Positions 1 through 64,000 of a DNA stretch of 64,000 nt are shown here, piece after piece. This DNA is from Bryobacteraceae bacterium (GTDB lineage Bacteria > Acidobacteriota > Terriglobia > Bryobacterales > Bryobacteraceae): the NCBI GenBank assembly GCA_019752335.1, contig JAIEMJ010000032.1, positions 1-64,000 on the forward strand, in the 5' to 3' direction. The translations under genes were made by a program, and so were the position numbers. Below the pieces are notes generated by a model. That model worked only from the letters and a program-made list of their open reading frames with translations, was not told the DNA's origin and searched no databases. Each line of letters opens with the position of its first letter. Positions within the stretch are counted from its first letter, which is position 1.

Positions 1-293
1 GTCTTTTCGCTCCACGCATTCTCCACCGTGTGAAAATTCACGGCGCCCGGCGTGGTGACGCGATTGACGTAGAGCCGCAGCGTCGCTTTCACGATGCTCG
101 TGTCCAGTGTCCCAGCGGGCAACGAGGAAAGTGAGAAGCGCAGAAACGTCTGAGACTGCGCGCCCACCTGTAGTTGCGGCAGTTGGCCAAAGGTGTTTCC
201 GGGCAGTTGCCGCTGCACCGTAGCGTCGTCCGTCAGGATGCCTTGCGCGGCGAAGATTTGCATGGCCAAGAGGCCGAAAACGAGAAGTTTCAT
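1..293 (-). CDS. DNRLRE-domain secreted protein, N-terminal part (tandem copy 1)
   Basis: The window edge cuts off the 3' part; about 97 residues are visible. The protein starts with a short signal peptide (MKLLVFGLLA..., cleavage probably after FAAQG). A DNRLRE-type domain follows, recognisable from the DDATVQ start, a central [10 protein letters not shown] and a TLRLYVN strand, as in surface and spore-coat proteins. It is almost identical to the N-terminus of the neighbouring gene at 324-1280, so the lost part probably contains collagen-like Gly-X-Y repeats. A GGGAG ribosome-binding site lies about 9 bases before the ATG. Only 30 bases separate it from the stop of the upstream copy, so the two copies are probably co-transcribed. 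Function is unknown; a structural cell-surface role is inferred. Confidence 0.75.
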   Translation of the reverse strand, partial: MKLLVFGLLAMQIFAAQGILTDDATVQRQLPGNTFGQLPQLQVGAQSQTFLRFSLSSLPAGTLDTSIVKATLRLYVNRVTTPGAVNFHTVENAWSEK

Positions 294-323
294 AAATTGT
301 GCTCCCGGGAAATTGGCGGCCCC

Positions 324-1280
324 TTAACGGGCGCAGTTGACGTAGACCTTGAGGATCTGGGTGGAAGCCGAAGCGTTAAAGTAAGAGCACTTCCAGACTT
401 GGTTGGAGTCGTTCGGATCGGGACCCGAGTAGTAGAGATTCATGACTCCGACACCTTGAATCGTGCCACTCAAGAAAGGCCAGCCGCAACCGCCGGAGAC
501 CAGGTTGGGATAGCCGGAGGGGCAGGAAAGGAATTTGTGACCGTTTTCCCCCGCCGAAATGTCCACGTCTCTCACCTGGAAAGTGGATAAGTTGCCCAAC
601 ACACTGGAGCTTCCCGTAGGGCCGGGCGCACCTTGCGGACCCGCGGGACCCACGGGACCCACGGGACCCGTTAAGCCAGTTGCGCCGGTAGGACCGGGAA
701 CTCCCTGCGCGCCGGCAATCCCTTGGGGCCCCGGGACGCCTTGCGGACCCGCCGGGCCCGTAAGCTCGATGTCCAACGCCGCCGCCTGCGACGTGCTAGT
801 GCTTTCCTTGCTATCGAAGAAGACTTCGGTGCTGCCCACGGGCGTGAGCGCCAAGCCGACGCTCGTCCGATTGCGAACCGCGGTTTGGACCAGCTTCGTG
901 GCGTCAAAACTGACGAAGCTGTTCGCCGTATCCACCGCGAACTGGTCAGTGGACAGGTTCATCGCCGGAGCATTTCCGAACGTGATCGTCTTTTCGCTCC
1001 ACGCATTCTCCACCGTGTGAAAATTCACGGCGCCCGGCGTGGTGACGCGATTGACGTAGAGCCGTAGCGTCGCCTTCACGATGCTGCCTTCGAGCACCCC
1101 GGAGGGTAACGACGAGAGCGAGAAGCGCAAGTATGTCTGGGATTGGGCGCCCACCTGCAGTTGCGGCAGTTGGCCAAAGGTATTCCCCGGCAGTTGGCGC
1201 TGCACGGTCGCGTCGTCTGAGAGGATGCCCTGGGCGGCGAACATCGGCACCACCAGTAGGGCGGAGAAGAGTAGTTTCAT
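324..1280 (-). CDS. DNRLRE / collagen-like repeat secreted protein (tandem copy 2)
   Basis: A 318-residue exported protein. A signal peptide covers residues 1 to about 18. A DNRLRE domain follows (about 20-175), a beta-rich module found in surface-exposed proteins. A collagen-like stretch of Gly-X-Y triplets, roughly residues 181-224, is rich in GPQG, GPTG and GPAG. The C-terminal head of about 90 residues contains four cysteines (in SCPSG, GGCGW, WKCSY and VNCAR) that could form disulfides. This architecture (stalk plus cysteine-containing head) suggests a trimeric surface fibre; that is inference. An AGGAG ribosome-binding site sits upstream of the ATG. The gene is divergent from the winged-helix protein at 1438. 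Confidence 0.8.
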
Positions 1281-1437
1281 GAGTCAAGCTCCTAGGCATT
1301 TGTCCGGCGCGGATACCGGCTATGGTGAGCCTACGAAAGATTCCTTCAGTCTGGGTATGACATCGGCATAACAGATGCATATAGACGGGCAAACACCTGA
1401 GGGAAAGCGGGTTAGCTTCTGAGGTAACCTCTAAACT

Positions 1438-3516
1438 GTGGTGACATTTGGCGTGTTCCGGTTCGACCCGGAACGCTTGAAGCTCTATAACGGTACGCTC
1501 CCCGTACGGCTGGCGCCGCAACCAGCGCAGGTACTGCGGCTGTTGGTGGAAAGCCCGGGCCAGACGGTAACGCGCGACCAGATTCGCGAAGCGCTTTGGC
1601 CGGCGGGTACCTATGTCGAGTTCGAACTCGGCCTTAACACCGCGGTGAACCGGCTACGGCGTGCGTTGAACGACTCGGCGGAGAACCCACGCTACATCGA
1701 AACCATTCCCAAAACCGGCTACCGATTTCTGGCTCCCGTCGACCGGCCCGCGGCTCAGGCGAGCGAACCTGTCCCAGAACCCCGCCGCCAGTGGCGACCC
1801 TGGGCCCTGGCCCTGGGTCTTTTGTTGGTTGTCGCGCTGGGTGGGCGCTGGTGGTGGCAACCGGCGCCGGCCAAGCCCCCCCAGGTGATCACCGTGGCAC
1901 TGCCCGTCGGGGCGAAGATACTGGATTTGGCAGTGGCGCCCGCCGGCGATCAATTCGCCTACATTGTCGGGGGCGGCACGCCGCGAGTCTACCGTCGCTA
2001 CCTACGGGAGAATTTCTCCCGCCGTGTCGAGGGCGCCGACGGAGCCACGGCAGTCTGCTTTTCTCCCGATGGTGAACGACTGTCGATTGTCACGGAGAAC
2101 GGCATCAAGTTAATCACCGCCGATGGCCAGGCCCAAGTGATTCTGCCGCTGAAGGGCCAAGGCAGTGAAGTAGCTCCGATCCTGTGGACTCCGGAAAATC
2201 GCATCGTCTACTCGGTCGGGTTGGGTGAGCAGGCGGGTATCTGGAGTATCCCAGCTACCGGTGGCGCCCCGCAAAGGGTTCTCTCCAACCAGGTGAAGCC
2301 GGAGGGCGTAGGCTTTGCCTTGGTGCAGCAGTCTTTGGGCGGGCGCCTGCTCTTCCATCAGCGGCTAGGGCCGCGGCACAATTCGTTGTGGGTTTTGGAA
2401 GCCGGCAAACCACGGCTGGTTCGCGAAGGGGCCATGGGCGGTAGCGTGGGTGGTGGCCAACTCGTTTATTCGCAGGACGAAGCCCTTTATGCCGCGCCGT
2501 TCGACGAGCGAGCGTTACGCGTCACGGGCAACGCCGTGGAGCTCGCGTCGGGCGCAGGGACCAAAGGCTGGCTCGGCGCCATCGCCGGACTCACCTCGGC
2601 CGGACGGCTGGTCTATTTGGAGCCGGCCGCTCTGGAAGCACGGCGGCTGGCCTGGATCTCCGATGGCGCCGATCCCGCATGGCTGCCATTGCCGCCTGGC
2701 GAATACGAGCAAGTCCGCATCTCGCCCGTTGACCCTCGCGTCATCGCGCTCGTGAAGCGGGAGGCCCGCTCGCGGTGGTCGGCGAGTACCTTCCACCTGG
2801 ATACCCACGTTCAAAAAACTCTGCTGACGACGCCGGTGACGCGGCCCCGCTTATTGTGGGCACCGGATGGCCAGTCGCTGGTGATTTCCTCGGAGTTGGA
2901 GAACGGTGATTTTGTGAATCTCTATCGCTTCCCCGCCAACGGCAAGCAACCGCCGGTGCGCCTGACCGAGCAACCCAACTTCGGCCAATTTCCCCTCTCC
3001 TGGCGCTCCATGCCCGGCCCACTGTTGTTCGCGGAAGGCACCCATCCCGACACGAAGGCTGACCTCAAGGCTTACTCCTGGCGCGATGGGACCGTACAGA
3101 CGGTGGTGGCTACCCCGCAGTGGGACCTTGATGGCGAAATTTCCCCGGACGGCAAGTGGCTCGCCTACGCGAGTGGCCCGGCCGTCGAGCCGCGCATCTA
3201 CGTGGTCCCGTTTCCGAACCTCTCCCCAGTCGAGCCCCGCTTTATCGCGCCGGGCCGCGCACCGACTTGGCAAGCCGGCGGAAGGGGCTTACTCTTTTCA
3301 CGAGACCAGCAGATTTGGCAGGTATCGTTGCCAGGCGGTACACCGCGCCAGTGGGCGGCTGTCGGCGGCAACAGCTTCGATTACTGGTCGCGCCCATTCG
3401 ATTTGGCGCCCGGTGGGCGCGTGCTGACGATGCTCCGCCCCACGCCCGTCGCGTCGCAGGCCAGATTCATCGTCATCGACAACGTGGCCGATGCGTATCG
3501 CCGCGCCGGCCAGTAG
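1438..3516 (+). CDS. transmembrane winged-helix protein with TolB/WD40-like propeller
   Basis: A 692-residue protein of a type common in Acidobacteriota. Residues 1 to about 98 are an OmpR/PhoB-type winged helix (trans_reg_C) with the typical LNTAVNRLRRAL recognition region and a PKTGYRF wing. A single membrane segment lies at about 118-135. The rest (about 145-692) is a periplasmic beta-propeller with repeated SPDGE/SPDGKWLAYAS blades, like TolB. This is the CadC-like plan of a membrane-bound one-component regulator whose outer domain senses a ligand. The start is GTG at 1438, or the adjacent GTG at 1441. It is divergent from the collagen-like pair. Target genes are unknown. Confidence 0.85.
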   Translation: MVTFGVFRFDPERLKLYNGTLPVRLAPQPAQVLRLLVESPGQTVTRDQIREALWPAGTYVEFELGLNTAVNRLRRALNDSAENPRYIETIPKTGYRFLAPVDRPAAQASEPVPEPRRQWRPWALALGLLLVVALGGRWWWQPAPAKPPQVITVALPVGAKILDLAVAPAGDQFAYIVGGGTPRVYRRYLRENFSRRVEGADGATAVCFSPDGERLSIVTENGIKLITADGQAQVILPLKGQGSEVAPILWTPENRIVYSVGLGEQAGIWSIPATGGAPQRVLSNQVKPEGVGFALVQQSLGGRLLFHQRLGPRHNSLWVLEAGKPRLVREGAMGGSVGGGQLVYSQDEALYAAPFDERALRVTGNAVELASGAGTKGWLGAIAGLTSAGRLVYLEPAALEARRLAWISDGADPAWLPLPPGEYEQVRISPVDPRVIALVKREARSRWSASTFHLDTHVQKTLLTTPVTRPRLLWAPDGQSLVISSELENGDFVNLYRFPANGKQPPVRLTEQPNFGQFPLSWRSMPGPLLFAEGTHPDTKADLKAYSWRDGTVQTVVATPQWDLDGEISPDGKWLAYASGPAVEPRIYVVPFPNLSPVEPRFIAPGRAPTWQAGGRGLLFSRDQQIWQVSLPGGTPRQWAAVGGNSFDYWSRPFDLAPGGRVLTMLRPTPVASQARFIVIDNVADAYRRAGQ

Positions 3517-3548
3517 CGTTAACCAAGCGCCTTGAATTATTTGTGAGG

Positions 3549-3565
3549 AGGCCGGGACCCGGCCT
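3549..3565. terminator. GC-rich hairpin between convergent genes
   Basis: A perfect 7-bp stem (AGGCCGG / CCGGCCT) with a 3-base loop lies between the end of the winged-helix gene (3516) and the end of the convergent small ORF (3582). There is no clear T-run on either side, so a bidirectional transcription-ending role is only probable. Confidence 0.4.
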
Positions 3566-3581
3566 TGCAATTACCCGCCAT

Positions 3582-3680
3582 TCAAGTGGGCACGCCGAAG
3601 CGCGGCAGGATCCAGCGCATCAGCACCACGTAACCCGCGACGAACAGCAAGGCTATTAGCCAGGAAGGCATCGCCCTCAT
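3582..3680 (-). CDS. 32-residue single-pass membrane peptide
   Basis: A short frame beginning ATG at 3680, four bases after the stop of the response regulator, and ending TGA at 3582. The peptide starts MRAMPSWLIALL, continues as one hydrophobic helix to about residue 20, then has a basic tail ending RFGVPT. AGGA just upstream can act as a ribosome-binding site. Position and co-orientation make it the third gene of the LytS/LytTR operon. Very short membrane peptides with an LPRFGVPT-like tail are, from memory, recurrent in Acidobacteriota, but I cannot name a family. Function unknown. Confidence 0.55.
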   Translation of the reverse strand: MRAMPSWLIALLFVAGYVVLMRWILPRFGVPT

Positions 3681-3684
3681 TATC

Positions 3685-4380
3685 CTACGCGCCGAGGGCG
3701 GCGAGCAGGTCTCGAAAACGGCGCCGGCTCACGTCGAGCCGATGCCCGTTCTTCAGCACCACGCGGCCCGTGCCCCCGGCGAGCGGCTGAACCTGGGCCA
3801 CGGCCGCCAAGTGCAGCAAAGCTTCGCGCGAGACGCGGAAGAAGCGACGGGCCCGCAGGCGGGCTTCGAGGTCGTTGAGCGAGGGGTCCATCCAGAAGTC
3901 GCCTTGGACCGTCACCAGACGTGTCAGTCCGTCGACGGCGGCGAAGTACAGCACCTGCCGCTCTTCGACGACCACCAACGTATGGCCGTGTTTCACCAGG
4001 AACCGCTCCGGATGAGGCGTTGGGTTCACCGGCGCCGTCCGCGCGCGCTCCAGCGCCTTGGCTAGGCGAGCGCGGCTGATGGGCTTCAGCAGATAGTCCG
4101 TTGCCGCGAGTTCGAAGGCGTCCACGGCGTACTGGTCGTGCGCCGTGCAGAAGACAACGTGGGGACGCGGCGAGGGCAGGGCCGCCGCGACGTCGATGCC
4201 GTTGGTGGCGGGCATCTCGATGTCGAGCAGGACCAGGTCCGGCCGTAGACGCGCGGTGAGTTCGAGCGTCTCGACGCCGGTGGCCGCTTCGCCCACCACC
4301 TCGACGGCCGGATGGAGCGCCAGGAGTTGGCGCAGGCGCGCCCGCGCCGGCGCTTCGTCGTCGGCGATCAGGACGCGCAT
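3685..4380 (-). CDS. LytTR-family response regulator
   Basis: A 231-residue response regulator. Residues 1 to about 115 are a receiver domain with the acidic pocket DD at 7-8, the phosphoacceptor Asp53 in LLDIEMP and the conserved Lys in YLLKPIS. The C-terminal about 100 residues are a LytTR DNA-binding domain (ERFLVKHGHTLVVV onward, ending RRRFRDLLAAL). The frame is open further upstream, but the ATG at 4380 overlaps the kinase stop as TGATG and begins exactly at the receiver's first strand, so that start is used. It is co-transcribed with the kinase at 4380-5996, its presumed partner. Confidence 0.9.
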   Translation of the reverse strand: MRVLIADDEAPARARLRQLLALHPAVEVVGEAATGVETLELTARLRPDLVLLDIEMPATNGIDVAAALPSPRPHVVFCTAHDQYAVDAFELAATDYLLKPISRARLAKALERARTAPVNPTPHPERFLVKHGHTLVVVEERQVLYFAAVDGLTRLVTVQGDFWMDPSLNDLEARLRARRFFRVSREALLHLAAVAQVQPLAGGTGRVVLKNGHRLDVSRRRFRDLLAALGA

Positions 4381-5996
4381 CAGAAGGGGCGCTCCGCTGG
4401 TATTTCCCACGTCATCATGGTGCCACCACCGGGCGGCTGGAGCCAGCGCAAGGTCGCCGCCTCGCCGTAGTAAGCGCGCAGGCGGTCGCTGATGTTGCGC
4501 AGGCCGCGGGTGGAGTCCGCCTGGGCGAGGTCATAATCCGGCGCGAAGCCAGGGCCGTTGTTCTCGATCACCGCCCGTAGCCGGTTACCTTCGCGGGTGA
4601 AGCACAGGCGTAGTTCGCCGACGCCGCCGGCGCGCGAAGTGCCATGGACAATGGCGTTCTCGACGAGCGGCTGCAGCATCATGGCCGGTAACGTCGCGCT
4701 GCTGAAGCCATCGTCGGCCTGCCAGTCCACGCGCAGACGCTCCCGGTAGCGCGCCTGCTGAACGGCCAGATAAGCCTGCACGAAATCGAGTTCCTCTTCC
4801 CCGCGGACCCACTCCTGGCTCGCGCGCCGCAACGTATACCGAAAGACCTCGGCCAGCCGCTCAATCGTCGCATCGGCCAGATCTGGCTCACGATGAATCA
4901 ACCCGGCAATCGCGTTGAGCGAGTTAAAGAGGAAATGCGGATTGATCTGCGCACGTAGAGCCCGTAGCTCCGCGCGGCTCGCCAGCAACCGCAGGTCCTG
5001 CTCGCGCTCGCGCAAGCGGACGTTGTCGCGCAGGGCCACATAGGCGCGCGCCAGGGATTCGAGCAAGCGCGGATCCTCGCTCCAGTAGGGCATCCCATTC
5101 GGCCGCGGCGGCAGGATCAGCCACTCGCCGTCCACAGGCGCGCGGAGGGCGGCCGGTCCGGCTTGGTCCACCGGATCCAGTCTGGCGGTGGTTTGAAAAA
5201 GACGAGACAGCGTCGCGAGCGCCGTCCGCTGGAGGGCCTCTTCGGTCGCCGCGCCCTGCGCCGCGCGCCAGAATTCGCGCTCCGCTTCTTCGAAGGGCAG
5301 GGAACGGCCCAGCGCATGCCGGTCCACCAGATACGTGGCCAAGCGAAACAGCGCGGGCGCGGCCATCCAGACTAGCAGTAACGACAGCGTGCCCCCCAGA
5401 TCACGCGCGCCGCCCCAGGCGGCTAAGGGAACCAGTCCTACGGCGAAGTAGGCGCCGCCGCGCAGCACCACGTCGAAGAACAGCAGTCTCTCGCGGTAAT
5501 AAAGCATCACGCCGAAGAAAGCCAGCACGGCGTAGTCCGGCGCCGCGGCCGCCGCCGGATGCCGGCTGAAGAGGGGCAGGCACAGCAGGGCGAGCAACGG
5601 CCGCAGCCAGACGCCGTAGTCCGTCCGCTGGAAACGATCCGCCGCCAAGCCGAGGACGCCGGCGGCGGCGAGTAGCCACTTGGCGTCCCAGACTTCAAGG
5701 CTCAGCCACTCCATCTCGCTCGCCGCGCGCAGCAGAGCCACGGTGATCGCCACCCCGTAGAAGGCGATCACCGTCCAGCGCCAGCGCGGCAGTTGCGCGG
5801 GGTCCCAGACGAGATGCCACAGCACGGGCGGCAGCGCGCCCGTCGTGAGCGCCAGGCAGGCCAAAGGCCACCACGCGTCACCGAACCAGCCGAGGGCGAG
5901 CGCCAGATTCAGCGCGAAGGAAAGCCCGCACAGGCCCGCCAGCGCGAACAGCGGCCCGCGTCCCCCGCCGCGCCGCGCGTAGTGAAAGACGAGCAA
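4380..5996 (-). CDS. LytS-like sensor histidine kinase, multi-pass membrane
   Basis: About 538 residues. The N-terminal half (to about residue 240) is a series of hydrophobic helices typical of 7-pass sensors. It is followed by a helical linker and the His_kinase (PF06580) domain with the phosphoacceptor His354 in NPHFLFNSLN. A compact HATPase_c domain ends with GLRNISDRL. The listed start is TTG at 5996, but the frame continues hydrophobic upstream (FFILAYASGACIFA) to a stop near 6070 without an ATG or GTG. The true start may therefore be a rarer codon up to about 35 bases earlier. It overlaps the response regulator by one base. The signal sensed is unknown. Confidence 0.88.
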   Translation of the reverse strand: MLVFHYARRGGGRGPLFALAGLCGLSFALNLALALGWFGDAWWPLACLALTTGALPPVLWHLVWDPAQLPRWRWTVIAFYGVAITVALLRAASEMEWLSLEVWDAKWLLAAAGVLGLAADRFQRTDYGVWLRPLLALLCLPLFSRHPAAAAAPDYAVLAFFGVMLYYRERLLFFDVVLRGGAYFAVGLVPLAAWGGARDLGGTLSLLLVWMAAPALFRLATYLVDRHALGRSLPFEEAEREFWRAAQGAATEEALQRTALATLSRLFQTTARLDPVDQAGPAALRAPVDGEWLILPPRPNGMPYWSEDPRLLESLARAYVALRDNVRLREREQDLRLLASRAELRALRAQINPHFLFNSLNAIAGLIHREPDLADATIERLAEVFRYTLRRASQEWVRGEEELDFVQAYLAVQQARYRERLRVDWQADDGFSSATLPAMMLQPLVENAIVHGTSRAGGVGELRLCFTREGNRLRAVIENNGPGFAPDYDLAQADSTRGLRNISDRLRAYYGEAATLRWLQPPGGGTMMTWEIPAERPF

Positions 5997-6039
5997 AGCG
6001 AAGATGCACGCCCCGGAAGCGTAGGCCAGAATGAAGAAG

Positions 6040-6498
6040 CTAGGGAGCGTGGTCCACCTTCTTTCCGGTCACCGTGGTCAGCGCCAGGATGATCGCCCGG
6101 TAGCTGCTCTTGTCGAGTTCGAAGAGCATGGCCGCGGGCTTGCCGTCCTGTTGGAACTCGAGGCTCAGCGAGTGGTCGCGGCTCTTATGCAGAATCCCAA
6201 ACAAAGCCAACGGGGTCGCAATCACGCTCAAGGCCAGCATATCGGCCACGCGCCGTTGCGCCTTCTGCCCATAGGTCATGACGGTGACGGACGCCGGCGC
6301 GATGCGCAAACGGTCCCGCCCGGCGAAGAGCAGTTCGATCGCGTCGGCGGTGATCGTCAGGCGCGTGTTCCAGTCGTAGGGATTCACCTTCGCCGGCACC
6401 GTGCCGCCGACATAGCGCACGCGGCTCCAGCTATTCTGCGCCGCCAGGCGAGGCGCCGCCGCGAGGAGCATTGCGGGAAGAAACAAGCGCCGTTCCAT
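6040..6498 (-). CDS. exported hypothetical protein
   Basis: A 152-residue protein with a short signal peptide (MERRLFLPAMLLAAAPRLAAQ). The mature part has alternating strands (RLTITADAIELLF, VTVMTY), one moderately hydrophobic segment (MLALSVIATPLALFGI) and a C-terminal SSYRAIILALTTVTGKKV. This resembles small acidobacterial proteins that carry a PH-like fold and a membrane segment, but I do not recognise a named family. It precedes the LytS-like kinase on the same strand with the kinase frame overlapping its end, so it may be the first gene of that operon. No function assigned. Confidence 0.7.
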   Translation of the reverse strand: MERRLFLPAMLLAAAPRLAAQNSWSRVRYVGGTVPAKVNPYDWNTRLTITADAIELLFAGRDRLRIAPASVTVMTYGQKAQRRVADMLALSVIATPLALFGILHKSRDHSLSLEFQQDGKPAAMLFELDKSSYRAIILALTTVTGKKVDHAP

Positions 6499-6664
6499 GG
6501 GACGCCTTCAGTATGGCCTGCGCTCTTCGCGCCGCACAATGTTTTTGCCATGACCGGCAGGAGGGAGGCGATGAGCGGCATGCGCGCCGTTCATCGAGAG
6601 AAATGGGCCGCTCATCGCAATTCGCTTACGCTCGCCGTGCCTGGGAGGCTATCATCGCCATGAC

Positions 6665-7237
6665 ATGTTGCTCCGACTTCTCCTCGTCCTTCCGCTGAGT
6701 CCGTTCGTTTGGGCGCAGAATACCGATACGGCGATTCTGTTCTCTTTCCGCCGTTCGAGCGTCCAGATTCAGAGCAGCCCCACGCGTTTGACCGCGACGT
6801 CGAATGAGATTCTGATCGGCTTCATGACGGCGGTTCAAGTGCGCGAACGGGGACCCCATCGGCTCTACATCGAGTTTCCGGTCATACAAACCGGCGGGCG
6901 CAGTGTGGACCTCTCGGGCGGTGCGGTACGGAGCCGTGGCGGCCTTTCCACGTTCAGCGTGGGTCCTCGTTATCAATACACGCTTTCGCCGCGTTGGGCC
7001 CTCTACGGCGCCACGGACTTTGGCGCGGCGACCTACCGCCAGTCCACCGTGACCCGGAACTTCGTGGGCTCTTCGCGCGAGGCGAATCCGCTGGTGGCGT
7101 TCGGCGCCGGGCTCGATTTCCGGCTGTCGAAGTTTCTGAGCGTCCGCGGCGACTTCCGCCAATTCACCCTCCTCGGCGATCCCCCAGGCAAGCGACACGC
7201 CTTCACGCCCAGCTTTGGGCTTGCCTTGCATTTCTGA
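6665..7237 (+). CDS. outer-membrane beta-barrel protein (small porin-like)
   Basis: A 190-residue protein with a signal peptide (residues 1 to about 17, ending VWAQ). It has alternating amphipathic strands throughout and a C-terminal ...GLALHF with a terminal Phe, the usual outer-membrane barrel assembly signal. Length and strand pattern fit an 8-stranded barrel of the OmpA/OMP_b-brl type. It is divergent from the exported protein at 6040-6498 and followed 26 bases later by a methyltransferase-like gene. Substrate or role unknown. Confidence 0.7.
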   Translation: MLLRLLLVLPLSPFVWAQNTDTAILFSFRRSSVQIQSSPTRLTATSNEILIGFMTAVQVRERGPHRLYIEFPVIQTGGRSVDLSGGAVRSRGGLSTFSVGPRYQYTLSPRWALYGATDFGAATYRQSTVTRNFVGSSREANPLVAFGAGLDFRLSKFLSVRGDFRQFTLLGDPPGKRHAFTPSFGLALHF

Positions 7238-7243
7238 ATATGC

Positions 7244-7257
7244 TTAACTGTAGTTAA
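7244..7257. promoter_or_regulatory. inverted repeat TTAACT-GT-AGTTAA
   Basis: A perfect 6-bp inverted repeat with a 2-base centre, 6 bases upstream of the ATG at 7264 in an otherwise GC-rich area. It could be an operator or weak hairpin at the junction of the barrel and methyltransferase genes. No regulator gene is adjacent. Confidence 0.35.
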
Positions 7258-7263
7258 TCATAA

Positions 7264-7881
7264 ATGGATAACTTACGTTTAGTCATCTGCGTCATTGGGG
7301 GAATGCTGCTGGCCCAGGGCGCCTTTCACCGGCTGCGATCCCAGCAGTCCGCAGAGCGGCTGGACCGTTCGAAAGAAGGCTGGCCGCTGTTTGTCTGCCT
7401 CCGGCTCGCTGGACTCGCGACTTTTGTCGCGGCCGGACTGGCGCTGGCGCATCCTGGCCGGAGCTTGCCGCTCCCCCTGCGGTGGGCTGGAGTTTTTGGC
7501 TTCACCTTGGCCGCCGCGTGGCTCGTCTGGATGTTTCAGTCGCTGGGCCGCAATCTGACAGACACAGTGGTGACGCGGCAGAACGCCCAGCTGGTCACCT
7601 CGGGGCCTTATCGCTGGGTGCGGAATCCAATGTACACCGGTGTCCTCGCAGCCGGAGCGAGTCTGGGGCTCGCGACTGGCAATGGGCTGGTTCCGTTGGG
7701 TAGCTTGGTGGCGTTTGTGCTGCTGGCGATCCGCACGCGGACCGAAGAGCGCTTCCTGGTGGCGCGTTTTGGCGACGACTACCGGCTTTATATGAGGCGC
7801 GTGGGCCGGTTCTGGCCTCGGTGGGGATGGCCGACTTGGGAAGGACGAAACGAAGCTGGTCTATTGCGCCTAAGGCCTTGA
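7264..7881 (+). CDS. isoprenylcysteine carboxyl methyltransferase-like membrane protein
   Basis: A 205-residue multi-pass protein with about five hydrophobic segments. It carries the ICMT/PEMT-type C-terminal signature: YRWVRNPMYTG (about residues 115-125), then TRTEERFLVARFGDDYRLYMRRVGRFWP. In this family these residues bind S-adenosylmethionine and the methyl-accepting lipid. Bacterial members are widespread, usually with unknown substrates. The start ATG follows a TTAACT/AGTTAA inverted repeat. It ends convergently with the ADOP permease gene. Confidence 0.82.
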   Translation: MDNLRLVICVIGGMLLAQGAFHRLRSQQSAERLDRSKEGWPLFVCLRLAGLATFVAAGLALAHPGRSLPLPLRWAGVFGFTLAAAWLVWMFQSLGRNLTDTVVTRQNAQLVTSGPYRWVRNPMYTGVLAAGASLGLATGNGLVPLGSLVAFVLLAIRTRTEERFLVARFGDDYRLYMRRVGRFWPRWGWPTWEGRNEAGLLRLRP

Positions 7882-7911
7882 TCAACGAGTCTGGACCCCA
7901 GAGGCGCCACT

Positions 7912-10518
7912 TCAGTCACCGCGCAGCGCCGCTGCCGGATCCACACGAGTGGCGCGGAAGCCAGGCAGGCTTGCCGCCAGGGCGGTCGTCGCCAGCATCA
8001 GGGTGATCGCCGCCGGTATCATCCGCGAATCCCAGAAGCCGGCTGCCGCCAGCACCGCTACTCCCGCGCCCAGGCCGGCCAGCGTGAAGCCCAGGCTCTC
8101 GCGCAGCAGCGGCCACAGAATCCAGCGCGCCGTCGCGCCCAGCGCCAGCTTCACGCCGATCTCCTTGCGCCGCGCGCTGACGTCGCGCGCCAGCATGCCG
8201 TAGAGTCCGATGGCCGAAAGCAGCGCGGCGGCGAACGCGAAGAAGCCGCCCAGCAGCGCCGCCAGACGTTCGGCGGCCAGCAGCGTGTCGAGCGCTTGCT
8301 CAATAGTGCGCACGTTGAAGAGGGGCAGGTTCGGGTCAAGTCCGGCGACGATTCCCCGCACCGCCGCGAGCGCCGCCGGCGCGGCCGCGGGCGTCGCCAC
8401 GCGGACCTGGATTGCGATGTCCTGCGCGGGAAACGGCCATTGCGGATAAGCGAAGTAAACCATTTCGCGCTCGGGCCGCCGCGGATCGTTCAACTCGACA
8501 TCGGACACGATGCCCACAATTTCAAACGTCCCCGGGGAACGCGGATCGGCCATGAAGCGCTGCCCCAGGGCGTCGCCGTTGGGGAAGGCTTCGCGCGCCG
8601 TCGTCTCGCTGATGACGGCGACGCGCGGTGACCCGGCCCGGTCGCGTTCGTCGAACCAGCGTCCGCGCTTCAGCCGAATGCCCAATGTCGGCAAGTAGTC
8701 CAGCCCCACCTGATTCGCCCGCGGAATCACGCCGCGCGGCTCGCCGTTCACGTAGAACAGCGTCGACCAATTGAAGCGCGAAATCGGCGACACGTTACTC
8801 ACCGTCGCCGCGACGAATTCGCGCCCCACCCGCTCCCGCAGTTTTGCTTCCAATTTCTGATAGAGCGCGATCCGCGCGGGCCCGTCGTAGTTCAGCAGCA
8901 CCGGCTCGATCTCCGCAATGAGCAACCGCTCGCGCGTGAAGCCGACGTCCGTGTGGATCAGCGTCTGCAGCCGCTGCGCAAAGCGGCCCGCCACCGCCAG
9001 CAGGACCACGGCGATGGCCACCTGCGCCGCCAGCAGCCATTGCCGCTGCCGGCCACCGGCCCGCCATCCTCCGACGCCCTTGATCGCCGCCACCAGATCC
9101 AGCCGTGTCGAGACCAGCGCCGGCCAGAGCCCGAAAACGACGCATGCCAACAGCGACACCGTCAACGTGAAGGCAAACACCAGCGGATCGAGCTTGACGT
9201 CGAGCCGCGAGCCCTCACCCGCCAGCGGGAACCAAGCCGCGATGGCAGGCGCGCACCACGCGCCGAAAAGTAGCCCGGCCGCGCCGCCCAGCAGCCCTAG
9301 CAGCAGGCTCTCCATCAGCAACTGCGTGACAATTCTGGCCCGCGACGCGCCCACGGCCAGCCGCGTGGCGATCTCGCGTTGGCGGTCCTGCCCGCGGGCG
9401 AGCAACAGACCGGCGAGATTGGCGCAGGCGAGCAGCAGCAGCGCCAGCACCACCCAGACCAGCGTGCGCAAGTGCCGCTGCACGTCCTCCGCCAGCACCG
9501 CCTCACGCAAAGGCTCCAGCCGCACCCGCCAATGGCGGAAGTACTCTTTCTGCGCTAGCACCAGCTTTTGGTCCGCGTCGAGGTGGGGCTTTTGAAAGGC
9601 ATGGTAGCGCGCGTGGAGTTCGTGGCTTAGCGCGCGCGGATCGGTCCCCGGTGGCAGGCGCGTCAGAATCGGCAACCAACTCACCAGAGGCTTATCGAGC
9701 CCGTCCCAGCCCGGCGTGATCGCGGGCTTCATGTGCAGCGGGACAAACATCTGGCGCGGGAAGGCGGCTTCGGTGCCGGCGAAGCCCGGCGGCGTGACGC
9801 CGATGATCGTATAGAGCCCCCCGTTGATGCGCAGGGACCGGCCCACCGCCGCTGGGTCCTCATGCAGACGCTCCCGCCAGTAGGCATGCGTCACCACGAC
9901 GACGGGATGGCCGAGCCGCACCCGGTCATCGTCGGGCCGCAGCAGCCGCCCACGCCAGGGGCGTACGCCGAGGACGTCGAAGTAATTGCCGGATACCAGG
10001 TCCACTTCCAGACGTTCGTTACTCACGGAGGCATTGGTAGAGTAGGCGCAGAAGACCTGGCCGAAACGGGCGTCGTGGGCGAGCGAGGCGAAGAATGGGT
10101 AGTTCAGCCGGTAGCCTCCGCCGTCGGAAGTGTCGACACGGAACCAGTAAAGCTCGTTGGGCCGCTCCACCGGAATCAGCCGCAGCAGGGCCGTATTGAG
10201 GATCGAGAACAGCGCCGTGTTCGCGCCGATCCCCAAAGCCAGCGAGAGCACGGCCACGGCGGTAAAGCCGGGCGCTGCGGCGAGTTGCCGCGCGCCATAG
10301 CAGAGGTCACGCGCGGCGCGCCGGAACGCTTCGAGCCAACGCCCGTCGCGCAAGGCCTCCTTGGTAGGCTCCACGCCGCCAAAGTCGAGCGACGCCTGGC
10401 GTCGGGCTTCTTCGGTTGAGAGACCTTCGCGCTCGTACTGGGCCACCAGTTGATCCAAGTGATAGCGCAACTCGGCGTCGAGTTCCGGGTCGCGCGGGCG
10501 GCGGCGAAAGAGGCTCAT
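7912..10518 (-). CDS. ADOP-family ABC transporter permease (MacB/FtsX type)
   Basis: An 868-residue permease of the acidobacterial duplicated orphan permease group. Residues 1-50 form the N-terminal helical prefix ([13 protein letters not shown]...[13 protein letters not shown]). Two repeats of the MacB periplasmic core plus FtsX membrane domains follow (about 65-470 and 475-868), each with large periplasmic regions and three or four membrane helices. No ATPase gene is nearby, as usual for this group. The start at 10518 overlaps the PadR stop as ATGA; the longer frame to 10662 runs over the PadR gene and is rejected. Likely role: export or lipoprotein-related work in the envelope, substrate unknown. 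Confidence 0.9.
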
Positions 10519-10841
10519 GCGTCCAGCACCCAACTCATCGCGGTAGATAAGCGTGCCCAGCGGGCCTTCTCGCCCGCCAGCCGTTTCCGTCCCGTCGCGG
10601 TGAGCGCATAGAATTTCGCCTGCCGCCCCTCGGGCGTCGCTTTCCATTCCGCCTTCACCCAACCCGCCGCTTCGAGCTTATGCAGCGCCGGGTAGAGTGA
10701 GCCCTGATTCACCTGCAGAATCTCGCGCGAGAGCAGTTTCAATTTCTGGGCGATGCCCCAGCCATGCAACGCCCCGTGGCTCAAGATGCCGAGGGTGAGC
10801 ACTTCGAGCGTTCCGGGGATGAGTTCGTCTTGGCTGGCCAT
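10515..10841 (-). CDS. PadR-family transcriptional regulator
   Basis: A 108-residue PadR protein with a winged helix containing [21 protein letters not shown], the typical [17 protein letters not shown] recognition helix and wing, and [12 protein letters not shown]. It is first in a two-gene operon with the ADOP permease (ATGA overlap). PadR/ADOP pairs of this kind are frequent in Acidobacteriota, with the regulator presumed to repress its own operon. A set of inverted repeats starts 4 bases upstream of its ATG and is the likely operator. Confidence 0.92.
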
Positions 10842-10844
10842 CTC

Positions 10845-10867
10845 TTGTCGTCTACCGACAATTGTCG
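10845..10867. promoter_or_regulatory. candidate PadR operator (overlapping inverted repeats)
   Basis: Three alternating half-sites: TTGTCG (10845-10850), CGACAA (10856-10861) and TTGTCG (10862-10867). The first two form an inverted repeat around a 5-base spacer. The last two form a perfect 12-bp palindrome, CGACAATTGTCG. The block starts 4 bases before the PadR start codon and would cover the translation initiation region. Autoregulation is inferred. Confidence 0.55.
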
Positions 10868-11062
10868 ATCCGCGACAGCAGATTCGTCAACTTTTACCGC
10901 GCTGTATTTCCTGGCACTGCGCAAGAACCTGGGCCCCGCTCTACCCAGCGCGGTCCAGAAGCTGCACTGGCCCGATACCGGCTTCGACGCCGAGCACGGG
11001 TATGGCCTGGTGACCCCATTGGCCCGCGCTTAGTCTTTGGCCTGCGCCTGGGATTCAGCCCG

Positions 11063-11575
11063 GTGACCCGCCGAGCGTGGTTTGTGGAAGCTAACGCTCT
11101 GGGACGCATCAGTCTTGGATGCGGCAGTAGGCGTTTCAAATTCGACACTGAGCCCCGTCGCGTTCGTATTGATTGCCAGCGTGTGGGCAAGTACCCTTCG
11201 CTTTTTCGGAGAATTCAACTTGTCGATGAAGCCAAGAACAAGGTTGTGTGGGAGGTTGTCGGGAATTTCTCCCACTCACAGTTACAGGAGATGGTTATTG
11301 AGGTTGGCGAACATCCTTGCAGGCCGAATCTTCGCCTCAAGCCCGATTCTTGTAAGAAACCCGTTTCGGGAATGGTGCGGATCGGCACTGGTATACCGTA
11401 CCGAGTTCGCGTAAAGATGGCGACGAAATGCCGACTGTCAATGTCGCTTTCATTCTCCAAGGGCATGACACCAGGTCCCCCACTAAGACGGGACACCCAA
11501 GGTGCGGCGGGGATCTTCTACCACGCCCGTAGGCTGCACTGCCCCGCCGGGAGCGCAGCGTCCGGGTCCTCCTGA
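11063..11575 (+). other. possible decayed gene or uncharacterised ORF in a 740-base gap
   Basis: The stretch between the PadR gene and the CRTAC1 gene has no strong gene. One plus-strand frame is open here and parts read like a beta-sandwich protein: RRIQLVDEAKNKVVWEVVG, then EMVIEVGEHP, then IGTGIPYRVRVKMA. This order (VDE...VVWEV, VGE, G..YRVRV) resembles small acidobacterial Ig-like proteins. No signal peptide, ribosome-binding site or sensible ATG was found; GTG at 11063 or 11084 would be needed, and the ends of the frame look random. A decayed fragment is as likely as a gene. The rest of the gap shows nothing else. Confidence 0.3.
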
Positions 11576-11581
11576 TGTCCT

Positions 11582-13240
11582 TCAAACCGTCTTCCCCGTG
11601 CCTTCCACCAACGTCTGATAAGCCCCCGGCTTCAGGCCCACGAAGCGCTCCACGCGCTGGCTCGGCAGCGGCCAGCGCACCTCGACCCAATCAACCTGCG
11701 CCGCCGTACCCAGACCCAGGACTTCGCGCGGATCATGCGCGGCCAGGTAACTGCCGCCGCCGGTTTTGAGACGCGAGCGCCGCTGCCCGCCGGCCATCCA
11801 GGTGATTCGGGCGCCGATGGCGTCGCGATTCGCCGTGCGGCCCACCAGGCGCAGACCCACCCACGAGTTTCCCGCCCCGGACTGATTGCGCAACAGCAGC
11901 GGGGCGGCGCCGTTCACTCCCACCAGTACGTCCAGGCGGCCGTCGTTGTCGAAGTCGCCGACGGCTAGGCCGCGGGCGGCGTATTGGCCCGCGAAGGCCG
12001 GCCCGGCTTGCGCACTCACGTTCTTGAAGAGGCCCTTCTCCTGGTGAAAGAGCACCAGCGGCTCCTTATACTTCACCGACGTCGTGTACTGCTCGATCAT
12101 GTCATCCGGATGGCCGTTGGCTAGAATCAGGTCGACCGCGCCGTCGTTGTCGTAGTCGAAAAACTTGACGCCCCAACCGCTCAGCGAGCGCGTCGCCGCA
12201 GCGACGCCGTGCTTCTGGGCCACGTCCTCAAAGCTCTCCTTGCCGCGGTTCTGATAGAGCGAGAACATCTCTTGATCAATGTTGGCGACGAAGAGGTCTT
12301 CGAGGCCATCGCCATTGAAGTCCGCCGCGTCGACGCCCATGCCGGAACGCGCTTGGCCATTCTCGCTAAAGGCGACCTCGGCGGAGAGCGCCGCCTCTTC
12401 CCAGCGGCCTTGGCCGCGGTTGAGGAAGAGATGATTCTGCGAGGTGTCGTTGGCGACGAAGAGATCCATCAGCCGGTCATTATTGATGTCGGTGGCCACC
12501 ACGCCGAGCCCCTTGGCCGGCGACTTGCCGATAGGGCCGCGCTGGCCCACCTCCGTAAACGTGCCGTCGCCGTTGTTGTGATAAAGCAGGCTGAACGTGG
12601 GCTGAAAGACGCGCGGCGTGCAGTAAAACTTGCGGCCCAGCTTGTTGTCGCCGCAATTGCTTTCGTTGCGCGGATCGAAGGCGACGTAACTGCACAGGAA
12701 GAGATCCAGCCGGCCGTCGTTGTCATAGTCGAACCAAACGGCGCTCGTCGTCCAGCGCGAGGGCATCTTCAAGAGTCCCGCTTTTTCGGTGACATCGGTA
12801 AATGTGCCGTTGCCGTTGTTGCGGTAAAGATACACGCGGCCGTAGCCGGTGACGAGCAGATCCGGGAAGCCGTTATTGTCGAAGTCCCCCACGGCGACGC
12901 CCATGCCGAAGGCGCAGGCGCCGACGCCGGCCTGCTCCGTAACGTCGGTGAACGTGCCGTCGCGGTTGTTCTTGTAGAGGGCGTTGCGCGCGGGCGATTT
13001 GGGCTGATAAAAGTCGCACGGGCCGCTTTGGACGAGGAAGATATCCATCCAGCCGTCGTTGTCGTAGTCGAGGAAAGCCACCCCGCCGCCCACCGTCTCG
13101 GGAATGTGCCGGCGCGCCGACATGGCGTTGTCGTGGACGAAGCGGATGCCGCTCTCGGCGGTCGGCACCTCCACAAACAAGGGCGCTGGCTGGGCTAGGG
13201 CCGCCAAGGGCAGGGCAAGCAACTGGCGGCGATTGAGCAT
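11582..13240 (-). CDS. CRTAC1-like FG-GAP repeat protein with ASPIC/UnbV domain
   Basis: A 552-residue exported protein. The N-terminus MLNRRQLLALPLAALAQ resembles a Tat-type signal. The body is a seven-bladed FG-GAP/VCBS propeller with repeated FDYDNDG/DFDNNG/DFNGDG calcium-binding loops (about residues 50-430). The C-terminal ASPIC/UnbV domain (about 440-550) has NSWVGLRLVG, ...AIGARITW and GGGSYLAAHDPREVLGLG. The ATG at 13240 lies one base from the TPR gene's stop; the longer frame to 13342 runs into that gene and lacks a signal. Such proteins accompany TPR and Oar genes in Acidobacteriota; the molecular role is not established. Confidence 0.9.
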   Translation of the reverse strand: MLNRRQLLALPLAALAQPAPLFVEVPTAESGIRFVHDNAMSARRHIPETVGGGVAFLDYDNDGWMDIFLVQSGPCDFYQPKSPARNALYKNNRDGTFTDVTEQAGVGACAFGMGVAVGDFDNNGFPDLLVTGYGRVYLYRNNGNGTFTDVTEKAGLLKMPSRWTTSAVWFDYDNDGRLDLFLCSYVAFDPRNESNCGDNKLGRKFYCTPRVFQPTFSLLYHNNGDGTFTEVGQRGPIGKSPAKGLGVVATDINNDRLMDLFVANDTSQNHLFLNRGQGRWEEAALSAEVAFSENGQARSGMGVDAADFNGDGLEDLFVANIDQEMFSLYQNRGKESFEDVAQKHGVAAATRSLSGWGVKFFDYDNDGAVDLILANGHPDDMIEQYTTSVKYKEPLVLFHQEKGLFKNVSAQAGPAFAGQYAARGLAVGDFDNDGRLDVLVGVNGAAPLLLRNQSGAGNSWVGLRLVGRTANRDAIGARITWMAGGQRRSRLKTGGGSYLAAHDPREVLGLGTAAQVDWVEVRWPLPSQRVERFVGLKPGAYQTLVEGTGKTV

Positions 13241-13241
13241 A

Positions 13242-14294
13242 CTAATTTCCGCTCCGCCCGCGTTGATCGCTGAGCCGCTGAAAGACGGCGCGTTCGGCGG
13301 CGGCCTTCGCGGCGAGTCCGGCGCGGCTATAGGCGGCGGCAAGGTGGAAGTGCGTCTCGGGCGAATCGGGTGCCAGTTGGACGGCGCGTTCGAGTTCCGC
13401 GATCGCCGCGGGAAGCTCTCCTAAAACGGTTAGGCAGCGGCCATGCAGTCCACGGGCGGCGAAGTTCGCGGGCTCGATCCGCGCGGCTTCGGCGGCGGCG
13501 GTGGCGCACTCGCGCGCCTTCCCGGCGCTGAGCTGCTCAATGGCGATCTGCAGGCGGGCAGGCACGTGGCGGGGCGAGAGCTTGAGTTCGGCTTGGAAGG
13601 CGGCGATGGCGGCGGGGGAGTCCTCACCCATCAGCAGGTTGCCGAGCAGATAACGGACATTGGGCTGGCGTGGATACCGCTCGGCGAGATCGCGCGCCCC
13701 AGCGATGGCGGCGGTGCGGCGCCGGGCCATGCCGTCGAAGGCCACGCGGCCGGCTTGAATCGCGACTTCATACTCGTCGTCAGTGAGGTCGGCGGGCAGC
13801 TTGGCGAGACGCAGGGCGCTGAGTCCGCTGGCTTCAAGGATCGCCGGCGAATCTTCGTTGGCGCTGGCGAAGGCGGTGAGCGCGCGGACGGCAAGTTCGA
13901 ATTGGCCGAGCTTATTCGCGGCGAGGGCCTGATGATAGAGCGCCGACTTGGCGAGTTGCTCGTCGCCGGTGAGGCCGGTGGCGCGCGCGTGCAGCAGATC
14001 GCGCAACGCGGCCGGGTAGAGGCCGGTTTCGAACTCGGCGAGCCCCAGAAAAGCCCAGGCCGGTCCGCGCGTGGGTTCCAAACGGGCCACTTGCTGAAAG
14101 GCGTTGCGAGCCCCGACGAACTGCCGTGCCTCGAATTGGAGCGTCCCCAGGTACCACCAGGCTTCGCTCAATTGCGGGGCCTGCGCCACCACTTGCTGAT
14201 ACAGGCCGATGGCCTCCGCCGCGCGACCCGCCTCGCGGGCGGCCTGCGCCTGCGACATCAGGTCAAAGGCAAGCGTGAGGAAGAGCCAACTCAA
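13242..14294 (-). CDS. TPR-repeat exported protein
   Basis: A 350-residue tetratricopeptide-repeat protein. A short hydrophobic N-terminus (MSWLFLTLAFDLM) suggests export. TPR units cover most of the length, e.g. GRAAEAIGLYQQVVAQAPQ, QFVGARNAFQQVARLEP and LPAAIAELERAVQLAPDSPE. The start is TTG at 14294, overlapping the stop of the preceding TPR gene as TTGA, with GGAGC seven bases upstream, so translation is coupled. It is followed one base after its stop by the CRTAC1 gene. Presumably a scaffold in a complex with that protein. Confidence 0.85.
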   Translation of the reverse strand: MSWLFLTLAFDLMSQAQAAREAGRAAEAIGLYQQVVAQAPQLSEAWWYLGTLQFEARQFVGARNAFQQVARLEPTRGPAWAFLGLAEFETGLYPAALRDLLHARATGLTGDEQLAKSALYHQALAANKLGQFELAVRALTAFASANEDSPAILEASGLSALRLAKLPADLTDDEYEVAIQAGRVAFDGMARRRTAAIAGARDLAERYPRQPNVRYLLGNLLMGEDSPAAIAAFQAELKLSPRHVPARLQIAIEQLSAGKARECATAAAEAARIEPANFAARGLHGRCLTVLGELPAAIAELERAVQLAPDSPETHFHLAAAYSRAGLAAKAAAERAVFQRLSDQRGRSGN

Positions 14295-15364
14295 GGCTTG
14301 GGCTCCAGTTCGCGTTTCTGGGCCTGCGCATTCAGCCGCTCAATCGTCGCCCGGACCCGATCGCCGTCGGCTTTGCGATTCAGGCGATAGTAGGCCGTGG
14401 CCAGCGCGACGTGGGCTTCGAGAAAATTGGGCGATGCCGCCACGACGGCTTCGAGCGTGGAGCGGGCGGCGTCGGCTTGGCCCTCCGCCAAGGCCAAGGC
14501 ACCCGCCTGGTAGCGCACCGCCGGACTGTTGGGCCGGATGCGCGACGCGCGGTCCACATAGCGGCGCGCCTCTCCGAGTTCCTTGGCTAAGCGAAGCTGG
14601 CCGGCGAGGTTCACGTTGGCGTCGAAGTCGTCGGCGTCGAGCGCCAGCGCCGCGCGAAAGGCGGCCATCGCCCGCGGCGCTTCGCCCGTGCTCAGCAGCG
14701 CGATTCCATATTGCGACTGCAAAGCGGCGATGCGGGGATTCAGTGCCACGGCGCGTTCGAGCGTCGCCAGCGCGTCCTTGTAGGCGCCCGTAGTGAGCTG
14801 CGCGCTGCCGATCAGCAACAGCGTCTCGGCGGATTCGCCCTGCTTGAGTAAAGTGTCGATCACCACTTGGCCGCGCTCCACCTCGCCCGAGCGGATCAGG
14901 GCCGTGCCCAGCAGATAAGTCACCGCCGGCTCGGCGGGCTGATTCTCCAACAGGCGAATCACCTCACGATGCGCGCCAAGGCGCAGGAAGCTATCGGCCA
15001 GCAGCAGCAGCGCCTGCTGATTGGCCGGCTCAATCGCCCGCACCACGAAGAGTTGCCGGATGGCGGGCTCCAGTTCGCTGCGTTTCAGATAGGCGAGGGC
15101 AAGATTCAGGCGCACGCGCGGATTGCCGCGTTGCAAGGTGAGCGCCTTGCGATAAGCGGCGATGGCTTGTGGATACTCGGCCAGTTGGGCGTGGACGGCG
15201 CCCACGTTACTCTGCGCTTCAAGTGAACCGGGGTGCGTGGCCAGGTACTGCTGGTAGCCTTGGCGTGCCGCCGCCAGGTCGCCGCGTTGATGCGCGGCGG
15301 TCGCTTGCTGCAGGAGGTCCTGCGCGAAGGTGAGAGCGAGCACGAGAAGCACTGTATCCAGCAT
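14291..15364 (-). CDS. TPR-repeat exported protein
   Basis: A 357-residue protein with signal peptide MLDTVLLVLALTFAQ followed by about nine TPR units up to residue 345 (e.g. GDLAAARQGYQQYLATHPGS, YPQAIAAYRKALTLQRGNP, EAPRAMAAFRAALALDADD). The ATG at 15364 is chosen over the frame start at 15418 because it gives a clean signal peptide and has GGAGC 8 bases upstream. That GGAGC is the 3' arm of the terminator hairpin at 15373-15400, so transcription and translation start here may be linked to readthrough from the receptor gene. Partner genes: 13242 and 11582. Confidence 0.85.
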   Translation of the reverse strand: MLDTVLLVLALTFAQDLLQQATAAHQRGDLAAARQGYQQYLATHPGSLEAQSNVGAVHAQLAEYPQAIAAYRKALTLQRGNPRVRLNLALAYLKRSELEPAIRQLFVVRAIEPANQQALLLLADSFLRLGAHREVIRLLENQPAEPAVTYLLGTALIRSGEVERGQVVIDTLLKQGESAETLLLIGSAQLTTGAYKDALATLERAVALNPRIAALQSQYGIALLSTGEAPRAMAAFRAALALDADDFDANVNLAGQLRLAKELGEARRYVDRASRIRPNSPAVRYQAGALALAEGQADAARSTLEAVVAASPNFLEAHVALATAYYRLNRKADGDRVRATIERLNAQAQKRELEPKP

Positions 15365-15372
15365 AAGAAAAA

Positions 15373-15400
15373 GCTCCCCGGGGCGTACACCCCGAGGAGC
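15373..15400 (-). terminator. intrinsic terminator after the Oar-like receptor gene
   Basis: On the minus strand the sequence forms a GC-rich hairpin (GCTCC...GGAGC outer and GGGG...CCCC inner pairs), immediately followed by TTTTTCTT and the ATG at 15364. It lies 22 bases after the receptor stop. The 3' arm carries the GGAGC ribosome-binding site of the TPR gene, so the element may both end receptor transcripts and hide that site in readthrough RNA. Confidence 0.75.
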
Positions 15401-15422
15401 CGGCACGCACGAGAGCACTTCT

Positions 15423-18400
15423 CTAGAAGAAGTACTTCACGCCCATCTGAATCACGCGACGGCCGAAGAAATTGTCCGCGTAGCCGAAGCGGGGAGCCGC
15501 GGTATTCCGCGCCTCGAAATTCAGGTTCAGGTTCGGATCGCCATCCACGAAGGAGCGGTTGGCGCGGTTGATGAAGTTATAGCCGGAGAAGCGGAACTCG
15601 AGGTTCTGCCGCTCGGTGAACTTGAAGCGCTTGTAGAGCGACAAGTCCGTGTTAAAGAAGCCCGGGCCACGCAGGTAGGGGAAGATGCCGGGGCCGTTCG
15701 CCTGGCCCAGACGCGTGGGCGCGAAACAGGAGCCGTTGATGTACTGGCCCGGCTTCAGGTTCGCGGCCGGATTGCAGGTGATCTGCGGCTGCACCTGAAT
15801 GGCCGGCGTGCCGAAGAAGAGCTGTCCGTTCACGCCGCGGTTGTCGGTGGCGGAGCGGAAAATGTTCGGGCCGAAGCTCGGGCTGCCCGCCGCTTGCAGA
15901 TTGGTGCCGCTCCAGGTTTGAATCAGGCCGGAAATCTGCCAGCCGTTGGCGACGCCGCTCACCAGCTTATTCGCGCCCTTTACGATGTCGCCCACGTTGT
16001 AGACGTAGCTGACCTTGAAGTCGTGCGTCCGGTCATAAGCGAGTGGGCCGTAGTTGGCTTTTAGATCGAGCGTATTCCAAATCTGGCCCTGGTCGTCGCC
16101 GCGGATGCCCATAGCCTTGCCATATGTGTAGGCGGCGGTCATGTTCAACTTGCCGGCCTGCTTCGAATACACGGCCTGCAGGCCGTTGTAATTCTGGTAG
16201 GCGTTAAAGGTAGCGACGTTGATGTTGTTGTAGTTGAGGCGCGGACGGTAAGCGTTAGTGTCGCCGTCCGGATCATTCCGCATGGCGCCGATCGGCACCT
16301 GGTTGATGTCCTGGAAGCCGCCGGGCGTCAACAGATTGAAGCTGCGGTTGCCGACGTAAGAAACCTCGAATAAGGAGCGGAAGGGCAACCGGCGTGACAG
16401 CGAGAAGCTCCAGCTGTCGGTGTTCGGATTGCGATTGTCCGTCGGATCCGCCGCGTCGACGCCGGTGCGGACCGCCGACGGACGGAAGTTCGTGATGTCG
16501 CGCAGCAGCAAGCCGCCGCCGATGCCCGCGTTCAAGACGCCCGCCGGGATGTCCATCTGCGAGGCGCCCAACTGGGGATTCGGATAGATGAACCGGCCCC
16601 AACCGCCGCGGAAGACCGTCTTGCCGGAACCATTGATGTCCCAGGCAAAGCCCACTCGCGGCGCGTACCAAAACGCCCGCGATCCCCAGCCCGATAGCGG
16701 AATCGCCGAGTTGCGCTTGTTCCAGCTCAAGCCGGTCAGGTCGCCCAAACGGCTGGGGCTATTGTTGTACTCGCCCGGCACCCAGGCGGCGATGCCGATG
16801 CCGTTGCGCGCGGTCCACGGCGTCAGGTGCTGGAAGCGCATGCCGTACTCGAGGGTGAAATTCTTTTTGAGCCGCCAGCTATCCTGCACGAAGAAAGAGA
16901 ATTCCTGAAAGCGAATGTCGCGGATGATCTGCTTGGTAGATTCGCCATAGCTATCCAGGCGGCCGGTGAGCAAGTCCGCCAGCGCGTTGCCGCTGGAGGC
17001 GCCGTGCCAGTTGGCATAGGTGAGTGAACCATTTGAGTTCCCGTTGCCGGGCTGCGCGTTGCGCACGTAGGCGTAGTTGAAGCCGGTCTTTAGCGTATGC
17101 GTATCGACGACCTTGGTCAGGTTGTCGTTGATCGTGTACAGATGCTTGGTGGCGAAGAGTACCGGATCGAAGCCGCCGAAGCTGGCCATGGTCGGTACGC
17201 CGCCGCCCCAGCCGAACACGGCCGGAATCTTGTCGTCCTGGTTGAAGATGCCGCGCTGGGTGAAGCCATTGGCGGAGCGCGTCATCGCGTTGTAGTCCTG
17301 GTAGCTGTTCGGAAAGTCGACGAAGGTGTAGCCGAAGACGAACTCATTGGTCAGGGTCGGCGTGAAGACTTTCGTCAAGCTGGACGTGATGCTATCGGAG
17401 CGATTCTGGCCCCGGATGGGGGAAGGCGTAGGTACCGTGGTGCCGGCGCGCCACCAGAGCTGCACCGGGAAGAGTTGCAACTCACCCTGCCGAGCGTAGC
17501 GGACGAAGAGCTTGGTGTTGTCGCTGATGGAGTAGTCCACGCGGTTGATGGATTGGAACCCGTTTTGCTCTACGGGCAAAGCGCGGACGTAGTTAAAGCC
17601 TTGGTTCGCGGCCGGGTCAGCGTTGGGACGCGGGAAGAGGCGCAGCATGGCGAGGCCGGAGCGGTCGATCTCCGTCGAAGGAATGCGGCCGTTCGGGTAC
17701 GGCATGCGATTGTCACCGGTGCCGAATTGCGGGAAGGCTGATGCCTGGCCAATGTTGTTGCGCGCCAGGACTCCGTTATCGCCCAGCAGGCGAGCGTCAG
17801 AGAAGTCGCCGTTCAGCATCGCGTCTGTTGGCACGAAGGCGCGCAGCACGCCCGTATCCAGGCGCTGGCGGAAGAACTCGAGGCCCGCGAAGAAGAACAG
17901 CTTGTCGCGGTTCTTGTTGAAGCGGGTCTTCGGAATCAGCACCGGTCCGCCGACGGTGAAGCCGGGGAAGAGGAAACGATTCTCCGGGCGCGGGGCGCCG
18001 TTCTGCTTGAAGAACGCATCGTTCGAATTCAGCGCAAAGTGCCGCGCGTTGAAGTAGCCGGACCCATGGAACTGCGTGCCGCCCTGCTTGGTGACGAAGT
18101 TGATCACCACCGGCCCCTTCTGGTTCTCCGCCTGGAAGTTCGACGTCAACACCTTGAATTCCTGCACCATGTCGATATTCGGATTCACCGGCGTCGCGCA
18201 GTTGCAGCCCGGGTCCGAAATGTGGGCGCCGTCGGCGATGATGTCCATCGCGCTGGGGCGCGTGCCGTTCGCCGAGAACGTACCCAGGGCGCTCTGCTTG
18301 CCGCCCTCGCCGTTGCCGTTGATGCCCATCACCTCGCCCGTGAAGCCGGGACGATTGGTGACACCGGCGCCGGTCGCGGACATGCCGGGCAGCGTCTTCA

Positions 18401-18899
18401 GGAATTCCGCCGCGCTGCGGCCAATCACCGGGACGTTCTGCAACTGGCGCTGCGTGACGACCAGCGCCTTTTCGCCCGAGTCGACTACGGTGACTTCTTC
18501 TACCGATGAAGTCACCTTAACTTCGGTACCGGTGGCAGCGATGTCGAGAACAATGTCGGAAATGTTGCGCTTGTCACCCGGATTAAAGGTGACCTCGCGG
18601 CGTTCCCACTTCGAGAAGCCCGACGCCTCCACCGTCAACGTGTAGCTGCCGGGGAAAACGCCTGAAATGGAGAAAAATCCCTCGGCGCCGGTGACGGAGC
18701 GGCGGATGTCGCCGGATGTGTCGTTCTTCAACACCACGTTCGCTCGCGGAATCGCCGAATTCGACTTATCCGTCACCGTGCCCGTTAGGGTGCCCGTCAG
18801 TTGTTGAGAAAAGAGTCCCGCAGGGGTCGCGAGGAGGATCGCGAAAAGAGCGGAAGAAGCGCCGAGAAGTCTTTTTAGCGGCGGAAAGGTTGCGAACAT
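15423..18899 (-). CDS. Oar-like TonB-dependent outer-membrane receptor
   Basis: A 1158-residue receptor. A signal peptide ends near residue 31 (LFSQQ). A carboxypeptidase-regulatory-like Ig domain (about 33-120) has GTVTDKSNSAIPRANVVLKN and GVFPGSYTLTVEASGF. A plug domain follows (about 130-250, with NVPVIGRSAAEFLKTLPG), then a long beta-barrel with a terminal Phe pair (VKYFF). This is the usual plan for large uptake receptors in Acidobacteriota, probably for oligosaccharides or peptides; the ligand is not readable. A good promoter lies 48-76 bases upstream. It is divergent from the malectin-domain regulator, which may control it. Confidence 0.92.
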   Translation of the reverse strand: MFATFPPLKRLLGASSALFAILLATPAGLFSQQLTGTLTGTVTDKSNSAIPRANVVLKNDTSGDIRRSVTGAEGFFSISGVFPGSYTLTVEASGFSKWERREVTFNPGDKRNISDIVLDIAATGTEVKVTSSVEEVTVVDSGEKALVVTQRQLQNVPVIGRSAAEFLKTLPGMSATGAGVTNRPGFTGEVMGINGNGEGGKQSALGTFSANGTRPSAMDIIADGAHISDPGCNCATPVNPNIDMVQEFKVLTSNFQAENQKGPVVINFVTKQGGTQFHGSGYFNARHFALNSNDAFFKQNGAPRPENRFLFPGFTVGGPVLIPKTRFNKNRDKLFFFAGLEFFRQRLDTGVLRAFVPTDAMLNGDFSDARLLGDNGVLARNNIGQASAFPQFGTGDNRMPYPNGRIPSTEIDRSGLAMLRLFPRPNADPAANQGFNYVRALPVEQNGFQSINRVDYSISDNTKLFVRYARQGELQLFPVQLWWRAGTTVPTPSPIRGQNRSDSITSSLTKVFTPTLTNEFVFGYTFVDFPNSYQDYNAMTRSANGFTQRGIFNQDDKIPAVFGWGGGVPTMASFGGFDPVLFATKHLYTINDNLTKVVDTHTLKTGFNYAYVRNAQPGNGNSNGSLTYANWHGASSGNALADLLTGRLDSYGESTKQIIRDIRFQEFSFFVQDSWRLKKNFTLEYGMRFQHLTPWTARNGIGIAAWVPGEYNNSPSRLGDLTGLSWNKRNSAIPLSGWGSRAFWYAPRVGFAWDINGSGKTVFRGGWGRFIYPNPQLGASQMDIPAGVLNAGIGGGLLLRDITNFRPSAVRTGVDAADPTDNRNPNTDSWSFSLSRRLPFRSLFEVSYVGNRSFNLLTPGGFQDINQVPIGAMRNDPDGDTNAYRPRLNYNNINVATFNAYQNYNGLQAVYSKQAGKLNMTAAYTYGKAMGIRGDDQGQIWNTLDLKANYGPLAYDRTHDFKVSYVYNVGDIVKGANKLVSGVANGWQISGLIQTWSGTNLQAAGSPSFGPNIFRSATDNRGVNGQLFFGTPAIQVQPQITCNPAANLKPGQYINGSCFAPTRLGQANGPGIFPYLRGPGFFNTDLSLYKRFKFTERQNLEFRFSGYNFINRANRSFVDGDPNLNLNFEARNTAAPRFGYADNFFGRRVIQMGVKYFF

Positions 18900-18946
18900 G
18901 GTACCCCCAAATCAGTGGAAACCTCTCACCTCGAGGCTTTGCGGGT

Positions 18947-18975
18947 AGTATAAATACACTATCTAGTACTGGCAA
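18947..18975 (-). promoter_or_regulatory. sigma70-type promoter of the Oar-like receptor
   Basis: On the minus strand, TTGCCA (18975-18970) and TATACT (18952-18947) are separated by exactly 17 bases, each 5/6 to consensus. The predicted transcription start is near 18940, giving a leader of about 40 bases. The surrounding 300-base divergent region (18900-19202) is AT-rich compared with the genes. Confidence 0.65.
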
Positions 18976-19126
18976 GCAGATCGGGGTTATCAATCTGGAT
19001 GGTGGAGTTAGACATGCCGGAACGCGTGTCTTTTCAGCAACGTTTCAGATGGGGTGAACGGTCCCTAACTCAGAGATTTTTCCTGGATCATTACTTTCAA
19101 TCACTTAGCATTAGGTTATCAATCTG

Positions 19127-19140
19127 TAACGAAATCGTTA
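19127..19140. promoter_or_regulatory. inverted repeat TAACGA-AA-TCGTTA
   Basis: A perfect 6-bp inverted repeat with a 2-base centre in the divergent region, 63 bases upstream of the malectin regulator's ATG. It is a candidate binding site for that regulator or another DNA-binding protein. It is placed to affect the regulator's own promoter more than the receptor promoter at 18947-18975. Confidence 0.35.
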
Positions 19141-19202
19141 ACATCTCCAAGTCATTGATCTGAAACTGATTGTGATAAAATCTCAGGCGGTAGCAGAGGC
19201 CC

Positions 19203-20747
19203 ATGATTCCGATTACCAGTCGCGAAGAAAAGGACGCTGTCCGGCAGGTTTTGGAGTCCGGGGAGTTCGCCCGGTCTCCCAATCTGGAGCGCATCTTCCG
19301 CTACGTCTGCGACCAGTATTTCCGCGGCGAGTCGGATCGGATTAAGGAATATACCATTGCGCTGGAGGCCCTGGGGCGCGGTGAGGACTTCGACCCCAAG
19401 AAGGACTCCATTGTCCGCGTCGAAGTACACCGGCTGCGGCGGCGATTGGAGAAGTACTACGAGACCCGGGGCGCGGGCGACGCCCTGCGCATCACGATTC
19501 CAGAGAAGTCGTATGTACCGTCGTTCCGGCCCGCCCACCCGGCGGCGCTCGCCGTCCCCTTGCTCGCGGTACCCATCTTGCGGCCCGTTTCCGAGCCCGA
19601 GCCACTGCGGCCACCTCCGGGACGCAACCGGCCAGCAGCCTGGCTCATTGGGCTGGTTGGAGTCTTGGCCGTCCTTCTGGCTTGGCTCGGTTGGGCTTCG
19701 CTCCTGAAGAAAACGAAGACCGTCTTGCCCCCCGCCGAGGTTCCCGCCGTCGTCGAGGCCCCGCCGCTCGCTTCGGCCACCGCTACCGGCGATGAGATTC
19801 GTATTCTGGCGGGCCGCCCGCCGGGACGCTACTTTGACCGGCAAGGCCATAGTTGGGAAGGCGACCGCTACTTCAAAGGCGGTTCGCCTGCCGAAGGCAA
19901 GCCCAATGTCCTGGCCCACGGTCTCGACAACAACCTCTTCGCGGGCTTTCGCGAGGGAGATTTTCAGTACGACATTCCTCTGAAACCCGGCTCCTACGAA
20001 CTCATGCTCGCCTTCGCCGAGACGGTTTTTGGCGAAGCGAATTTGCTGGGCGGTGGCTCCCAGTCGCGCTCCTTTGCACTGCGGGCCAATGGCCGTACTC
20101 TGCTCGATAACTTCGATCCCCAGTCCGAGGCGATGGGCGAAAACCAAGCCACCTACCGCGTCTTCCGCGACATTACTCCCGGCCCCGACGGCCTCTTGCA
20201 CTTACGCTTTGATTCTTCCGTAGCGAGCAGCAAGGCCTTCGTGAACGCCATTCAGTTGCGGCCCGGCACTCCCGGCAAAACGCGCCCCATCCGGATCGTC
20301 TGCCGCAATCAGCGCTTCCGCGATTCCCGCAACCGGATTTGGGAGCCGGATCAGTACTATCGCAGCGGCATTCAGATTCTGCGCCCCACTGGGGCACCGG
20401 TCGCCGAAAGTGACCTTTATCGCGGCGAACGCTACGGCCGCTTCAGTTACATCATTCCCGTGCCCCAGGGCAAGTACACCGCGAAACTGTATTTCTGGGA
20501 GTATTGGTGGGGCGCCGGCCACCAAGGGGGCGGCGGGTTGGGCAGCCGCGTCTTCGACGTCTTTTGCAACTTCCAACCGCTGTTGCAACACTTCGACATC
20601 TTGCGCGAATCGCCCACGTCGCAGGCCGTCGAAAAGGTCTTCCGGGGGCTACGTCCGAATGAGCAAGGACAACTGATCTTCGACTTTGTCCCTCAGACGA
20701 ACTTCGCCATGCTCAACGCCCTCGAAATCACCGACGACACTCCATAG
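19203..20747 (+). CDS. transmembrane regulator-like protein with two malectin domains
   Basis: 514 residues in three parts. Residues about 6-108 are a helical module common in acidobacterial membrane regulators (RIFRYVCDQYF, IKEYTIALEALGRGEDFDPKKDS, VRVEVHRLRRRLEKYY, then PEKSYVPSF), thought to be cytoplasmic and winged-helix-like. One membrane helix lies at about 147-167. The periplasmic part holds two malectin-like domains (about 197-352 and 357-512), each with the D..G..W..D.YF pattern and FAETVFGE or FWEYWWGA strands; malectins bind glucose oligosaccharides. Divergent orientation from the receptor suggests ligand-dependent control of uptake; that is inference. Confidence 0.8.
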   Translation: MIPITSREEKDAVRQVLESGEFARSPNLERIFRYVCDQYFRGESDRIKEYTIALEALGRGEDFDPKKDSIVRVEVHRLRRRLEKYYETRGAGDALRITIPEKSYVPSFRPAHPAALAVPLLAVPILRPVSEPEPLRPPPGRNRPAAWLIGLVGVLAVLLAWLGWASLLKKTKTVLPPAEVPAVVEAPPLASATATGDEIRILAGRPPGRYFDRQGHSWEGDRYFKGGSPAEGKPNVLAHGLDNNLFAGFREGDFQYDIPLKPGSYELMLAFAETVFGEANLLGGGSQSRSFALRANGRTLLDNFDPQSEAMGENQATYRVFRDITPGPDGLLHLRFDSSVASSKAFVNAIQLRPGTPGKTRPIRIVCRNQRFRDSRNRIWEPDQYYRSGIQILRPTGAPVAESDLYRGERYGRFSYIIPVPQGKYTAKLYFWEYWWGAGHQGGGGLGSRVFDVFCNFQPLLQHFDILRESPTSQAVEKVFRGLRPNEQGQLIFDFVPQTNFAMLNALEITDDTP

Positions 20748-20754
20748 TTCCAGA

Positions 20755-23700
20755 TTACTTCACCTTGCCCAAACGCCGGTAATACTCGGCGACCGCTTCG
20801 CTGTAGCCTTGCGGAATCTTGCCGCCCGTGCCGGTCTTCACCTGGCCCGAGTTCTGCTCTTCCACTTGCCGCCGCAGCTGCACTTCGAGTTGCTCCATCG
20901 CCGGTAAGACCTGAGAGCGAATGCGCTCGACGAGTTCCGGATTGCCGGGGAACTTCGAGGGGTCAATCTGTTGCATCTGGCGGATGAGCGCCTCGACGTC
21001 CTTGCCGAGGTCTTCGCCGCTGCCGTTGTTGGCCTGGCCCTGTTGCTGTTGGCCGATCGCTTGCCGCAGTTGCTGCAGGTCGCGCAGACCTTCGCGATAA
21101 GTGCGTTCGAGGCCATTGAGGCCGCCCTGCATTTGACGGTCGCCGTTGTTCATCGCGCCGAAGTCGCTCCCGCGGCCGCCACCTCCGCCGCCAAACTGCT
21201 GCGGACCGCCCCGTCCCTGTTGCTGGCCCTGCTGCTGGCCTTGCCCCATCTGGCCGCCCTGACCCTGTTGTCCCTGTTGACCTTGCTGACCCTGCTGCCC
21301 CGGCTGCTGACCCTGACCCTGGCCGCGTTGACCCTGCTGGCCTTGCTGCCCCGGCTGACCCTGACCCGGCTGCTGACCAGCCTGCTGGCCTTGTTGACCC
21401 TGACCCGGTTGGCCACCCTGCCGCGCTAGCTGTTCCATGCGCGTCCGGACATCCTCCAGGCGATTCAAAGCGTTTTCGACGCCGGGCTTGCCGGGGCCAT
21501 CTTTCTCGTTGCCGGCGCCGGAGGCGGCGTCCTTAATGCGGTCCTTCAGTTGCTCCAGCGCGCGGGTGACGGGTTGCTCGCGCATCCACATCTGCTCGCG
21601 CGTGCCGGGCTGATTGCCGTAGCCGCGGCGCAGGTACTCGCTCATGTATTTCATCTTGAGCGACACGTCCTCGGCATCGAGTTCGCCCAGCGCTTGCCGC
21701 ACCTTGTTCGAAGCGCCCTTCTTCGTGGAAGCTAGTTCGCGGGAGGCGTCCTTCAAGTCCTTCTCCAGGCGATTGTAGTCTTCCATCAGCTTCAGCTTCT
21801 CTTGCGCGAGTTGCTCGTTCTTCTGGCCGTCCACCGGAGTGGGTTGGGCGGCGGCCGCGCCTTGGCGGCCTTGCATGCCGAAGGTCTGGTTCATGCGATT
21901 GGCGAAATCGCGCTGGCGATTGGCGATGTCGCTGGAGCGTTGAGCCAACTCGTCCAACTGCGAACTGGCGTCCTGCTGACGCATGCCGCGCAGCATGTCG
22001 CGGGCTTCACCCAAGCGCTCGGCGGCACGGCGCGAATCGGCACTGGACTCGCCACCCTTACGCATGTCTTCCGTGGCGCGCGACAGACGGTCCAACGCCT
22101 GCTTGATCCGCGGATCCATCTGGTCGCGTTGTCCGTTCATGCGTGCCTGCTGCTGCCGCTGCTGCAATTGCTGCATCTGCTGCCGCGCGGACTGCTGACC
22201 CTGCTGGCCGCCCTGTTGACTACCCTGTTGACCTTGCTGCCCGGCCTGGCCCTGTTGACCCTGCTGTCCTTGCTGCCCCTGCTGTCCCTGCTGTCCCTGC
22301 TGGGACTGCTGCTGAGAAGACGATTGCTGTTGCTCGCCGCGCGTCAATTGCTCCATCTGCCGCTGCAGCTGCTCCGCTTCGCGACGCAGCATCTCCTGCT
22401 GCCAGCGCTGTTGCGGTGTTAACTGATTCTTCTGCGCCTGCTGCGCCAATTCCTGCTGGCGGCGCGCCAATTGCTCCAGGCGTTGCAGCGCTTCGTCGAC
22501 GGCCTTCTGCTTCTGCCCGCCCGACGCCGATTGCTGGCCCGTCTCGTACTGGTTCTTCTCGGTATCGAGCTCCAGGTCAAAGAGATTCTCAAGGTCGCGG
22601 CCACTGCCGCCGCCGCCCCCGCCGCCACCCTTCTGGCCGAACGCGACTTGAATGTCGCGGCGCCGCGCTTCGGCGCGCATCAGGTATTGCAAGGCCTTCT
22701 GCTCACGCGGCAAGGCATCCTTGAATTCCTTCGTCTTCAACTTGTCGGAGGCGGCGCCCATCTCGCTCGCGGCGGACTCCATCTCCTTCACCAGCGCCGC
22801 AAACGCCTCGCCTGCGCCGGTCAATTCGCGGCTCTTCATGCGCTTCGCCAAGCTGGCCGCCTGCGCCTGCAGCTTGCTCTGCATATCCGAAAGGAACTTC
22901 GCATTCTCATCCTGGAGCGCCTTGTTCTTCGCGCGCACTTCGTTCCAAGTCGCGGCGATGATCTCCTTCTGCCGCTTCGAGATTTCGTCGTCCTGCTCCT
23001 GCTCGCCGCCTCCACCCCCGCCGCCTGCTTGCTGGCTCTGCGTGTAGTTGCGTTCGAAGGGTTGGGCCTCGATAAAGTAGATGTCCGTCTGCGCCTGGCT
23101 TTTGGCGTCGCGCGCGACGGCATACAAGGCGACGATGTCGCCGGGAATCAGCTTGAAGTCTTCGAGGGCCATCAGGTGCTTGCCATTCACGCTCTTCGCG
23201 CCCTTGGCCGGCAGCAGATTCAAGGTCTTCTCTTCGCCGCCGTTCACCGTGTAATGCAGTTCCACCGCCTGCAGGCCGAAGTCATCCTCGGCGGAAAGCT
23301 CAATCGGCACTTCTTCCAGCGGATTCGCCTTTGCGTCGCGGCCCGGCTTGCTTAAGCGGATCGTCGGCGGCAGTTCGGCCTTCGCTTCGATGAAATAGTC
23401 TTCGCTCAAGCGCACGGCCTGCCCCTGCTCAATCGCGGCGACGTAGTACATGCCGTCGCGTTCCAGCGTCACCTTCGCCGAGAGCCAGCCCTTCTCGCCC
23501 GCCACCAGCGGCAAGCGCGTGCCATCCTGCATCACCAGCACGCCGTTAGCCAGCGGTTTGTCGGTGAGAATCTGCACCTCGGCCTCAGTGCCTTGCACCG
23601 CGCGCAAGTCGCCGCTGGTCTCGTCGACGGACGCCTTCAGGCCCGTCCAGGCCGGATACCGGTAGGCCACGCGCAGCTTCTTCACGCCCGGCAAATCGAT

Positions 23701-24513
23701 CACCGTGAACTTGAATTCCTTGGAGCGCGTGCCGGACGCCTCCACAAAGTAATCGACGCTCTCCGGCAGCCCGGCGAAGAGAAACTCATAGCCGCCGAGC
23801 TTCGCCTGATTCACCATCGGCGCGGATTCCCACTTCGTTGAGCCCTTATACCGCGCGTACAGCTTTACTTCATTGGCCGTAAAGCCCAACAGCCGCGCCG
23901 TCACCGTCTGGTCACTCTTGCGCCGTACGAGTTGATCGCCCGGCATCACCACAATCTCGTAGAATGGCCGCGTATTCGCCCGCGGCGTCGCGCCCCAGAG
24001 GAGCGCCGCGCCGTAGCCCAAGTAACCGGGGCCCGCGCTGATCAGCCACATCAACATGCCCAACGCCGCCACCCCGGCCGAACCCAAGGCCGCGATCCAC
24101 GGCGTGCGCGACACTTCCCGCGGCGGCGCGTGCTCCGCCACCTTCATCGCGTCCGAAGCTACCAGTTGCAGGAACGGATTGCCGCTCTCCTTCGGGTCGA
24201 CGCAGGTGAGCAGCTTCTCTTTGAATTCTGGGAATTTCTCTTCCACGCGCTGCGCCGCGCGGCGCCGGTTCAGCGCGAGCAAGGGCAGAATCACGCCGAA
24301 GACGAGGGCGGAGGCCACCGTGAGGAACAGGAAGAAGCGAGACCACGTTAGGGCAGGCGGGGCAAATTGGAAGGCGTTGGCGATCCACACCAAGGCCACC
24401 GTCGCCACCAGCGCCGATAGGCCGGCGATGGCCGCGCCGCGCGCCAGCGCGGAGACGAGCAACCGTTGCTCAATCCGCCGTAGGTATCGCTCGAGCTCGT
24501 CTAATGGCCGCAT
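20755..24513 (-). CDS. DUF4175-family giant membrane protein with Gln/Gly-rich tracts
   Basis: A 1252-residue protein. Three hydrophobic segments near the N-terminus (about residues 23-45, 52-75 and 145-175) anchor it. A periplasmic Ig-like region follows (about 190-480, e.g. YEIVVMPGDQLVRRKSDQTVTARL). The rest is a long, very hydrophilic helical region with two low-complexity tracts of GQQGQQ type (about 730-790 and 1030-1110) and RRAAERLGEARDMLRGM-like coiled segments. This is the DUF4175 plan, always near MoxR/BatA genes. GGAGG precedes the ATG. It is last in the nine-gene block. Role unknown; a long periplasmic spacer or scaffold is possible. Confidence 0.85.
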   Translation of the reverse strand: MRPLDELERYLRRIEQRLLVSALARGAAIAGLSALVATVALVWIANAFQFAPPALTWSRFFLFLTVASALVFGVILPLLALNRRRAAQRVEEKFPEFKEKLLTCVDPKESGNPFLQLVASDAMKVAEHAPPREVSRTPWIAALGSAGVAALGMLMWLISAGPGYLGYGAALLWGATPRANTRPFYEIVVMPGDQLVRRKSDQTVTARLLGFTANEVKLYARYKGSTKWESAPMVNQAKLGGYEFLFAGLPESVDYFVEASGTRSKEFKFTVIDLPGVKKLRVAYRYPAWTGLKASVDETSGDLRAVQGTEAEVQILTDKPLANGVLVMQDGTRLPLVAGEKGWLSAKVTLERDGMYYVAAIEQGQAVRLSEDYFIEAKAELPPTIRLSKPGRDAKANPLEEVPIELSAEDDFGLQAVELHYTVNGGEEKTLNLLPAKGAKSVNGKHLMALEDFKLIPGDIVALYAVARDAKSQAQTDIYFIEAQPFERNYTQSQQAGGGGGGGEQEQDDEISKRQKEIIAATWNEVRAKNKALQDENAKFLSDMQSKLQAQAASLAKRMKSRELTGAGEAFAALVKEMESAASEMGAASDKLKTKEFKDALPREQKALQYLMRAEARRRDIQVAFGQKGGGGGGGGSGRDLENLFDLELDTEKNQYETGQQSASGGQKQKAVDEALQRLEQLARRQQELAQQAQKNQLTPQQRWQQEMLRREAEQLQRQMEQLTRGEQQQSSSQQQSQQGQQGQQGQQGQQGQQGQAGQQGQQGSQQGGQQGQQSARQQMQQLQQRQQQARMNGQRDQMDPRIKQALDRLSRATEDMRKGGESSADSRRAAERLGEARDMLRGMRQQDASSQLDELAQRSSDIANRQRDFANRMNQTFGMQGRQGAAAAQPTPVDGQKNEQLAQEKLKLMEDYNRLEKDLKDASRELASTKKGASNKVRQALGELDAEDVSLKMKYMSEYLRRGYGNQPGTREQMWMREQPVTRALEQLKDRIKDAASGAGNEKDGPGKPGVENALNRLEDVRTRMEQLARQGGQPGQGQQGQQAGQQPGQGQPGQQGQQGQRGQGQGQQPGQQGQQGQQGQQGQGGQMGQGQQQGQQQGRGGPQQFGGGGGGRGSDFGAMNNGDRQMQGGLNGLERTYREGLRDLQQLRQAIGQQQQGQANNGSGEDLGKDVEALIRQMQQIDPSKFPGNPELVERIRSQVLPAMEQLEVQLRRQVEEQNSGQVKTGTGGKIPQGYSEAVAEYYRRLGKVK

Positions 24514-24547
24514 ATGGCCCTCCTGTTGATCTTTCCAGCTTACTCTT

Positions 24548-26566
24548 TTACGCGCCCGGACGCTCCGTCTTTAGGTACTGGTGCGCGAACAAACTCTCGG
24601 CCACGGTGACGATCAGTAATAGCAAGGCTAGCCACCACCAGAAGCTCCAGGGCTTCTGCTCTTCTGGGCCACCCGACGACTGGGCCGCCGTTTCCGTGCC
24701 CATCTTCTTCCAAATCTCCACGGTCTCCTTGGGCAGCAACGACAGGTCGCTCTCGCGCCGGTCCGCGTTCACCGCGACCAGTTCGCGGCCACTCTGCCGG
24801 CCCACTTCCCAGAAGCCCTCGCTCGACAAGGTGAGCGTCGGCGCCTTCACTGACTCTTCGAGCGTCAAGGCCCGCTTGCCCGCCGGATCCAACACCTCGA
24901 TGCTCACCTGCCGCGACGCCTTCGCCGCCTCGCCCGGCGTCCGCAACTCCAGAAAGCTATCCACCATCGCCGAGGACGGCCGCTCGTCGGCGTTGCTCAG
25001 ATACAGCGCCGTCTGTTCCACGAACGGCACGAAGGACGGATTCAACGGAAAGTCGTTCGCGATGTTATCGAAGGTGCTGCTGAAAAACAGCACGCGCCCT
25101 TCGCCCATCGTCCGTTCGGCCAGCAGCGGCGTGCCCTCATTCAGCCGCGCCAGCATCCGCAGATTTCCCGCCTCAATGCGCACCGCCTGATAGAACTTCA
25201 CGCCTTCCAACCGATCTGCCTTCGCAATCGCGGGGTGCGTGGCGTCGGGCTTGATCACCGTCAGAAAACGTTCGCCGGAGCGCGACGCGTACTTCGATTG
25301 CTCTACCTTCGCTTCGAGCACCGGTACCCGCTCCTGCCCCGCGATGCCCGGTCCGGCCGTAATCAGCAGGCGCCCTCCGGCCGTCACGCGTCGCTTCAAG
25401 GCGTCCACGAAGCTCTCGGGCAGAAAGGCCGGATCGTTGAGCACGACGAAGGCGAACTTACTGGGGTCAATGCCGCCGGTCTGGTCCGGCGTCACTTCGT
25501 CCACGGCGAAGTTCGCGTTACCCGCCGCGCCCAGGGCGCTCTTGAAGTAGAAGCCGCTGCGCGCCTGCCGCGCCTCGCGCACAAAGAGGATGCGCCGGGA
25601 GTCCGCGCGCTCGATGGCGAAACGATACACGTCGTCCGCCGCCAGCGCGTCCCCGCCTTCGATTCGCACTTCCCCGCGCGACCAGCCGTACGGTGCTTCG
25701 AGCCCCAGGAACTCAACATTCACCCGGCCATTCGGGCCCAGCGTCGCCAGCTTGGCCGCCTGCTGCCGCCCATTCAGCCACAACGACACCGGCTTCTTCG
25801 CCGACGCCGTATCGTAACCGGTGATCGTCGCCAGAATCTTCGTCGCCTTCGGATCACCCATCGTCCGCGGCGCTTGCACGCTCTCCACCGCCCAATTCTC
25901 GCGCTTACTGGGCGCAATTTCGTGCGTCACCAAATTCGTCATCGGACCCAGCTTCAGGTCATTAAACCCCGGTGGTAGCGACGACTTCTGTAAGTCGCTA
26001 AAGAAATGCACCTCCACCGGCTGCTTCGCCGCTTCAGCCAGCGAACGCAACGTGCGTGAGAGTTCGCCCAGCGAACCCCGCCCGTCGCCGGCTTCCATCG
26101 AGGCAATCGCACCGAGTAACTCGGGCTTCTCGCGAATCGCCTGCGTCAGTAACTCGGTCCGGCCGGACAGCGCCACCACCTGTCCTTTATCGCTCGCGCC
26201 GAGCCCATTGATAATGCCGCGCGCCCCGGCCTTGGCGCGCTCCAGCGCGTCGCCGGACCGCATCGAAAAAGAACGGTCCACGGCCACAATCACCAGCTTC
26301 GTGCCCGACGCAATCGCCGTGGGCGAACGCCGGATAAAGGGGTTCGCAAAGGCCAGCGCCAACAAAGCCAGCACGGCCAGCCGTAGCGCGAGTAACATCA
26401 GATACTTCAGCCGCCGGTGCTTCACGGAGCTCTGCGGCCGCCGCTCGAATAGTTTCAGTGAGCTGAACTTAATCGGATCGCTGCGATGCTGCTTGAGTAA
26501 GTGCAGCCACAACGGCAAACTCACCGCGGCCAGGCCCGCCAGAAACCAAGGCGCCAGAAAACCCAC
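24548..26566 (-). CDS. BatA-type membrane protein with vWA domain
   Basis: 672 residues. The N-terminal BatA domain (residues 1-80) has two membrane helices (FLAPWFLAGLAAVSLPLWLHLL and LMLLALRLAVLALLALAFANPF) around the typical KFSSLKLFERR motif. A von Willebrand A domain (about 92-215) has the metal-binding DRSFSM motif. A middle region with a GATase-like fold (about 320-420, FVVLNDPAFLP...GGRLLITAGPG) follows. A C-terminal membrane helix (SFWWWLALLLLIVTVAESLF) ends it. The start abuts the DUF58 stop with no gap. Such proteins act with MoxR ATPases in envelope protein assembly. Confidence 0.88.
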   Translation of the reverse strand: MGFLAPWFLAGLAAVSLPLWLHLLKQHRSDPIKFSSLKLFERRPQSSVKHRRLKYLMLLALRLAVLALLALAFANPFIRRSPTAIASGTKLVIVAVDRSFSMRSGDALERAKAGARGIINGLGASDKGQVVALSGRTELLTQAIREKPELLGAIASMEAGDGRGSLGELSRTLRSLAEAAKQPVEVHFFSDLQKSSLPPGFNDLKLGPMTNLVTHEIAPSKRENWAVESVQAPRTMGDPKATKILATITGYDTASAKKPVSLWLNGRQQAAKLATLGPNGRVNVEFLGLEAPYGWSRGEVRIEGGDALAADDVYRFAIERADSRRILFVREARQARSGFYFKSALGAAGNANFAVDEVTPDQTGGIDPSKFAFVVLNDPAFLPESFVDALKRRVTAGGRLLITAGPGIAGQERVPVLEAKVEQSKYASRSGERFLTVIKPDATHPAIAKADRLEGVKFYQAVRIEAGNLRMLARLNEGTPLLAERTMGEGRVLFFSSTFDNIANDFPLNPSFVPFVEQTALYLSNADERPSSAMVDSFLELRTPGEAAKASRQVSIEVLDPAGKRALTLEESVKAPTLTLSSEGFWEVGRQSGRELVAVNADRRESDLSLLPKETVEIWKKMGTETAAQSSGGPEEQKPWSFWWWLALLLLIVTVAESLFAHQYLKTERPGA

Positions 26567-27454
26567 TTACATTCTCCCCTGGCGGCGGCTCAAATACTCC
26601 CGCAACGCCGCGTCGAGCGGCTGGTCCGTCTGCACCATCAGATAGTCGAGCCCCGCGCCCTGCGCCGCGCTCTTCATCGCCGCGATATGCGCGTCGATCT
26701 TCTCGCGATACTCCGTCGCCGCGTACTCGGGCGATACTTCGATCTCGTCTTCCGTCTCGATGTCGATCATCACGACGGGCGCGTTCAGCTTCGGCCGCAC
26801 TTCGGCCGGATCGAGTAAGTGGAAGAGCACCACTTCGTTGCCCTTCCAGCGCAACGGCGCAATCGTCTTCGCGACTAACTCGGGATCTTCCCAAAAATCC
26901 GAGATGACGGCGACAATGCCGCGCCGCGTAAGGAATTGCTGAAAGTGAAAGAACGGCTTCGCGTAATCGGTCCGCTTGCCCGGCACGGCTCGCTCGATGG
27001 CATGCAGGATGCGGTGTAAGTGCCCTTGCCGTCCGGACGGCGCGACAAACTGCCGGACCTCGTCGTCAAAAACGATTAGCCCCGAGGAGTCCCGCTGTTG
27101 ATTCGCCAGGTAAGCCAAGGACGACGCCAGAAACTTCGCGTACTCGAGTTTATTCACGGGCAGCGACGAGTAAGACATCGACGCGCTGGCGTCCACCAGC
27201 AGCGTCACCATCGTATTTGTCTCGCCACGATAGCGCTTCAAATAACAGCGTTCCGTCCGCGCGTAGACGTTCCAGTCGACGTGACGCAGGTCGTCGCCGG
27301 GTGTGTACATGCGATATTCGGCGAACTCCTGGCTGAAGCCGAAGTCGGGGGAACGGTGCAGTCCGGAGACGAATCCTTCCACCACCGTCTTCGCCACCAG
27401 GTCGAGGCCGGAGATACCGGCCAGTGTCGCGGGATCGAGGTAGCGTTGCTGCAT
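26567..27454 (-). CDS. DUF58 family protein
   Basis: 295 residues. The DUF58 signature is clear: GFSQEFAEYRMYTPGDDLRHVDWNVYART (about 41-69). A vWA-like fold follows, with DASASMS (about 89-95) in place of the metal-binding DxSxS motif. DUF58 proteins are near-constant partners of MoxR ATPases and BatA-type proteins. The gene abuts the MoxR stop without any gap and ends next to the BatA start, so the three are probably translated together. The protein has no membrane helix and should be cytoplasmic. Confidence 0.92.
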   Translation of the reverse strand: MQQRYLDPATLAGISGLDLVAKTVVEGFVSGLHRSPDFGFSQEFAEYRMYTPGDDLRHVDWNVYARTERCYLKRYRGETNTMVTLLVDASASMSYSSLPVNKLEYAKFLASSLAYLANQQRDSSGLIVFDDEVRQFVAPSGRQGHLHRILHAIERAVPGKRTDYAKPFFHFQQFLTRRGIVAVISDFWEDPELVAKTIAPLRWKGNEVVLFHLLDPAEVRPKLNAPVVMIDIETEDEIEVSPEYAATEYREKIDAHIAAMKSAAQGAGLDYLMVQTDQPLDAALREYLSRRQGRM

Positions 27455-28480
27455 TTAGGCCTTGGGTACGGGTTTCGCCTCAAGCAGCTTCTTGATGATG
27501 TCGTCCTGCGTCAGCTTGTCGCTCTCCGCCTGGAAGTTGAGCAAAATGCGATGCCGCATAATCGGGATGGCCAAGCTGCGGACGTCGTCGAAGGCGACAT
27601 GGTGGCGCCCGTGCATCAAAGCCCGCGCCTTTGCCGCGAGCACCAGATTCTGAATGCCGCGGACACTACAGCCGAAGTTGACGTATTTCTTGATGAAGTC
27701 CGGCGCGCTGTCGTCGGTGGCGCGCGTGGCGCGGACGAGTTCCACGGCGTGCCGCGCGATGGGTTCGGCGATCGGCACCATGCGCACTAACTTTTGGAAG
27801 CCAAGAATCTCTTCGGCCGAAGTCACTGGTTCCAGTTGCGCCGACGCCGTAGTCGTCGTCAGGCCGATCACCTTCAGTTCGTCTTCCGCGGTTAAGTAAT
27901 CGAGAATCGTATTGAACAGGAAGCGGTCCAACTGCGCTTCGGGCAACGGATAAGTGCCCTCCAGTTCGATCGGATTCTGGGTCGCCAACACGAAGAACGG
28001 CGCGGGTAGCTTGTAGTGATTGCCGCGCACCGTGCAAGTCTTCTCCTGCATCGACTCCAGCAACGCCGACTGCGTCTTTGGCGGCGTGCGGTTGATTTCG
28101 TCGGCCAGCAGCACGTTGGCGAAAATCGGACCCTCCACGAAGGTCCAGGCCCGCCGGCCCGTCGTTTGGTCTTCCTCGATAATGTCGGTGCCCGTAATGT
28201 CGGAAGGCATCAGGTCCGGCGTGAACTGGATGCGCTTAAACACCAGGCCCAGCGTTTCGGCCATCGTGCGCACCAGCAGCGTCTTCGCCGTGCCGGGCAA
28301 GCCCGTCAACAAGCAGTGGCCGCCGACAAAGAGACTGATGAGCACTTGCTCCACCACCTCTTCCTGGCCCACAATCACCCGCCGCACTTGCGTGATGATT
28401 TTCTCGCGGACCTCCTGAAAGCGCTGCACGCGCGCGCGTAACTCATCGGCATCGATGCTGGGTGGAGTAAGTGTTGACAT
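27455..28480 (-). CDS. MoxR-family AAA+ ATPase (first)
   Basis: 341 residues. It has Walker A GLPGTAKTLL (about residues 60-69), Walker B LLADEINR, sensor 1 in ATQNP and the helical lid typical of MoxR. This family works as a chaperone-like ATPase that remodels vWA proteins. It is directly upstream of the DUF58 and BatA genes (27454 and 26566), its expected partners, and follows the TPR-protease gene after 33 bases. Cytoplasmic. The window carries a second MoxR at 34842, so the two may serve different vWA proteins of the same block. Confidence 0.93.
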   Translation of the reverse strand: MSTLTPPSIDADELRARVQRFQEVREKIITQVRRVIVGQEEVVEQVLISLFVGGHCLLTGLPGTAKTLLVRTMAETLGLVFKRIQFTPDLMPSDITGTDIIEEDQTTGRRAWTFVEGPIFANVLLADEINRTPPKTQSALLESMQEKTCTVRGNHYKLPAPFFVLATQNPIELEGTYPLPEAQLDRFLFNTILDYLTAEDELKVIGLTTTTASAQLEPVTSAEEILGFQKLVRMVPIAEPIARHAVELVRATRATDDSAPDFIKKYVNFGCSVRGIQNLVLAAKARALMHGRHHVAFDDVRSLAIPIMRHRILLNFQAESDKLTQDDIIKKLLEAKPVPKA

Positions 28481-28513
28481 TCAGGCTGAAAGGTCCTTCA
28501 TTTGTTTCGCGGC

Positions 28514-30757
28514 CTATTTTTTGCGAGTCGGCGCCGCCTCTTGTTTTGCCGTTAATTCTAGCAGTAACTTCTGGGCGGGCCGGAAGCCGGGGGCCGCCTC
28601 TAGCGCCGCGAGTACTTCGTCGGCCGCCTCATCCAAGCGGCCGGCCGCGTCCAAGCTCTTGGCCAGGTTGTAGCGCGCCTGCGCCGGGTCCGCCGGTTTT
28701 GACGCCACCACCGCCCGGTACTCGCGCACTGCGCCAGGATAATTGCCTTGCTCCAGCCACAAAGTGGCGAGCCGCGTATGCGTCTCCTCATCGAGCACGG
28801 GCGAAATCAAGTTGATGCGATCCAGCGTAATGGCGGCTTCTTTCTTCTCGCCCGCCTCGCTCTGCAGCGCGGCCAGTTTCTTCAAAGTCTCCGGCGTCCG
28901 GCCGCCCGCATCCGAGTACAGCTTCAATTCCGCTTTCGCGAGTTTCTTATCGCCCTTGGCTTCGTAAGCTTGCGCGAGTAACTCATACACGCTGCCCGAC
29001 TCCACAAAGTCCGGATACTGCTTGCGCAACGACGGACCCTCAGCCAGCACGACGAGCCAATCCTTATCCTTCGCGGCTTTGCTAACGGTGACTAACTTCT
29101 TGCGCCAATCGTCCAAGCCATCGGCCAGCGGCTTGAAGTGTCCATCGATCCAGGCCAGAAACTGCTTATCGAATTCGGCGGCGTCCAGGCCCAACACCTT
29201 CTTGATCACCGCGTCCGTCGGTACCGGCCCGGCGAACTCCTTCATCATCTGGACTAATTTGGCCGGGCCCCACTTCTCCGCGATGTAGTTACAGATGCGG
29301 CCCGCCTGAAAGTAACTCACAATCACTTGCCCGTTGTAACTGGGCCGCACAAAGCCGCGCTCGAGTTCGGCCACCGGCAGCAATTTCTTGCCCTTGATCG
29401 CGCCCAACACCAGCGGGTCGACGCGGTCGCCCCAATCCGGCGACGCCTCGGTCTCTTCATACACGGCCATCCCCTCGGTAAACCAGCGCGGCGTGCGGTG
29501 CTTGGTCGCCGTCAGGGTGTAGACGTGGCTCATCTCGTGCCACAGCGTGCTGGCCCAATGAAAACTACCCGGCGGGCGGCCAGAGGGCGAGTCCATGGCG
29601 ACGATGGAGCCGAAGGTTACGCCCAGAGCGCCCAGGCCTGGAATACCGATCGCGCGGACAGCGAAGTCGGCGTGGTCGGGATATACTTCCACCTGGACGT
29701 GTTCCTTCAACCGGAAGCCGTACTTCTGGTCGTAGCTCGCCAGAATCTTCTCCATCTGCTCTTCCATATAGGGGCGCAGTAACTCGGCTTCTTTCTTATG
29801 CAGCCGCAGCGTGTAGCGGTCATGTTTGTAAGTGATGAAATTCTTGTAGCTGTCGATTAAGGTGAGCGAGTTCACCGTCGCCGCATTGCGATAGCCATTC
29901 TGATAGGCGTGTTCCAACGCCTGCCGTGCCTCGTCTTCGCGCGCCAGCCGCATTAGATTTACGCCCAGTTCGCTGTAGGCTTCGAGGTAACCCGGATCCA
30001 GCTCAATGGCTTTCTTGTAGAGCGCGATCCCCTCCTCGTACCGGCGATTGTGAATAAAGCTTTCCGCCGCCATTGACCACGCTCGTCCATACCGCGGATT
30101 GATCGCCAGGATCTTCTTGCCCCAGGCGCTCTCCGGCTGGTCTTCGAGTAAGTCGATGGTGAGATGAATCGCCATCGCGTCCAGGCTCTCCGCGTCCTGC
30201 GCGATCGCTAAGTCCGCCTCTTCCCGCGCCTTCTTTGGGTTGCTATCTTCCAGCGCCAACTTCGCGAGTAACTCGTGCGCCTCCGGGTACTTCTCCTGCT
30301 GCTTCAGGGCCTTCCCCGCTAGTTCGACGGCCATCTTGTCAAAGCCTTCACTCGCGACCCAGGCTTGGCCCAGCATCGCTTCGGGATCGTCCTTATCGAG
30401 CCCCAAGGCCTCTTCAAACAAATTCGACGCCTCTTCTTTGTTGAAGCGCTCCAGAAACAGCCGTCCCCAGCGCACCTTTACATGCGGATCCTGCGCATGC
30501 TGCTTCACGGCTTCCTTGAACTGATCATTGGCGCCCGTATAGTTCTTCACGCCCCATTGGCCTTCGGCGCGCAAGTAAGCGTCCTTGCTGGTGGTGAGCG
30601 CGATGAAGCAGGAGGTCGCTTCGGCCGTCTGGCCGCGCCGGCTCATCTTCCAACACTTGTCCACTTGCTGCACGGCCGCCGGATTGCGCTCCGCCGCCGG
30701 ATAGGCGACGCAGCCCAGAAAGGGCAGGGAAGCGGCGGTGAGTAAGGCCCAGCGCAT
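28514..30757 (-). CDS. TPR protein with gluzincin-type metalloprotease domain (peptidase MA-like)
   Basis: 747 residues. The N-terminus MRWALLTAASLPFLGCVAY looks like a lipoprotein signal (LGC lipobox). TPR-like helices fill about 30-300 and 560-740. Between them lies a zinc protease domain with HEMSH at residues 407-411 and the downstream RWFTEGMAVYEE carrying the third ligand, as in the peptidase MA-like (PF13485) group. The catalytic residues look intact. It sits between the caspase-fold gene (2-base gap) and the first MoxR gene in the same operon, so its substrate may be a component of that system. Location: probably periplasmic and lipid-anchored. Confidence 0.87.
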   Translation of the reverse strand: MRWALLTAASLPFLGCVAYPAAERNPAAVQQVDKCWKMSRRGQTAEATSCFIALTTSKDAYLRAEGQWGVKNYTGANDQFKEAVKQHAQDPHVKVRWGRLFLERFNKEEASNLFEEALGLDKDDPEAMLGQAWVASEGFDKMAVELAGKALKQQEKYPEAHELLAKLALEDSNPKKAREEADLAIAQDAESLDAMAIHLTIDLLEDQPESAWGKKILAINPRYGRAWSMAAESFIHNRRYEEGIALYKKAIELDPGYLEAYSELGVNLMRLAREDEARQALEHAYQNGYRNAATVNSLTLIDSYKNFITYKHDRYTLRLHKKEAELLRPYMEEQMEKILASYDQKYGFRLKEHVQVEVYPDHADFAVRAIGIPGLGALGVTFGSIVAMDSPSGRPPGSFHWASTLWHEMSHVYTLTATKHRTPRWFTEGMAVYEETEASPDWGDRVDPLVLGAIKGKKLLPVAELERGFVRPSYNGQVIVSYFQAGRICNYIAEKWGPAKLVQMMKEFAGPVPTDAVIKKVLGLDAAEFDKQFLAWIDGHFKPLADGLDDWRKKLVTVSKAAKDKDWLVVLAEGPSLRKQYPDFVESGSVYELLAQAYEAKGDKKLAKAELKLYSDAGGRTPETLKKLAALQSEAGEKKEAAITLDRINLISPVLDEETHTRLATLWLEQGNYPGAVREYRAVVASKPADPAQARYNLAKSLDAAGRLDEAADEVLAALEAAPGFRPAQKLLLELTAKQEAAPTRKK

Positions 30758-30759
30758 GG

Positions 30760-31677
30760 TTACTGATCGATCTCCTTTTGCACTTTCGCGAGCTCGACTA
30801 ACAATACCTGTAGCTGCTTGCGATACTCCGCGGCCGGCATCGCCGCTTTGTTGTATTTCAGTTGATCGATGCGTTGCTCCACGTCGTCCCGCTTGCTCAG
30901 TAACTGCTGCTTCGCCGGATCCGCCGCCGACTTCTGCGCCGCGCCCAGGCGTAACAAAGGCGTCCGCGACGCCACTAACCCATGTCCATTGTCCGGCGCC
31001 GGATTGCGCACCGCTTCGCCTTGGCCCGTATCTTCGAGCACGGCGTGCTCCGTGGCGATGCGTTTGCCGCGCTCGTAGTATTGGACGGTCTTCTGGTCGG
31101 CGTAGCGAAACGCTTCCAGCGCCATTACGGTTTCGTTCTTGTCGGCGTCGGCGCCCGCGTCCCGCAGGGCTTCCACCCAGAAACGCGCAAACACCGTGGC
31201 GTTGCGCTCGGTGCCGCTCTTGGTTGCGGCGATTACGACGCGATTCGGCCGCTGCAGCGAAGCGACGGAAGCGCCGCTCGCCGAAGTGGTATTCACCACT
31301 AACTGCTTCTTCGCCTTCACCCGATCCAGTAACGCGGCTAACTCGACGCCCGAAAGATCCGGCCCCGGTAAGTTGATTTTGTAGTCCGTGCCGTCGAACG
31401 TGCCGTGGCCAATCAGCAGCACGACGAGGTTATCGTCCGGCCCCGCGTCCGTGGCAATCTGCGTGAAGGACTCTCGGATCTTGGCTTTCGTCGCCAGGAT
31501 GCCGGAATGCAGAAAGGCTTTCGCGTCGGGCGTTCCGGTCACCAATTTGTGCGCTTCCGTGGCCAGGCCAGCGAAACGTGTCTCGTACTCTGGTTCGCCA
31601 CCTAAGCCCGATACCGTCACGTAAAAGGTCGCGGCCGGCAAGGGCAGGGCGAGCCACAGCAATAAAGTCAGCTTCAT
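30760..31677 (-). CDS. caspase/C13-fold protein with apparently missing catalytic cysteine
   Basis: 305 residues. A signal peptide (MKLTLLLWLALPLPA) leads into a caspase-like alpha/beta domain. LVVLLIGHGTFDG (His91-Gly92) matches the catalytic His strand. LVVNTTSASGAS (about 126-137) sits where the catalytic Cys strand is expected, but has Thr instead of Cys. The C-terminal about 90 residues are charged and helical (coiled coil). The start at 31677 overlaps the vWA gene stop as ATGA, so the longer frame to 31758 is rejected. A non-catalytic binding role is likely if the alignment is right. It is coupled to the vWA gene and the protease gene. Confidence 0.75.
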   Translation of the reverse strand: MKLTLLLWLALPLPAATFYVTVSGLGGEPEYETRFAGLATEAHKLVTGTPDAKAFLHSGILATKAKIRESFTQIATDAGPDDNLVVLLIGHGTFDGTDYKINLPGPDLSGVELAALLDRVKAKKQLVVNTTSASGASVASLQRPNRVVIAATKSGTERNATVFARFWVEALRDAGADADKNETVMALEAFRYADQKTVQYYERGKRIATEHAVLEDTGQGEAVRNPAPDNGHGLVASRTPLLRLGAAQKSAADPAKQQLLSKRDDVEQRIDQLKYNKAAMPAAEYRKQLQVLLVELAKVQKEIDQ

Positions 31678-33935
31678 ACCACGCCCCAGCGGCGCCGCAA
31701 CATCCACTCGGTGGCGCGAATCATGAGAATCAACAGAAAGACGATCGGCAAGTTCCACAGGTCCTTCGCCTCGCGGACCGTAATGCCGGCCTCGGAGTAG
31801 GAGATATCTTTCGCCAACTTACTGGCGTCCGTGCCTCGGTAATAGACGCCGCCCGTTTGCGACGACAGCTTTTCGAGTAACTCGCGGTTTTGCTCGGAGC
31901 CGAAGTTCTCGGCGACCCCGTCTTCGCGCCGGAAGTTGAATAAGTCCGTACCAAGCTCTTCTTCGCCCCGCTTCGCCACGATCTCCGCGACATAGGCGCC
32001 CGGTTTCTCCGCGTCCCAAGTAGCAACATACTGGCCGGCCGACAAGGGCTCGGGCCGCATCTCGACTAACTCCGACGACCCGTCCGGCGACAATACCCGG
32101 GCCTGCACCTGGCCATCCGACACCGGCAGGTAGTTCTTATCCCGTACCTCGGCGCGGATCTGTACCTTCGTCTCGTCGGTAAGCACTTGCTTCGGCGTCG
32201 ACGAAAGTACGCGTGGCGGCGACGAGGTCACCAGCCAGCGCGAAAGCTGATCCCAAAAAACTTCGTGTGATTTGTCTTCGAGCGGCTGCAGCATCTGCCA
32301 ACGCCAGGTACCGGCGGTGGCCAGGATCGCCGTGCGCCCACGTCCGTAATTTTGCGTGGCGAGCAGCGGCTGGCGCTTGCCACCGGCGATGAACTCCGCC
32401 AATACCACCGCGCCAGGCTTCGGCGCGCCCGTCTCCTGATAATTTTCGATTTCGGGTAGCTTCTTCCAGCGCTCGATGTTGGCGTCGGGATTCTCCACCA
32501 AACGCGCGATCAGGCTGTCGCGGCCGCCCACGGCTAACTCCACCTTAGCCCGCTCGCGCTTGAAGGTATCGCGACGGTCGCCGATGGAGACGGGCAGTAA
32601 GTCGAGGAGCCCGGACTTACCCCAACCGCCGTCGGACAAGCCGTTGCGGCCACCCAGGAAGAGGAGTCCGCCGCCGCGGCGATCGACGAATTGCCGGATT
32701 AACTCCTGCTGCGCCGCGGTAAAGTAACCAATTTCCACGCCGCCAATGATCAGGCCCTGGTACTGAAATAAGTCTTCGGCTTTGTCAGGAAAGCCATTTT
32801 CGAGTTCCTTCGGCTCGGCGATCCCTTGCCGGTAAATCTTATTCTGCGTGGTGCGCAGCATGGAAGTGATCGACACGGTTTTATCGTCTTCCATCGCCCG
32901 CCGAATGAACTTATACTCCCACTTCGGCTCGCCTTCAATGTAAAGAATGCGCGGTTTGGTCGCTTCCACGTTCACCAGCCGAGTAACTTGGTTATTCGCC
33001 CGGTTCTCTTCATTTTCGAGCGGCGCCACGCCAATCTGCAGCGCTTTCGGGCCCGCCGGACCGGAATTAAACAGAATACTCTCCGTCTGCGGCTCATTGT
33101 CGGCCTTCAGCACAATAGTCTGCTGGCCCAGGATACGGGTACCGTCACGCAGGGTAATGTTAACTTTGTTCTTGGTATAGCCAGTCTGCCGCAGAGTAAC
33201 TTGCGCCGTAATCCGCGAATCGGCCAACGCCCGGGCCGGCACATCCACCGCGACGATCTCTAAGTCCCGGTCGTACTTCTCACGGCCCAGCCCCACCGTA
33301 TGCACGGGAATGCGACGGCTGCGAACTTCGGACAACGTGGCTAGGTCAATGCCACCTGCGTTGTCGCCGCCGTCGCTGAGGAGGACAATCGCCCCCAGCG
33401 GCACGCTGGCTGACTCGGCCGCCACGCCGCGCAAAGCATCGGACAATCGCGTAGCCGTCTGCGTGCCCTGCACGTCTTCAGCTTTTTCGAGCCGCTCCAA
33501 GGACCGGCCCACCTTATACAGGCGCACCTGGAACTGCTTCTTCAGTTGCTCCAGTAAGCCCGCGTTGAGAATTTCCTTGGCCGTGGCCGCGCGCGTCTTG
33601 CCGCCTTCGTCGGCGATCGACATGCTCTTCGAATCGTCCACCACCACCGCCACCACGTTCTGCTGCGGCTTCAACGTCGCCACTAACAAAGCGGGCTGCC
33701 ATAACAGACTCAGCAGGAGGATCGCCATCAAGGCCTGTAGCGCCCACAGGACGCCGGCCTTCCAACCCTGCACCCGGATTTCGGCGTCCCGGCGCGAACG
33801 GAAGTAAGGCCAAGCCAAACCAGCCGCTACGCCCAGCGCCAGCAACGCCCAGGCCCAAACGGGCCACCCGCCCAACAGGACGAACTGCCCTTTTTCGTAA
33901 ACCCGGGATGGATAACTGAATAAGAATTCGAACAA
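31674..33935 (-). CDS. vWA-domain membrane protein with GATase-like domain
   Basis: 753 residues. Two membrane helices near the N-terminus (about 20-40 and 55-80) are followed by a vWA domain with VVDDSKSMS (about 95-103) and LLSDGGDNAGG. Then come an Ig-like stretch and a class-I-glutamine-amidotransferase-like fold (about 340-560, LYIEGEPKWEYKFIRRAM...GGGLLFLGGRNGLSDGGW). A C-terminal membrane helix (LPIVFLLILMIRATEWML) ends it. The start is TTG at 33935 with AAGGA eight bases before it, overlapping the end of the DUF4159 gene. It belongs with DUF4159 and MoxR in this cluster type. Confidence 0.88.
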   Translation of the reverse strand: MFEFLFSYPSRVYEKGQFVLLGGWPVWAWALLALGVAAGLAWPYFRSRRDAEIRVQGWKAGVLWALQALMAILLLSLLWQPALLVATLKPQQNVVAVVVDDSKSMSIADEGGKTRAATAKEILNAGLLEQLKKQFQVRLYKVGRSLERLEKAEDVQGTQTATRLSDALRGVAAESASVPLGAIVLLSDGGDNAGGIDLATLSEVRSRRIPVHTVGLGREKYDRDLEIVAVDVPARALADSRITAQVTLRQTGYTKNKVNITLRDGTRILGQQTIVLKADNEPQTESILFNSGPAGPKALQIGVAPLENEENRANNQVTRLVNVEATKPRILYIEGEPKWEYKFIRRAMEDDKTVSITSMLRTTQNKIYRQGIAEPKELENGFPDKAEDLFQYQGLIIGGVEIGYFTAAQQELIRQFVDRRGGGLLFLGGRNGLSDGGWGKSGLLDLLPVSIGDRRDTFKRERAKVELAVGGRDSLIARLVENPDANIERWKKLPEIENYQETGAPKPGAVVLAEFIAGGKRQPLLATQNYGRGRTAILATAGTWRWQMLQPLEDKSHEVFWDQLSRWLVTSSPPRVLSSTPKQVLTDETKVQIRAEVRDKNYLPVSDGQVQARVLSPDGSSELVEMRPEPLSAGQYVATWDAEKPGAYVAEIVAKRGEEELGTDLFNFRREDGVAENFGSEQNRELLEKLSSQTGGVYYRGTDASKLAKDISYSEAGITVREAKDLWNLPIVFLLILMIRATEWMLRRRWGVV

Positions 33936-33946
33936 ACTGGGATTCC

Positions 33947-34747
33947 TTAGTGCGTCATCGCGTACATGATGTAATTGATGCCAATCCGATAGGCCAGCGA
34001 CGCATAATGCTCCGGGTACCGGGGCATATCCGCATGCTCCCAGGCGTCACCAATGTCCATGTTGTGGCAGATGCCCACCATCAGGCGCCCCTTGTCATCG
34101 AAAACGCCGCGCCATTTCGCTTCCACGCCATCCTGTTCGTAAGTCTGCCCCGTATAAAACATCACGATGCCCGGAATCTGAAAACGCTCATCCAGGTCAT
34201 ACAGCACATGGAACACCGGCTCTTTGTTGGCCAGATCCACCACTGCCCGGTCCGGGAACACCCGCGACAGCGATTGCAAAAAAATCTCCCATTCGATGGA
34301 GCCATGGAAATCGTCCACCATCAGGAAGCCGCCCTTCAGGAGGTATTCCCGCATCTTGGCGGCCTGTTTCTCATTGAGGTCCCAATGGCCTACTTCGACG
34401 CCGTAGATCCAGGGATGGTTGAAAATCTCGTCCGAGTCGAGGTCCACCACATCTTCCACGCTTCGTACATGGATCCGCGTCAAACGACGGACGCCCTGGA
34501 CGAATTGGCGGTCCGCCTTCGGATAATCGGTGGACCAACTTCCCCTCACCCCCCAATACCCGCCGCCACCGCGGTAAGAAGGGTAGCGCAGGCGGGAGAA
34601 GGTAAACTCCGTCTTCTCATTCGCGTCGGGGGGCGTGATGACGGGGCCGTCCTCATCGTCGAAGCTTCGCCTACCCCTTTGGGCGTAGGTGAGCGAGATG
34701 GCCGCGAAGGCTAGGACGAGCGACAAAATCCAAATTCGAGAGCGCAT
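33947..34747 (-). CDS. DUF4159 family exported protein
   Basis: About 266 residues. A signal peptide (IWILSLVLAFAAISLTYAQ) is followed by a DUF4159 domain: FTFSRLRYPSYRGGGGYWG, WSTDYPKADRQFVQGVRRLT, and a flavodoxin/GATase-like core (LLKGGFLMVDDFHG). ATG at 34747 is preferred to GTG at 34756 because GAGG lies just before it. The gene follows the second MoxR and precedes the vWA/GATase gene by 11 bases. DUF4159 proteins are regular members of MoxR/vWA clusters; their activity is unknown. Confidence 0.87.
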   Translation of the reverse strand: MRSRIWILSLVLAFAAISLTYAQRGRRSFDDEDGPVITPPDANEKTEFTFSRLRYPSYRGGGGYWGVRGSWSTDYPKADRQFVQGVRRLTRIHVRSVEDVVDLDSDEIFNHPWIYGVEVGHWDLNEKQAAKMREYLLKGGFLMVDDFHGSIEWEIFLQSLSRVFPDRAVVDLANKEPVFHVLYDLDERFQIPGIVMFYTGQTYEQDGVEAKWRGVFDDKGRLMVGICHNMDIGDAWEHADMPRYPEHYASLAYRIGINYIMYAMTH

Positions 34748-34841
34748 TTGCCTCACTGATCAACCGCCGGATAGCCTGAGAATATCACGGAGTCCATAAG
34801 GGACAGACGATTGGTTTGGCGAAAGGTTTCCCAGTACTTGG

Positions 34842-35816
34842 CTACAGCGGGACTTCCACTAAGGTAAGGATCTCTTGAATCACGCGTTTAGCCGCTTCCG
34901 GACCTCGCCCCAGCGTGCCGCGCGGATTCACCGTCACCCGGTGCGCGAACACCGGCACCGCCAGGCGCTTCACGTCATCCGGCAGGGCGTACTCGCGGCC
35001 CTGCACCAGCGCCAGCGCTTGCGTGGCCCGGAAAAGGGCCTGCGCGCCGCGCGGACTCACGCCCAACGTGAGCCCCTCGTGACGCCGTGTCCGTTCGACA
35101 ATCGCCAGGATATAGTCGGCCAGCGCGTCGTCGATCGCCACCGTTTCCACCTGCCGCTGCAGCCGCATCAACTCGCCCGTCTCCATCACGGCCCGCCCGC
35201 CGGATGCCGCCCGCGCCGTCCCGCGCAGAATCGCCCTTTCGCTCGCGCGGTCCGGATAGCCGATCTCGAGCTTCATCAGGAAGCGATCCAGTTGGCTTTC
35301 GGGCAACGGGTAAGTGCCGTGGTGCTCCGCCGGGTTCTGCGTGGCGATCACCATGAAGGGCTCTTCCAGCGGATAGGTCCGGGCGTCCACCGTCACCTGA
35401 TGCTCGTTCATCGCCTCCAGCAACGCGGACTGCGTCTTCGGCGTCGCACGGTTAATCTCGTCGGCGAGGAGGAAATTCGTAAACACCGGCCCGCGCTTAA
35501 ACTCGAACTCCGTCGCCTGCGGACTGTAGATCGTCACGCCGATGATGTCGCTTGGCAGCATGTCGCTGGTGCACTGCAAGCGATGAAAGCTGCACCGTAC
35601 CCCGCGCGCCAGCGCCGAGGCCAGCGTGGTTTTACCCACGCCCGGCACATCCTCAATCAGCAGATGCCCCCGCGCCAACAGGCACACCAGCGAAAGACGC
35701 ACCACTTCGTCTTTGCCGCGAATCGTCTCTCCCAACGCGTCTTCCAATTCGCGCAGACGCTCCGGCGGCGGGCCGTCTTCCAGGCTCGCGTTCGAATTAA
35801 GAGGTTTGGTCTCCAT
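34842..35816 (-). CDS. MoxR-family AAA+ ATPase (second)
   Basis: 324 residues. Walker A is EDVPGVGKTTLA (about 55-66), Walker B is FLLADEINR, followed by ATPKTQSALLEAMNE, and sensor 1 is IATQNPAEHHGTYPLPESQLDRFLM. The frame is open to 35873, but ATG at 35816 is used because an extended -10 element lies at 35836-35844 and the extra residues are not part of the family. It is the first gene of the nine-gene minus-strand block. It is only moderately similar to the MoxR at 27455, so not a recent duplicate. Divergent from the ArsR gene. Confidence 0.92.
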   Translation of the reverse strand: METKPLNSNASLEDGPPPERLRELEDALGETIRGKDEVVRLSLVCLLARGHLLIEDVPGVGKTTLASALARGVRCSFHRLQCTSDMLPSDIIGVTIYSPQATEFEFKRGPVFTNFLLADEINRATPKTQSALLEAMNEHQVTVDARTYPLEEPFMVIATQNPAEHHGTYPLPESQLDRFLMKLEIGYPDRASERAILRGTARAASGGRAVMETGELMRLQRQVETVAIDDALADYILAIVERTRRHEGLTLGVSPRGAQALFRATQALALVQGREYALPDDVKRLAVPVFAHRVTVNPRGTLGRGPEAAKRVIQEILTLVEVPL

Positions 35817-35835
35817 GCAGGTAGGGCGTAACCGG

Positions 35836-35844
35836 ATTTTAGCA
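35836..35844 (-). promoter_or_regulatory. extended -10 promoter element for the MoxR/vWA block
   Basis: On the minus strand TGCTAAAAT is a TGn extended -10 with a 5/6 hexamer. The predicted transcription start is near 35829, giving a leader of about 13 bases before the ATG at 35816. No good -35 is visible, as is common with extended -10 sites. Confidence 0.5.
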
Positions 35845-35862
35845 TGCGCTTCCGGCGCGGAT

Positions 35863-35909
35863 TTGACTCTCACGGGAGATAATGCAATACTTCAATAGGT
35901 AGTGAAGTA
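35863..35909 (+). promoter_or_regulatory. ArsR promoter and operator
   Basis: TTGACT (35863-35868), a 17-base spacer and AATACT (35886-35891) form a sigma70-type promoter. It is overlapped by a perfect inverted repeat, TACTTCA (35888-35894) and TGAAGTA (35903-35909), with an 8-base spacer. The repeat ends directly before the ArsR ATG. This geometry is typical of a self-repressing ArsR/SmtB operator released by metal. Confidence 0.65.
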
Positions 35910-36266
35910 ATGAAGGCTCTGGCCGCTGTCCGCAAGTACGAAGTCCCCGCCGCCACTCCCGAGGCGATCGCCCGCGCCGTGCGCATCTTCAAAGCGCTTG
36001 GTGACCCGCCCCGCCTGCGCCTCCTCACCGCCCTCGCCCAAGGCGAACTCTGCGTCTCCGATATTGCCGGACTGGATTCCGACGGGCTCAGCACCGTCTC
36101 GCAACGGCTGCGCGTCCTCCTCGCCGCTGATCTTGTCAGTCGCCGCCGCGATGGCCAGCACATCCTCTACGGCCTGGCCGACGCTCACATCGCCGAATTG
36201 ATTTCGAACGCCCTCGCCCATGCAAGCGAGGGCCTTCCTAAAACCAAAGCCAAAAAAAGGACCTGA
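35910..36266 (+). CDS. ArsR/SmtB-family metal-responsive repressor
   Basis: 118 residues. A winged-helix ArsR domain covers about 22-105, with IFKALGDPPRLRLLTALAQGELCVSDIAG and the recognition helix STVSQRLRVLLAADLVSRRRDG. ELCV resembles the metal-binding ELCVCDL motif of the family but has a single Cys. A His-containing C-terminal helix (ADAHIAELISNALAHASE) could add SmtB-type alpha5 zinc ligands. It is first in a three-gene operon with a His-rich protein (3-base gap) and a Fur-family gene. An inverted repeat sits at its promoter. Zinc or another divalent metal is the likely signal. Confidence 0.88.
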   Translation: MKALAAVRKYEVPAATPEAIARAVRIFKALGDPPRLRLLTALAQGELCVSDIAGLDSDGLSTVSQRLRVLLAADLVSRRRDGQHILYGLADAHIAELISNALAHASEGLPKTKAKKRT

Positions 36267-36269
36267 ACC

Positions 36270-36614
36270 ATGTCTTGCCATACCCACGCCCAACACGATC
36301 ATCAACACGGCGAAGGCTGCGGCCACGTCGCCATCTCCCACGGTGACCACGTCGATTACCTGCACGACGGCCATCTCCATCAAGCCCACCAAGGCCACTA
36401 CGACGAGTGCGCCATTGAGATCTCCGATGTGAATCCCGCCGCCTGCACACCCGCCCACGCCTGCGCCTCCCACGACGCCCGGCACATCCACGGACCCGGC
36501 TGCGGCCATCCCGCCATTCCCCACGGCGACCATGTTGATTACCTCGTGAACGGCCACCTGCACCATCCGCACGGCGACCACTGCGACCACCACGGACCGG
36601 TCACCGTTCTCTAA
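36270..36614 (+). CDS. histidine-rich metal-binding protein with two internal repeats
   Basis: 114 residues, very rich in His with several Cys. Two similar halves each contain G-C-G-H-x-A-I-x-H-G-D-H-V-D-Y-L followed by GHLH, at about residues 16-38 and 76-98. No signal peptide, so probably cytoplasmic. AAGGA lies upstream of the ATG. It lies between an ArsR and a Fur-family gene in one operon, which suggests a metal (probably zinc) buffer or chaperone. From memory, short proteins with HGDHVDYL occur in many bacteria near metal genes, with no established function. Confidence 0.82.
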   Translation: MSCHTHAQHDHQHGEGCGHVAISHGDHVDYLHDGHLHQAHQGHYDECAIEISDVNPAACTPAHACASHDARHIHGPGCGHPAIPHGDHVDYLVNGHLHHPHGDHCDHHGPVTVL

Positions 36615-36622
36615 GGCCCCCT

Positions 36623-37003
36623 ATGGAAAAGCTGGCCACCCGCAGCACTCGTCAACGACGCGCCATCCGTTCGGTCTTCGAACGGCTGGACCGGCCATTG
36701 GGCCCGCAGGACGTGCTGCAGGAGGTCGCGCAGGAGGTGGAGGGCGTGGGCATCGCCACGGTTTACCGGACGATTAACACGCTCTTCGAAGAGGGCGTCC
36801 TGGTAAAGGTCGATCTGCCGGGCGAGTCCTCACGCTATGAGGTCGCGGGCAAGGCCCACCACCACCACTTTCGCTGCCAGCAATGTGCGCAGGTCTTCGA
36901 ACTCGCGGGCTGCCTCAACGTGAAGTCGTTGGTGCCACCCGGCTTCCGCATGACCGGCCACGACATCGTCATCTTCGGCCAATGCGCCGCTTGCGCCCAG
37001 TAG
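36623..37003 (+). CDS. Fur-family repressor, Zur/PerR-like
   Basis: 126 residues. The winged helix (about 7-72) has TRQRRAIRSVFE and GIATVYRTINTLFEEGVL. The dimerisation part has the AHHHHFRCQQC motif (His79-82, Cys85, Cys88), and the second Cys pair at Cys121 and Cys124 completes a structural zinc site. This pattern fits Zur or PerR better than a heme-binding Irr. Being in one operon with ArsR and a His-rich protein points to zinc control; iron or peroxide sensing remains possible. It is the last gene before the inverted-repeat element at 37032. Confidence 0.88.
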   Translation: MEKLATRSTRQRRAIRSVFERLDRPLGPQDVLQEVAQEVEGVGIATVYRTINTLFEEGVLVKVDLPGESSRYEVAGKAHHHHFRCQQCAQVFELAGCLNVKSLVPPGFRMTGHDIVIFGQCAACAQ

Positions 37004-37031
37004 CCGTTTCTGGCCCCATAACGAACCCCGA

Positions 37032-37134
37032 CCGTCAGGGAGGGGATAGCCTCGCCAGGCCCATATCAAAAAGCCCAATGAAATCCGCTATTTTCATGGA
37101 TATGCTCGCAGGCCAAACTTCCCCTCCCTGACGG
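37032..37134. repeat. 103-base nested inverted-repeat element
   Basis: Perfect 14-bp terminal inverted repeats, CCGTCAGGGAGGGG (37032-37045) and its complement (37121-37134), enclose two further nested pairs: CATATC/GATATG (37062-37067 and 37099-37104) and ATGAAA/TTTCAT (37078-37083 and 37092-37097). It sits between the convergent ends of the Fur and PilZ genes. It could be a MITE/REP-like mobile element, a bidirectional terminator or a structured RNA; no target duplication is visible at the borders. Confidence 0.6.
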
Positions 37135-37147
37135 CACACCCGGGAAA

Positions 37148-37450
37148 TCACGCGTACCGCATTTTCGTTTTTTGCCGCATCCCGCCGACGAATTCGAGGC
37201 CGACGTGGTAATTCATCCCCCGCTGCTCACACCGTCGGACGTTGGCGCTGCCCTGGACCTGATTCGCCAGGCACTCCACCTGCACCAGAGACCGCACCGG
37301 CACCCGTTCCCGGATCACGACGCTGAGCCCTGTATCCGACACATCGCGCGCTTCCGCGTTGCAAAAATGCTGGCCGCCGCGTTCGTCTTCCCAGAAAATA
37401 CGCACGATCCCGGAGATCTGCACTCGTTCGCTGGCTCGCTGGTGGCCCAT
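37148..37450 (-). CDS. PilZ-domain protein
   Basis: 100 residues covering a single PilZ domain. RASERVQISGIVRIFW has the R-x(3)-R arm of the c-di-GMP binding site. ARDVSDTGLSVVI matches the D-x-S-x-x-G motif. GMNYHVGLEFVGG closes the barrel. It could be a stand-alone c-di-GMP effector, though some PilZ proteins do not bind the nucleotide. It lies 33 bases downstream of the HlyD-like gene on the same strand. No ribosome-binding site is obvious before the ATG. Confidence 0.82.
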   Translation of the reverse strand: MGHQRASERVQISGIVRIFWEDERGGQHFCNAEARDVSDTGLSVVIRERVPVRSLVQVECLANQVQGSANVRRCEQRGMNYHVGLEFVGGMRQKTKMRYA

Positions 37451-37483
37451 TTCGCGAATAATCGACAGAACCCAGCGAAAACT

Positions 37484-38692
37484 TCAGGGCCCAGGGCGGA
37501 CCCGCATCCCGTCCCGCAGCGTCAGCTCCGACGGCAGCACCACCCGCGCGCCCTCCGCCAGCCCTTCCAGCACCTCCACGCGGGTCACGCTCGACACCCC
37601 CACCCGCACCGGTTTCCAGCGCAGGACTTCGCCTTCCAGCACGTAAACCCCGGCCTGGCTCCCTTCTCGCCGCAACGCCTCTTTGGGAATCGTCAACGCG
37701 TTCTCCACGACGCTGGCCTGAATAAAGGCATTCACGTTCGTCCCCGGCAGCAGCACCAGCTCCGGATTCTCGATCACGCAAACCACCTCGCCCACCTGCC
37801 GCGTGTTCAGCGCCACGACCCGCGTCGGCATCTGCTCCACGCGGCCCTTCCACGTCTGATCAGGATGCGCATCCCAGGTGATACGCACTGGCTGGCCCGT
37901 CTTGACGCGGCCCAGTTCCGGCTCATCGACGTACACCACCACTTTCAGCTTCGCGATCTGGCCAATCGCCGCCACCTCGCTGCCCGGGCTCAGCCATCCA
38001 CCACGCCGTGCGTCCACCTGGTAAGCGACTCCCCCCACCGGCGCGCGCACCACGGCCAATTCGATCTTGCGCCGGGCCTGTTCGGCCACCGCCTGCGCCT
38101 CCTTCAGACGAGCCTGCGCCACCTGCACGCTGCTGCGGTCCACGAGCCGTCCCCGCCGCTCCTCCCAGGAGCGGATCTGCAACTCCGCCGCCTTCAGCTT
38201 CTGTTGCTGCGGAATCAGCTCCTGCCGCGGCGCTGCGTTCGACTTCACCAGCCCTTCGATCGTCGCCATCTCGCGACGCGCCTCCTCCGCATCTTCGCGC
38301 GCCCGCCGCAAGCCGCTCTCGATCTCGGCCAACTCGACGCCCCTACCGCCCTGTTCGAGCCCGGCGATCTCGGCCCGCACCTGCTCGATGCGCGCCTCGG
38401 CCGACGCCAACTCCCCCCGCGCCTCCCGCGCATCCAGCGTCACCAGCACGGCGCCCTTGCTCACGCTCTGCCCGGCCTTCACTGCCACCTCAGCCACTAA
38501 CCCCTCGCGCTCCGCGCGCGCCAGCGCCCACTCCACCGGCTCCGCTTTGCCGTTGGTGGAAAGCACGCTCTCCACGCGTTGCCGCTCCGCGCGCGTCAGC
38601 GCGACCTCGGGTAGCGCGTTCGCTTGCCCATACCACCACCAGCCGGCCGCCGCCACGGCTAACCCGCCTACCAACCACCCAATTCGCTTCAA
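37484..38692 (-). CDS. HlyD/RND-type periplasmic adaptor (membrane fusion protein)
   Basis: 402 residues. An N-terminal membrane anchor (MKRIGWLVGGLAVAAAGWWWYG) is followed by a lipoyl-like half (EGLVAEVAVKAGQSVSKGAVLVTLD), an alpha-helical hairpin (about 90-190), the returning lipoyl half (VRAPVGGVAYQVDARRGGWLSPGSEVAAIG) and beta-barrel domains. The start is TTG at 38692: it overlaps the upstream stop and has a perfect AAGGAG five bases away, while the longer frame lacks the signal. No permease, ATPase or outer-membrane factor gene is adjacent, so the partner must be elsewhere. Confidence 0.88.
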   Translation of the reverse strand: MKRIGWLVGGLAVAAAGWWWYGQANALPEVALTRAERQRVESVLSTNGKAEPVEWALARAEREGLVAEVAVKAGQSVSKGAVLVTLDAREARGELASAEARIEQVRAEIAGLEQGGRGVELAEIESGLRRAREDAEEARREMATIEGLVKSNAAPRQELIPQQQKLKAAELQIRSWEERRGRLVDRSSVQVAQARLKEAQAVAEQARRKIELAVVRAPVGGVAYQVDARRGGWLSPGSEVAAIGQIAKLKVVVYVDEPELGRVKTGQPVRITWDAHPDQTWKGRVEQMPTRVVALNTRQVGEVVCVIENPELVLLPGTNVNAFIQASVVENALTIPKEALRREGSQAGVYVLEGEVLRWKPVRVGVSSVTRVEVLEGLAEGARVVLPSELTLRDGMRVRPGP

Positions 38693-39162
38693 GCTGACTC
38701 CTTGCAATACTCGTACAGCAACCGCCATTCGGTGAGTTGCCGTTCGCGCGCCTCGCGCTCTTCGGCGCTGCCCGGCCGCGCCCGCCCACACTCAGTGACG
38801 AACGCCGCTGGATCCCAGTTGCCGTAAATCTCGCCGAGCGCCGCGTGTACCGGATGCCGCCCCACACGCCGCAGCCAGTAATTGGCGTTCGCCGCATCCG
38901 GCTCCTGGCGATGGACGATCGCGTGCCAGTAGCTGCCCTCCACGCTCGGGTCGTCCTGCGACACCGCGTGCGCCTCTTCCCAGCAGCCGAAGTACAGCCA
39001 GAGCCCGGCCAGGGCTCCGCGCGGCGCCCGCGCCCCGGGGAATAGCTCTTCGGCGCTGTAGTCCGCCAACAGTTGTTTCACCTGCGCGTCGCCGTGCCCA
39101 TGCTTCACCAAGGCCGGCACCCGATCCGGCGCCGCGGCGAGCAACGCCGCCGCGATGCTCAT
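38689..39162 (-). CDS. conserved hypothetical protein
   Basis: 157 residues, no signal or membrane segment. Recognisable features are SYWHAIVHRQEPDAANANYWLRRVGRHP (about 81-108) and a charged helical C-terminus (SAEEREARERQLTEWRLLYEYC). I recall similar acidobacterial and proteobacterial proteins with the HAIVHRQEPD...YWFRRVG motif but no function for them. Its start overlaps the zinc-ribbon gene stop (ATGA), and its stop overlaps the HlyD start. The conserved His, Arg and Trp suggest an enzyme or binding protein. Confidence 0.75.
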   Translation of the reverse strand: MSIAAALLAAAPDRVPALVKHGHGDAQVKQLLADYSAEELFPGARAPRGALAGLWLYFGCWEEAHAVSQDDPSVEGSYWHAIVHRQEPDAANANYWLRRVGRHPVHAALGEIYGNWDPAAFVTECGRARPGSAEEREARERQLTEWRLLYEYCKESA

Positions 39163-39377
39163 TGCGTCCCGCCCGGACGGTTCGCCGACAGAATCTGCTC
39201 GATCACTTCGCGCGCCTCCTGCTCAATCCAAGTAGCCTCGCAACGCGGACACACCAGCGCCGGTACGCCGTCGATTTCAAACAACTCGCCCTCCACCATT
39301 TGCTGGTGCAGAATGGTCCGCCGTTCCAGCCCCACCTTGCAGTCTTCGCAGTGCGTCAGGATTCCTTCGTTCGCCAC
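39159..39377 (-). CDS. YgiT/MqsA-type zinc-ribbon protein
   Basis: 72 residues with two Cys pairs, Cys10-x2-Cys13 and Cys43-Pro-Arg-Cys46, in the layout of the MqsA/YgiT N-terminal zinc finger. The sequence between them (VEGELFEIDGVPALVCPRCEATWI) matches the beta-hairpin of that domain. The helix-turn-helix half of MqsA is absent, and no toxin gene is adjacent. It begins the operon with the hypothetical protein and the HlyD-like adaptor and is divergent from the patatin gene (starts 21 bases apart). Confidence 0.8.
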   Translation of the reverse strand: MANEGILTHCEDCKVGLERRTILHQQMVEGELFEIDGVPALVCPRCEATWIEQEAREVIEQILSANRPGGTQ

Positions 39378-39398
39378 CCCTCTATTATCAAAGAAGAC

Positions 39399-40166
39399 AT
39401 GCGTGTAGCGTTAGTTCTCTCAGCGGGTGGAATGTTCGGGGCCTATCAGTTGGGCGCCTGGGAGGTGCTCGAGGAGTTCCTGCGGCCTGACCTCGTCATT
39501 GGCACCTCCATCGGCAGCCTGCACGCCTGGGCCATCGCCGGCGGCGCCTCCGCCGCCCAACTCGCTGACCTTTGGTATGACCCTTCACTCGCCCACGCCG
39601 TCCGCTGGCAGGTTCCCTTCGGGCTCCGCCAAGGGCTTCTCCAAACCGATGCCCTCGAGCAACGCATCCGCCAACTGCACGGCTCCTTTACGCCCCAGCG
39701 CCCCGTCGGCATTGTCGCCAACGCTTACCCCTTCCTCCGGCCCCATCTCTTTCGCGACCAAGAAATCACTTGGGAGCACCTCGCCGCTTCCTGCGCCGTC
39801 CCCCTCTTCCTGCGCCAGCCCCAACTCGGCGCCCACACCTACGCCGATGGCGGACTCTTCGATTCCCTCAACGTCTGGGCCGCCTTCGCCCTCGGCGCCA
39901 CGCATGCCGTGGTCGTCAATTGCTGGAAGCCTACCCAGCCCTGGCTGCTCGATAAATCTGTCGGCTGGCTCGCCGCGCGCCGCCGCCGCGCCGCCAAATC
40001 CGAAAATAATTCTTCCGAAAATCGCGTGGTACTCATAGAACCTTCTGGCTCCCTTGGCCCCATCCGTCAGTCCATCTACTGGCAGCAGCCCCTCGTCGAC
40101 GCCTGGCGCCAGCAAGGAAAATCCGATGCGCTGCGAAACAAACAAATCATCTGTGATATGTTTTGA
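39399..40166 (+). CDS. patatin-like phospholipase
   Basis: 255 residues. The patatin fold begins at once with MRVALVLSAGGMFGAYQLGA (oxyanion region), followed by the nucleophile elbow G-T-S-I-G (Ser37) and the catalytic Asp in YADGG (about Asp150). The catalytic dyad is complete. The ATG at 39399 is used because the fold starts there and AAAGAAG precedes it; the longer frame to 39162 runs over the divergent zinc-ribbon gene. Likely a lipid acyl hydrolase. The C-terminal half (about 170-255) is less conserved. Confidence 0.9.
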   Translation: MRVALVLSAGGMFGAYQLGAWEVLEEFLRPDLVIGTSIGSLHAWAIAGGASAAQLADLWYDPSLAHAVRWQVPFGLRQGLLQTDALEQRIRQLHGSFTPQRPVGIVANAYPFLRPHLFRDQEITWEHLAASCAVPLFLRQPQLGAHTYADGGLFDSLNVWAAFALGATHAVVVNCWKPTQPWLLDKSVGWLAARRRRAAKSENNSSENRVVLIEPSGSLGPIRQSIYWQQPLVDAWRQQGKSDALRNKQIICDMF

Positions 40167-40168
40167 AG

Positions 40169-40522
40169 ATGCCTTGCTACCGGATCTTCCGGATGCGCGA
40201 TGAGAAGCGCCAACAATTTCGCTGGGCGCCGCACACCAGCGGCGTAACACCAGTCAAACCAAAAGATTACGAAGCCGTGGAATCCACCCACGAGGCGCCC
40301 ACCCCCTATTCCCTGTGGGCCCAACTCCGCGACTCCGATCAACCCCTCGACGTCGGCGATATCCTCGAACTGCCCAACCAGGAGCTCCGCATTTACAAGT
40401 ACGTCGGCTTCGAGGACGCCAAGTGGGTCCTCCCCGAAATCAAAACCGGACTCGAATTTATTCCCGGCAGCGACACCCCCGCCGCCGGCGGACCCGTCGC
40501 GTTTGCCGCCGTAACATCGTAA
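40169..40522 (+). CDS. conserved hypothetical protein
   Basis: 117 residues. No signal or membrane helix. The N-terminus MPCYRIFRMRDEKRQQFRWAPH and the segment DVGDILELPNQELRIYKYVGFEDAKWVLPE suggest a small beta-barrel-like protein. It starts at ATG 40169, 2 bases after the patatin stop; TTG at 40163 is an alternative that overlaps that stop. It is probably in one operon with the patatin gene and the 2H phosphoesterase gene. I do not recognise a family. Confidence 0.65.
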   Translation: MPCYRIFRMRDEKRQQFRWAPHTSGVTPVKPKDYEAVESTHEAPTPYSLWAQLRDSDQPLDVGDILELPNQELRIYKYVGFEDAKWVLPEIKTGLEFIPGSDTPAAGGPVAFAAVTS

Positions 40523-40533
40523 ACTAAGAACAT

Positions 40534-41106
40534 ATGGGTTGTCAGGCCGCTAGCGGTACCCCGATCAACTGCTTTGCTCTCGTGAACTACATTCCGGGCG
40601 AACTAGGTCGTTTTCTCAATCAGCTCCGGCAGGAATTGGTTACCGGTTGCCACGCGCAGTCGCACGTCACCCTGCTTCCGCCCCGCTCCCTCCGGGCGAA
40701 TCCGGCAGAGGCTTGGGATACGATCCAGGCCGCCAGCGAGAGCCTCCCCCCCTTCGACGTCACCCTCGATTCCATTGAAGTCTTCCCCGGCACCAACGTC
40801 ATCTATCTGGCTATCCGCCAAGGCTACAACGAACTGAAGTCCGCCCACAGTAGCCTCTGCCATGGCGCTTTGGACAATCGCGAAGCCTTCCCGTACCATC
40901 CGCATGTCACCCTCGCCCAGGGGCTCGAGCCCGAATACGTCGACGCCTCCGTTGACCTCGCTCGTCATCGCTGGCGCCAGTACACCGGCCCGCGGAGCTT
41001 TCAGGTGAATGACCTCGTCTTCGTGCAATGCACCAACACCGACGATTGGCTCGATCTCGAAGCGCTGCAACTCTCCTCCGTCGCCGTCCCCGCCAACAGC
41101 CTGTAA
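40534..41106 (+). CDS. 2H phosphoesterase / 2'-5' RNA ligase-like protein
   Basis: 190 residues with the two H-x-T motifs that define the 2H superfamily: SHVTLL (His44, Thr46) and PHVTLA (about His124, Thr126), about 80 residues apart as in LigT-like enzymes. The start FALVNYIPGELGRFL matches the first strand. Members ligate or hydrolyse 2',5' or cyclic phosphodiesters, often in RNA metabolism; the substrate here is not readable. The next gene starts at the very next base. Confidence 0.87.
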   Translation: MGCQAASGTPINCFALVNYIPGELGRFLNQLRQELVTGCHAQSHVTLLPPRSLRANPAEAWDTIQAASESLPPFDVTLDSIEVFPGTNVIYLAIRQGYNELKSAHSSLCHGALDNREAFPYHPHVTLAQGLEPEYVDASVDLARHRWRQYTGPRSFQVNDLVFVQCTNTDDWLDLEALQLSSVAVPANSL

Positions 41107-42024
41107 ATGCCCGCCCTGCCAAGCTGCGGTACTCACTTCACCACCCCGCTTGTTCCCGTCCAACTCTCCCCCACCCGGCCCCTCGTCTGGGCCAAGCTCG
41201 AATACTTAAACCCCAGTGGCTCCGCCAAGGACCGGATTGCCCGCTTCATTTTGGAGAAAGCCTGGCGCGAAGGCCACGTCGGTCCCGGCTCGCTCGTCGT
41301 GGAGGCCTCCAGCGGTTCTACGTCGATTGCCATGGCCCTCGTCTGCGCGCAACTCGGCATGCGCTTCATCGCCGTGATGCCCGCCGGCGTCAGCAATGAG
41401 CGCGTCCTCATCATCAAGGCCTACGGTGGCGAGATTCGCGTCACCCCCAAGGAAGAAGGGATTCTGGGCGCCATTGCCGAAACCGAGCGACTCGCCCGCC
41501 AGGAAGGCGCCTTTCTACCCAGCCAGTTTTCGAACCCCGATAACGTCCTCGCCCATCAGGTGAGCACCGCCCGCGAAATCCTCCACCAGATTCCTTCCGT
41601 GGATGCCGTGGTCAGCGGCGTCGGCACCGGTGGCACCCTCATGGGACTCTACCAGGGCTTCCGCCTCGCCGGCTGCCCCGTCCTCCCCGTCTTCGCCCGC
41701 CCCGTCAACCTCACCGGTCCGCCGGAAGCCGAATGCTGTAGCTTCAGCGCCCGCATCCCCGGCGTCGCTGACCGCGTCTCCACCATCTTCGACGAGCGCG
41801 CCCTACCCGGTCTGCGGACGCTCGAAATCAACGACACCCAAGCCCTGGCGGTGTCCCGCGAGCTAATCGGCGCCGGCTTCCCCGTCGGCCCCAGCTCCGG
41901 CCTCAATTTCGAAGCCGCCGAACAAATCGCCCGTGAACTCGGCTCCGCCGCCCGCGTCGTCACCGTCTTCCCGGACCGCATGGAGCGCTACTTCACCACC
42001 GAACTCTTCGCGCCTTACCGCTAA
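41107..42024 (+). CDS. cysteine synthase-like PLP enzyme
   Basis: 305 residues, fold type II PLP enzyme. The PLP lysine is Lys41 in NPSGSAKDRIA. The substrate loop is EASSGSTSIAMA and the phosphate-binding glycine loop is GVGTGGTLMG. Length and motifs match O-acetylserine or O-phosphoserine sulfhydrylases, although the substrate loop reads SSGSTS where CysK has TSGNTG, so the substrate may differ. It starts directly after the preceding stop codon (TAA then ATG), so translation is coupled. Confidence 0.88.
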   Translation: MPALPSCGTHFTTPLVPVQLSPTRPLVWAKLEYLNPSGSAKDRIARFILEKAWREGHVGPGSLVVEASSGSTSIAMALVCAQLGMRFIAVMPAGVSNERVLIIKAYGGEIRVTPKEEGILGAIAETERLARQEGAFLPSQFSNPDNVLAHQVSTAREILHQIPSVDAVVSGVGTGGTLMGLYQGFRLAGCPVLPVFARPVNLTGPPEAECCSFSARIPGVADRVSTIFDERALPGLRTLEINDTQALAVSRELIGAGFPVGPSSGLNFEAAEQIARELGSAARVVTVFPDRMERYFTTELFAPYR

Positions 42025-42031
42025 ACGGACT

Positions 42032-42589
42032 TCACTTCGCCCTCAGCGCCCCCACCGGCACCCTCACCAGCTCCAGCACTTCCGGCACACTGGTCCCCGC
42101 CCGCAGCAATCCCCGATGCTCGGCCGAAAGAAACCCCTCCGCCACCGCGCGATCCGCCTGCGCGAAAAGCCCCGCGAAGTACCCTTCCACGTTCAGCAAC
42201 GCGCAGGCCTTGCTTTGTAGCCCCAATTGCGTCCACGTCGTCACTTCTAGCAGTTCCTCGAACGTCCCCAGTCCGCCCGGCAAAGCGATAAAGGCGTCCG
42301 CCAACCCGGCCATGCGCGCCTTCCGCTCGTGCATGGACCCCGTGATGATCAGCTCCGTCAGTCCGCCATGCGCCCGCTCCTGGTTCACCAGCGCCTCCGG
42401 CATCACCCCGATCACCTCGCCGCCCCCCGCCAAGCAAGCCTCGGCTAGCACGCCCATCAGCCCATTCTTCCCGCCCCCATAAACCAACCCGATCCCCCGC
42501 CGCGCCAACTCGCTCCCCAACGTCAGCGCCGCTTCCCGGTAACTCGGCCGGGCCCCTGTACTCGAACCACAGAAGACACACACCCTCAT
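42032..42589 (-). CDS. LOG-family (TIGR00730-type) nucleoside phosphate hydrolase-like protein
   Basis: 185 residues. The N-terminus MRVCVFCGSS is typical, with LVYGGGKNGLMG, MHERKARM and the defining ALPGGLGTFEELLEV motif, all expected positions for cytokinin-activating LOG/YvdD proteins and AMP nucleosidase-like hydrolases. Length is normal. It is convergent with the cysteine-synthase-like gene, 7 bases apart. The 250 bases upstream (42590-42842) show no gene or strong structure. Confidence 0.9.
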   Translation of the reverse strand: MRVCVFCGSSTGARPSYREAALTLGSELARRGIGLVYGGGKNGLMGVLAEACLAGGGEVIGVMPEALVNQERAHGGLTELIITGSMHERKARMAGLADAFIALPGGLGTFEELLEVTTWTQLGLQSKACALLNVEGYFAGLFAQADRAVAEGFLSAEHRGLLRAGTSVPEVLELVRVPVGALRAK

Positions 42590-42842
42590 CCCGCGTCTCC
42601 GTGTTTCCTTAGAAAATCATCCTTGTTCAATATGAGGCCTCCTGGTGCTTACATTCTCACCCAGCCGCGCACGCAGTCCCCAACCACCCCAAATTGCTGC
42701 GTGCTAACAAGCCCCGAACGAAGTGAGGGGTCATTAAGCATCAATAGTTTACGCGGTGGTTCACGACGGTGGTCTCTCTGACGAGAAAAAACGACGCTCT
42801 CGCCTGGTTTCATCCTTCGTTACCGCCCCGGCCGTGCCAAGC

Positions 42843-43025
42843 TCATTCATCATTTCGACTCACCTCAATCCCCAATCTGGTCAGCCCTCCCGTCTTTGAC
42901 GCCGCCGGTTTCGGCTGTAGCTTCCGGCGAAATGCTCGCCACACGAAAAAGGTATCCGCCAAAGAGACCGCTATCGCCAGTAGAAGTATCAGTGCCAGCA
43001 AGAAAGCGAATCCAAGGCCGAACAA
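42843..43025 (-). CDS. small single-pass membrane protein
   Basis: 60 residues. A hydrophobic helix at about 2-26 (FGLGFAFLLALILLLAIAVSLADTFF) is followed by a basic tail (WRAFRRKLQPKPAASK). The start would be TTG at 43025 with GGAGG ten bases upstream, 19 bases after the stop of the methyltransferase-like gene on the same strand. Typical of small acidobacterial membrane proteins, but I cannot name a family. Confidence 0.5.
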   Translation of the reverse strand: MFGLGFAFLLALILLLAIAVSLADTFFVWRAFRRKLQPKPAASKTGGLTRLGIEVSRNDE

Positions 43026-43044
43026 CCCAAGCCCGCCTCCCTCT

Positions 43045-43650
43045 TCAACGCTTGATCAAAATCTCCCGCAGATGATCCCGCGTCAAATACATCTTCACGC
43101 TCGAAAAATCGCGAAACACGCGCTCAATGAAGGGATTCGTGAAAAACTGATACGGCGTCCGCCGGCCCCGCTCCTGGATGCTCAGCGTCCGGTAATCCTG
43201 AATCCGGTAGTAGCTCGCCGGGACGCTCTTCGCCCGCTCGTCGTTGTGAAAGAAGGCCAGCAGAAAGCTCTCCGGCTCCAGCAGCCGGTGCAACTCCGTC
43301 ACCGTCAGCTCCAGCATCGTCGGACTCAAATACTGCAAGCAATCCCACACCAACGCCCCATGAAACGGACCCTGCAACTGCCGGAACGTCAAATTCATGA
43401 ATTCCTGCGCCCGCGTCGGATTCTCTTGCGCCTGGTAAAAGTCGTCATCCCCGCCAAAGAAATCGTCCAGCGACGACAGAAAGTCCTCGCAATACAGGCG
43501 ATGGCCCAGGCCGGCCAGGAAGCTCACGTTGGCTTGAGAGACGGGGGAAAGGTCCAGCAGGCGCAAGGTCGGGCGTCCCTGCAGTTGCTGGAAATACTGT
43601 TCGAGGCCCGCGCTGGGGCGAATGGTGCCTTCGGCGGCGCTAGGGCTCAT
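43045..43650 (-). CDS. degenerate SAM-methyltransferase-like protein
   Basis: 201 residues with a Rossmann-like order: LRLLDLSPVSQANVSFLAGLGHRLYCEDF (motif I and II regions), FHGALVWDCLQYLSP (motif IV) and LHRLLEPESFLLAFFHND (motif post-IV). The glycine-rich motif I of active class I methyltransferases is poor (LDLSPVSQ), so SAM binding is uncertain. The C-terminal DFSSVKMYLTRDHLREILIKR resembles the last strand pair of this fold. Function unknown; probably in an operon with the small membrane protein downstream. Confidence 0.7.
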   Translation of the reverse strand: MSPSAAEGTIRPSAGLEQYFQQLQGRPTLRLLDLSPVSQANVSFLAGLGHRLYCEDFLSSLDDFFGGDDDFYQAQENPTRAQEFMNLTFRQLQGPFHGALVWDCLQYLSPTMLELTVTELHRLLEPESFLLAFFHNDERAKSVPASYYRIQDYRTLSIQERGRRTPYQFFTNPFIERVFRDFSSVKMYLTRDHLREILIKR

Positions 43651-43697
43651 CTCGAATCTAGGATACTACTCCCGATTCACAATTGTAAGAAAACGAT

Positions 43698-44264
43698 CTA
43701 ACGTTTCTGCTCGCCGGCCCCGGCCGCCATGGCCTGCTGCGAATTCGTCGCCGCCACCGGCGTCTGCGTGGGCGCGGCCGACGTTGCCGGACGCGGCGCT
43801 GCTTTGGGCACTTCCACCTTCGTCACGTCAATCGACCCCTTAAAGATCGCCCCGTCTTCAATCGCAATCCGCGCCGCGCGGATATCGCCCACCAGATGCG
43901 CATCCCGCCGCAGGTCAATCTTGTCGGACGCCTCCACGTTGCCGTGTACCGTCCCGTGGATCACTACCTCGCGTGCCTTCACCGTCGCCTTTACGCGCGC
44001 CGCCTTGCCGATCGTTACCTTATGCTCCAGCAACTCAATCGTCCCGTCGATCTGGCCATCGATCACCAGGTCTTCCTTGGCGAAAATCTGGCCGGCAATC
44101 AGCACGTTCTCGCCAATCGTGGCGGTGTTGCGGGCGGCTTGGTAGCCGGTTGGCGTGGTGGACACGGGCATTCCTTCCATCGGCGCCACAGGCCCCGGCA
44201 AGGGGCTACCAGACAGCGGACTGCCAGTTCGCGGCGCTTCTTCTTCTTTTCGGCGATTCCACAT
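43698..44264 (-). CDS. bactofilin
   Basis: 188 residues. A disordered Pro-rich N-terminus (about 1-50) leads into the bactofilin beta-helix (about 52-150): IGENVLIAGQIFAKEDLVIDGQIDGTI, then repeated VTIGKAARVKATV, EVVIHGTVHGNVEASDKIDLRRDAHLVGDI, as in cytoskeletal bactofilins. A Pro/Ala-rich tail follows. ATG at 44264 is used (MWNRRKEEEAPRTG); the longer frame to 44429 reads into the divergent promoter region. Bactofilins polymerise without nucleotides and shape the envelope. Confidence 0.9.
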   Translation of the reverse strand: MWNRRKEEEAPRTGSPLSGSPLPGPVAPMEGMPVSTTPTGYQAARNTATIGENVLIAGQIFAKEDLVIDGQIDGTIELLEHKVTIGKAARVKATVKAREVVIHGTVHGNVEASDKIDLRRDAHLVGDIRAARIAIEDGAIFKGSIDVTKVEVPKAAPRPATSAAPTQTPVAATNSQQAMAAGAGEQKR

Positions 44265-44389
44265 GAGGGGACGACCTCTCTCGTCTCGTTCAGAGTAACG
44301 TCCATCGTAGCGTTCGTCCAAGCTAAAAGCAATTGGCCTGGTACTGTTTAAATGTGAATTCTCGCCCTTCGGCGTGCCTCCCATTATCT

Positions 44390-44397
44390 GGGATAAT
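44390..44397 (+). promoter_or_regulatory. extended -10 promoter element of the GAF gene
   Basis: TGGGATAAT (TGn plus GATAAT at 44392-44397) lies 18 bases upstream of the GTG at 44416. The predicted transcription start is near 44404. No clear -35. It supports the GTG start over the ATG at 44374. Confidence 0.5.
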
Positions 44398-44415
44398 ACC
44401 CCTAGTACTTTTACC

Positions 44416-45006
44416 GTGTCCCGCTCCAAAGACCTCGAGACTCAACTCGCCCGCACCGAACAGCAACTTCGCCTCTTGCAGCAGATCAGCCGTTTCATGA
44501 CTCGTGAAATGAGTCTGCAGGAGATTCTGTCCGGCATCAATCGTTTGATTGTCGAGTTCACCCAAGCCGACTCCTGCTTGATTTATCTGCTGCATGATCG
44601 CGAACTGGTGCTATGCTCCGCCAATAACGCCCCGCCCGAGGCCCTCGGCCGCGTGCGCCTGAAGATGACCGAAGGCTTAACCGGCTGGGTGGCCCGCGAA
44701 CGCCGCCAACTGGCGATCTCTCGCGAAGCCTACCTCGATGCCCGCTTCAAGCACTTCACCACTTTGCGCGAAGACATCTATGAGGCCTTCCTCTCCACCC
44801 CCATCATCGCCCGCAACCGCGTCGTCGGCGTCATCAACGTCCAGCACAAGCTGCCCCATCAACACGGCGGCGACGAGATGGAGATGCTCAGTACCATCGG
44901 CGAACAAATCGGTACCCTGCTCGTCCTGGCCCGCATGAACCCGGACGTAGTCGAGAGCACCAATCACCTGGAGTTGGTCTTTCCGGCCGCCACCAAAAAC
45001 GCATGA
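44416..45006 (+). CDS. GAF-domain protein
   Basis: 196 residues from the GTG start. A short coiled coil (LETQLARTEQQLRLLQQIS) is followed by one GAF domain (about 30-165) with DSCLIYLLHDRELVLCSANN, RLKMTEGLTGWVARERRQLAIS and FLSTPIIARNRVVGVINVQHK. It has the look of the GAF module of PtsP but no PTS enzyme I part. No output domain is present, so it would act as a single-domain sensor binding a small ligand. Its stop overlaps the next start as ATGA. The upstream ATG at 44374 would lie upstream of the -10 site and is disfavoured. Confidence 0.82.
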   Translation: MSRSKDLETQLARTEQQLRLLQQISRFMTREMSLQEILSGINRLIVEFTQADSCLIYLLHDRELVLCSANNAPPEALGRVRLKMTEGLTGWVARERRQLAISREAYLDARFKHFTTLREDIYEAFLSTPIIARNRVVGVINVQHKLPHQHGGDEMEMLSTIGEQIGTLLVLARMNPDVVESTNHLELVFPAATKNA

Positions 45007-46115
45007 AACCCGTCTGGCTCACCTTAGTGCTTTCCTTGGCCTGGGGCCAGTTGCCCCCTGCTGTTCCGCCCAAGCCCGTCGCCGCCAGCACCGTCCCGCA
45101 GTGGCGCGTCAAATTCTTTCACGATAAAAACGACTCCGCCATCGACTTCCGCGAACTCGTCACCCCCGCCCCTGGCGTCGTCTACGCCTTCGGCATCCTC
45201 GCCGAGGACCGCGCCCGCCCCAACGGCGTCCTCGTCCTCTCGCGCGACGCCGGTAAGTCCTGGCAAACCGTGCGTCTGCCCGCCCTGCCCGACTCCGCCA
45301 GCTTCATCGACACCCAGAACGGCTGGCTCTCCACCGCCGACACCGTTCATCGCACCACCGACGGCGGCCTCACCTGGCGTCGCGCGGCCAAGCTCAAGGG
45401 CGTCCGCCGCGTCAAGTTTCTGAACGCCCAGCGCGGCTTCGCCGTCGGCTATCCCAAAGCCGCCTGGTCCACCGCCGACGGCGGCGCCACGTGGGTCAAA
45501 ATTGACGAGGCCGCTCTGCCCACCGCCAAGCCGGAGAACTCCACCTACAACACCATCTCCTTCGCCGACAGCGAACGCGGCATCATCACCGGCTTCTCCC
45601 GCCCCCCCCGCCGCGACGACAGCCGCGCCCCCGCCTGGATGGACCCTGAAAACGAGAAGCGCCAGGTCCCCACGCTCACCCTGGTGCTCGAAACCTCCGA
45701 CGGCGGCAAAACCTGGCGGCATCAGTCCGTCTCTTCCTTCGGCCTCGTCGCCAAAACGATCTTCTACACCTACGGTCTGGGCTTAATGGAATTCTCCGCC
45801 GGCTCCTTCGCCTACCCCAGCGAAGTCATCCACCTGGGAACCTCAAAATCCGTCTTCGCCGAAAAAGACAAAGCCATCCGCGACCTCACCTTCGACGCCG
45901 ACGGCCGCGCCTGGATCGCCGGCATCGAACTGCCCGGCAAGCTCAACCAGTTGCCTATCCCCGCCAAGGTAGTGGTCATGCAAACCATCGATAACCAGCA
46001 TTGGTACCCCACCCCCGTCTCCTATCGCGCCGTCGCCAACAACGTCCGCATCTCCTTCGCCGGCCCCAAAGGCTGGCTCGCTACTGACCAAGGCATGATC
46101 CTCGCCCTCGAATAA
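45003..46115 (+). CDS. exported YCF48/BNR-type beta-propeller protein
   Basis: 370 residues with signal peptide MKPVWLTLVLSLAWGQ. The body has repeated sialidase-type Asp-box blades: SRDAGKSWQTV, TTDGGLTWRRA, TADGGATWVKI and TSDGGKTWRHQ, as in the photosystem assembly factor-like (YCF48/HCF136) propellers found widely in non-photosynthetic bacteria. The start overlaps the GAF stop as ATGA. The partner and function are not known. Confidence 0.83.
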   Translation: MKPVWLTLVLSLAWGQLPPAVPPKPVAASTVPQWRVKFFHDKNDSAIDFRELVTPAPGVVYAFGILAEDRARPNGVLVLSRDAGKSWQTVRLPALPDSASFIDTQNGWLSTADTVHRTTDGGLTWRRAAKLKGVRRVKFLNAQRGFAVGYPKAAWSTADGGATWVKIDEAALPTAKPENSTYNTISFADSERGIITGFSRPPRRDDSRAPAWMDPENEKRQVPTLTLVLETSDGGKTWRHQSVSSFGLVAKTIFYTYGLGLMEFSAGSFAYPSEVIHLGTSKSVFAEKDKAIRDLTFDADGRAWIAGIELPGKLNQLPIPAKVVVMQTIDNQHWYPTPVSYRAVANNVRISFAGPKGWLATDQGMILALE

Positions 46116-46141
46116 CCGCTTCCCCTGGTCTCCTTGCCGCT

Positions 46142-46171
46142 CAGCCAGCCGGGGACGATTGTGACCGGGTG
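46142..46171. repeat. 30-base dispersed intergenic repeat, copy A
   Basis: This sequence occurs again at 49410-49439 with 28 of 30 bases identical. Read on the minus strand both copies encode HPVTIVPGWL in an open frame, with differing sequence on either side. It lies between the propeller gene and the LytS-like kinase. It may be a remnant of a shared gene end or a small repeated element. Confidence 0.6.
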
Positions 46172-46287
46172 GTGGCACGACGTCCCGCCGCCGGTTCACC
46201 CTCCCACCGTCCGGCTCACCCATTTCCCAGAACCACTTCGCCTGCCCGTCCGCCGGCCCGCGCCCCCCTCGCAGTATCGTAAGTAGC

Positions 46288-47367
46288 ATGGCACTACCTC
46301 GGCCCGCCAGGATCCTCGCCGCCTTCACCGGCTGGACCCTGGTGGCGCTCATCTTCGCGCTGCCCCAATTCGGGCCCGCCGGCGACTTCGCCGCGGAACT
46401 CAAGCGTAACCTCGCCAGTTGGTGGGCCTGGGGCCTGGTGGCCATACCCCTCGCCTGGGCTGACCGGCGTCTCCCCGTTGCCGATGCCGCCATCGGGCAA
46501 CGTCTCCTCTACCATCTGCCGCTCAGCCTACTCTTCAGCGTCTTGGTGGCCATCGTGCGCTCCGTCTTGGCCGTCTTGCTCGGATCCTTGCCCATCGAGC
46601 GCTTCGGACCACCAGAACTCCAGCAGACGATTTTCCATCCGCTGTTTCTCTGGACCTGGCTCATCTACTGGTTAATCCTCGCCGGACTCCTCGCCCGCCG
46701 CTACCACCGCCAATACCTCTCCAGCGAACTTCGCGCCGAGCGCCTGGAGCGGCTGTCCACCCAAGCCACCCTCCATACCCTGCGCCTCCAACTCGATCCC
46801 CACTTCCTCTTCAACGCGCTCAACACCATCTCCTCGCAAGTGGAAAGTGAGCCCAAACTCGCCCGGCGCATGATCGAGCACCTCGGTGACCTGCTCCGCC
46901 AAACCATGGAGACCAAGGATCGTTTGGAGGTTCCCCTCAGCGAAGAGTTGGCGCTGCTCGAGCACTACCTCGCCATCCAGCGCATCCGCTTTGGGGATCG
47001 CCTTCGTTTTGAAGCCGACATCGATCCGGGCGTCCGGTTAGCGACGGTGCCCGCCCTTCTTTTGCAGCCGTTAGTCGAGAATGCGATTCGTCATGGTCTC
47101 TCCGCGCGCGCCGCCGGAGGCACCGTTATCGTCTCCGGCCGCCAGCACACCGACGGGCTCACGCTCGAGGTTCAGGACGATGGTGTCGGCTTCCCCACCG
47201 GCTGGACGCCGGATACCGGCGCCGGCTTGGGCCTGTCGATCACCCGCCAACGGCTCGCCGCGGCCTACCCCGGCCGTAGCGGCATCGATGTGCTCCCGCA
47301 TCCCGCCGGGTCTGGCGCCATCGTTCGCGTCTGGCTTCCTTTCCACCTCGCCGGGGAAGCCAAATGA
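46288..47367 (+). CDS. LytS-like sensor histidine kinase
   Basis: 359 residues. Four membrane helices are visible in residues 1-140 (e.g. ILAAFTGWTLVALIFALPQF and FLWTWLIYWLILAGLLA). The His_kinase domain follows with His172 in LDPHFLFNALNTI, and a HATPase_c domain ends with GAGLGLSITRQRLAAAYPG. Signal unknown. The stop overlaps the response-regulator start as ATGA, so the two are translated together. It is smaller than the LytS-like protein at 4380 and only distantly similar. Confidence 0.9.
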   Translation: MALPRPARILAAFTGWTLVALIFALPQFGPAGDFAAELKRNLASWWAWGLVAIPLAWADRRLPVADAAIGQRLLYHLPLSLLFSVLVAIVRSVLAVLLGSLPIERFGPPELQQTIFHPLFLWTWLIYWLILAGLLARRYHRQYLSSELRAERLERLSTQATLHTLRLQLDPHFLFNALNTISSQVESEPKLARRMIEHLGDLLRQTMETKDRLEVPLSEELALLEHYLAIQRIRFGDRLRFEADIDPGVRLATVPALLLQPLVENAIRHGLSARAAGGTVIVSGRQHTDGLTLEVQDDGVGFPTGWTPDTGAGLGLSITRQRLAAAYPGRSGIDVLPHPAGSGAIVRVWLPFHLAGEAK

Positions 47368-48119
47368 CCAGCGCATTGCAGATCCTCATCGTCGACGACG
47401 AGGCGCCGGCCCGCCAACGCCTCGCCGACCTTTTGAAAGCCAACGCGCCCATCGCGGAAGCCAGCGATGGCCGCAGCGCCGTGCGGGCCCTCCAATCTCG
47501 CGCCTTCGACTTGGTCTTTCTCGATATCCAGATGCCCGAACTGGACGGCTTAAGCGTCGTCACCGAGGTCGGTTTCGCCGCCATGCCGCTCACCGTCTTC
47601 GTCACCGCTTATGACCAATACGCCATTCGCGCCTTTGAGGCCAACGCCTTGGATTACTTGCTCAAGCCCTTCAGTGACGAACGCTTTGAGGCCACGCTCC
47701 AGCGCGTCATGCGCAGAAAGGCGGATGACGCCGCCGGCCAGATGCAACGCCTGTTCGCCGGCTTCAGTGCCCACACCCCCGTCCTCCACCGCTTCGTTGT
47801 CAAGTCATCGGGCGTGACGCGCTTCATCGACGCGGCCGAGATCGATTGGATCGAGGCCGCCGGTGTCTATGTCACCCTGCACATCGGCTCCCGGACGATC
47901 CTCCACAGCGGTTTCACCCTGGCCGAACTGGAGGCGAAACTGGATCAGCGAAAATTCGTCCGGGTTCACCGGTCCGCCATCGTGCAACTGGATCGGATTG
48001 CACACCTCGAGCCGATTTCGCACGGAGAATTCGCCGTGCTGCTGAAGGGCGGAGACCGTCTACGGCTCAGCCGGACGTACCGGCCCAAGCTCGAACGGCT
48101 CCTCGGACAGTCGCTCTAG
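47364..48119 (+). CDS. LytTR-family response regulator
   Basis: 251 residues. Receiver domain with Asp-Asp-Glu at 11-13 and phosphoacceptor Asp54 (FLDIQMPELDG); conserved Lys in YLLKPFS. The LytTR DNA-binding domain covers about 140-250 (VKSSGVTRFIDAAEIDWIEAAGVYVTLHIG...VRVHRSAIVQLDRI...YRPKLERLL). It is coupled to the kinase at 46288. Its target promoters are unknown; the beta-helix gene at 48219 is co-oriented and 99 bases downstream. Confidence 0.92.
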   Translation: MTSALQILIVDDEAPARQRLADLLKANAPIAEASDGRSAVRALQSRAFDLVFLDIQMPELDGLSVVTEVGFAAMPLTVFVTAYDQYAIRAFEANALDYLLKPFSDERFEATLQRVMRRKADDAAGQMQRLFAGFSAHTPVLHRFVVKSSGVTRFIDAAEIDWIEAAGVYVTLHIGSRTILHSGFTLAELEAKLDQRKFVRVHRSAIVQLDRIAHLEPISHGEFAVLLKGGDRLRLSRTYRPKLERLLGQSL

Positions 48120-48218
48120 CTCCCGCCCGAATACCTGCCCCATCCGTTTCGGAAACGGCCCGGCCGCTTCGCCAGGAATGTCTCGCCCTCCCGCCGGGGG
48201 AGTGGCTAACCTACCGGC

Positions 48219-49271
48219 ATGAATCTGTTGCCAACTCTCCTCGTAGCGCTAATCCTCTTCGCCGGCACTGCCCCCGCCCAAAAGCTGTTTGTGAACTCGG
48301 CGACGGGCCGTGATTCGGCCGCCGGCACCCAGGAACAACCGCTCCAGTCCTTGCCGGAAGCCGCCCGCCGAGTGAACCAGGCCGCCGGCGCCCCAGCCAC
48401 CGAGATCATCCTGGCGGAAGGGCTCTACGTGCTCACCGAAACCGCCCTCTTCCAGCGCCCGCGCCCGTACTCAGCTTCCGCACGCCTCACCATTCGCGCC
48501 GAGTTTCTGCCCGATGACCCGGCCTGGCACCCTCAACGCATGCCAACCATCGTCACCGCCGTACCGCTCCTGAAGGACACGGCCGGCGAAACCGGCAATG
48601 GGCTCCAGATCGAGGTCAGCCACGCCACCATCCAGGGCCTGCGCTTCACCGGCGGACTGCATTACTTCTACCAGGGCGACCGCCAATTTCGCCGCAGCTA
48701 TCCCATCTGGCGGGACGGAAAAACCCTCGACGATCTCATCGTCTCGCAATGCGTCTTCATCGGCGACGATCACGTCATGCCGCTGCAGGTTGGCGTCATC
48801 GCGAACGGCCATGGCCTGGTCGTCGATCACTGCGTCTTCTACCACGTCAGAAACCCCGTCGTCTTCTGGCGCGCCGAAGGCGGAATCAGCCATCGGAACG
48901 CGATGACCAACTCGTTGGTCTACGGGGCCTCGGTCAGCGGCGTCTGGACCGTGGAGACAGACGGGGCCGACTTCGTTTTCCGCAACAACGTCATCGCCAA
49001 TTCCGCCACTATTTGGATGCGAGAACGCGGAAGCTCCCGTGCCTACCAGGCGGTCAATTGCCTGTTCGCTGGGAACGAGAACGTCGCCGCCTACGGTGGC
49101 GGCGCCGCCGGGCCCGTCACCTTAACCGGCTCCGCGTTTCTCACCCTCCAAGACATGCGACCAGCGGGCAAGATCACCCTGCAAATGGACCAGGGCGCGC
49201 GAGACTACCTGCACATTCTGAAAGGGACCGTGGGATCGTCGCTGCACGCCGGCCTCTTCACCAAAGAGTGA
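48219..49271 (+). CDS. exported right-handed beta-helix protein
   Basis: 350 residues with a signal peptide (MNLLPTLLVALILFAGTAPAQK). The start VNSATGRDSAAGTQEQPLQSLPEAARRV is the first coil of parallel beta-helix proteins (pectate-lyase fold). Repeated short strands follow (IQGLRFTGG, LIVSQCVFIGD, LVVDHCVFYHV, MTNSLVYGAS, FVFRNNVIAN). Such proteins often bind or cleave polysaccharides; no catalytic residues can be assigned by eye. About 99 bases separate it from the response regulator. Confidence 0.75.
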   Translation: MNLLPTLLVALILFAGTAPAQKLFVNSATGRDSAAGTQEQPLQSLPEAARRVNQAAGAPATEIILAEGLYVLTETALFQRPRPYSASARLTIRAEFLPDDPAWHPQRMPTIVTAVPLLKDTAGETGNGLQIEVSHATIQGLRFTGGLHYFYQGDRQFRRSYPIWRDGKTLDDLIVSQCVFIGDDHVMPLQVGVIANGHGLVVDHCVFYHVRNPVVFWRAEGGISHRNAMTNSLVYGASVSGVWTVETDGADFVFRNNVIANSATIWMRERGSSRAYQAVNCLFAGNENVAAYGGGAAGPVTLTGSAFLTLQDMRPAGKITLQMDQGARDYLHILKGTVGSSLHAGLFTKE

Positions 49272-49721
49272 TGCACCACCTCCCCCGCCTGGGCCCATCG
49301 CGTGCCAAGCGCAGAAATTGAAATAATGTCGCTGGCCGCGAAACCAGACAGTTCACGAATTGTGGGAGGAAACTCGCGTGCCGCGCGAATCCAAGGCCAT
49401 GGCGTTGATCAGCCAGCCGGGAACGATAGTGACCGGGTGTTTCTCCGCGGCGATCGGTTTGCTCAACGACCGAATCAGCCCTTCACAAAGGCCCTCGCTT
49501 CGGACGCTGGTTTACGCTTGCTTCCACTTCGGCGCTGGTGAGCCTCCCCGTGGATCCAACTTGGCGCGCCGCCATTTTGCCCCAACCGCGCATCGCCGCC
49601 AGCCAGAAACGCCGTCCCAACAATTTCAAAAAATCACAACCCCCAGCAAAACAACAACTTCCCCCACCATCACCCCCCCAGAAACGCCCGATTCTTTGGC
49701 CCCGCATGCCACCCTAAAATC
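49272..49721. other. intergenic region of 450 bases with gene-like remnant
   Basis: No gene with a start and ribosome-binding site was seen. A minus-strand frame (about 49497 down to 49360) reads LCEGLIRSLSKPIAAEK, then HPVTIVPGWLINAMALDSRG, before a stop. It looks like the end of a protein and contains repeat copy B. The last part (about 49610-49690) is a C/A-rich, strand-skewed stretch just before the ATG at 49722. Confidence 0.5.
49410..49439. repeat. 30-base dispersed intergenic repeat, copy B
   Basis: Matches 46142-46171 at 28 of 30 positions. It lies in the 450-base gap and overlaps the HPVTIVPGWL-coding remnant on the minus strand. Confidence 0.6.
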
Positions 49722-50369
49722 ATGGCCAGACCGATAACCGAAGCCCAACGCGCTGCCTGCCAACGCAACGCCCAAATGTCGACCGGTCCTCGCACCGAAG
49801 CCGGCAAATCCCGCGCCCGCCTCAACGCCGTCAAGCACGGACTCACCGCCAAACTCCCCGTGCTCCCCTTCGAAAACGAAGCCGACTTCATCGAACTCCG
49901 CGACGGCTTCCTCGCCGACTTTGCCCCGAGAAATACCTATGAGAAATTCCTCGTCACCCAGTTAGCCACCCAGGCTTGGCGCATGCTCCGCTGCCAACAA
50001 ATGGAAGTCGGACTCCACACCCTCATGATGAAGCAAACCCTTCACGACCTCCGCTCCCGCGGACTCAACCCCGATAAAGCCCTCGCCGAGACCCCCTTCA
50101 CCGGCTTGGCCGGTACCCTTGAGGAAAAACAGATCCACCATACGTTTTTCCGCTACCAAAACGAGGTCAACCGCTCCTTCGAACGCGCCCGAAAGGCTGT
50201 AGAATCAAGCACTCGCCGGTCCGTTCCGTACGCCTTCCCTCCGCCCGCCGAATCCCTTGCCGCCGCCTCCCCCCAGCCGTCAACTGGTGCCGGCCAGCCA
50301 CTTCACCTGACGCCGCAACAGCCCCCAAGCCAGCCGAATCACCCACACGCACAGCCCCGCGGCCACTAA
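49722..50369 (+). CDS. conserved acidobacterial protein of unknown function
   Basis: 215 residues. The N-terminus RAACQRNAQMSTGPRTEAGKSRARLNAVKHGLTA is a recurring acidobacterial motif, seen in many copies per genome and often beside mobile DNA. The middle is helical (TYEKFLVTQLATQAWRMLRCQQ, RYQNEVNRSFERARKAV). The C-terminal about 40 residues are Pro/Gln-rich and lie opposite the DUF4126 gene, so the stop may have been extended past the original end. Function unknown; domesticated transposon-associated origin is conjecture. Confidence 0.7.
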   Translation: MARPITEAQRAACQRNAQMSTGPRTEAGKSRARLNAVKHGLTAKLPVLPFENEADFIELRDGFLADFAPRNTYEKFLVTQLATQAWRMLRCQQMEVGLHTLMMKQTLHDLRSRGLNPDKALAETPFTGLAGTLEEKQIHHTFFRYQNEVNRSFERARKAVESSTRRSVPYAFPPPAESLAAASPQPSTGAGQPLHLTPQQPPSQPNHPHAQPRGH

Positions 50370-50876
50370 AGCGACCCCGGCAACAATCAGCGGATGCGTC
50401 ATCGTCAGCCATAGCCCCGTCGCGACTGTCGCGTCCTCCGCCAGACTCGTCACCAGGTTCGACACCGGCTCCGGACTCTGGTTCACCAGCAACCGCGTCC
50501 CCGTCTTCGTCGTGTGGCTCAGCAGCGCCATGCCGCCGCCCAGCAGAAAGAAGATCACCTGCATCTTCGGGTCACTCGGCGAAATCAGGCTGAAGGCCAG
50601 CAGCGCGCCGCCCACCGGGCGGATGAAGGTGTGGACGGAGTCCCACAGCGAGTCCAGCCACGGAATCTTGTCGGCGAAGAACTCGCAGACGAAGCCCACC
50701 GCCGCCACCGCGATCACCCACGTGTGCGACACCACGCTCAGGTTCGTCAGTTGCGCGGGCAACTGCCACCAATCGAAACGCAACGCCACGCCCACGGCGA
50801 GTACCGTGGCGTACAAGCGCCATCCCGCTAGCAGACTCAAACTCGCCGCGATCCCGAGCATCTCTAAGGCCGACAT
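50280..50876 (-). CDS. DUF4126 family membrane protein
   Basis: About 198 residues with four or five hydrophobic segments (LEMLGIAASLSLLAGWRLYATVLAVGV, VIAVAAVGFVCEFFADKIPWLDSLWDSVHTFIRPVGGALLAF, VIFFLLGGGMALL, PLIVAGVALVAAGLCVWVIRLAWGLL). WLDSLWDSVHTFIRPVGG is the usual DUF4126 core. ATG at 50876 is used instead of 50894. Its 3' end overlaps the convergent gene at 49722 by 90 bases. Function unknown. Confidence 0.82.
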   Translation of the reverse strand: MSALEMLGIAASLSLLAGWRLYATVLAVGVALRFDWWQLPAQLTNLSVVSHTWVIAVAAVGFVCEFFADKIPWLDSLWDSVHTFIRPVGGALLAFSLISPSDPKMQVIFFLLGGGMALLSHTTKTGTRLLVNQSPEPVSNLVTSLAEDATVATGLWLTMTHPLIVAGVALVAAGLCVWVIRLAWGLLRRQVKWLAGTS

Positions 50877-50926
50877 ACGAGGATTATTACGCAAAGTGGC
50901 CCACGCCGGTTCCGTATACTGAAAGC

Positions 50927-51286
50927 TTGCGGATTCCTTTCCTGGCAGCCGTCGTGGTGCTGGCGAACGTGGTGGGCAATTTCTCGATGAGTTGGGGAAT
51001 GAAGCACCGCGGCGCGGGCGAACCCCTACTCGCTGCCCTCACCAACCCCTTTATCCTCGCCGGCATCGCCCTCCTGATCTTTTGGACCCTGACGCGCATC
51101 ACGCTCCTCTCGCTCGCTGACCTCAGCTACGTCCTGCCCGTCACCGCCGTCGGCTACGTCCTCAGCGCCCTCGCCGGCTGGCTCTTCCTGCATGAGGCGA
51201 TCACGCGCGAACGCGCCGCCGGCATCGCCCTCATCACCGTGGGCGCCATGCTCGCTGGGCGTACAGCACCTAAGGCTACGGCATGA
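50927..51286 (+). CDS. small EamA/SMR-type membrane protein (subunit A)
   Basis: 119 residues with four membrane helices, a half-EamA/SMR-type unit: IPFLAAVVVLANVVGNFSMSWGMKHRG, IALLIFWTLTRITLLSLADLSYVLPVTAVGYVLSALAGWLFLHEAIT and IALITVGAMLAG. The start is TTG at 50927. It overlaps the next gene by ATGA. Two adjacent half-size proteins of this kind normally form a heterodimer (as ArnE/ArnF or EmrE-like pairs do). Confidence 0.8.
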   Translation: MRIPFLAAVVVLANVVGNFSMSWGMKHRGAGEPLLAALTNPFILAGIALLIFWTLTRITLLSLADLSYVLPVTAVGYVLSALAGWLFLHEAITRERAAGIALITVGAMLAGRTAPKATA

Positions 51287-51648
51287 TGGCCTGGCTCCTC
51301 GTGGCCGGCGTCGTCCTCTCCACCGTCGCCGCCGACGTCCTGCAAGCCTCCGAAATGAAGCGGCACGGCGAAATCGCGGATTTCCATCCCGGCCGCCTCG
51401 GCCGCGTCTGGCTGGCCATGTTCCAGCGCCGGTATTTGCTGGCCTCCATCGTCTTTATGGCCACGTCGTTCTTCTGCTTCCTGAAGCTGCTCGAAGTCGC
51501 CGACCTCAGCTTTGCCGTTCCAGCCACGGCGCTCAGCCTGGTGCTCGAAACATTCATGGCCCGTTATGTTTTGAAAGAATCCGTCGGCCCCGCGCGCTGG
51601 GCCGGAGCTTCGCTGGTCGCCGCCGGAGTCTGGCTGCTCGCCCTATGA
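51283..51648 (+). CDS. small EamA/SMR-type membrane protein (subunit B)
   Basis: 121 residues, four membrane helices: MMAWLLVAGVVLSTVAADVLQASEMKRHG, RRYLLASIVFMATSFFCFLKLLEVADLSFAVPATALSLVLETFMARYVL and WAGASLVAAGVWLLAL. The central LLEVADLSFAVPATALSLV matches the LLSLADLSYVLPVTAVGYV of the partner, so the two arose by duplication. Its stop overlaps the start of the glycosyltransferase gene (ATGATG). A lipid-linked sugar transporter role is inferred from context. Confidence 0.8.
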   Translation: MMAWLLVAGVVLSTVAADVLQASEMKRHGEIADFHPGRLGRVWLAMFQRRYLLASIVFMATSFFCFLKLLEVADLSFAVPATALSLVLETFMARYVLKESVGPARWAGASLVAAGVWLLAL

Positions 51649-52769
51649 TGCTCTACCTGCTCTGGGCCGCCGCCGCCGCCACCGCCGGCTATCATCTCGT
51701 CGCCGCCTGGGCCGCGCTCCGCCAATGGCGTAGGTCTCCCGCGACGCCCACCAACCCTGGGCCCGTCTCGATCCTCAAGCCCGTTCGCGGACTCGACCCC
51801 GGCTTCTACGACGCCATCCGTGGCCACGCCCGCCAGGTCTACGCGCCCGGCTTCGAACTCCTCTTCGGCGTCGCCGACCCGGCCGATCCCGCCATCGCCG
51901 AGATCGAGCGCCTGCAAGCCGAGTTCCCGCATCTGCGCATCGCCTGCATTCGGGTGACACACCGCGCGCCCAATGGCAAGGTCGCCGCGCTCGTCGAACT
52001 CGGCCGCGAAGCACGCCATCCGCTCTGGCTCGTCAACGATAGCGACATTGCCGTCGAGCCCGGCTATCTGAACCAGGTGACCGCCCCGCTGGCTGACCCC
52101 GCTGTCGGCGTCGTCACCTGCCTCTATCGCGCCGATTCGCGCGGCGCCGCCGGACGTTGGGAAGCCCTCGGCATCGCCATTGACTTTGCCGCCGGCGTCC
52201 TCGTCGCGCCGCTCGTCGGCATCAAGGAGTTCGGTCTTGGCGCGACGCTGGTCTTCCGCGCCGATGACCTCGCCCGCATCGGCGGCTTCGCCCGCCTCGA
52301 GACCTATCTGGCCGACGACTATCAGTTGGCCCGCCACATCACGCAACTCGGCAAACGCGTCGAGCTCTCGCCCACCGTCGTCGAAACCACGCTGGGCGAG
52401 GACACCTGGCGCGGCATCATCAAGCACCAGGTCCGCTGGGCCCGTACCATCCGCGTCTCGCGCGGCGATGGCTACTGGGGCTTGCCCGTCACCCACGCTG
52501 GCCTCTGGATGGTGATCCTGCTGCTCAGCGGACAATGGGCCGCCGCAGCCCTCGTTCTGCTGGCGCGTTGGGCCAGCGCCTTCGCCACCGGCGTCCTCGT
52601 CCTCCGCAGCCAGGTCGCTCGCGCCGGCTTTTGGCTGGCTCCGCTGTGGGATTGCTTCGCCTTCGGCATCTGGCTGGCGGGCGCCAGATTTAACACCGTG
52701 GAGTGGCGCGGACAGCGACTGGAGTTGAGGCCAGATGGTACTATGAAGCCTAATGACGAGGCGAAATAG
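51645..52769 (+). CDS. hpnI: HpnI-like family 2/21 glycosyltransferase
   Basis: 374 residues. An N-terminal membrane helix is followed by a GT21-type domain: PVSILKPVRGLDPGFYDAI, the metal-binding LVNDSDI (about residues 128-134), the acceptor motif YLADDYQLA (about 220-228) and HQVRWARTIR (about 260-269), the Q/RxxRW site of processive-type enzymes. Two or three C-terminal membrane helices follow. This is the pattern of ceramide glucosyltransferases and of HpnI, which adds N-acetylglucosamine to bacteriohopanetetrol. No hpn partner genes are in the window, so HpnI is a tentative label. Confidence 0.8.
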   Translation: MMLYLLWAAAAATAGYHLVAAWAALRQWRRSPATPTNPGPVSILKPVRGLDPGFYDAIRGHARQVYAPGFELLFGVADPADPAIAEIERLQAEFPHLRIACIRVTHRAPNGKVAALVELGREARHPLWLVNDSDIAVEPGYLNQVTAPLADPAVGVVTCLYRADSRGAAGRWEALGIAIDFAAGVLVAPLVGIKEFGLGATLVFRADDLARIGGFARLETYLADDYQLARHITQLGKRVELSPTVVETTLGEDTWRGIIKHQVRWARTIRVSRGDGYWGLPVTHAGLWMVILLLSGQWAAAALVLLARWASAFATGVLVLRSQVARAGFWLAPLWDCFAFGIWLAGARFNTVEWRGQRLELRPDGTMKPNDEAK

Positions 52770-54357
52770 CTGTGTATTCCTGCTGATTTGCACCCTCGCC
52801 TTCGCGCAGAAGGCGCCGCCCAAGCAGGACCCCGGCCGCGCGAAGCGGCTGCTCGAAGCCGGCGAACGTTTCGAAAGCGAAGGTAAGGACGCTGAGGCCG
52901 AAGCCGCCTACAACGAGGCCGTCTCCCTGAATGCCACCAACGCCGCCAGTTGGCGCGCCCGCGGCCGCCTTCGCATGATGCTCAACCGCCTGCCCGACGC
53001 CCTCGCCGATCTCGATCAGGCCCTCACCCTCAACCCCGATGACGCCGAAGCCTGGCTCCTCCGCGGCGACCTCAACGCCAGCCTCTCCCAGCCCGCCAAG
53101 GCCGTCGCCGACTACACCCGCGCCCTCGCCGGCGGTATCACCCGTGCCCAGGTCTTCAACTCGCGCGGCATCGAGCACGTCAAGCTCGGCCAGTACCAAA
53201 ACGGCATCGACGACCTCACCCAAGGCATCAAGCTCCGCCTCGATAACCCCGGCCCCTACAAGGACCGCGGCGTCGCCCTCGCCCTCCTCGGCAAGTACCG
53301 CGACGCCATCGAAGACTATGACCGCGCCGTCGCCCTCAAGCCCGATTATTGGGAGGCCGTCCTCGAACGAGGTTACGCCTATGGCCAGATCGGCAACTTC
53401 GAGAAGTCGATCAACGACATGAACGCCGTCCTCAAAATGCGGCCCGATTCCGAGAAGGCCTACACCCTCCGCGGCGCCTCCAAGCAGCGCCTGGGCCAGC
53501 ATGCCGACGCCGTTGCCGACTTCACCAACGCCATCAAGCTTCAGCCCGACAACAAGCACGTTTACCTGGCCCGCGCCACCAGCTTCATCGAGCTCAAGGA
53601 GTACGACCGCGCGCTGGCTGACCGCACCAAGGCCATCGAACTCGACCCCAACGACGCCGAACTCTACGTCACCCGCGGCGGCACGTACCATCTGCTCGGC
53701 GACCACGAAAAGGGCCTCACCGACCGCTCCGAGGCCATCCGCCGCAGCCCCACCTACGCCGAGGCCTTCTACGCCCGCGGCAGCGCCCACTTGCTGCTTG
53801 GCAATCTCGAATACGCCAAGAGCGACCTGAAAGAGGCTCTCCGTCTGAAGCCTTCGCTAACCGAAGCGTCTGGTCTGCTGGCCTCCGTCGAAGAGAAGCT
53901 CGCCGCCGCCAAGGCGCCTGTTGCGGAAGAGAAGCCCGCGGAACCCGTCCCCACCCCAGCCCCCGCTCCGGTCGCTGTCGTCAAGCCGCCTGCCCCGGTT
54001 CCGGTGCCTGTTGTCGTTCCTCCTCCGCCCCCTACCCCTTCCTTGGCTACCGCCGAGTCCTTGAACGCCCAAGGCCGCAAGCTCATCCAAAGCGGCAACT
54101 ACCAGCAGGCCGCCGATGTGCTCAGCGAGGCTCTCAAGCTGGACCCCAAACACATCCAGGCCCTCAACGCGCGTGGCTTCGCCTACATGCTGCTCCGCCA
54201 GTATCCGCAAGCCCTCGCCGACCTCAACTTCGCCATCGATCTCAAGCCGAATTACGCCAACGCCTACCTCACCCGTTCCGGCCTCAAGACCCGTATGGGC
54301 GACAAAAAAGGCGCTGAAGAGGACCGCGCCAAACACGCCTCGCTTACCGGTAAGTGA
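52753..54357 (+). CDS. exported TPR-repeat protein with Pro-rich linker
   Basis: 534 residues. Signal peptide MTRRNSCVFLLICTLAFAQ. About ten TPR units fill residues 30-385 (e.g. LPDALADLDQALTLNPDDAEAW, KYRDAIEDYDRAVALKPDYWEA). A Pro/Val/Ala-rich linker (about 390-432) separates them from three further C-terminal TPRs (about 435-525). The start overlaps the end of the glycosyltransferase frame by 17 bases, so expression is coupled. The context suggests an envelope assembly scaffold, but no partner is known. Confidence 0.85.
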   Translation: MTRRNSCVFLLICTLAFAQKAPPKQDPGRAKRLLEAGERFESEGKDAEAEAAYNEAVSLNATNAASWRARGRLRMMLNRLPDALADLDQALTLNPDDAEAWLLRGDLNASLSQPAKAVADYTRALAGGITRAQVFNSRGIEHVKLGQYQNGIDDLTQGIKLRLDNPGPYKDRGVALALLGKYRDAIEDYDRAVALKPDYWEAVLERGYAYGQIGNFEKSINDMNAVLKMRPDSEKAYTLRGASKQRLGQHADAVADFTNAIKLQPDNKHVYLARATSFIELKEYDRALADRTKAIELDPNDAELYVTRGGTYHLLGDHEKGLTDRSEAIRRSPTYAEAFYARGSAHLLLGNLEYAKSDLKEALRLKPSLTEASGLLASVEEKLAAAKAPVAEEKPAEPVPTPAPAPVAVVKPPAPVPVPVVVPPPPPTPSLATAESLNAQGRKLIQSGNYQQAADVLSEALKLDPKHIQALNARGFAYMLLRQYPQALADLNFAIDLKPNYANAYLTRSGLKTRMGDKKGAEEDRAKHASLTGK

Positions 54358-54389
54358 CCGGTAAAGTGATAGGATCAGGTTGGTCACTC

Positions 54390-57353
54390 ATGCCCAACCG
54401 CCCTTTCTTGTTGCTCCTGTTCGCCACCCAGCTTGCTCAAGCGGGACCCGTCGAAGTTGACCTGGAACGGCGCTTCGCGCTCACCGTGCGTCCCTTCCTC
54501 GCCAAGCACTGCGTGAGCTGCCACAGCGGTGACGCGCCCGCCGCCCAGTTCAACTTGCAGTCCTACGCCAAGCTCGCCGACGTCATCCGCGATCATCCCC
54601 ACTGGGCCCTGGTCGCCGAACGCCTAAAGGCCGCCGACATGCCGCCCAAGCCCATGAAGGCTCCTGCTGCCGCCGACAGCCAAAAGATCATCGACTGGAT
54701 CACCGCCGTCCGCTGCAACGAAGCCCGCCGCAATGCGGGCGACCCCGGCATCGTGCTCGCCCGCCGCCTGAACAATGCCGAGTACAATTACACCATCCGC
54801 GAACTCACCGGCGTTGACCTACAGCCCACGCGCGAGTTTCCCGTCGACCCCGCCAATCCCGAAGGCTTCGACAACTCCGGCGAGTCCCTCTCGATGTCGC
54901 CTGCCCTGCTGAATAAGTACTTACAAGCGGCCCGCGAAGTCGGGAATCACTTAGTGCTCAAGCCCGGCGGCCTCGATTTTGCGCCGCACCCCATGTTAGT
55001 GGAAACGGATCGCGAGAAGTATGCCATTCAACGCATCGTCAATTTCTACCTGAGCCAGCCGACTGATTATGCCGATTACTTCGCCGCCGCCTGGCGTTAC
55101 CGCTACCGCAAGCCCACCGTCACCCTGGCTGCCGTTGCGGCGGAGAGCAAAGTCAGCCCCAAGTATTTGGCCACCGTCTGGCAGGCGCTCGACACCAAGG
55201 AAGAAGTTGGCCCGCTCGCCAAGTTACAAGCGATGTGGCGCGACTTGCCCGCCGACGTTGACCCCCAAAAGCTCCGCGCCACCTGCGTCTCCATGCGCGA
55301 CTATGCCCTGCGCGTCCGCCATCTGATCGAGAAGCATTACTCGGCGCCGATGGTGAAGGGCCTGAGCGGTACGTCGCAGCCGCTGATGAATTGGAAGCTG
55401 AACCAGTTCGCCACGCACCGGCGCGACTATGATCCCACCGCCCTGATGGTGGAAGGCGAACCTCTGCCCGAAGTACCGGCCGCTCCCCGCCCGGGCTCGT
55501 TCTTTATGGCCGGCAGCGTGGACATCGTCGCCCGGCAAGCCTTGGCGAAGCTGATCAAGGCTCGTCTGGCTGACCCCGAACCTTTGCGCGTCCCCGCCGG
55601 CGAACGCCCCCGCTACGAAGCAGCGTTTGCCCGCTTCGCCCAAGTCTTTCCGGACGCCTTCTACATCAGTGAACGCGGCCGCTTCTACCCGGACGACACC
55701 GAAGACAAAGGCCGCTTGCTCAGCGCTGGTTTCCACAACGTGATGGGCTATTTCCGCGACGACTTACCGCTGCGCGAAATGATCCTCACCGCCGCGCAAA
55801 CCCAGGAACTCGAAACCCTCTGGCAGGAGTTCGACTTCATCGCCGACCACACCATTCGCACCTACACGCAGTATTACTTCAACCAAAGCGGCGAGATCTT
55901 GGGCAATGGCCGCGAAAGCGGCAGCGAGCGCCCCGCCGATAAAGCCATCACCGAAAGCTCCGTCATCTTCGGCCTCCGCGATCAGTATCTGGCGAAGGCC
56001 AAAGCCGACCCCACCAATGACCCGCAGGCGATTGCCGCCATTGAAGCCCACTACCGGCAGGTGAATCTCGCCATTCGCGCCGTGGAAACCATGCGCGAAA
56101 CCTCTGAGGCGAAGCACCTCAAGGCACTCCTCCAATTTGCCGCCAGGGCTTACCGGCGTCCCTTGACCCTGGCCGAGAATAACGACTTGCTCGCCTATTA
56201 CCGCAAGATCCGCAGCGAAAGCGGACTTACTCATGAAGAGGCCGTGCGCGACTCCTTAGTAAGTGTTCTGATGTCCCCCGACTTCTGCTACCGCATCGAC
56301 TTACTCGAAACGCGTGCCCCGCGTCCGCAGCCCCTGCCGGACTACGCGCTCGCCAGCCGCCTGAGTTACTTCCTCTGGTCCAGCCCGCCGGACGCTGAGT
56401 TACTCCAACGCGCCGCCGCTGGTACCTTGCGCCAGCCCGCCGTCTTACTCGCGCAAGTGAAGCGCATGCTGAAGGATGAGCGCGCCCGGCGCTTCGCCAC
56501 CGAGTTCGCCGGCCACTGGCTCGACTTCCGCCGCTTCGAGGAGCACAACGCCGTCGACCGCCAGCGCTTCCCCAGCTTCACCAACGAACTGCGCCAAGCC
56601 ATGTTCGAGGAGCCCATCCGCCTGGTGGACTACGTCATCCGGCAGGACCGTCCCGTGCTTGACCTCCTCTACGGCAACTACACCTTCGTCAACCCGATCC
56701 TCGCCAAGCATTACGGTATGCCCGAGGTGAAGGGCTGGGCCCGCGTCGATGACGCCAATAACTACGGCCGCGGCGGTCTGCTGCCCATGGCCGTCTTTCT
56801 CACCCAGAACGCGCCCGGCCTGCGGACCAGTCCCGTGAAGCGCGGCTATTGGGTCGCGCGGCGCGTGCTCGGCGAGCAGATCCCTCCGCCGCCCGCCAAC
56901 GTGCCGGAACTGCCCGAGGACGAATCCAAGGTCGAGTTGCCGATGAGGCAGATGCTCGCCAAGCACCGCGAAGTGCCGCAATGCGCCGCCTGCCACGCCC
57001 GTTTTGATTCGCTCGGGCTCGCCTTCGAAGGCTACGGCCCCGTCGGCGAGCGGCGCGCGCAGGACCTGGGCGGACGCCCCGTGGATGCGCAAGCTGCCTT
57101 CCCGGATGGCAGCCAGGGTACTGGGCTGGCGGGCGTGCAGACCTACGTCCGCACCAAGCGCGAAAAGGATTTTCTGGATAACCTTTGCCGCAAACTTTTC
57201 GCCTATGCACTAGGACGTTCCCTGATGCTGTCCGATGAAATTACAATAGGACGTATGCGCGCGCGGCTGGGCGCCTCTGGCAACCAGTTCGCTCCGCTCG
57301 TCGAAACCATCGTCTTGAGCCCGGAATTCACCACTCGCCGTGGAGGTAGTTAA
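54390..57353 (+). CDS. DUF1592/DUF1588-type (PSD1-like) exported protein with cytochrome-like Cys motifs
   Basis: 987 residues. Signal peptide to about residue 18 (LATQLAQAG). CVSCH at 41-45 lies in a PSCyt-type cytochrome c-like domain (about 25-115). The DUF1587, DUF1592, DUF1588 and DUF1585 parts follow, with LNNAEYNYTIRELTGVDL at about 120 and a second CAACH at about 865-869 (CAACHARFDSLGLAFEGYGPVGERR). ATG at 54390 gives the signal; the longer frame to 54354 does not. It is paired with the DUF1552 gene one base downstream, as is usual in Planctomycetes and Acidobacteriota. Heme binding is not proven. Confidence 0.9.
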   Translation: MPNRPFLLLLFATQLAQAGPVEVDLERRFALTVRPFLAKHCVSCHSGDAPAAQFNLQSYAKLADVIRDHPHWALVAERLKAADMPPKPMKAPAAADSQKIIDWITAVRCNEARRNAGDPGIVLARRLNNAEYNYTIRELTGVDLQPTREFPVDPANPEGFDNSGESLSMSPALLNKYLQAAREVGNHLVLKPGGLDFAPHPMLVETDREKYAIQRIVNFYLSQPTDYADYFAAAWRYRYRKPTVTLAAVAAESKVSPKYLATVWQALDTKEEVGPLAKLQAMWRDLPADVDPQKLRATCVSMRDYALRVRHLIEKHYSAPMVKGLSGTSQPLMNWKLNQFATHRRDYDPTALMVEGEPLPEVPAAPRPGSFFMAGSVDIVARQALAKLIKARLADPEPLRVPAGERPRYEAAFARFAQVFPDAFYISERGRFYPDDTEDKGRLLSAGFHNVMGYFRDDLPLREMILTAAQTQELETLWQEFDFIADHTIRTYTQYYFNQSGEILGNGRESGSERPADKAITESSVIFGLRDQYLAKAKADPTNDPQAIAAIEAHYRQVNLAIRAVETMRETSEAKHLKALLQFAARAYRRPLTLAENNDLLAYYRKIRSESGLTHEEAVRDSLVSVLMSPDFCYRIDLLETRAPRPQPLPDYALASRLSYFLWSSPPDAELLQRAAAGTLRQPAVLLAQVKRMLKDERARRFATEFAGHWLDFRRFEEHNAVDRQRFPSFTNELRQAMFEEPIRLVDYVIRQDRPVLDLLYGNYTFVNPILAKHYGMPEVKGWARVDDANNYGRGGLLPMAVFLTQNAPGLRTSPVKRGYWVARRVLGEQIPPPPANVPELPEDESKVELPMRQMLAKHREVPQCAACHARFDSLGLAFEGYGPVGERRAQDLGGRPVDAQAAFPDGSQGTGLAGVQTYVRTKREKDFLDNLCRKLFAYALGRSLMLSDEITIGRMRARLGASGNQFAPLVETIVLSPEFTTRRGGS

Positions 57354-57354
57354 G

Positions 57355-58647
57355 ATGTCTTTGCCGATTGCTCGCCGTGCTGTCTTGAAAGGCGCTGGGG
57401 TCACCATGGCGTTGCCGTGGCTCGAGTCCCTGCAGGCGGCCACCACTTTTCCCAAGCGCTTCGGCGTCCTGTTCATGGGCAACGGCGTCAACGAAGATCA
57501 CTGGAGCGCCGAAGGCAACGGCGCCGACATGAAGCTCAGCAAGACGCTCTCGGTGCTCGAGCCCATCAAACACAAGATCAACGTCATCGAAGGCCTCTAC
57601 CTGAAGATGGCCACGGGCCAAGGCATCCACCCGGCGCAGACCGGCAGCCTGCTCTCCGGCGCCAATATTCACAAGGGCCCGATCATCCACGCCGGCACCA
57701 CGATTGACCAGGTGATCGCCAACCGCGTCGGCCAGGATACGGCCCAGCAGAGCCTCGTGCTCGCCTGCGAGCAACCGATGACCGGTTACCACGAGACTAA
57801 CTTCTCGATGGCTTACAGCTCGCACATCTCCTGGCAAAGCGCGGACTCGCCCGTGCCCAACGAGGTCTACCCGTCGCTCGCCTGGGACAGCCTCTTCGAG
57901 AACCGCGGCAGCCTCCGCAATCTGAGCATTCTGGACCGCGTGAAGGAACGCGCCGGCGCGCTGGGCCGCCGCATCAGTTCCACCGACAAAGCCAAGCTCG
58001 ACGAGTACCTCACCAGCGTCCGCGAAGTGGAGCGTCGCATCGAGAGCACGCGCAAGAATAAGGACGCTGCCGATGACGCCGCCAAGGGCAAGAACCGTCC
58101 GGCCTGGACGATGGACCGTCCGGCGAACGGCCTTCCCGAAGACCTGCGCGAGCACGCCCGCCTGATGTGCGACATCATCGCCATCGCCTTCCAGACCGAC
58201 AAGACCCGCGTCGCTACGCTCTTGCTGGCGCGCGATCTTTCCGCTCTCTACTATCCGTTTCTGAACGTGAAGGAAGGCCACCACGCCGCTTCGCACAACA
58301 ACAACTCCGATGGCTATGAGCGCATCTCCCGCTTCCACTTGAGCCAACTGGCTTACCTGGCCCAGAAGCTCGACGCGATGCCCGAGGGCGACGGAACCGT
58401 GCTGGACCATTCGTGCCTGATGTTCATCAACAACCTCTGGATCGGCCGCAAGCACGACAACACGCGCCTGCCCGTGGTGCTGGCTGGCGGCCTGGGCGGC
58501 ACGCTCGAAACGGGACGCTCGCTGAGTTACTTGAAGGCCGGCAACGAGAACCGCAAGCTATGCAGCTTGTACCTGGGGCTCATGGATCGCATGGGCGTGA
58601 AGCTCGACCGCTTCGGCGACGCCGAGGCACGCCTGGCAAACCTTTAA
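57355..58647 (+). CDS. DUF1552 family exported protein (Tat signal)
   Basis: 430 residues. The N-terminus MSLPIARRAVLKGAGVTMALPWLESLQ is a twin-arginine signal (Arg7-Arg8). DUF1552 is recognisable from FGVLFMGNGVNEDHW, the long SFEN-type segments, and LLARDLSALYYPFLNVKEGHHAASHNNN (about 287-314), followed by SCLMFINNLWIGRKHDNTRLPVVLAGG. GGAGG precedes the ATG. The gene follows the DUF1592 gene with a one-base gap. Both are believed to act together at the cell surface or periplasm on an unknown substrate. Confidence 0.92.
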   Translation: MSLPIARRAVLKGAGVTMALPWLESLQAATTFPKRFGVLFMGNGVNEDHWSAEGNGADMKLSKTLSVLEPIKHKINVIEGLYLKMATGQGIHPAQTGSLLSGANIHKGPIIHAGTTIDQVIANRVGQDTAQQSLVLACEQPMTGYHETNFSMAYSSHISWQSADSPVPNEVYPSLAWDSLFENRGSLRNLSILDRVKERAGALGRRISSTDKAKLDEYLTSVREVERRIESTRKNKDAADDAAKGKNRPAWTMDRPANGLPEDLREHARLMCDIIAIAFQTDKTRVATLLLARDLSALYYPFLNVKEGHHAASHNNNSDGYERISRFHLSQLAYLAQKLDAMPEGDGTVLDHSCLMFINNLWIGRKHDNTRLPVVLAGGLGGTLETGRSLSYLKAGNENRKLCSLYLGLMDRMGVKLDRFGDAEARLANL

Positions 58648-58653
58648 AGCCAG

Positions 58654-60273
58654 TTAGTCCCGACTGGCCACGATGCGCGGGAAGTTTGCGGGCGTAGCGG
58701 CCTCGCGGGTATTTACGTGGCTGTCCTCTACTTGTTGCCACCTACTCGCCATCTCGCGCGCTTTCTCGGGTAACTTGGTCACTAAGTCTACTTGCTCGCC
58801 ACGGTCCTTAGCTAAGTCATAAAGGGCCCACGGGCCCTTCTCGCCGATCGCGACTAACTTATGGTCGCCCACGCGCAAAGCCCGGTTCTTGTTGTGGTGA
58901 AAGTACAAGTAGTCGCGCGGAATGCGGACATCCTTGGCGAAGGCGGGCGCCAAGCTCCGGCCGGCCAGGGGCGGGGCATGGCTCGGCAGGCTGCCGCGGG
59001 CGCTGCCGCCAGCCAGGTCCAGCATGGTGGGCACTAAGTCGATTAGGTGGCAAGGCGTATGGCGCAGTTTGCCACGGTCCGTGATGCCTTTGGGCCAATG
59101 CATGATCCACGGCGACGAGATGCCGCCTTCGTGGACCCAGCTCTTGTGCAAGCGAAATGGCGTGTTCGCCGCGGTGGACCAGCCCGGCCCCAGGCAGAGG
59201 TGCGACATGGCTGAACCGGGCGCCGCCTGCGGATCGTGCCCATCGCCGCGGATGAGCTGCTCGGCGCTGGCGCCGTTGTCCGAGACGAAGACGATCACCG
59301 TGTTGTCGAACGCGTTCATCGCCTTCAATTGCCCGATGACGTGGCCGATCTCCTGGTCCATGCGGTCAATCATGGCCGCGTGGATGGCCATCTTGGTGCG
59401 CTGAAACTTCTTCTGTTCGGGCGTTAGGGTCGCCCAAGGCACCGCGCGCGTCACTTCGCCCGCGCCGATGCGCGTGGTCAATTCGGCGGAGGGTAAATTC
59501 CAGTCCGGCCAGATGCCGGGCTCAAAGGGAGCCAACGGCGAATTCACCAGACCCATCTGCCGCATCCGCGCATACCGCTTGGCGCGGGCTTGGTCCCAGC
59601 CTTCCTGAAAACGGTCCTGGTATTTGTCGATGTCCTGCTGAAGGGCATGCAGGGGAAAGTGCGGCGCGGTGAAGGGCAGGTAGAGAAAGAAGGGGTCGCG
59701 CGGATGCTCCCGGGCGTGGCCTTCCAGGAACTTCACCGCGTGCGCGCCAATGGCCGTAGTGGCGTAATAGCCGTCGGCTAGCTTGCCGGGTGGCAAAGGG
59801 CGGCCATCGAGTTGGCTCGCGCGGGGGGCGAAGAAGCTGTTCTGGTCCTGCAGGGTGTAGGAGTGCTCGAAGCCGGTGGCGGCGAGCGGCTGAAAGCGGA
59901 TGTGCCACTTGCCGGAGTGGTAGGAGCGATAGCCAAGCGGCTGCAGGTGCTGGGGCGCAAAGCGGGTCCAATCGGGCACCAGGCCGGGAGTCATGATGTC
60001 GCAGGCGGTCTGCTGCGCGTAGTGGCCCGTCAGGAGACAACTACGCGAGGGGCCGCAGCGGGCCGTGGAGTAGCCTTGGGTGAAGCGCAGGCCTTGCGCG
60101 GCCAACCGGTCAAGGTTGGGCGTATCGATGTCGCCGCCGTAGCAGCGGGCGTCGGAGTAGCCCATGTCGTCAGCCAGTATGATCAGGAAATTCGGTTTGG
60201 CTGGGGCTTGGGCGGCGGCTAGTGCAGCGGGAGCCAAGGACAGGAATTCGCGGCGGTTGGGTTGCATAGGCAT
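58654..60273 (-). CDS. sulfatase (arylsulfatase-type)
   Basis: 539 residues. The start is MPMQPNRREFLSLAPAALAAAQ, a Tat-like signal. The catalytic core begins FLIILADDMGYSDARCYGG (metal-binding Asp35-Asp36). The formylglycine site is Cys73 in C-G-P-S-R, with the following SCLLTG completing the C-x-P-S-R-x-x-x-L-T-G signature, so maturation by a formylglycine-generating enzyme is expected. HDPQAAPGSAMSHL and the C-terminal regions fit arylsulfatases. ATG at 60273 or 60267. Divergent from the second Oar-like receptor with only 26 bases between starts, suggesting joint sulfated-glycan use. Confidence 0.93.
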   Translation of the reverse strand: MPMQPNRREFLSLAPAALAAAQAPAKPNFLIILADDMGYSDARCYGGDIDTPNLDRLAAQGLRFTQGYSTARCGPSRSCLLTGHYAQQTACDIMTPGLVPDWTRFAPQHLQPLGYRSYHSGKWHIRFQPLAATGFEHSYTLQDQNSFFAPRASQLDGRPLPPGKLADGYYATTAIGAHAVKFLEGHAREHPRDPFFLYLPFTAPHFPLHALQQDIDKYQDRFQEGWDQARAKRYARMRQMGLVNSPLAPFEPGIWPDWNLPSAELTTRIGAGEVTRAVPWATLTPEQKKFQRTKMAIHAAMIDRMDQEIGHVIGQLKAMNAFDNTVIVFVSDNGASAEQLIRGDGHDPQAAPGSAMSHLCLGPGWSTAANTPFRLHKSWVHEGGISSPWIMHWPKGITDRGKLRHTPCHLIDLVPTMLDLAGGSARGSLPSHAPPLAGRSLAPAFAKDVRIPRDYLYFHHNKNRALRVGDHKLVAIGEKGPWALYDLAKDRGEQVDLVTKLPEKAREMASRWQQVEDSHVNTREAATPANFPRIVASRD

Positions 60274-60299
60274 CGAAGATATTTAGGCTATCACTTGCT

Positions 60300-63200
60300 A
60301 TGCTGACGCACATGGGTCGCTTACTCTTACTTCTTCCGCTGCTTGCCTGGGGGCAGACCTTCACGGCGCGTCTCTCGGGCGTGGTCACCGACGCCAACGC
60401 GGCTCCGGTCGCCGAAGCCCGGGTTACGGCGGTGCAAACCAGCACGGGCGCGGCGTCAAGCACACAGACGGATAGCCGGGGCACTTACGTCTTCCCGTTG
60501 CTGCCGCCGGGCATCTATGAGGTCTCGGTGGAGAAGGTGGCGTTTCAGAAGCAGTTGCAGCGGCAGGTGACGCTGGAAGTAAACTCGGCCATCGTGCTGC
60601 CCTTTCAGCTTGCCGTGGCGAGCGTGAGTGTCGAAGTGCAGGTGACGGACGAGGCGCCGGTGCTGCAGACCGAAAGCGGGGGCGTCGGCACCACGGTGGA
60701 CGCCCGGACAATCGACGAATTACCCCTGGTGCAGCGAGATGTGATGGCCGTGGTGCGCTTGGCGCCCGGCGTAGTCGCCAAGAGCCAAGTCGGCGATGCG
60801 CGCGGCGGGCGCGGGGTGTTTAACTCGAATTTCTCGGTGGGCGGCGGCCGTACCTCCACCAACGAAGTGTTGCTCGATGGGGCGGTGAATACGATTGGGG
60901 ACTTTAACGGCGTCGCGTTCAGTCCGCCGCCGGATTCGGTGCAGGAGTTTCGCGTGGAGACGAATAGCTTCTCAGCGGAGTTTGGCCGCACGGGCGGCGG
61001 GGTGGTGAATATCGTGACGAAGTCCGGCGCGAATGCTTTTCATGGGACCACTTACTACTATCATCAGAACGATTTTCTGAACGCGAATAGCTTTACGAAT
61101 AACCGCTTCGGCACGCCGCGCCCCATCTTGCGGCGCCATCAGTATGGTCTCTCCGTCGGCGGGCCGGTGAAGATTCCTTTCCTCTACAACGGCAAGAACA
61201 AGACCTTCTTCTTTACAGCTTTCGAGGGACGGCGCGAGAAGGACCCGGTCCGGTCCGTCACCAGCGTGCCGACCGCCCTGGAGCGTGCGGGTGACTTCTC
61301 GGAGACGCGCTTCCTGTCCGCGGCCGGGCCGCAGTTGATCAATATCTATGACCCGGATACGAGCCGCGTCGACAACGGGGTCCGCAGCCGGGCGTTGTTT
61401 CCCGGCAACGTTGTGCCGGCGTCGCGCATCAACCCAGTAGCGGCGCGGATGCTGCGTGAGTATCCCGACGCCAACCGGCCCGGTAGTTCGGTGACCGGTC
61501 GCCAGAACTACTTATTCGGCGGCGCGCGGACTTACAGCCGCGACCTGTGGACGACGCGCGTCGACCAGATCTTTGGCGAGCGCCACCGGCTTTTCGGGCG
61601 CTATTCGCAGCAGCATTCGCTGGATACCCAGCCCAGCGTGAAGGTGCGCTTCACGAATTCGAATAACACCAAGGATAGCTTCTTCAATTTTGGCTTGGAT
61701 GATACTTACCAGATTACGCCCCGGCTCTTCAATGTCTTCCGCTATATGATTGTGCGTTACCGGGCGAATCTGGTGTCGAATACTTTGGGTTTCGATCCCA
61801 CTACCTTGGGCTTGCCCAATTACGTGCGCGACTCGGCCAATGTCCTGATTTATCCCAACGTCAGTGTCGGCAGTGGCATTCCTGACTTGGGTGGCACGGC
61901 CTTTAACAATCAACCGCGCGACACCCAAGGCTTTCAGGAGAACTTAGTCTATGCGGCCGGATCGCACACGATGAAGATGGGCGGCGAGTACCGGTTGTAT
62001 CGCTTTTATCCTTATCAGGTGGCCAACCCGACCGGAGCCTATGGCTTCAGCCAGAATTACACGGCTTCTGACCAACTGGGTACAGCGCGGCCCGAACAAG
62101 GGCTGGGACTGGCCAGTTTTCTGCTTGGTTTCGGCAATTTCTCCTACGACAAGGTGGAACCGCTGAGCGCTTTTCAGCATTACTTTGGCGGCTACTTCCA
62201 GGACGACTGGAAGGTGAATTCGCGCCTCACCTTGAATTTGGGTTTGCGTTGGGAGACCGAGACCGGCACGGGAGAAGCGCATGACCGGTTGACTTACTTT
62301 GACCGCAATGCGCCCAATCCGCTCGGTGGCAACGGGGCGATTCTGTTTACCGGCGGCAAGAATCCGCGGACGATTCGCCAGACGAACTGGAAGAACTATG
62401 CGCCGCGTTTTGGCTTTGCCTACCGTCTGAATCAACGCTCCGCCATCCGCGGCGGCTACGGGCTCTTCTATCTGCCGATTGGCCTCGAAACCGCCATCGT
62501 TACTACGCCGTTTAACTACACCGTCAATGCGGATGTCTTCAACGCGAACTACTCGCCGAAGACGACGCTGTCCGATCCCTTTCCCGGCGGTATCAATCGT
62601 CCGGGCTCGACGAATCGCGTGGAGGATGGCACTTATCGTACGGGCAACAACGTGAATACCGTATTGCGGGACCAGCGCAACAGCTATGTGCAGCAATGGA
62701 ACGTGGCGTTGGCGCGGCAGGTGAGCAAGACGATGGGGATTGAAGTAACTTACTTTGGCAGCCGCGGCGTGCGGCTGCCGACGAATAGCCTGGAGCTGAA
62801 TCAGATTGACCCGAAGAATCTGGCCAATGGTGGGGCTTTCCTGAATGAGTTAGTGCCGAACCCATACCTGGGCAAGGGCGTGGGCGGGTTACTGTCGCTG
62901 GCGCGGATTCCGCGCATGCAGTTACTCAAGCCATTTCCGCAATATGCTTCGCCCACCACGGCCAATGCCTACGGCACCAGTCTGTTGTATTTCCGGCCGC
63001 CAGTGGGCGATAGCATTTACCACGCGATGACGCTACGGATTGACCGTAAGTTCTCGCGCGGCTTCTCGCTCACCGCGCATTACACGATCTCTAAGGTGAT
63101 CGAAACCGGTGGCGGCGGCAATGGCATCGCCTTTCTGGATCCGGCGGGCATTCGCGACATTTACAATATCCGGCTCGAAAGGTCAGTCGGCTCGTTCGAC

Positions 63201-63791
63201 GTGCCACAACGCTTCGTGATGACGGCCGCGGTGGGGCTGCCTTTCGGCAGAGGGAAGCGGTTCCTGAACGGGAAGGGCTGGACCAATCGTCTGGTGGGCA
63301 ATTGGCAGTTCTTCACCAATACGCAGGTGCAAAGCGGACTCCCGGTAAACGTCGGCGGTCCGGACTTGTCGCGCATCGCCGGGGCGAGTCCGTCGCGGGC
63401 GACCGTGGTGCCCGGCGTGGATGCGAAGTTACCCTTGTCGGAATCGATCGCCAACTCGCGCGCGTGGGATAACCGTTGCGGCTGCACTAAGCCCTGGTTT
63501 AACCCGCAGGCGTTTACGACGACGCCCGAGTTTGTCATCCCGAATGGTCCTCGCTTCCTGCCGAATATTCGGGAGGGCTGGCTGCGTAATACTGACGTGA
63601 ACTTACAAAAGAGCGTGTTACTGCACGAGAAGATTCGCTTGTCCTTACAACTGCGCGCCTTCAACGTCTTCAATCAAGTTACCTTCAGCGGACCCAGCGT
63701 GATCGGCGCCAATCAAGCCAACTTTGGCAGCGCGGGCGGCGTGCAGGATAACTCCCGCCGGGCCGAGGTGGGTGCAAAAATCTATTTTTAG
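60300..63791 (+). CDS. Oar-like TonB-dependent outer-membrane receptor (second)
   Basis: 1163 residues. Signal peptide to about residue 20. The carboxypeptidase-regulatory-like domain covers about 22-105 (TARLSGVVTDANAAPVAEARVTAV, FPLLPPGIYEVSVEKVAF). The plug (about 115-245) has TVDARTIDELPLVQRDVMAVVRLAPG and NEVLLDGAVN. The beta-barrel runs to the end, which finishes AEVGAKIYF with a terminal Phe. Start ATG 60300, or the in-frame ATG at 60312. It is divergent from the sulfatase gene with a very short shared promoter region. It is related to the receptor at 15423 but clearly diverged. Confidence 0.92.
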   Translation: MLTHMGRLLLLLPLLAWGQTFTARLSGVVTDANAAPVAEARVTAVQTSTGAASSTQTDSRGTYVFPLLPPGIYEVSVEKVAFQKQLQRQVTLEVNSAIVLPFQLAVASVSVEVQVTDEAPVLQTESGGVGTTVDARTIDELPLVQRDVMAVVRLAPGVVAKSQVGDARGGRGVFNSNFSVGGGRTSTNEVLLDGAVNTIGDFNGVAFSPPPDSVQEFRVETNSFSAEFGRTGGGVVNIVTKSGANAFHGTTYYYHQNDFLNANSFTNNRFGTPRPILRRHQYGLSVGGPVKIPFLYNGKNKTFFFTAFEGRREKDPVRSVTSVPTALERAGDFSETRFLSAAGPQLINIYDPDTSRVDNGVRSRALFPGNVVPASRINPVAARMLREYPDANRPGSSVTGRQNYLFGGARTYSRDLWTTRVDQIFGERHRLFGRYSQQHSLDTQPSVKVRFTNSNNTKDSFFNFGLDDTYQITPRLFNVFRYMIVRYRANLVSNTLGFDPTTLGLPNYVRDSANVLIYPNVSVGSGIPDLGGTAFNNQPRDTQGFQENLVYAAGSHTMKMGGEYRLYRFYPYQVANPTGAYGFSQNYTASDQLGTARPEQGLGLASFLLGFGNFSYDKVEPLSAFQHYFGGYFQDDWKVNSRLTLNLGLRWETETGTGEAHDRLTYFDRNAPNPLGGNGAILFTGGKNPRTIRQTNWKNYAPRFGFAYRLNQRSAIRGGYGLFYLPIGLETAIVTTPFNYTVNADVFNANYSPKTTLSDPFPGGINRPGSTNRVEDGTYRTGNNVNTVLRDQRNSYVQQWNVALARQVSKTMGIEVTYFGSRGVRLPTNSLELNQIDPKNLANGGAFLNELVPNPYLGKGVGGLLSLARIPRMQLLKPFPQYASPTTANAYGTSLLYFRPPVGDSIYHAMTLRIDRKFSRGFSLTAHYTISKVIETGGGGNGIAFLDPAGIRDIYNIRLERSVGSFDVPQRFVMTAAVGLPFGRGKRFLNGKGWTNRLVGNWQFFTNTQVQSGLPVNVGGPDLSRIAGASPSRATVVPGVDAKLPLSESIANSRAWDNRCGCTKPWFNPQAFTTTPEFVIPNGPRFLPNIREGWLRNTDVNLQKSVLLHEKIRLSLQLRAFNVFNQVTFSGPSVIGANQANFGSAGGVQDNSRRAEVGAKIYF

Positions 63792-63847
63792 CTCGTCACC
63801 GTAATTGGAACTGGTTGGTTGGAGGCGATGCCAAAACGGTCTGGTAT

Positions 63848-64000
63848 TTAGTTCACCGGAATGCTGAACGAGACCGAAGGATAGCCGGGGGCGGATACGG
63901 TTACCGTGGCGAGGCCGCGGCTGAAGGCGGTCAAGCGTCCACGCGAAGGCGCCGTTTGACCCTCCGGGACATAGAGATAAATTACGTTTGCCGCCGCGAC
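63848..64000 (-). CDS. C-terminal end of an Ig-like secreted protein (cut by window edge)
   Basis: Fifty residues of the 3' end are inside the window, ending in TAA at 63848: VAAANVIYLYVPEGQTAPSR, then TAFSRGLATVTVSAPGYPSVSFSIPVN. The alternating strands fit an Ig-like or invasin-type beta-sandwich of an exported acidobacterial protein. The same frame continues past the stop for 19 protein-like codons (IPDRFGIASNQPVPITVTS) to a second TAA at 63788, which overlaps the end of the receptor gene. The first stop may therefore be a recent nonsense change, or the tail may be chance. Confidence 0.55.
   Translation of the reverse strand, partial: VAAANVIYLYVPEGQTAPSRGRLTAFSRGLATVTVSAPGYPSVSFSIPVN

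Follow-up and report, generated by a model that had tools for sequence, protein, structure and literature searches.

A compact operon of an SmtB-type repressor, a two-repeat histidine-rich protein and a Fur-family regulator in Bryobacteraceae with a predicted response to zinc excess

In the 64,000-nucleotide stretch of DNA of a Bryobacteraceae bacterium analysed here (positions 1 to 64,000 of contig JAIEMJ010000032.1, assembly GCA_019752335.1; referred to as the window), the genes for an ArsR/SmtB-family metalloregulator, a two-repeat His/Cys-rich protein and a Fur-family regulator follow each other on one strand. The trio is a conserved compact regulatory operon, and its most interesting part is the unnamed zinc-linked protein family to which the middle gene belongs. 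We consider it fairly probable that the three genes form an autoregulated zinc-excess operon, in which zinc would lift the SmtB-type repression and a buffer and an uptake-repressing Fur-family protein would therefore be produced together. The observations that carry this reading are the gene order, the single exact putative operator in the genome, the zinc-site ligands of the repressor, the recurrence of the trio in other genomes and the association with zinc genes.

Genome sets and sequence comparisons

Two sets of loci were used for the comparisons. The family set was drawn from 150 genomes of the window's family, in 39 of which the His-rich gene was found, at 41 places. The wider set consisted of the best 80 of at least 552 confirmed His-rich loci, which were obtained in one scan of a prokaryote genome collection. 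The two sets overlap in two genomes (L043/L125 and L066/L131). For the repressor, 60 ArsR rows were drawn from 59 loci with both an ArsR and a His-rich gene, and for operator counts the 59 upstream regions were reduced to 52 by removal of near-identical ones. In the alignment of the Fur-family proteins rows of at most 100 aa were dropped, and the counts refer to the 32 rows from the window's family. Gene neighbourhoods were inspected for 20 Fur relatives not linked to the His-rich gene, which are a chosen subset of 47 places.

Organization of the operon and its promoter

The three genes are located on the plus strand in the order ArsR/SmtB-family metalloregulator (35910-36266, 118 aa; Pfam HTH_5), two-repeat His/Cys-rich protein (36270-36614, 114 aa; no Pfam or NCBIfam family) and Fur-family regulator of a divergent subfamily (36623-37003, 126 aa; Pfam FUR), separated by intergenic gaps of 3 bp and 8 bp, respectively. 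They are presumably read as a single transcript. A predicted sigma-70-type promoter was assigned by eye on the same strand at 35863-35891, with TTGACT at 35863-35868, a 17-bp spacer and AATACT at 35886-35891. It is overlapped by a perfect inverted repeat, TACTTCA-N8-TGAAGTA (35888-35909), the 7-bp arms of which start within the -10 element and end directly before the ATG of the first gene, and which is on sequence grounds the predicted ArsR operator. Both the gene order on one strand and the perfect repeat over the -10 element had been proposed in a sequence-only reading of the window and were borne out here by the open reading frames, the Pfam matches and the positions of the repeat. Furthermore, in the same-genus locus L114 the TTGAC element, the 17-bp spacing and ATGCAATACTTCAA are all kept, as is the window's version of the dyad, ATGCAATACTTCAA..AGTGAAGTAATGAA.

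On the upstream side, a MoxR-type AAA ATPase, a DUF4159 protein (both terms as in Pfam) and a 753-aa protein are encoded in a row on the minus strand (31674-35873), divergent from the operon, and the MoxR gene is found upstream in L114 too (95% identity). On the downstream side, genes for a PilZ-domain protein and an HlyD/CusB-type membrane-fusion protein (Pfam) converge on the operon (37148-38791, minus strand). The HlyD/CusB-type gene is probably unrelated to the operon, since no match to its product was found in the 10.5 kb around the L114 trio.

A predicted zinc-responsive repressor and its operator

The window ArsR protein matched the Pfam model HTH_5 with 33.8 bits (cut-off 22) and the NCBIfam model HTH_metalloreg with 78 bits (cut-off 55), and its best solved relative was SmtB (E 4.8e-18). 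The SmtB residues D104, H106, H117 and E120, which we take to be the alpha-5 zinc ligands, align with Asp, His, His and Glu of the window protein, in which the alpha-5 site is complete. These columns are also highly conserved among the 60 ArsR rows from loci with a His-rich gene, with D in 60, H in 59, H in 59 and E in 56 of them. The complete zinc-sensor site supports the earlier description of this protein as a metal-responsive repressor. The alpha-3N site, which consists of an N-terminal Cys and a Cys in the alpha-3 region, is incomplete in the window protein: the Cys of the motif ELCVSD is there and the N-terminal Cys, present in 42 of the 60 relatives, is missing, and therefore the second, SmtB-like site has probably been lost. 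In CzrA, the alpha-5 site alone suffices. We predict that the window ArsR protein is a Zn(II)-responsive repressor with zinc as its likely inducer.

The 7.2-Mb genome contains the core of the dyad, ACTTCA-N8-TGAAGT (35889-35908), at this place and in no further exact copy, and a backward-read control contains it 0 times. With up to one mismatch allowed, 7 places were found in the genome compared with 16 in the control, so the mismatched copies are not above chance. Given that the exact core is unique and that mismatched copies do not exceed the control, the window repressor may govern its own operon alone.

All 4-base dyads in the 52 non-redundant upstream regions were enumerated. TTGA-8-TCAA was found in 9 and TTCA-8-TGAA in 8 of them, while the best dyad in shuffled sequences reached a mean of 4.0 and a maximum of 5 (30 shuffles); some GC-rich words also stood at 6-8 in the same enumeration. 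The combined pattern TTSA-N8-TSAA, picked after the enumeration had been seen, is present upstream of the ArsR gene in 15 of the 52 loci, with a mean of 0.22 and a maximum of 2 in 300 block shuffles. The sequence TTGAACAGTTGTTCAA, which is carried by relatives, presumably resembles the cyanobacterial smt operator. Within the family set, the exact dyad was detected at 11 of the 20 loci with an ArsR gene upstream of the His-rich gene versus 1 of the 21 without; with one mismatch allowed, the counts were 18 of 20 versus 8 of 21, and seven ArsR-less loci other than L147 have a one-mismatch dyad. Judged by eye, a few bases separate the -10 element from the dyad downstream of it in close relatives, and in L130, where the ArsR gene is downstream of the His-rich gene, a one-mismatch dyad precedes both genes. 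The operator geometry thus recurs in relatives.

The His/Cys-rich protein as a candidate zinc buffer

The middle gene encodes a protein with 27 His and 7 Cys residues in 114 aa. The motif HGDHVDYL, the duplication of which had been pointed out from the sequence alone, is present at residues 24 and 85, and the two halves of the protein are identical at 24 of 53 positions at an offset of 61, compared with 18 in the best of 2000 shuffles. No Pfam or NCBIfam model matched up to E 1, and no paper describing the family was recognised in the open-access literature searched. An assignment as a metallothionein was rejected on the basis of the 7 Cys in 114 aa and of the missing model match. Among 70 sequences 24 columns are invariant, many of them His and Cys, the others including Gly, Pro, Tyr, Val, Leu and Asp.

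An AlphaFold2 model of the protein (mean pLDDT 84.7, pTM 0.76) shows two four-stranded beta units. Comparison of this model with the PDB gave no Foldseek match at E<=0.001, and a second fold comparison gave none at Z>=2. A missing PDB match does not by itself prove a new fold. The histidine triad domain of PhtA (2cs7), a zinc-binding fold by its description, surfaced in the fold search and was rejected as a fold relative (Foldseek E 9.4, TM 0.14 by query; not significant).

In the loci examined, the His-rich gene is often accompanied by genes for SmtB-type repressors, heavy-metal ATPases or zinc importers. ZnuA/ZnuB, ZIP, COG0523 or heavy-metal ATPase profile matches were found in the flanks of 24 of the best 80 loci, which is a raw count without a background rate that includes partial matches and in which one example per class was checked with Pfam. 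Additionally, an annotated zinc ABC transporter adjoins the His-rich gene on a Paraburkholderia plasmid. The metal context suspected for this protein is upheld by these neighbours. We predict the His-rich protein to be a cytosolic zinc buffer or chaperone, with buffering as its probable activity.

A metallochaperone or delivery partner of an exporter or of a COG0523 GTPase, instead of a bulk buffer, appears rather unlikely to us. Such a role would fit the divergent, export-type heavy-metal ATPase genes that adjoin 19 of the 41 family loci and the COG0523 genes near the His-rich gene in L043, L127 and L130, and the invariant or nearly invariant non-ligand positions (G, Y, L, N-P and T-P) together with the confident model suggest specific surfaces. 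However, no transporter gene directly adjoins the His-rich gene in the trio, and 27 His and 7 Cys residues would suggest the binding of several ions per molecule, which points to the buffer.

On a Rhodococcus plasmid, a 150-bp gene (L202:3983-4132; NZ_AP026692.1 335596-335745) that codes for a one-repeat relative is annotated as 'zinc transporter permease', a label that is implausible because the gene is only 150 bp long.

The Fur-family regulator

The third protein matched the Pfam model FUR (PF01475) with 81.8 bits (cut-off 23.1). Both structural Cys pairs, i.e. the Cys4 site, are conserved throughout the 32 rows from the window's family, an extra Cys at residue 97 and a Fur-type Glu before the HHHH stretch are likewise invariant (32 of 32 each), and a later His is kept in the same 32 rows. 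The Glu stands two residues earlier than the position of the FurB Cys before the His stretch. This FurB Cys, which we assume to have a role in the sensory site, aligns with Ala in the window protein, and for this reason the latter is not a canonical Zur. A Cys-containing N2OS sensory site is given for EcZur, MtZur and ScZur in PMC6103462. The name Zur used in the sequence-only reading could not be retained: apart from the absent Zur-type Cys, the NCBIfam Zur equivalog PRK11639 scored 17.2 bits against a cut-off of 167, and the assignment stands at the level of the Fur family. Among solved structures, a ferric Fur scored highest (64.4 bits), closely followed by M. tuberculosis FurB (63.3 bits), and the best NCBIfam match is a manganese PerR model at 62.6 bits, below its cut-off of 200. 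The other invariant Cys, at residue 97, may contribute to an alternative metal site.

Close relatives of the Fur protein were found in 41 of the 150 family genomes. In L168 the Fur gene is located directly upstream of genes for CbiM, an ABC ATPase and a COG0523 protein, and in L190 it is divergent from the genes for CbiM and an ABC ATPase, and the opposite strand carries a COG0523 gene close by. These links, and the similar run that follows the His-rich and ArsR genes in L130, suggest a divalent-metal uptake target. Fur relatives were also found beside NikR in L161 (by Pfam) and L162 (by tblastn), and 17 of the 20 unlinked Fur relatives examined had no recognised metal gene nearby. Therefore, the uptake target has to be treated with caution. 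No ABC-3 zinc permease was detected in the genome from which the window comes. This genome has a single CbiM gene and, about 4 kb upstream of it, a NikR-like gene, the product of which is 58% identical to the NikR of L161, and moreover one ZIP match above and one below the cut-off, two cation-efflux matches and eight P-type ATPase matches. Among the ABC-3, CbiM and ZIP candidates of this genome, no zinc-importer target of the Fur protein was identified. We predict that the protein, when loaded with metal, represses metal uptake, its presumed targets being uptake genes for zinc or for another, related divalent metal.

No convincing Fur box was detected in the window promoter, where the best site agreed with a 19-bp Fur box at 11 of 19 positions (shuffle P 0.18). 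Scores of 8-13 of 19 were obtained for the seven further trio promoters, with L119 at P 0.003. Of the 54 promoters scored in all, three gave P<0.01, namely that of L119 and, in L136, those of the ArsR and Fur genes. A Fur box in trio promoters was not accepted.

By eye, an AT-rich AATGA stretch was noticed in the CbiM promoters of L168, L187, L188 and L190, the genomes of which carry the Fur gene. It was not seen by eye in L184, L185, L189 and L130, which have no close Fur relative, or in L186, which has one. The Fur-box scores of the CbiM promoters of L168, L187, L188 and L190 are weak (P 0.04-0.22), that of L186 is 8 of 19, and the stretch is a lead only.

It is possible, and in our view improbable rather than probable, that the Fur protein senses another signal, such as nickel, cobalt, manganese, iron or peroxide, and that the operon links zinc excess to a different metal. 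The Fur-type Glu in place of a Zur-type Cys before the HHHH stretch, the NikR neighbours, the adjoining CbiM genes of L168 and L190, which are modelled as cobalt transporters, and the manganese PerR model as best, sub-threshold match would all agree with this explanation. Against it, the CbiM/ABC-ATPase/COG0523 run of L130 also bears His-rich and SmtB-type genes, the invariant Cys near the regulatory region would fit a thiophilic metal better than manganese or iron, and the Fur gene co-occurs strongly with the His-rich gene.

Recurrence of the trio

The complete trio was found at 8 of the 41 family loci, namely the window's own, L114, L117, L119, L128, L137, L138 and L144, which belong to three genera. 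In L139, where the His-rich and Fur genes are present, no ArsR gene was found in the 500 bases upstream. An ArsR gene lies upstream of the His-rich gene at 20 of the 41 family loci (19 identified by script, and L114 read from the sequence), and 21 are without it. A Fur gene lies directly downstream at 9 of the 41, none of which has a divergent heavy-metal ATPase gene, and this ATPase gave no match in the 20 neighbourhoods chosen around unlinked Fur relatives. Among the best 80 loci of the collection, an ArsR gene is directly upstream in 40 (40 without) and a Fur gene directly downstream in 6 (74 without). Five of these 80 loci carry the complete trio, all of them in Planctomycetota (L036, L039, L047, L050 and L058); a divergent ZIP gene is present in four of the five, and the sequence of L039 ends there. 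In L057, an actinobacterial MAG, the His-rich and Fur genes are accompanied by no ArsR gene. The neighbourhood conservation that the sequence-only reading had put forward as a check was found, as the trio recurs both in the window's family and in Planctomycetota.

The His-rich gene and a close Fur relative also co-occur at the level of genomes. Both were found in 29 of the 150 family genomes and only one of them in 10 and 12, respectively (Fisher P 2e-13), and counted by genus (n=76) both were found in 14 and only one in 7 and 3 (P 8e-8), with P values that ignore phylogeny. The genomes of L154 and L155 have the Fur gene, but no His-rich gene was detected in them. A chance neighbourhood of an ordinary ArsR locus with a small gene and a Fur gene that have nothing to do with it is very improbable: the three genes do occur apart elsewhere, but are separated here by gaps of only 3 and 8 bp, recur as a trio in three family genera and in Planctomycetota and show the His-rich/Fur co-occurrence across genomes.

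In a tree of 47 Fur proteins, a branch with a length of 7.6 changes per column leads to the six from Planctomycetota. Because these proteins are very distant and are without the conserved later His, the trio has probably come together on at least two occasions; their independent recruitment is deduced, since long branches make the placement of the Planctomycetota proteins unsure.

A run of genes in L130 (132-5344, minus strand) comprises the His-rich, ArsR, CbiM, ABC-ATPase and COG0523 genes and is divergent from a heavy-metal ATPase gene. It possibly encodes an ECF importer for zinc (or cobalt) that is controlled by the SmtB-type protein.

Comparison with known systems

An operon that combines regulators of opposite sign is already known from mycobacteria, namely smtB-zur. 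In Goethe et al. 2020 (PMC7174638), a survey by BLASTN with the M. smegmatis sequence, to which distant versions were beyond reach, detected this operon in mycobacteria and a small number of further actinobacteria only. In the same paper, the M. smegmatis operon is described as co-regulated by both proteins, with Zur binding the operon promoter and with zinc-independent expression, and PMC6103462 reports for mycobacteria and C. diphtheriae that zur shares a transcript with an smtB-like gene and is induced when zinc is high. The two arrangements have in common an SmtB-type zinc-excess sensor, predicted in the case of the window, and a Fur-family regulator, with the SmtB gene first; in the smtB-zur operon no His-rich gene lies between the two regulators. 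Moreover, M. smegmatis Zur binds its operon promoter, while the window promoter has no convincing Fur box and the window Fur protein is without the Zur-type Cys.

A second relative is the cyanobacterial smtB/smtA system, in which the metallothionein gene smtA is repressed by SmtB, as given by a reference title in PMC6103462. An SmtB-type repressor with alpha-5 ligands is common to both, and a small metal-binding protein would be expected under the control of the window repressor. In contrast to smtA, the candidate buffer of the window is dominated by His (27 His, 7 Cys), has two predicted beta units and no Pfam or NCBIfam match, and the repressor and buffer genes lie on the same strand in the window. 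His-rich stretches are also known as parts of COG0523 proteins, commonly near the C-terminus, as described in Haas 2009 (PMC2770081). Loci of the COG0523/ZigA type have a genomic link with zinc transport in common with the His-rich loci, whereas the window protein has no GTPase domain. Further papers cited with the known relatives are PMC2630230 and PMC10393844.

Proposed mechanism of the zinc-excess operon

At low zinc, the SmtB-type protein would occupy the dyad over the -10 element and the start region, and the operon would be shut. At rising zinc, Zn(II) would occupy the alpha-5 site and the repressor would leave the dyad. The derepression would have three products: more repressor, which would make the response self-limiting; the two-repeat His/Cys protein, which would bind surplus cytosolic zinc and lower the free zinc; and the Fur-family protein, the metal-loaded form of which would repress uptake of zinc or a related divalent metal. 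In the sequence-only reading, one operon may set both limits around a metal buffer. This part was not supported; a recognisable operator is present for the ArsR protein only, and no convincing Fur box was detected in the window promoter. An excess-induced operon with two outputs, the buffer and a probable uptake repressor, is the more economical explanation.

More tentatively, and with a little less than even confidence, we propose that the His-rich gene founds an unnamed, widespread family of folded His/Cys zinc proteins, zinc buffers of a non-metallothionein kind with a fold not yet represented in the PDB, which would have come under SmtB control repeatedly and have been joined independently, at least twice, to different Fur regulators, coupling zinc storage to the shut-down of uptake. 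The occurrence of the trio in the window's family as well as in Planctomycetota would indicate a wider distribution and more than one origin of the two-regulator design. If the protein is a buffer, the His-rich family (at least 552 loci) could be a common bacterial way to hold surplus zinc without metallothionein.

Further observations in the neighbourhoods

Between the genes for the ABC ATPase and the COG0523 protein, a small gene with the motif KTLGQVVVCxGCCCG was observed in L168 (6740-7258), L186 (1767-2192) and L187 (1895-2338); the L168 copy had no Pfam or NCBIfam family match. Finally, a possible ATT start codon was noticed upstream of the divergent heavy-metal ATPase in L122, L123, L126, L129, L132 and L142 (also L147 and L121). 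The putative start is in the frame ATT-AAC after a GAGGA-type ribosome site. In 6 of the 8 loci, no ATG, GTG or TTG is present between the preceding in-frame stop codon and the GMDC motif; the exceptions are L147, with only a GTG just before GMDC, and L121, which has an ATG exactly at the position of the ATT.
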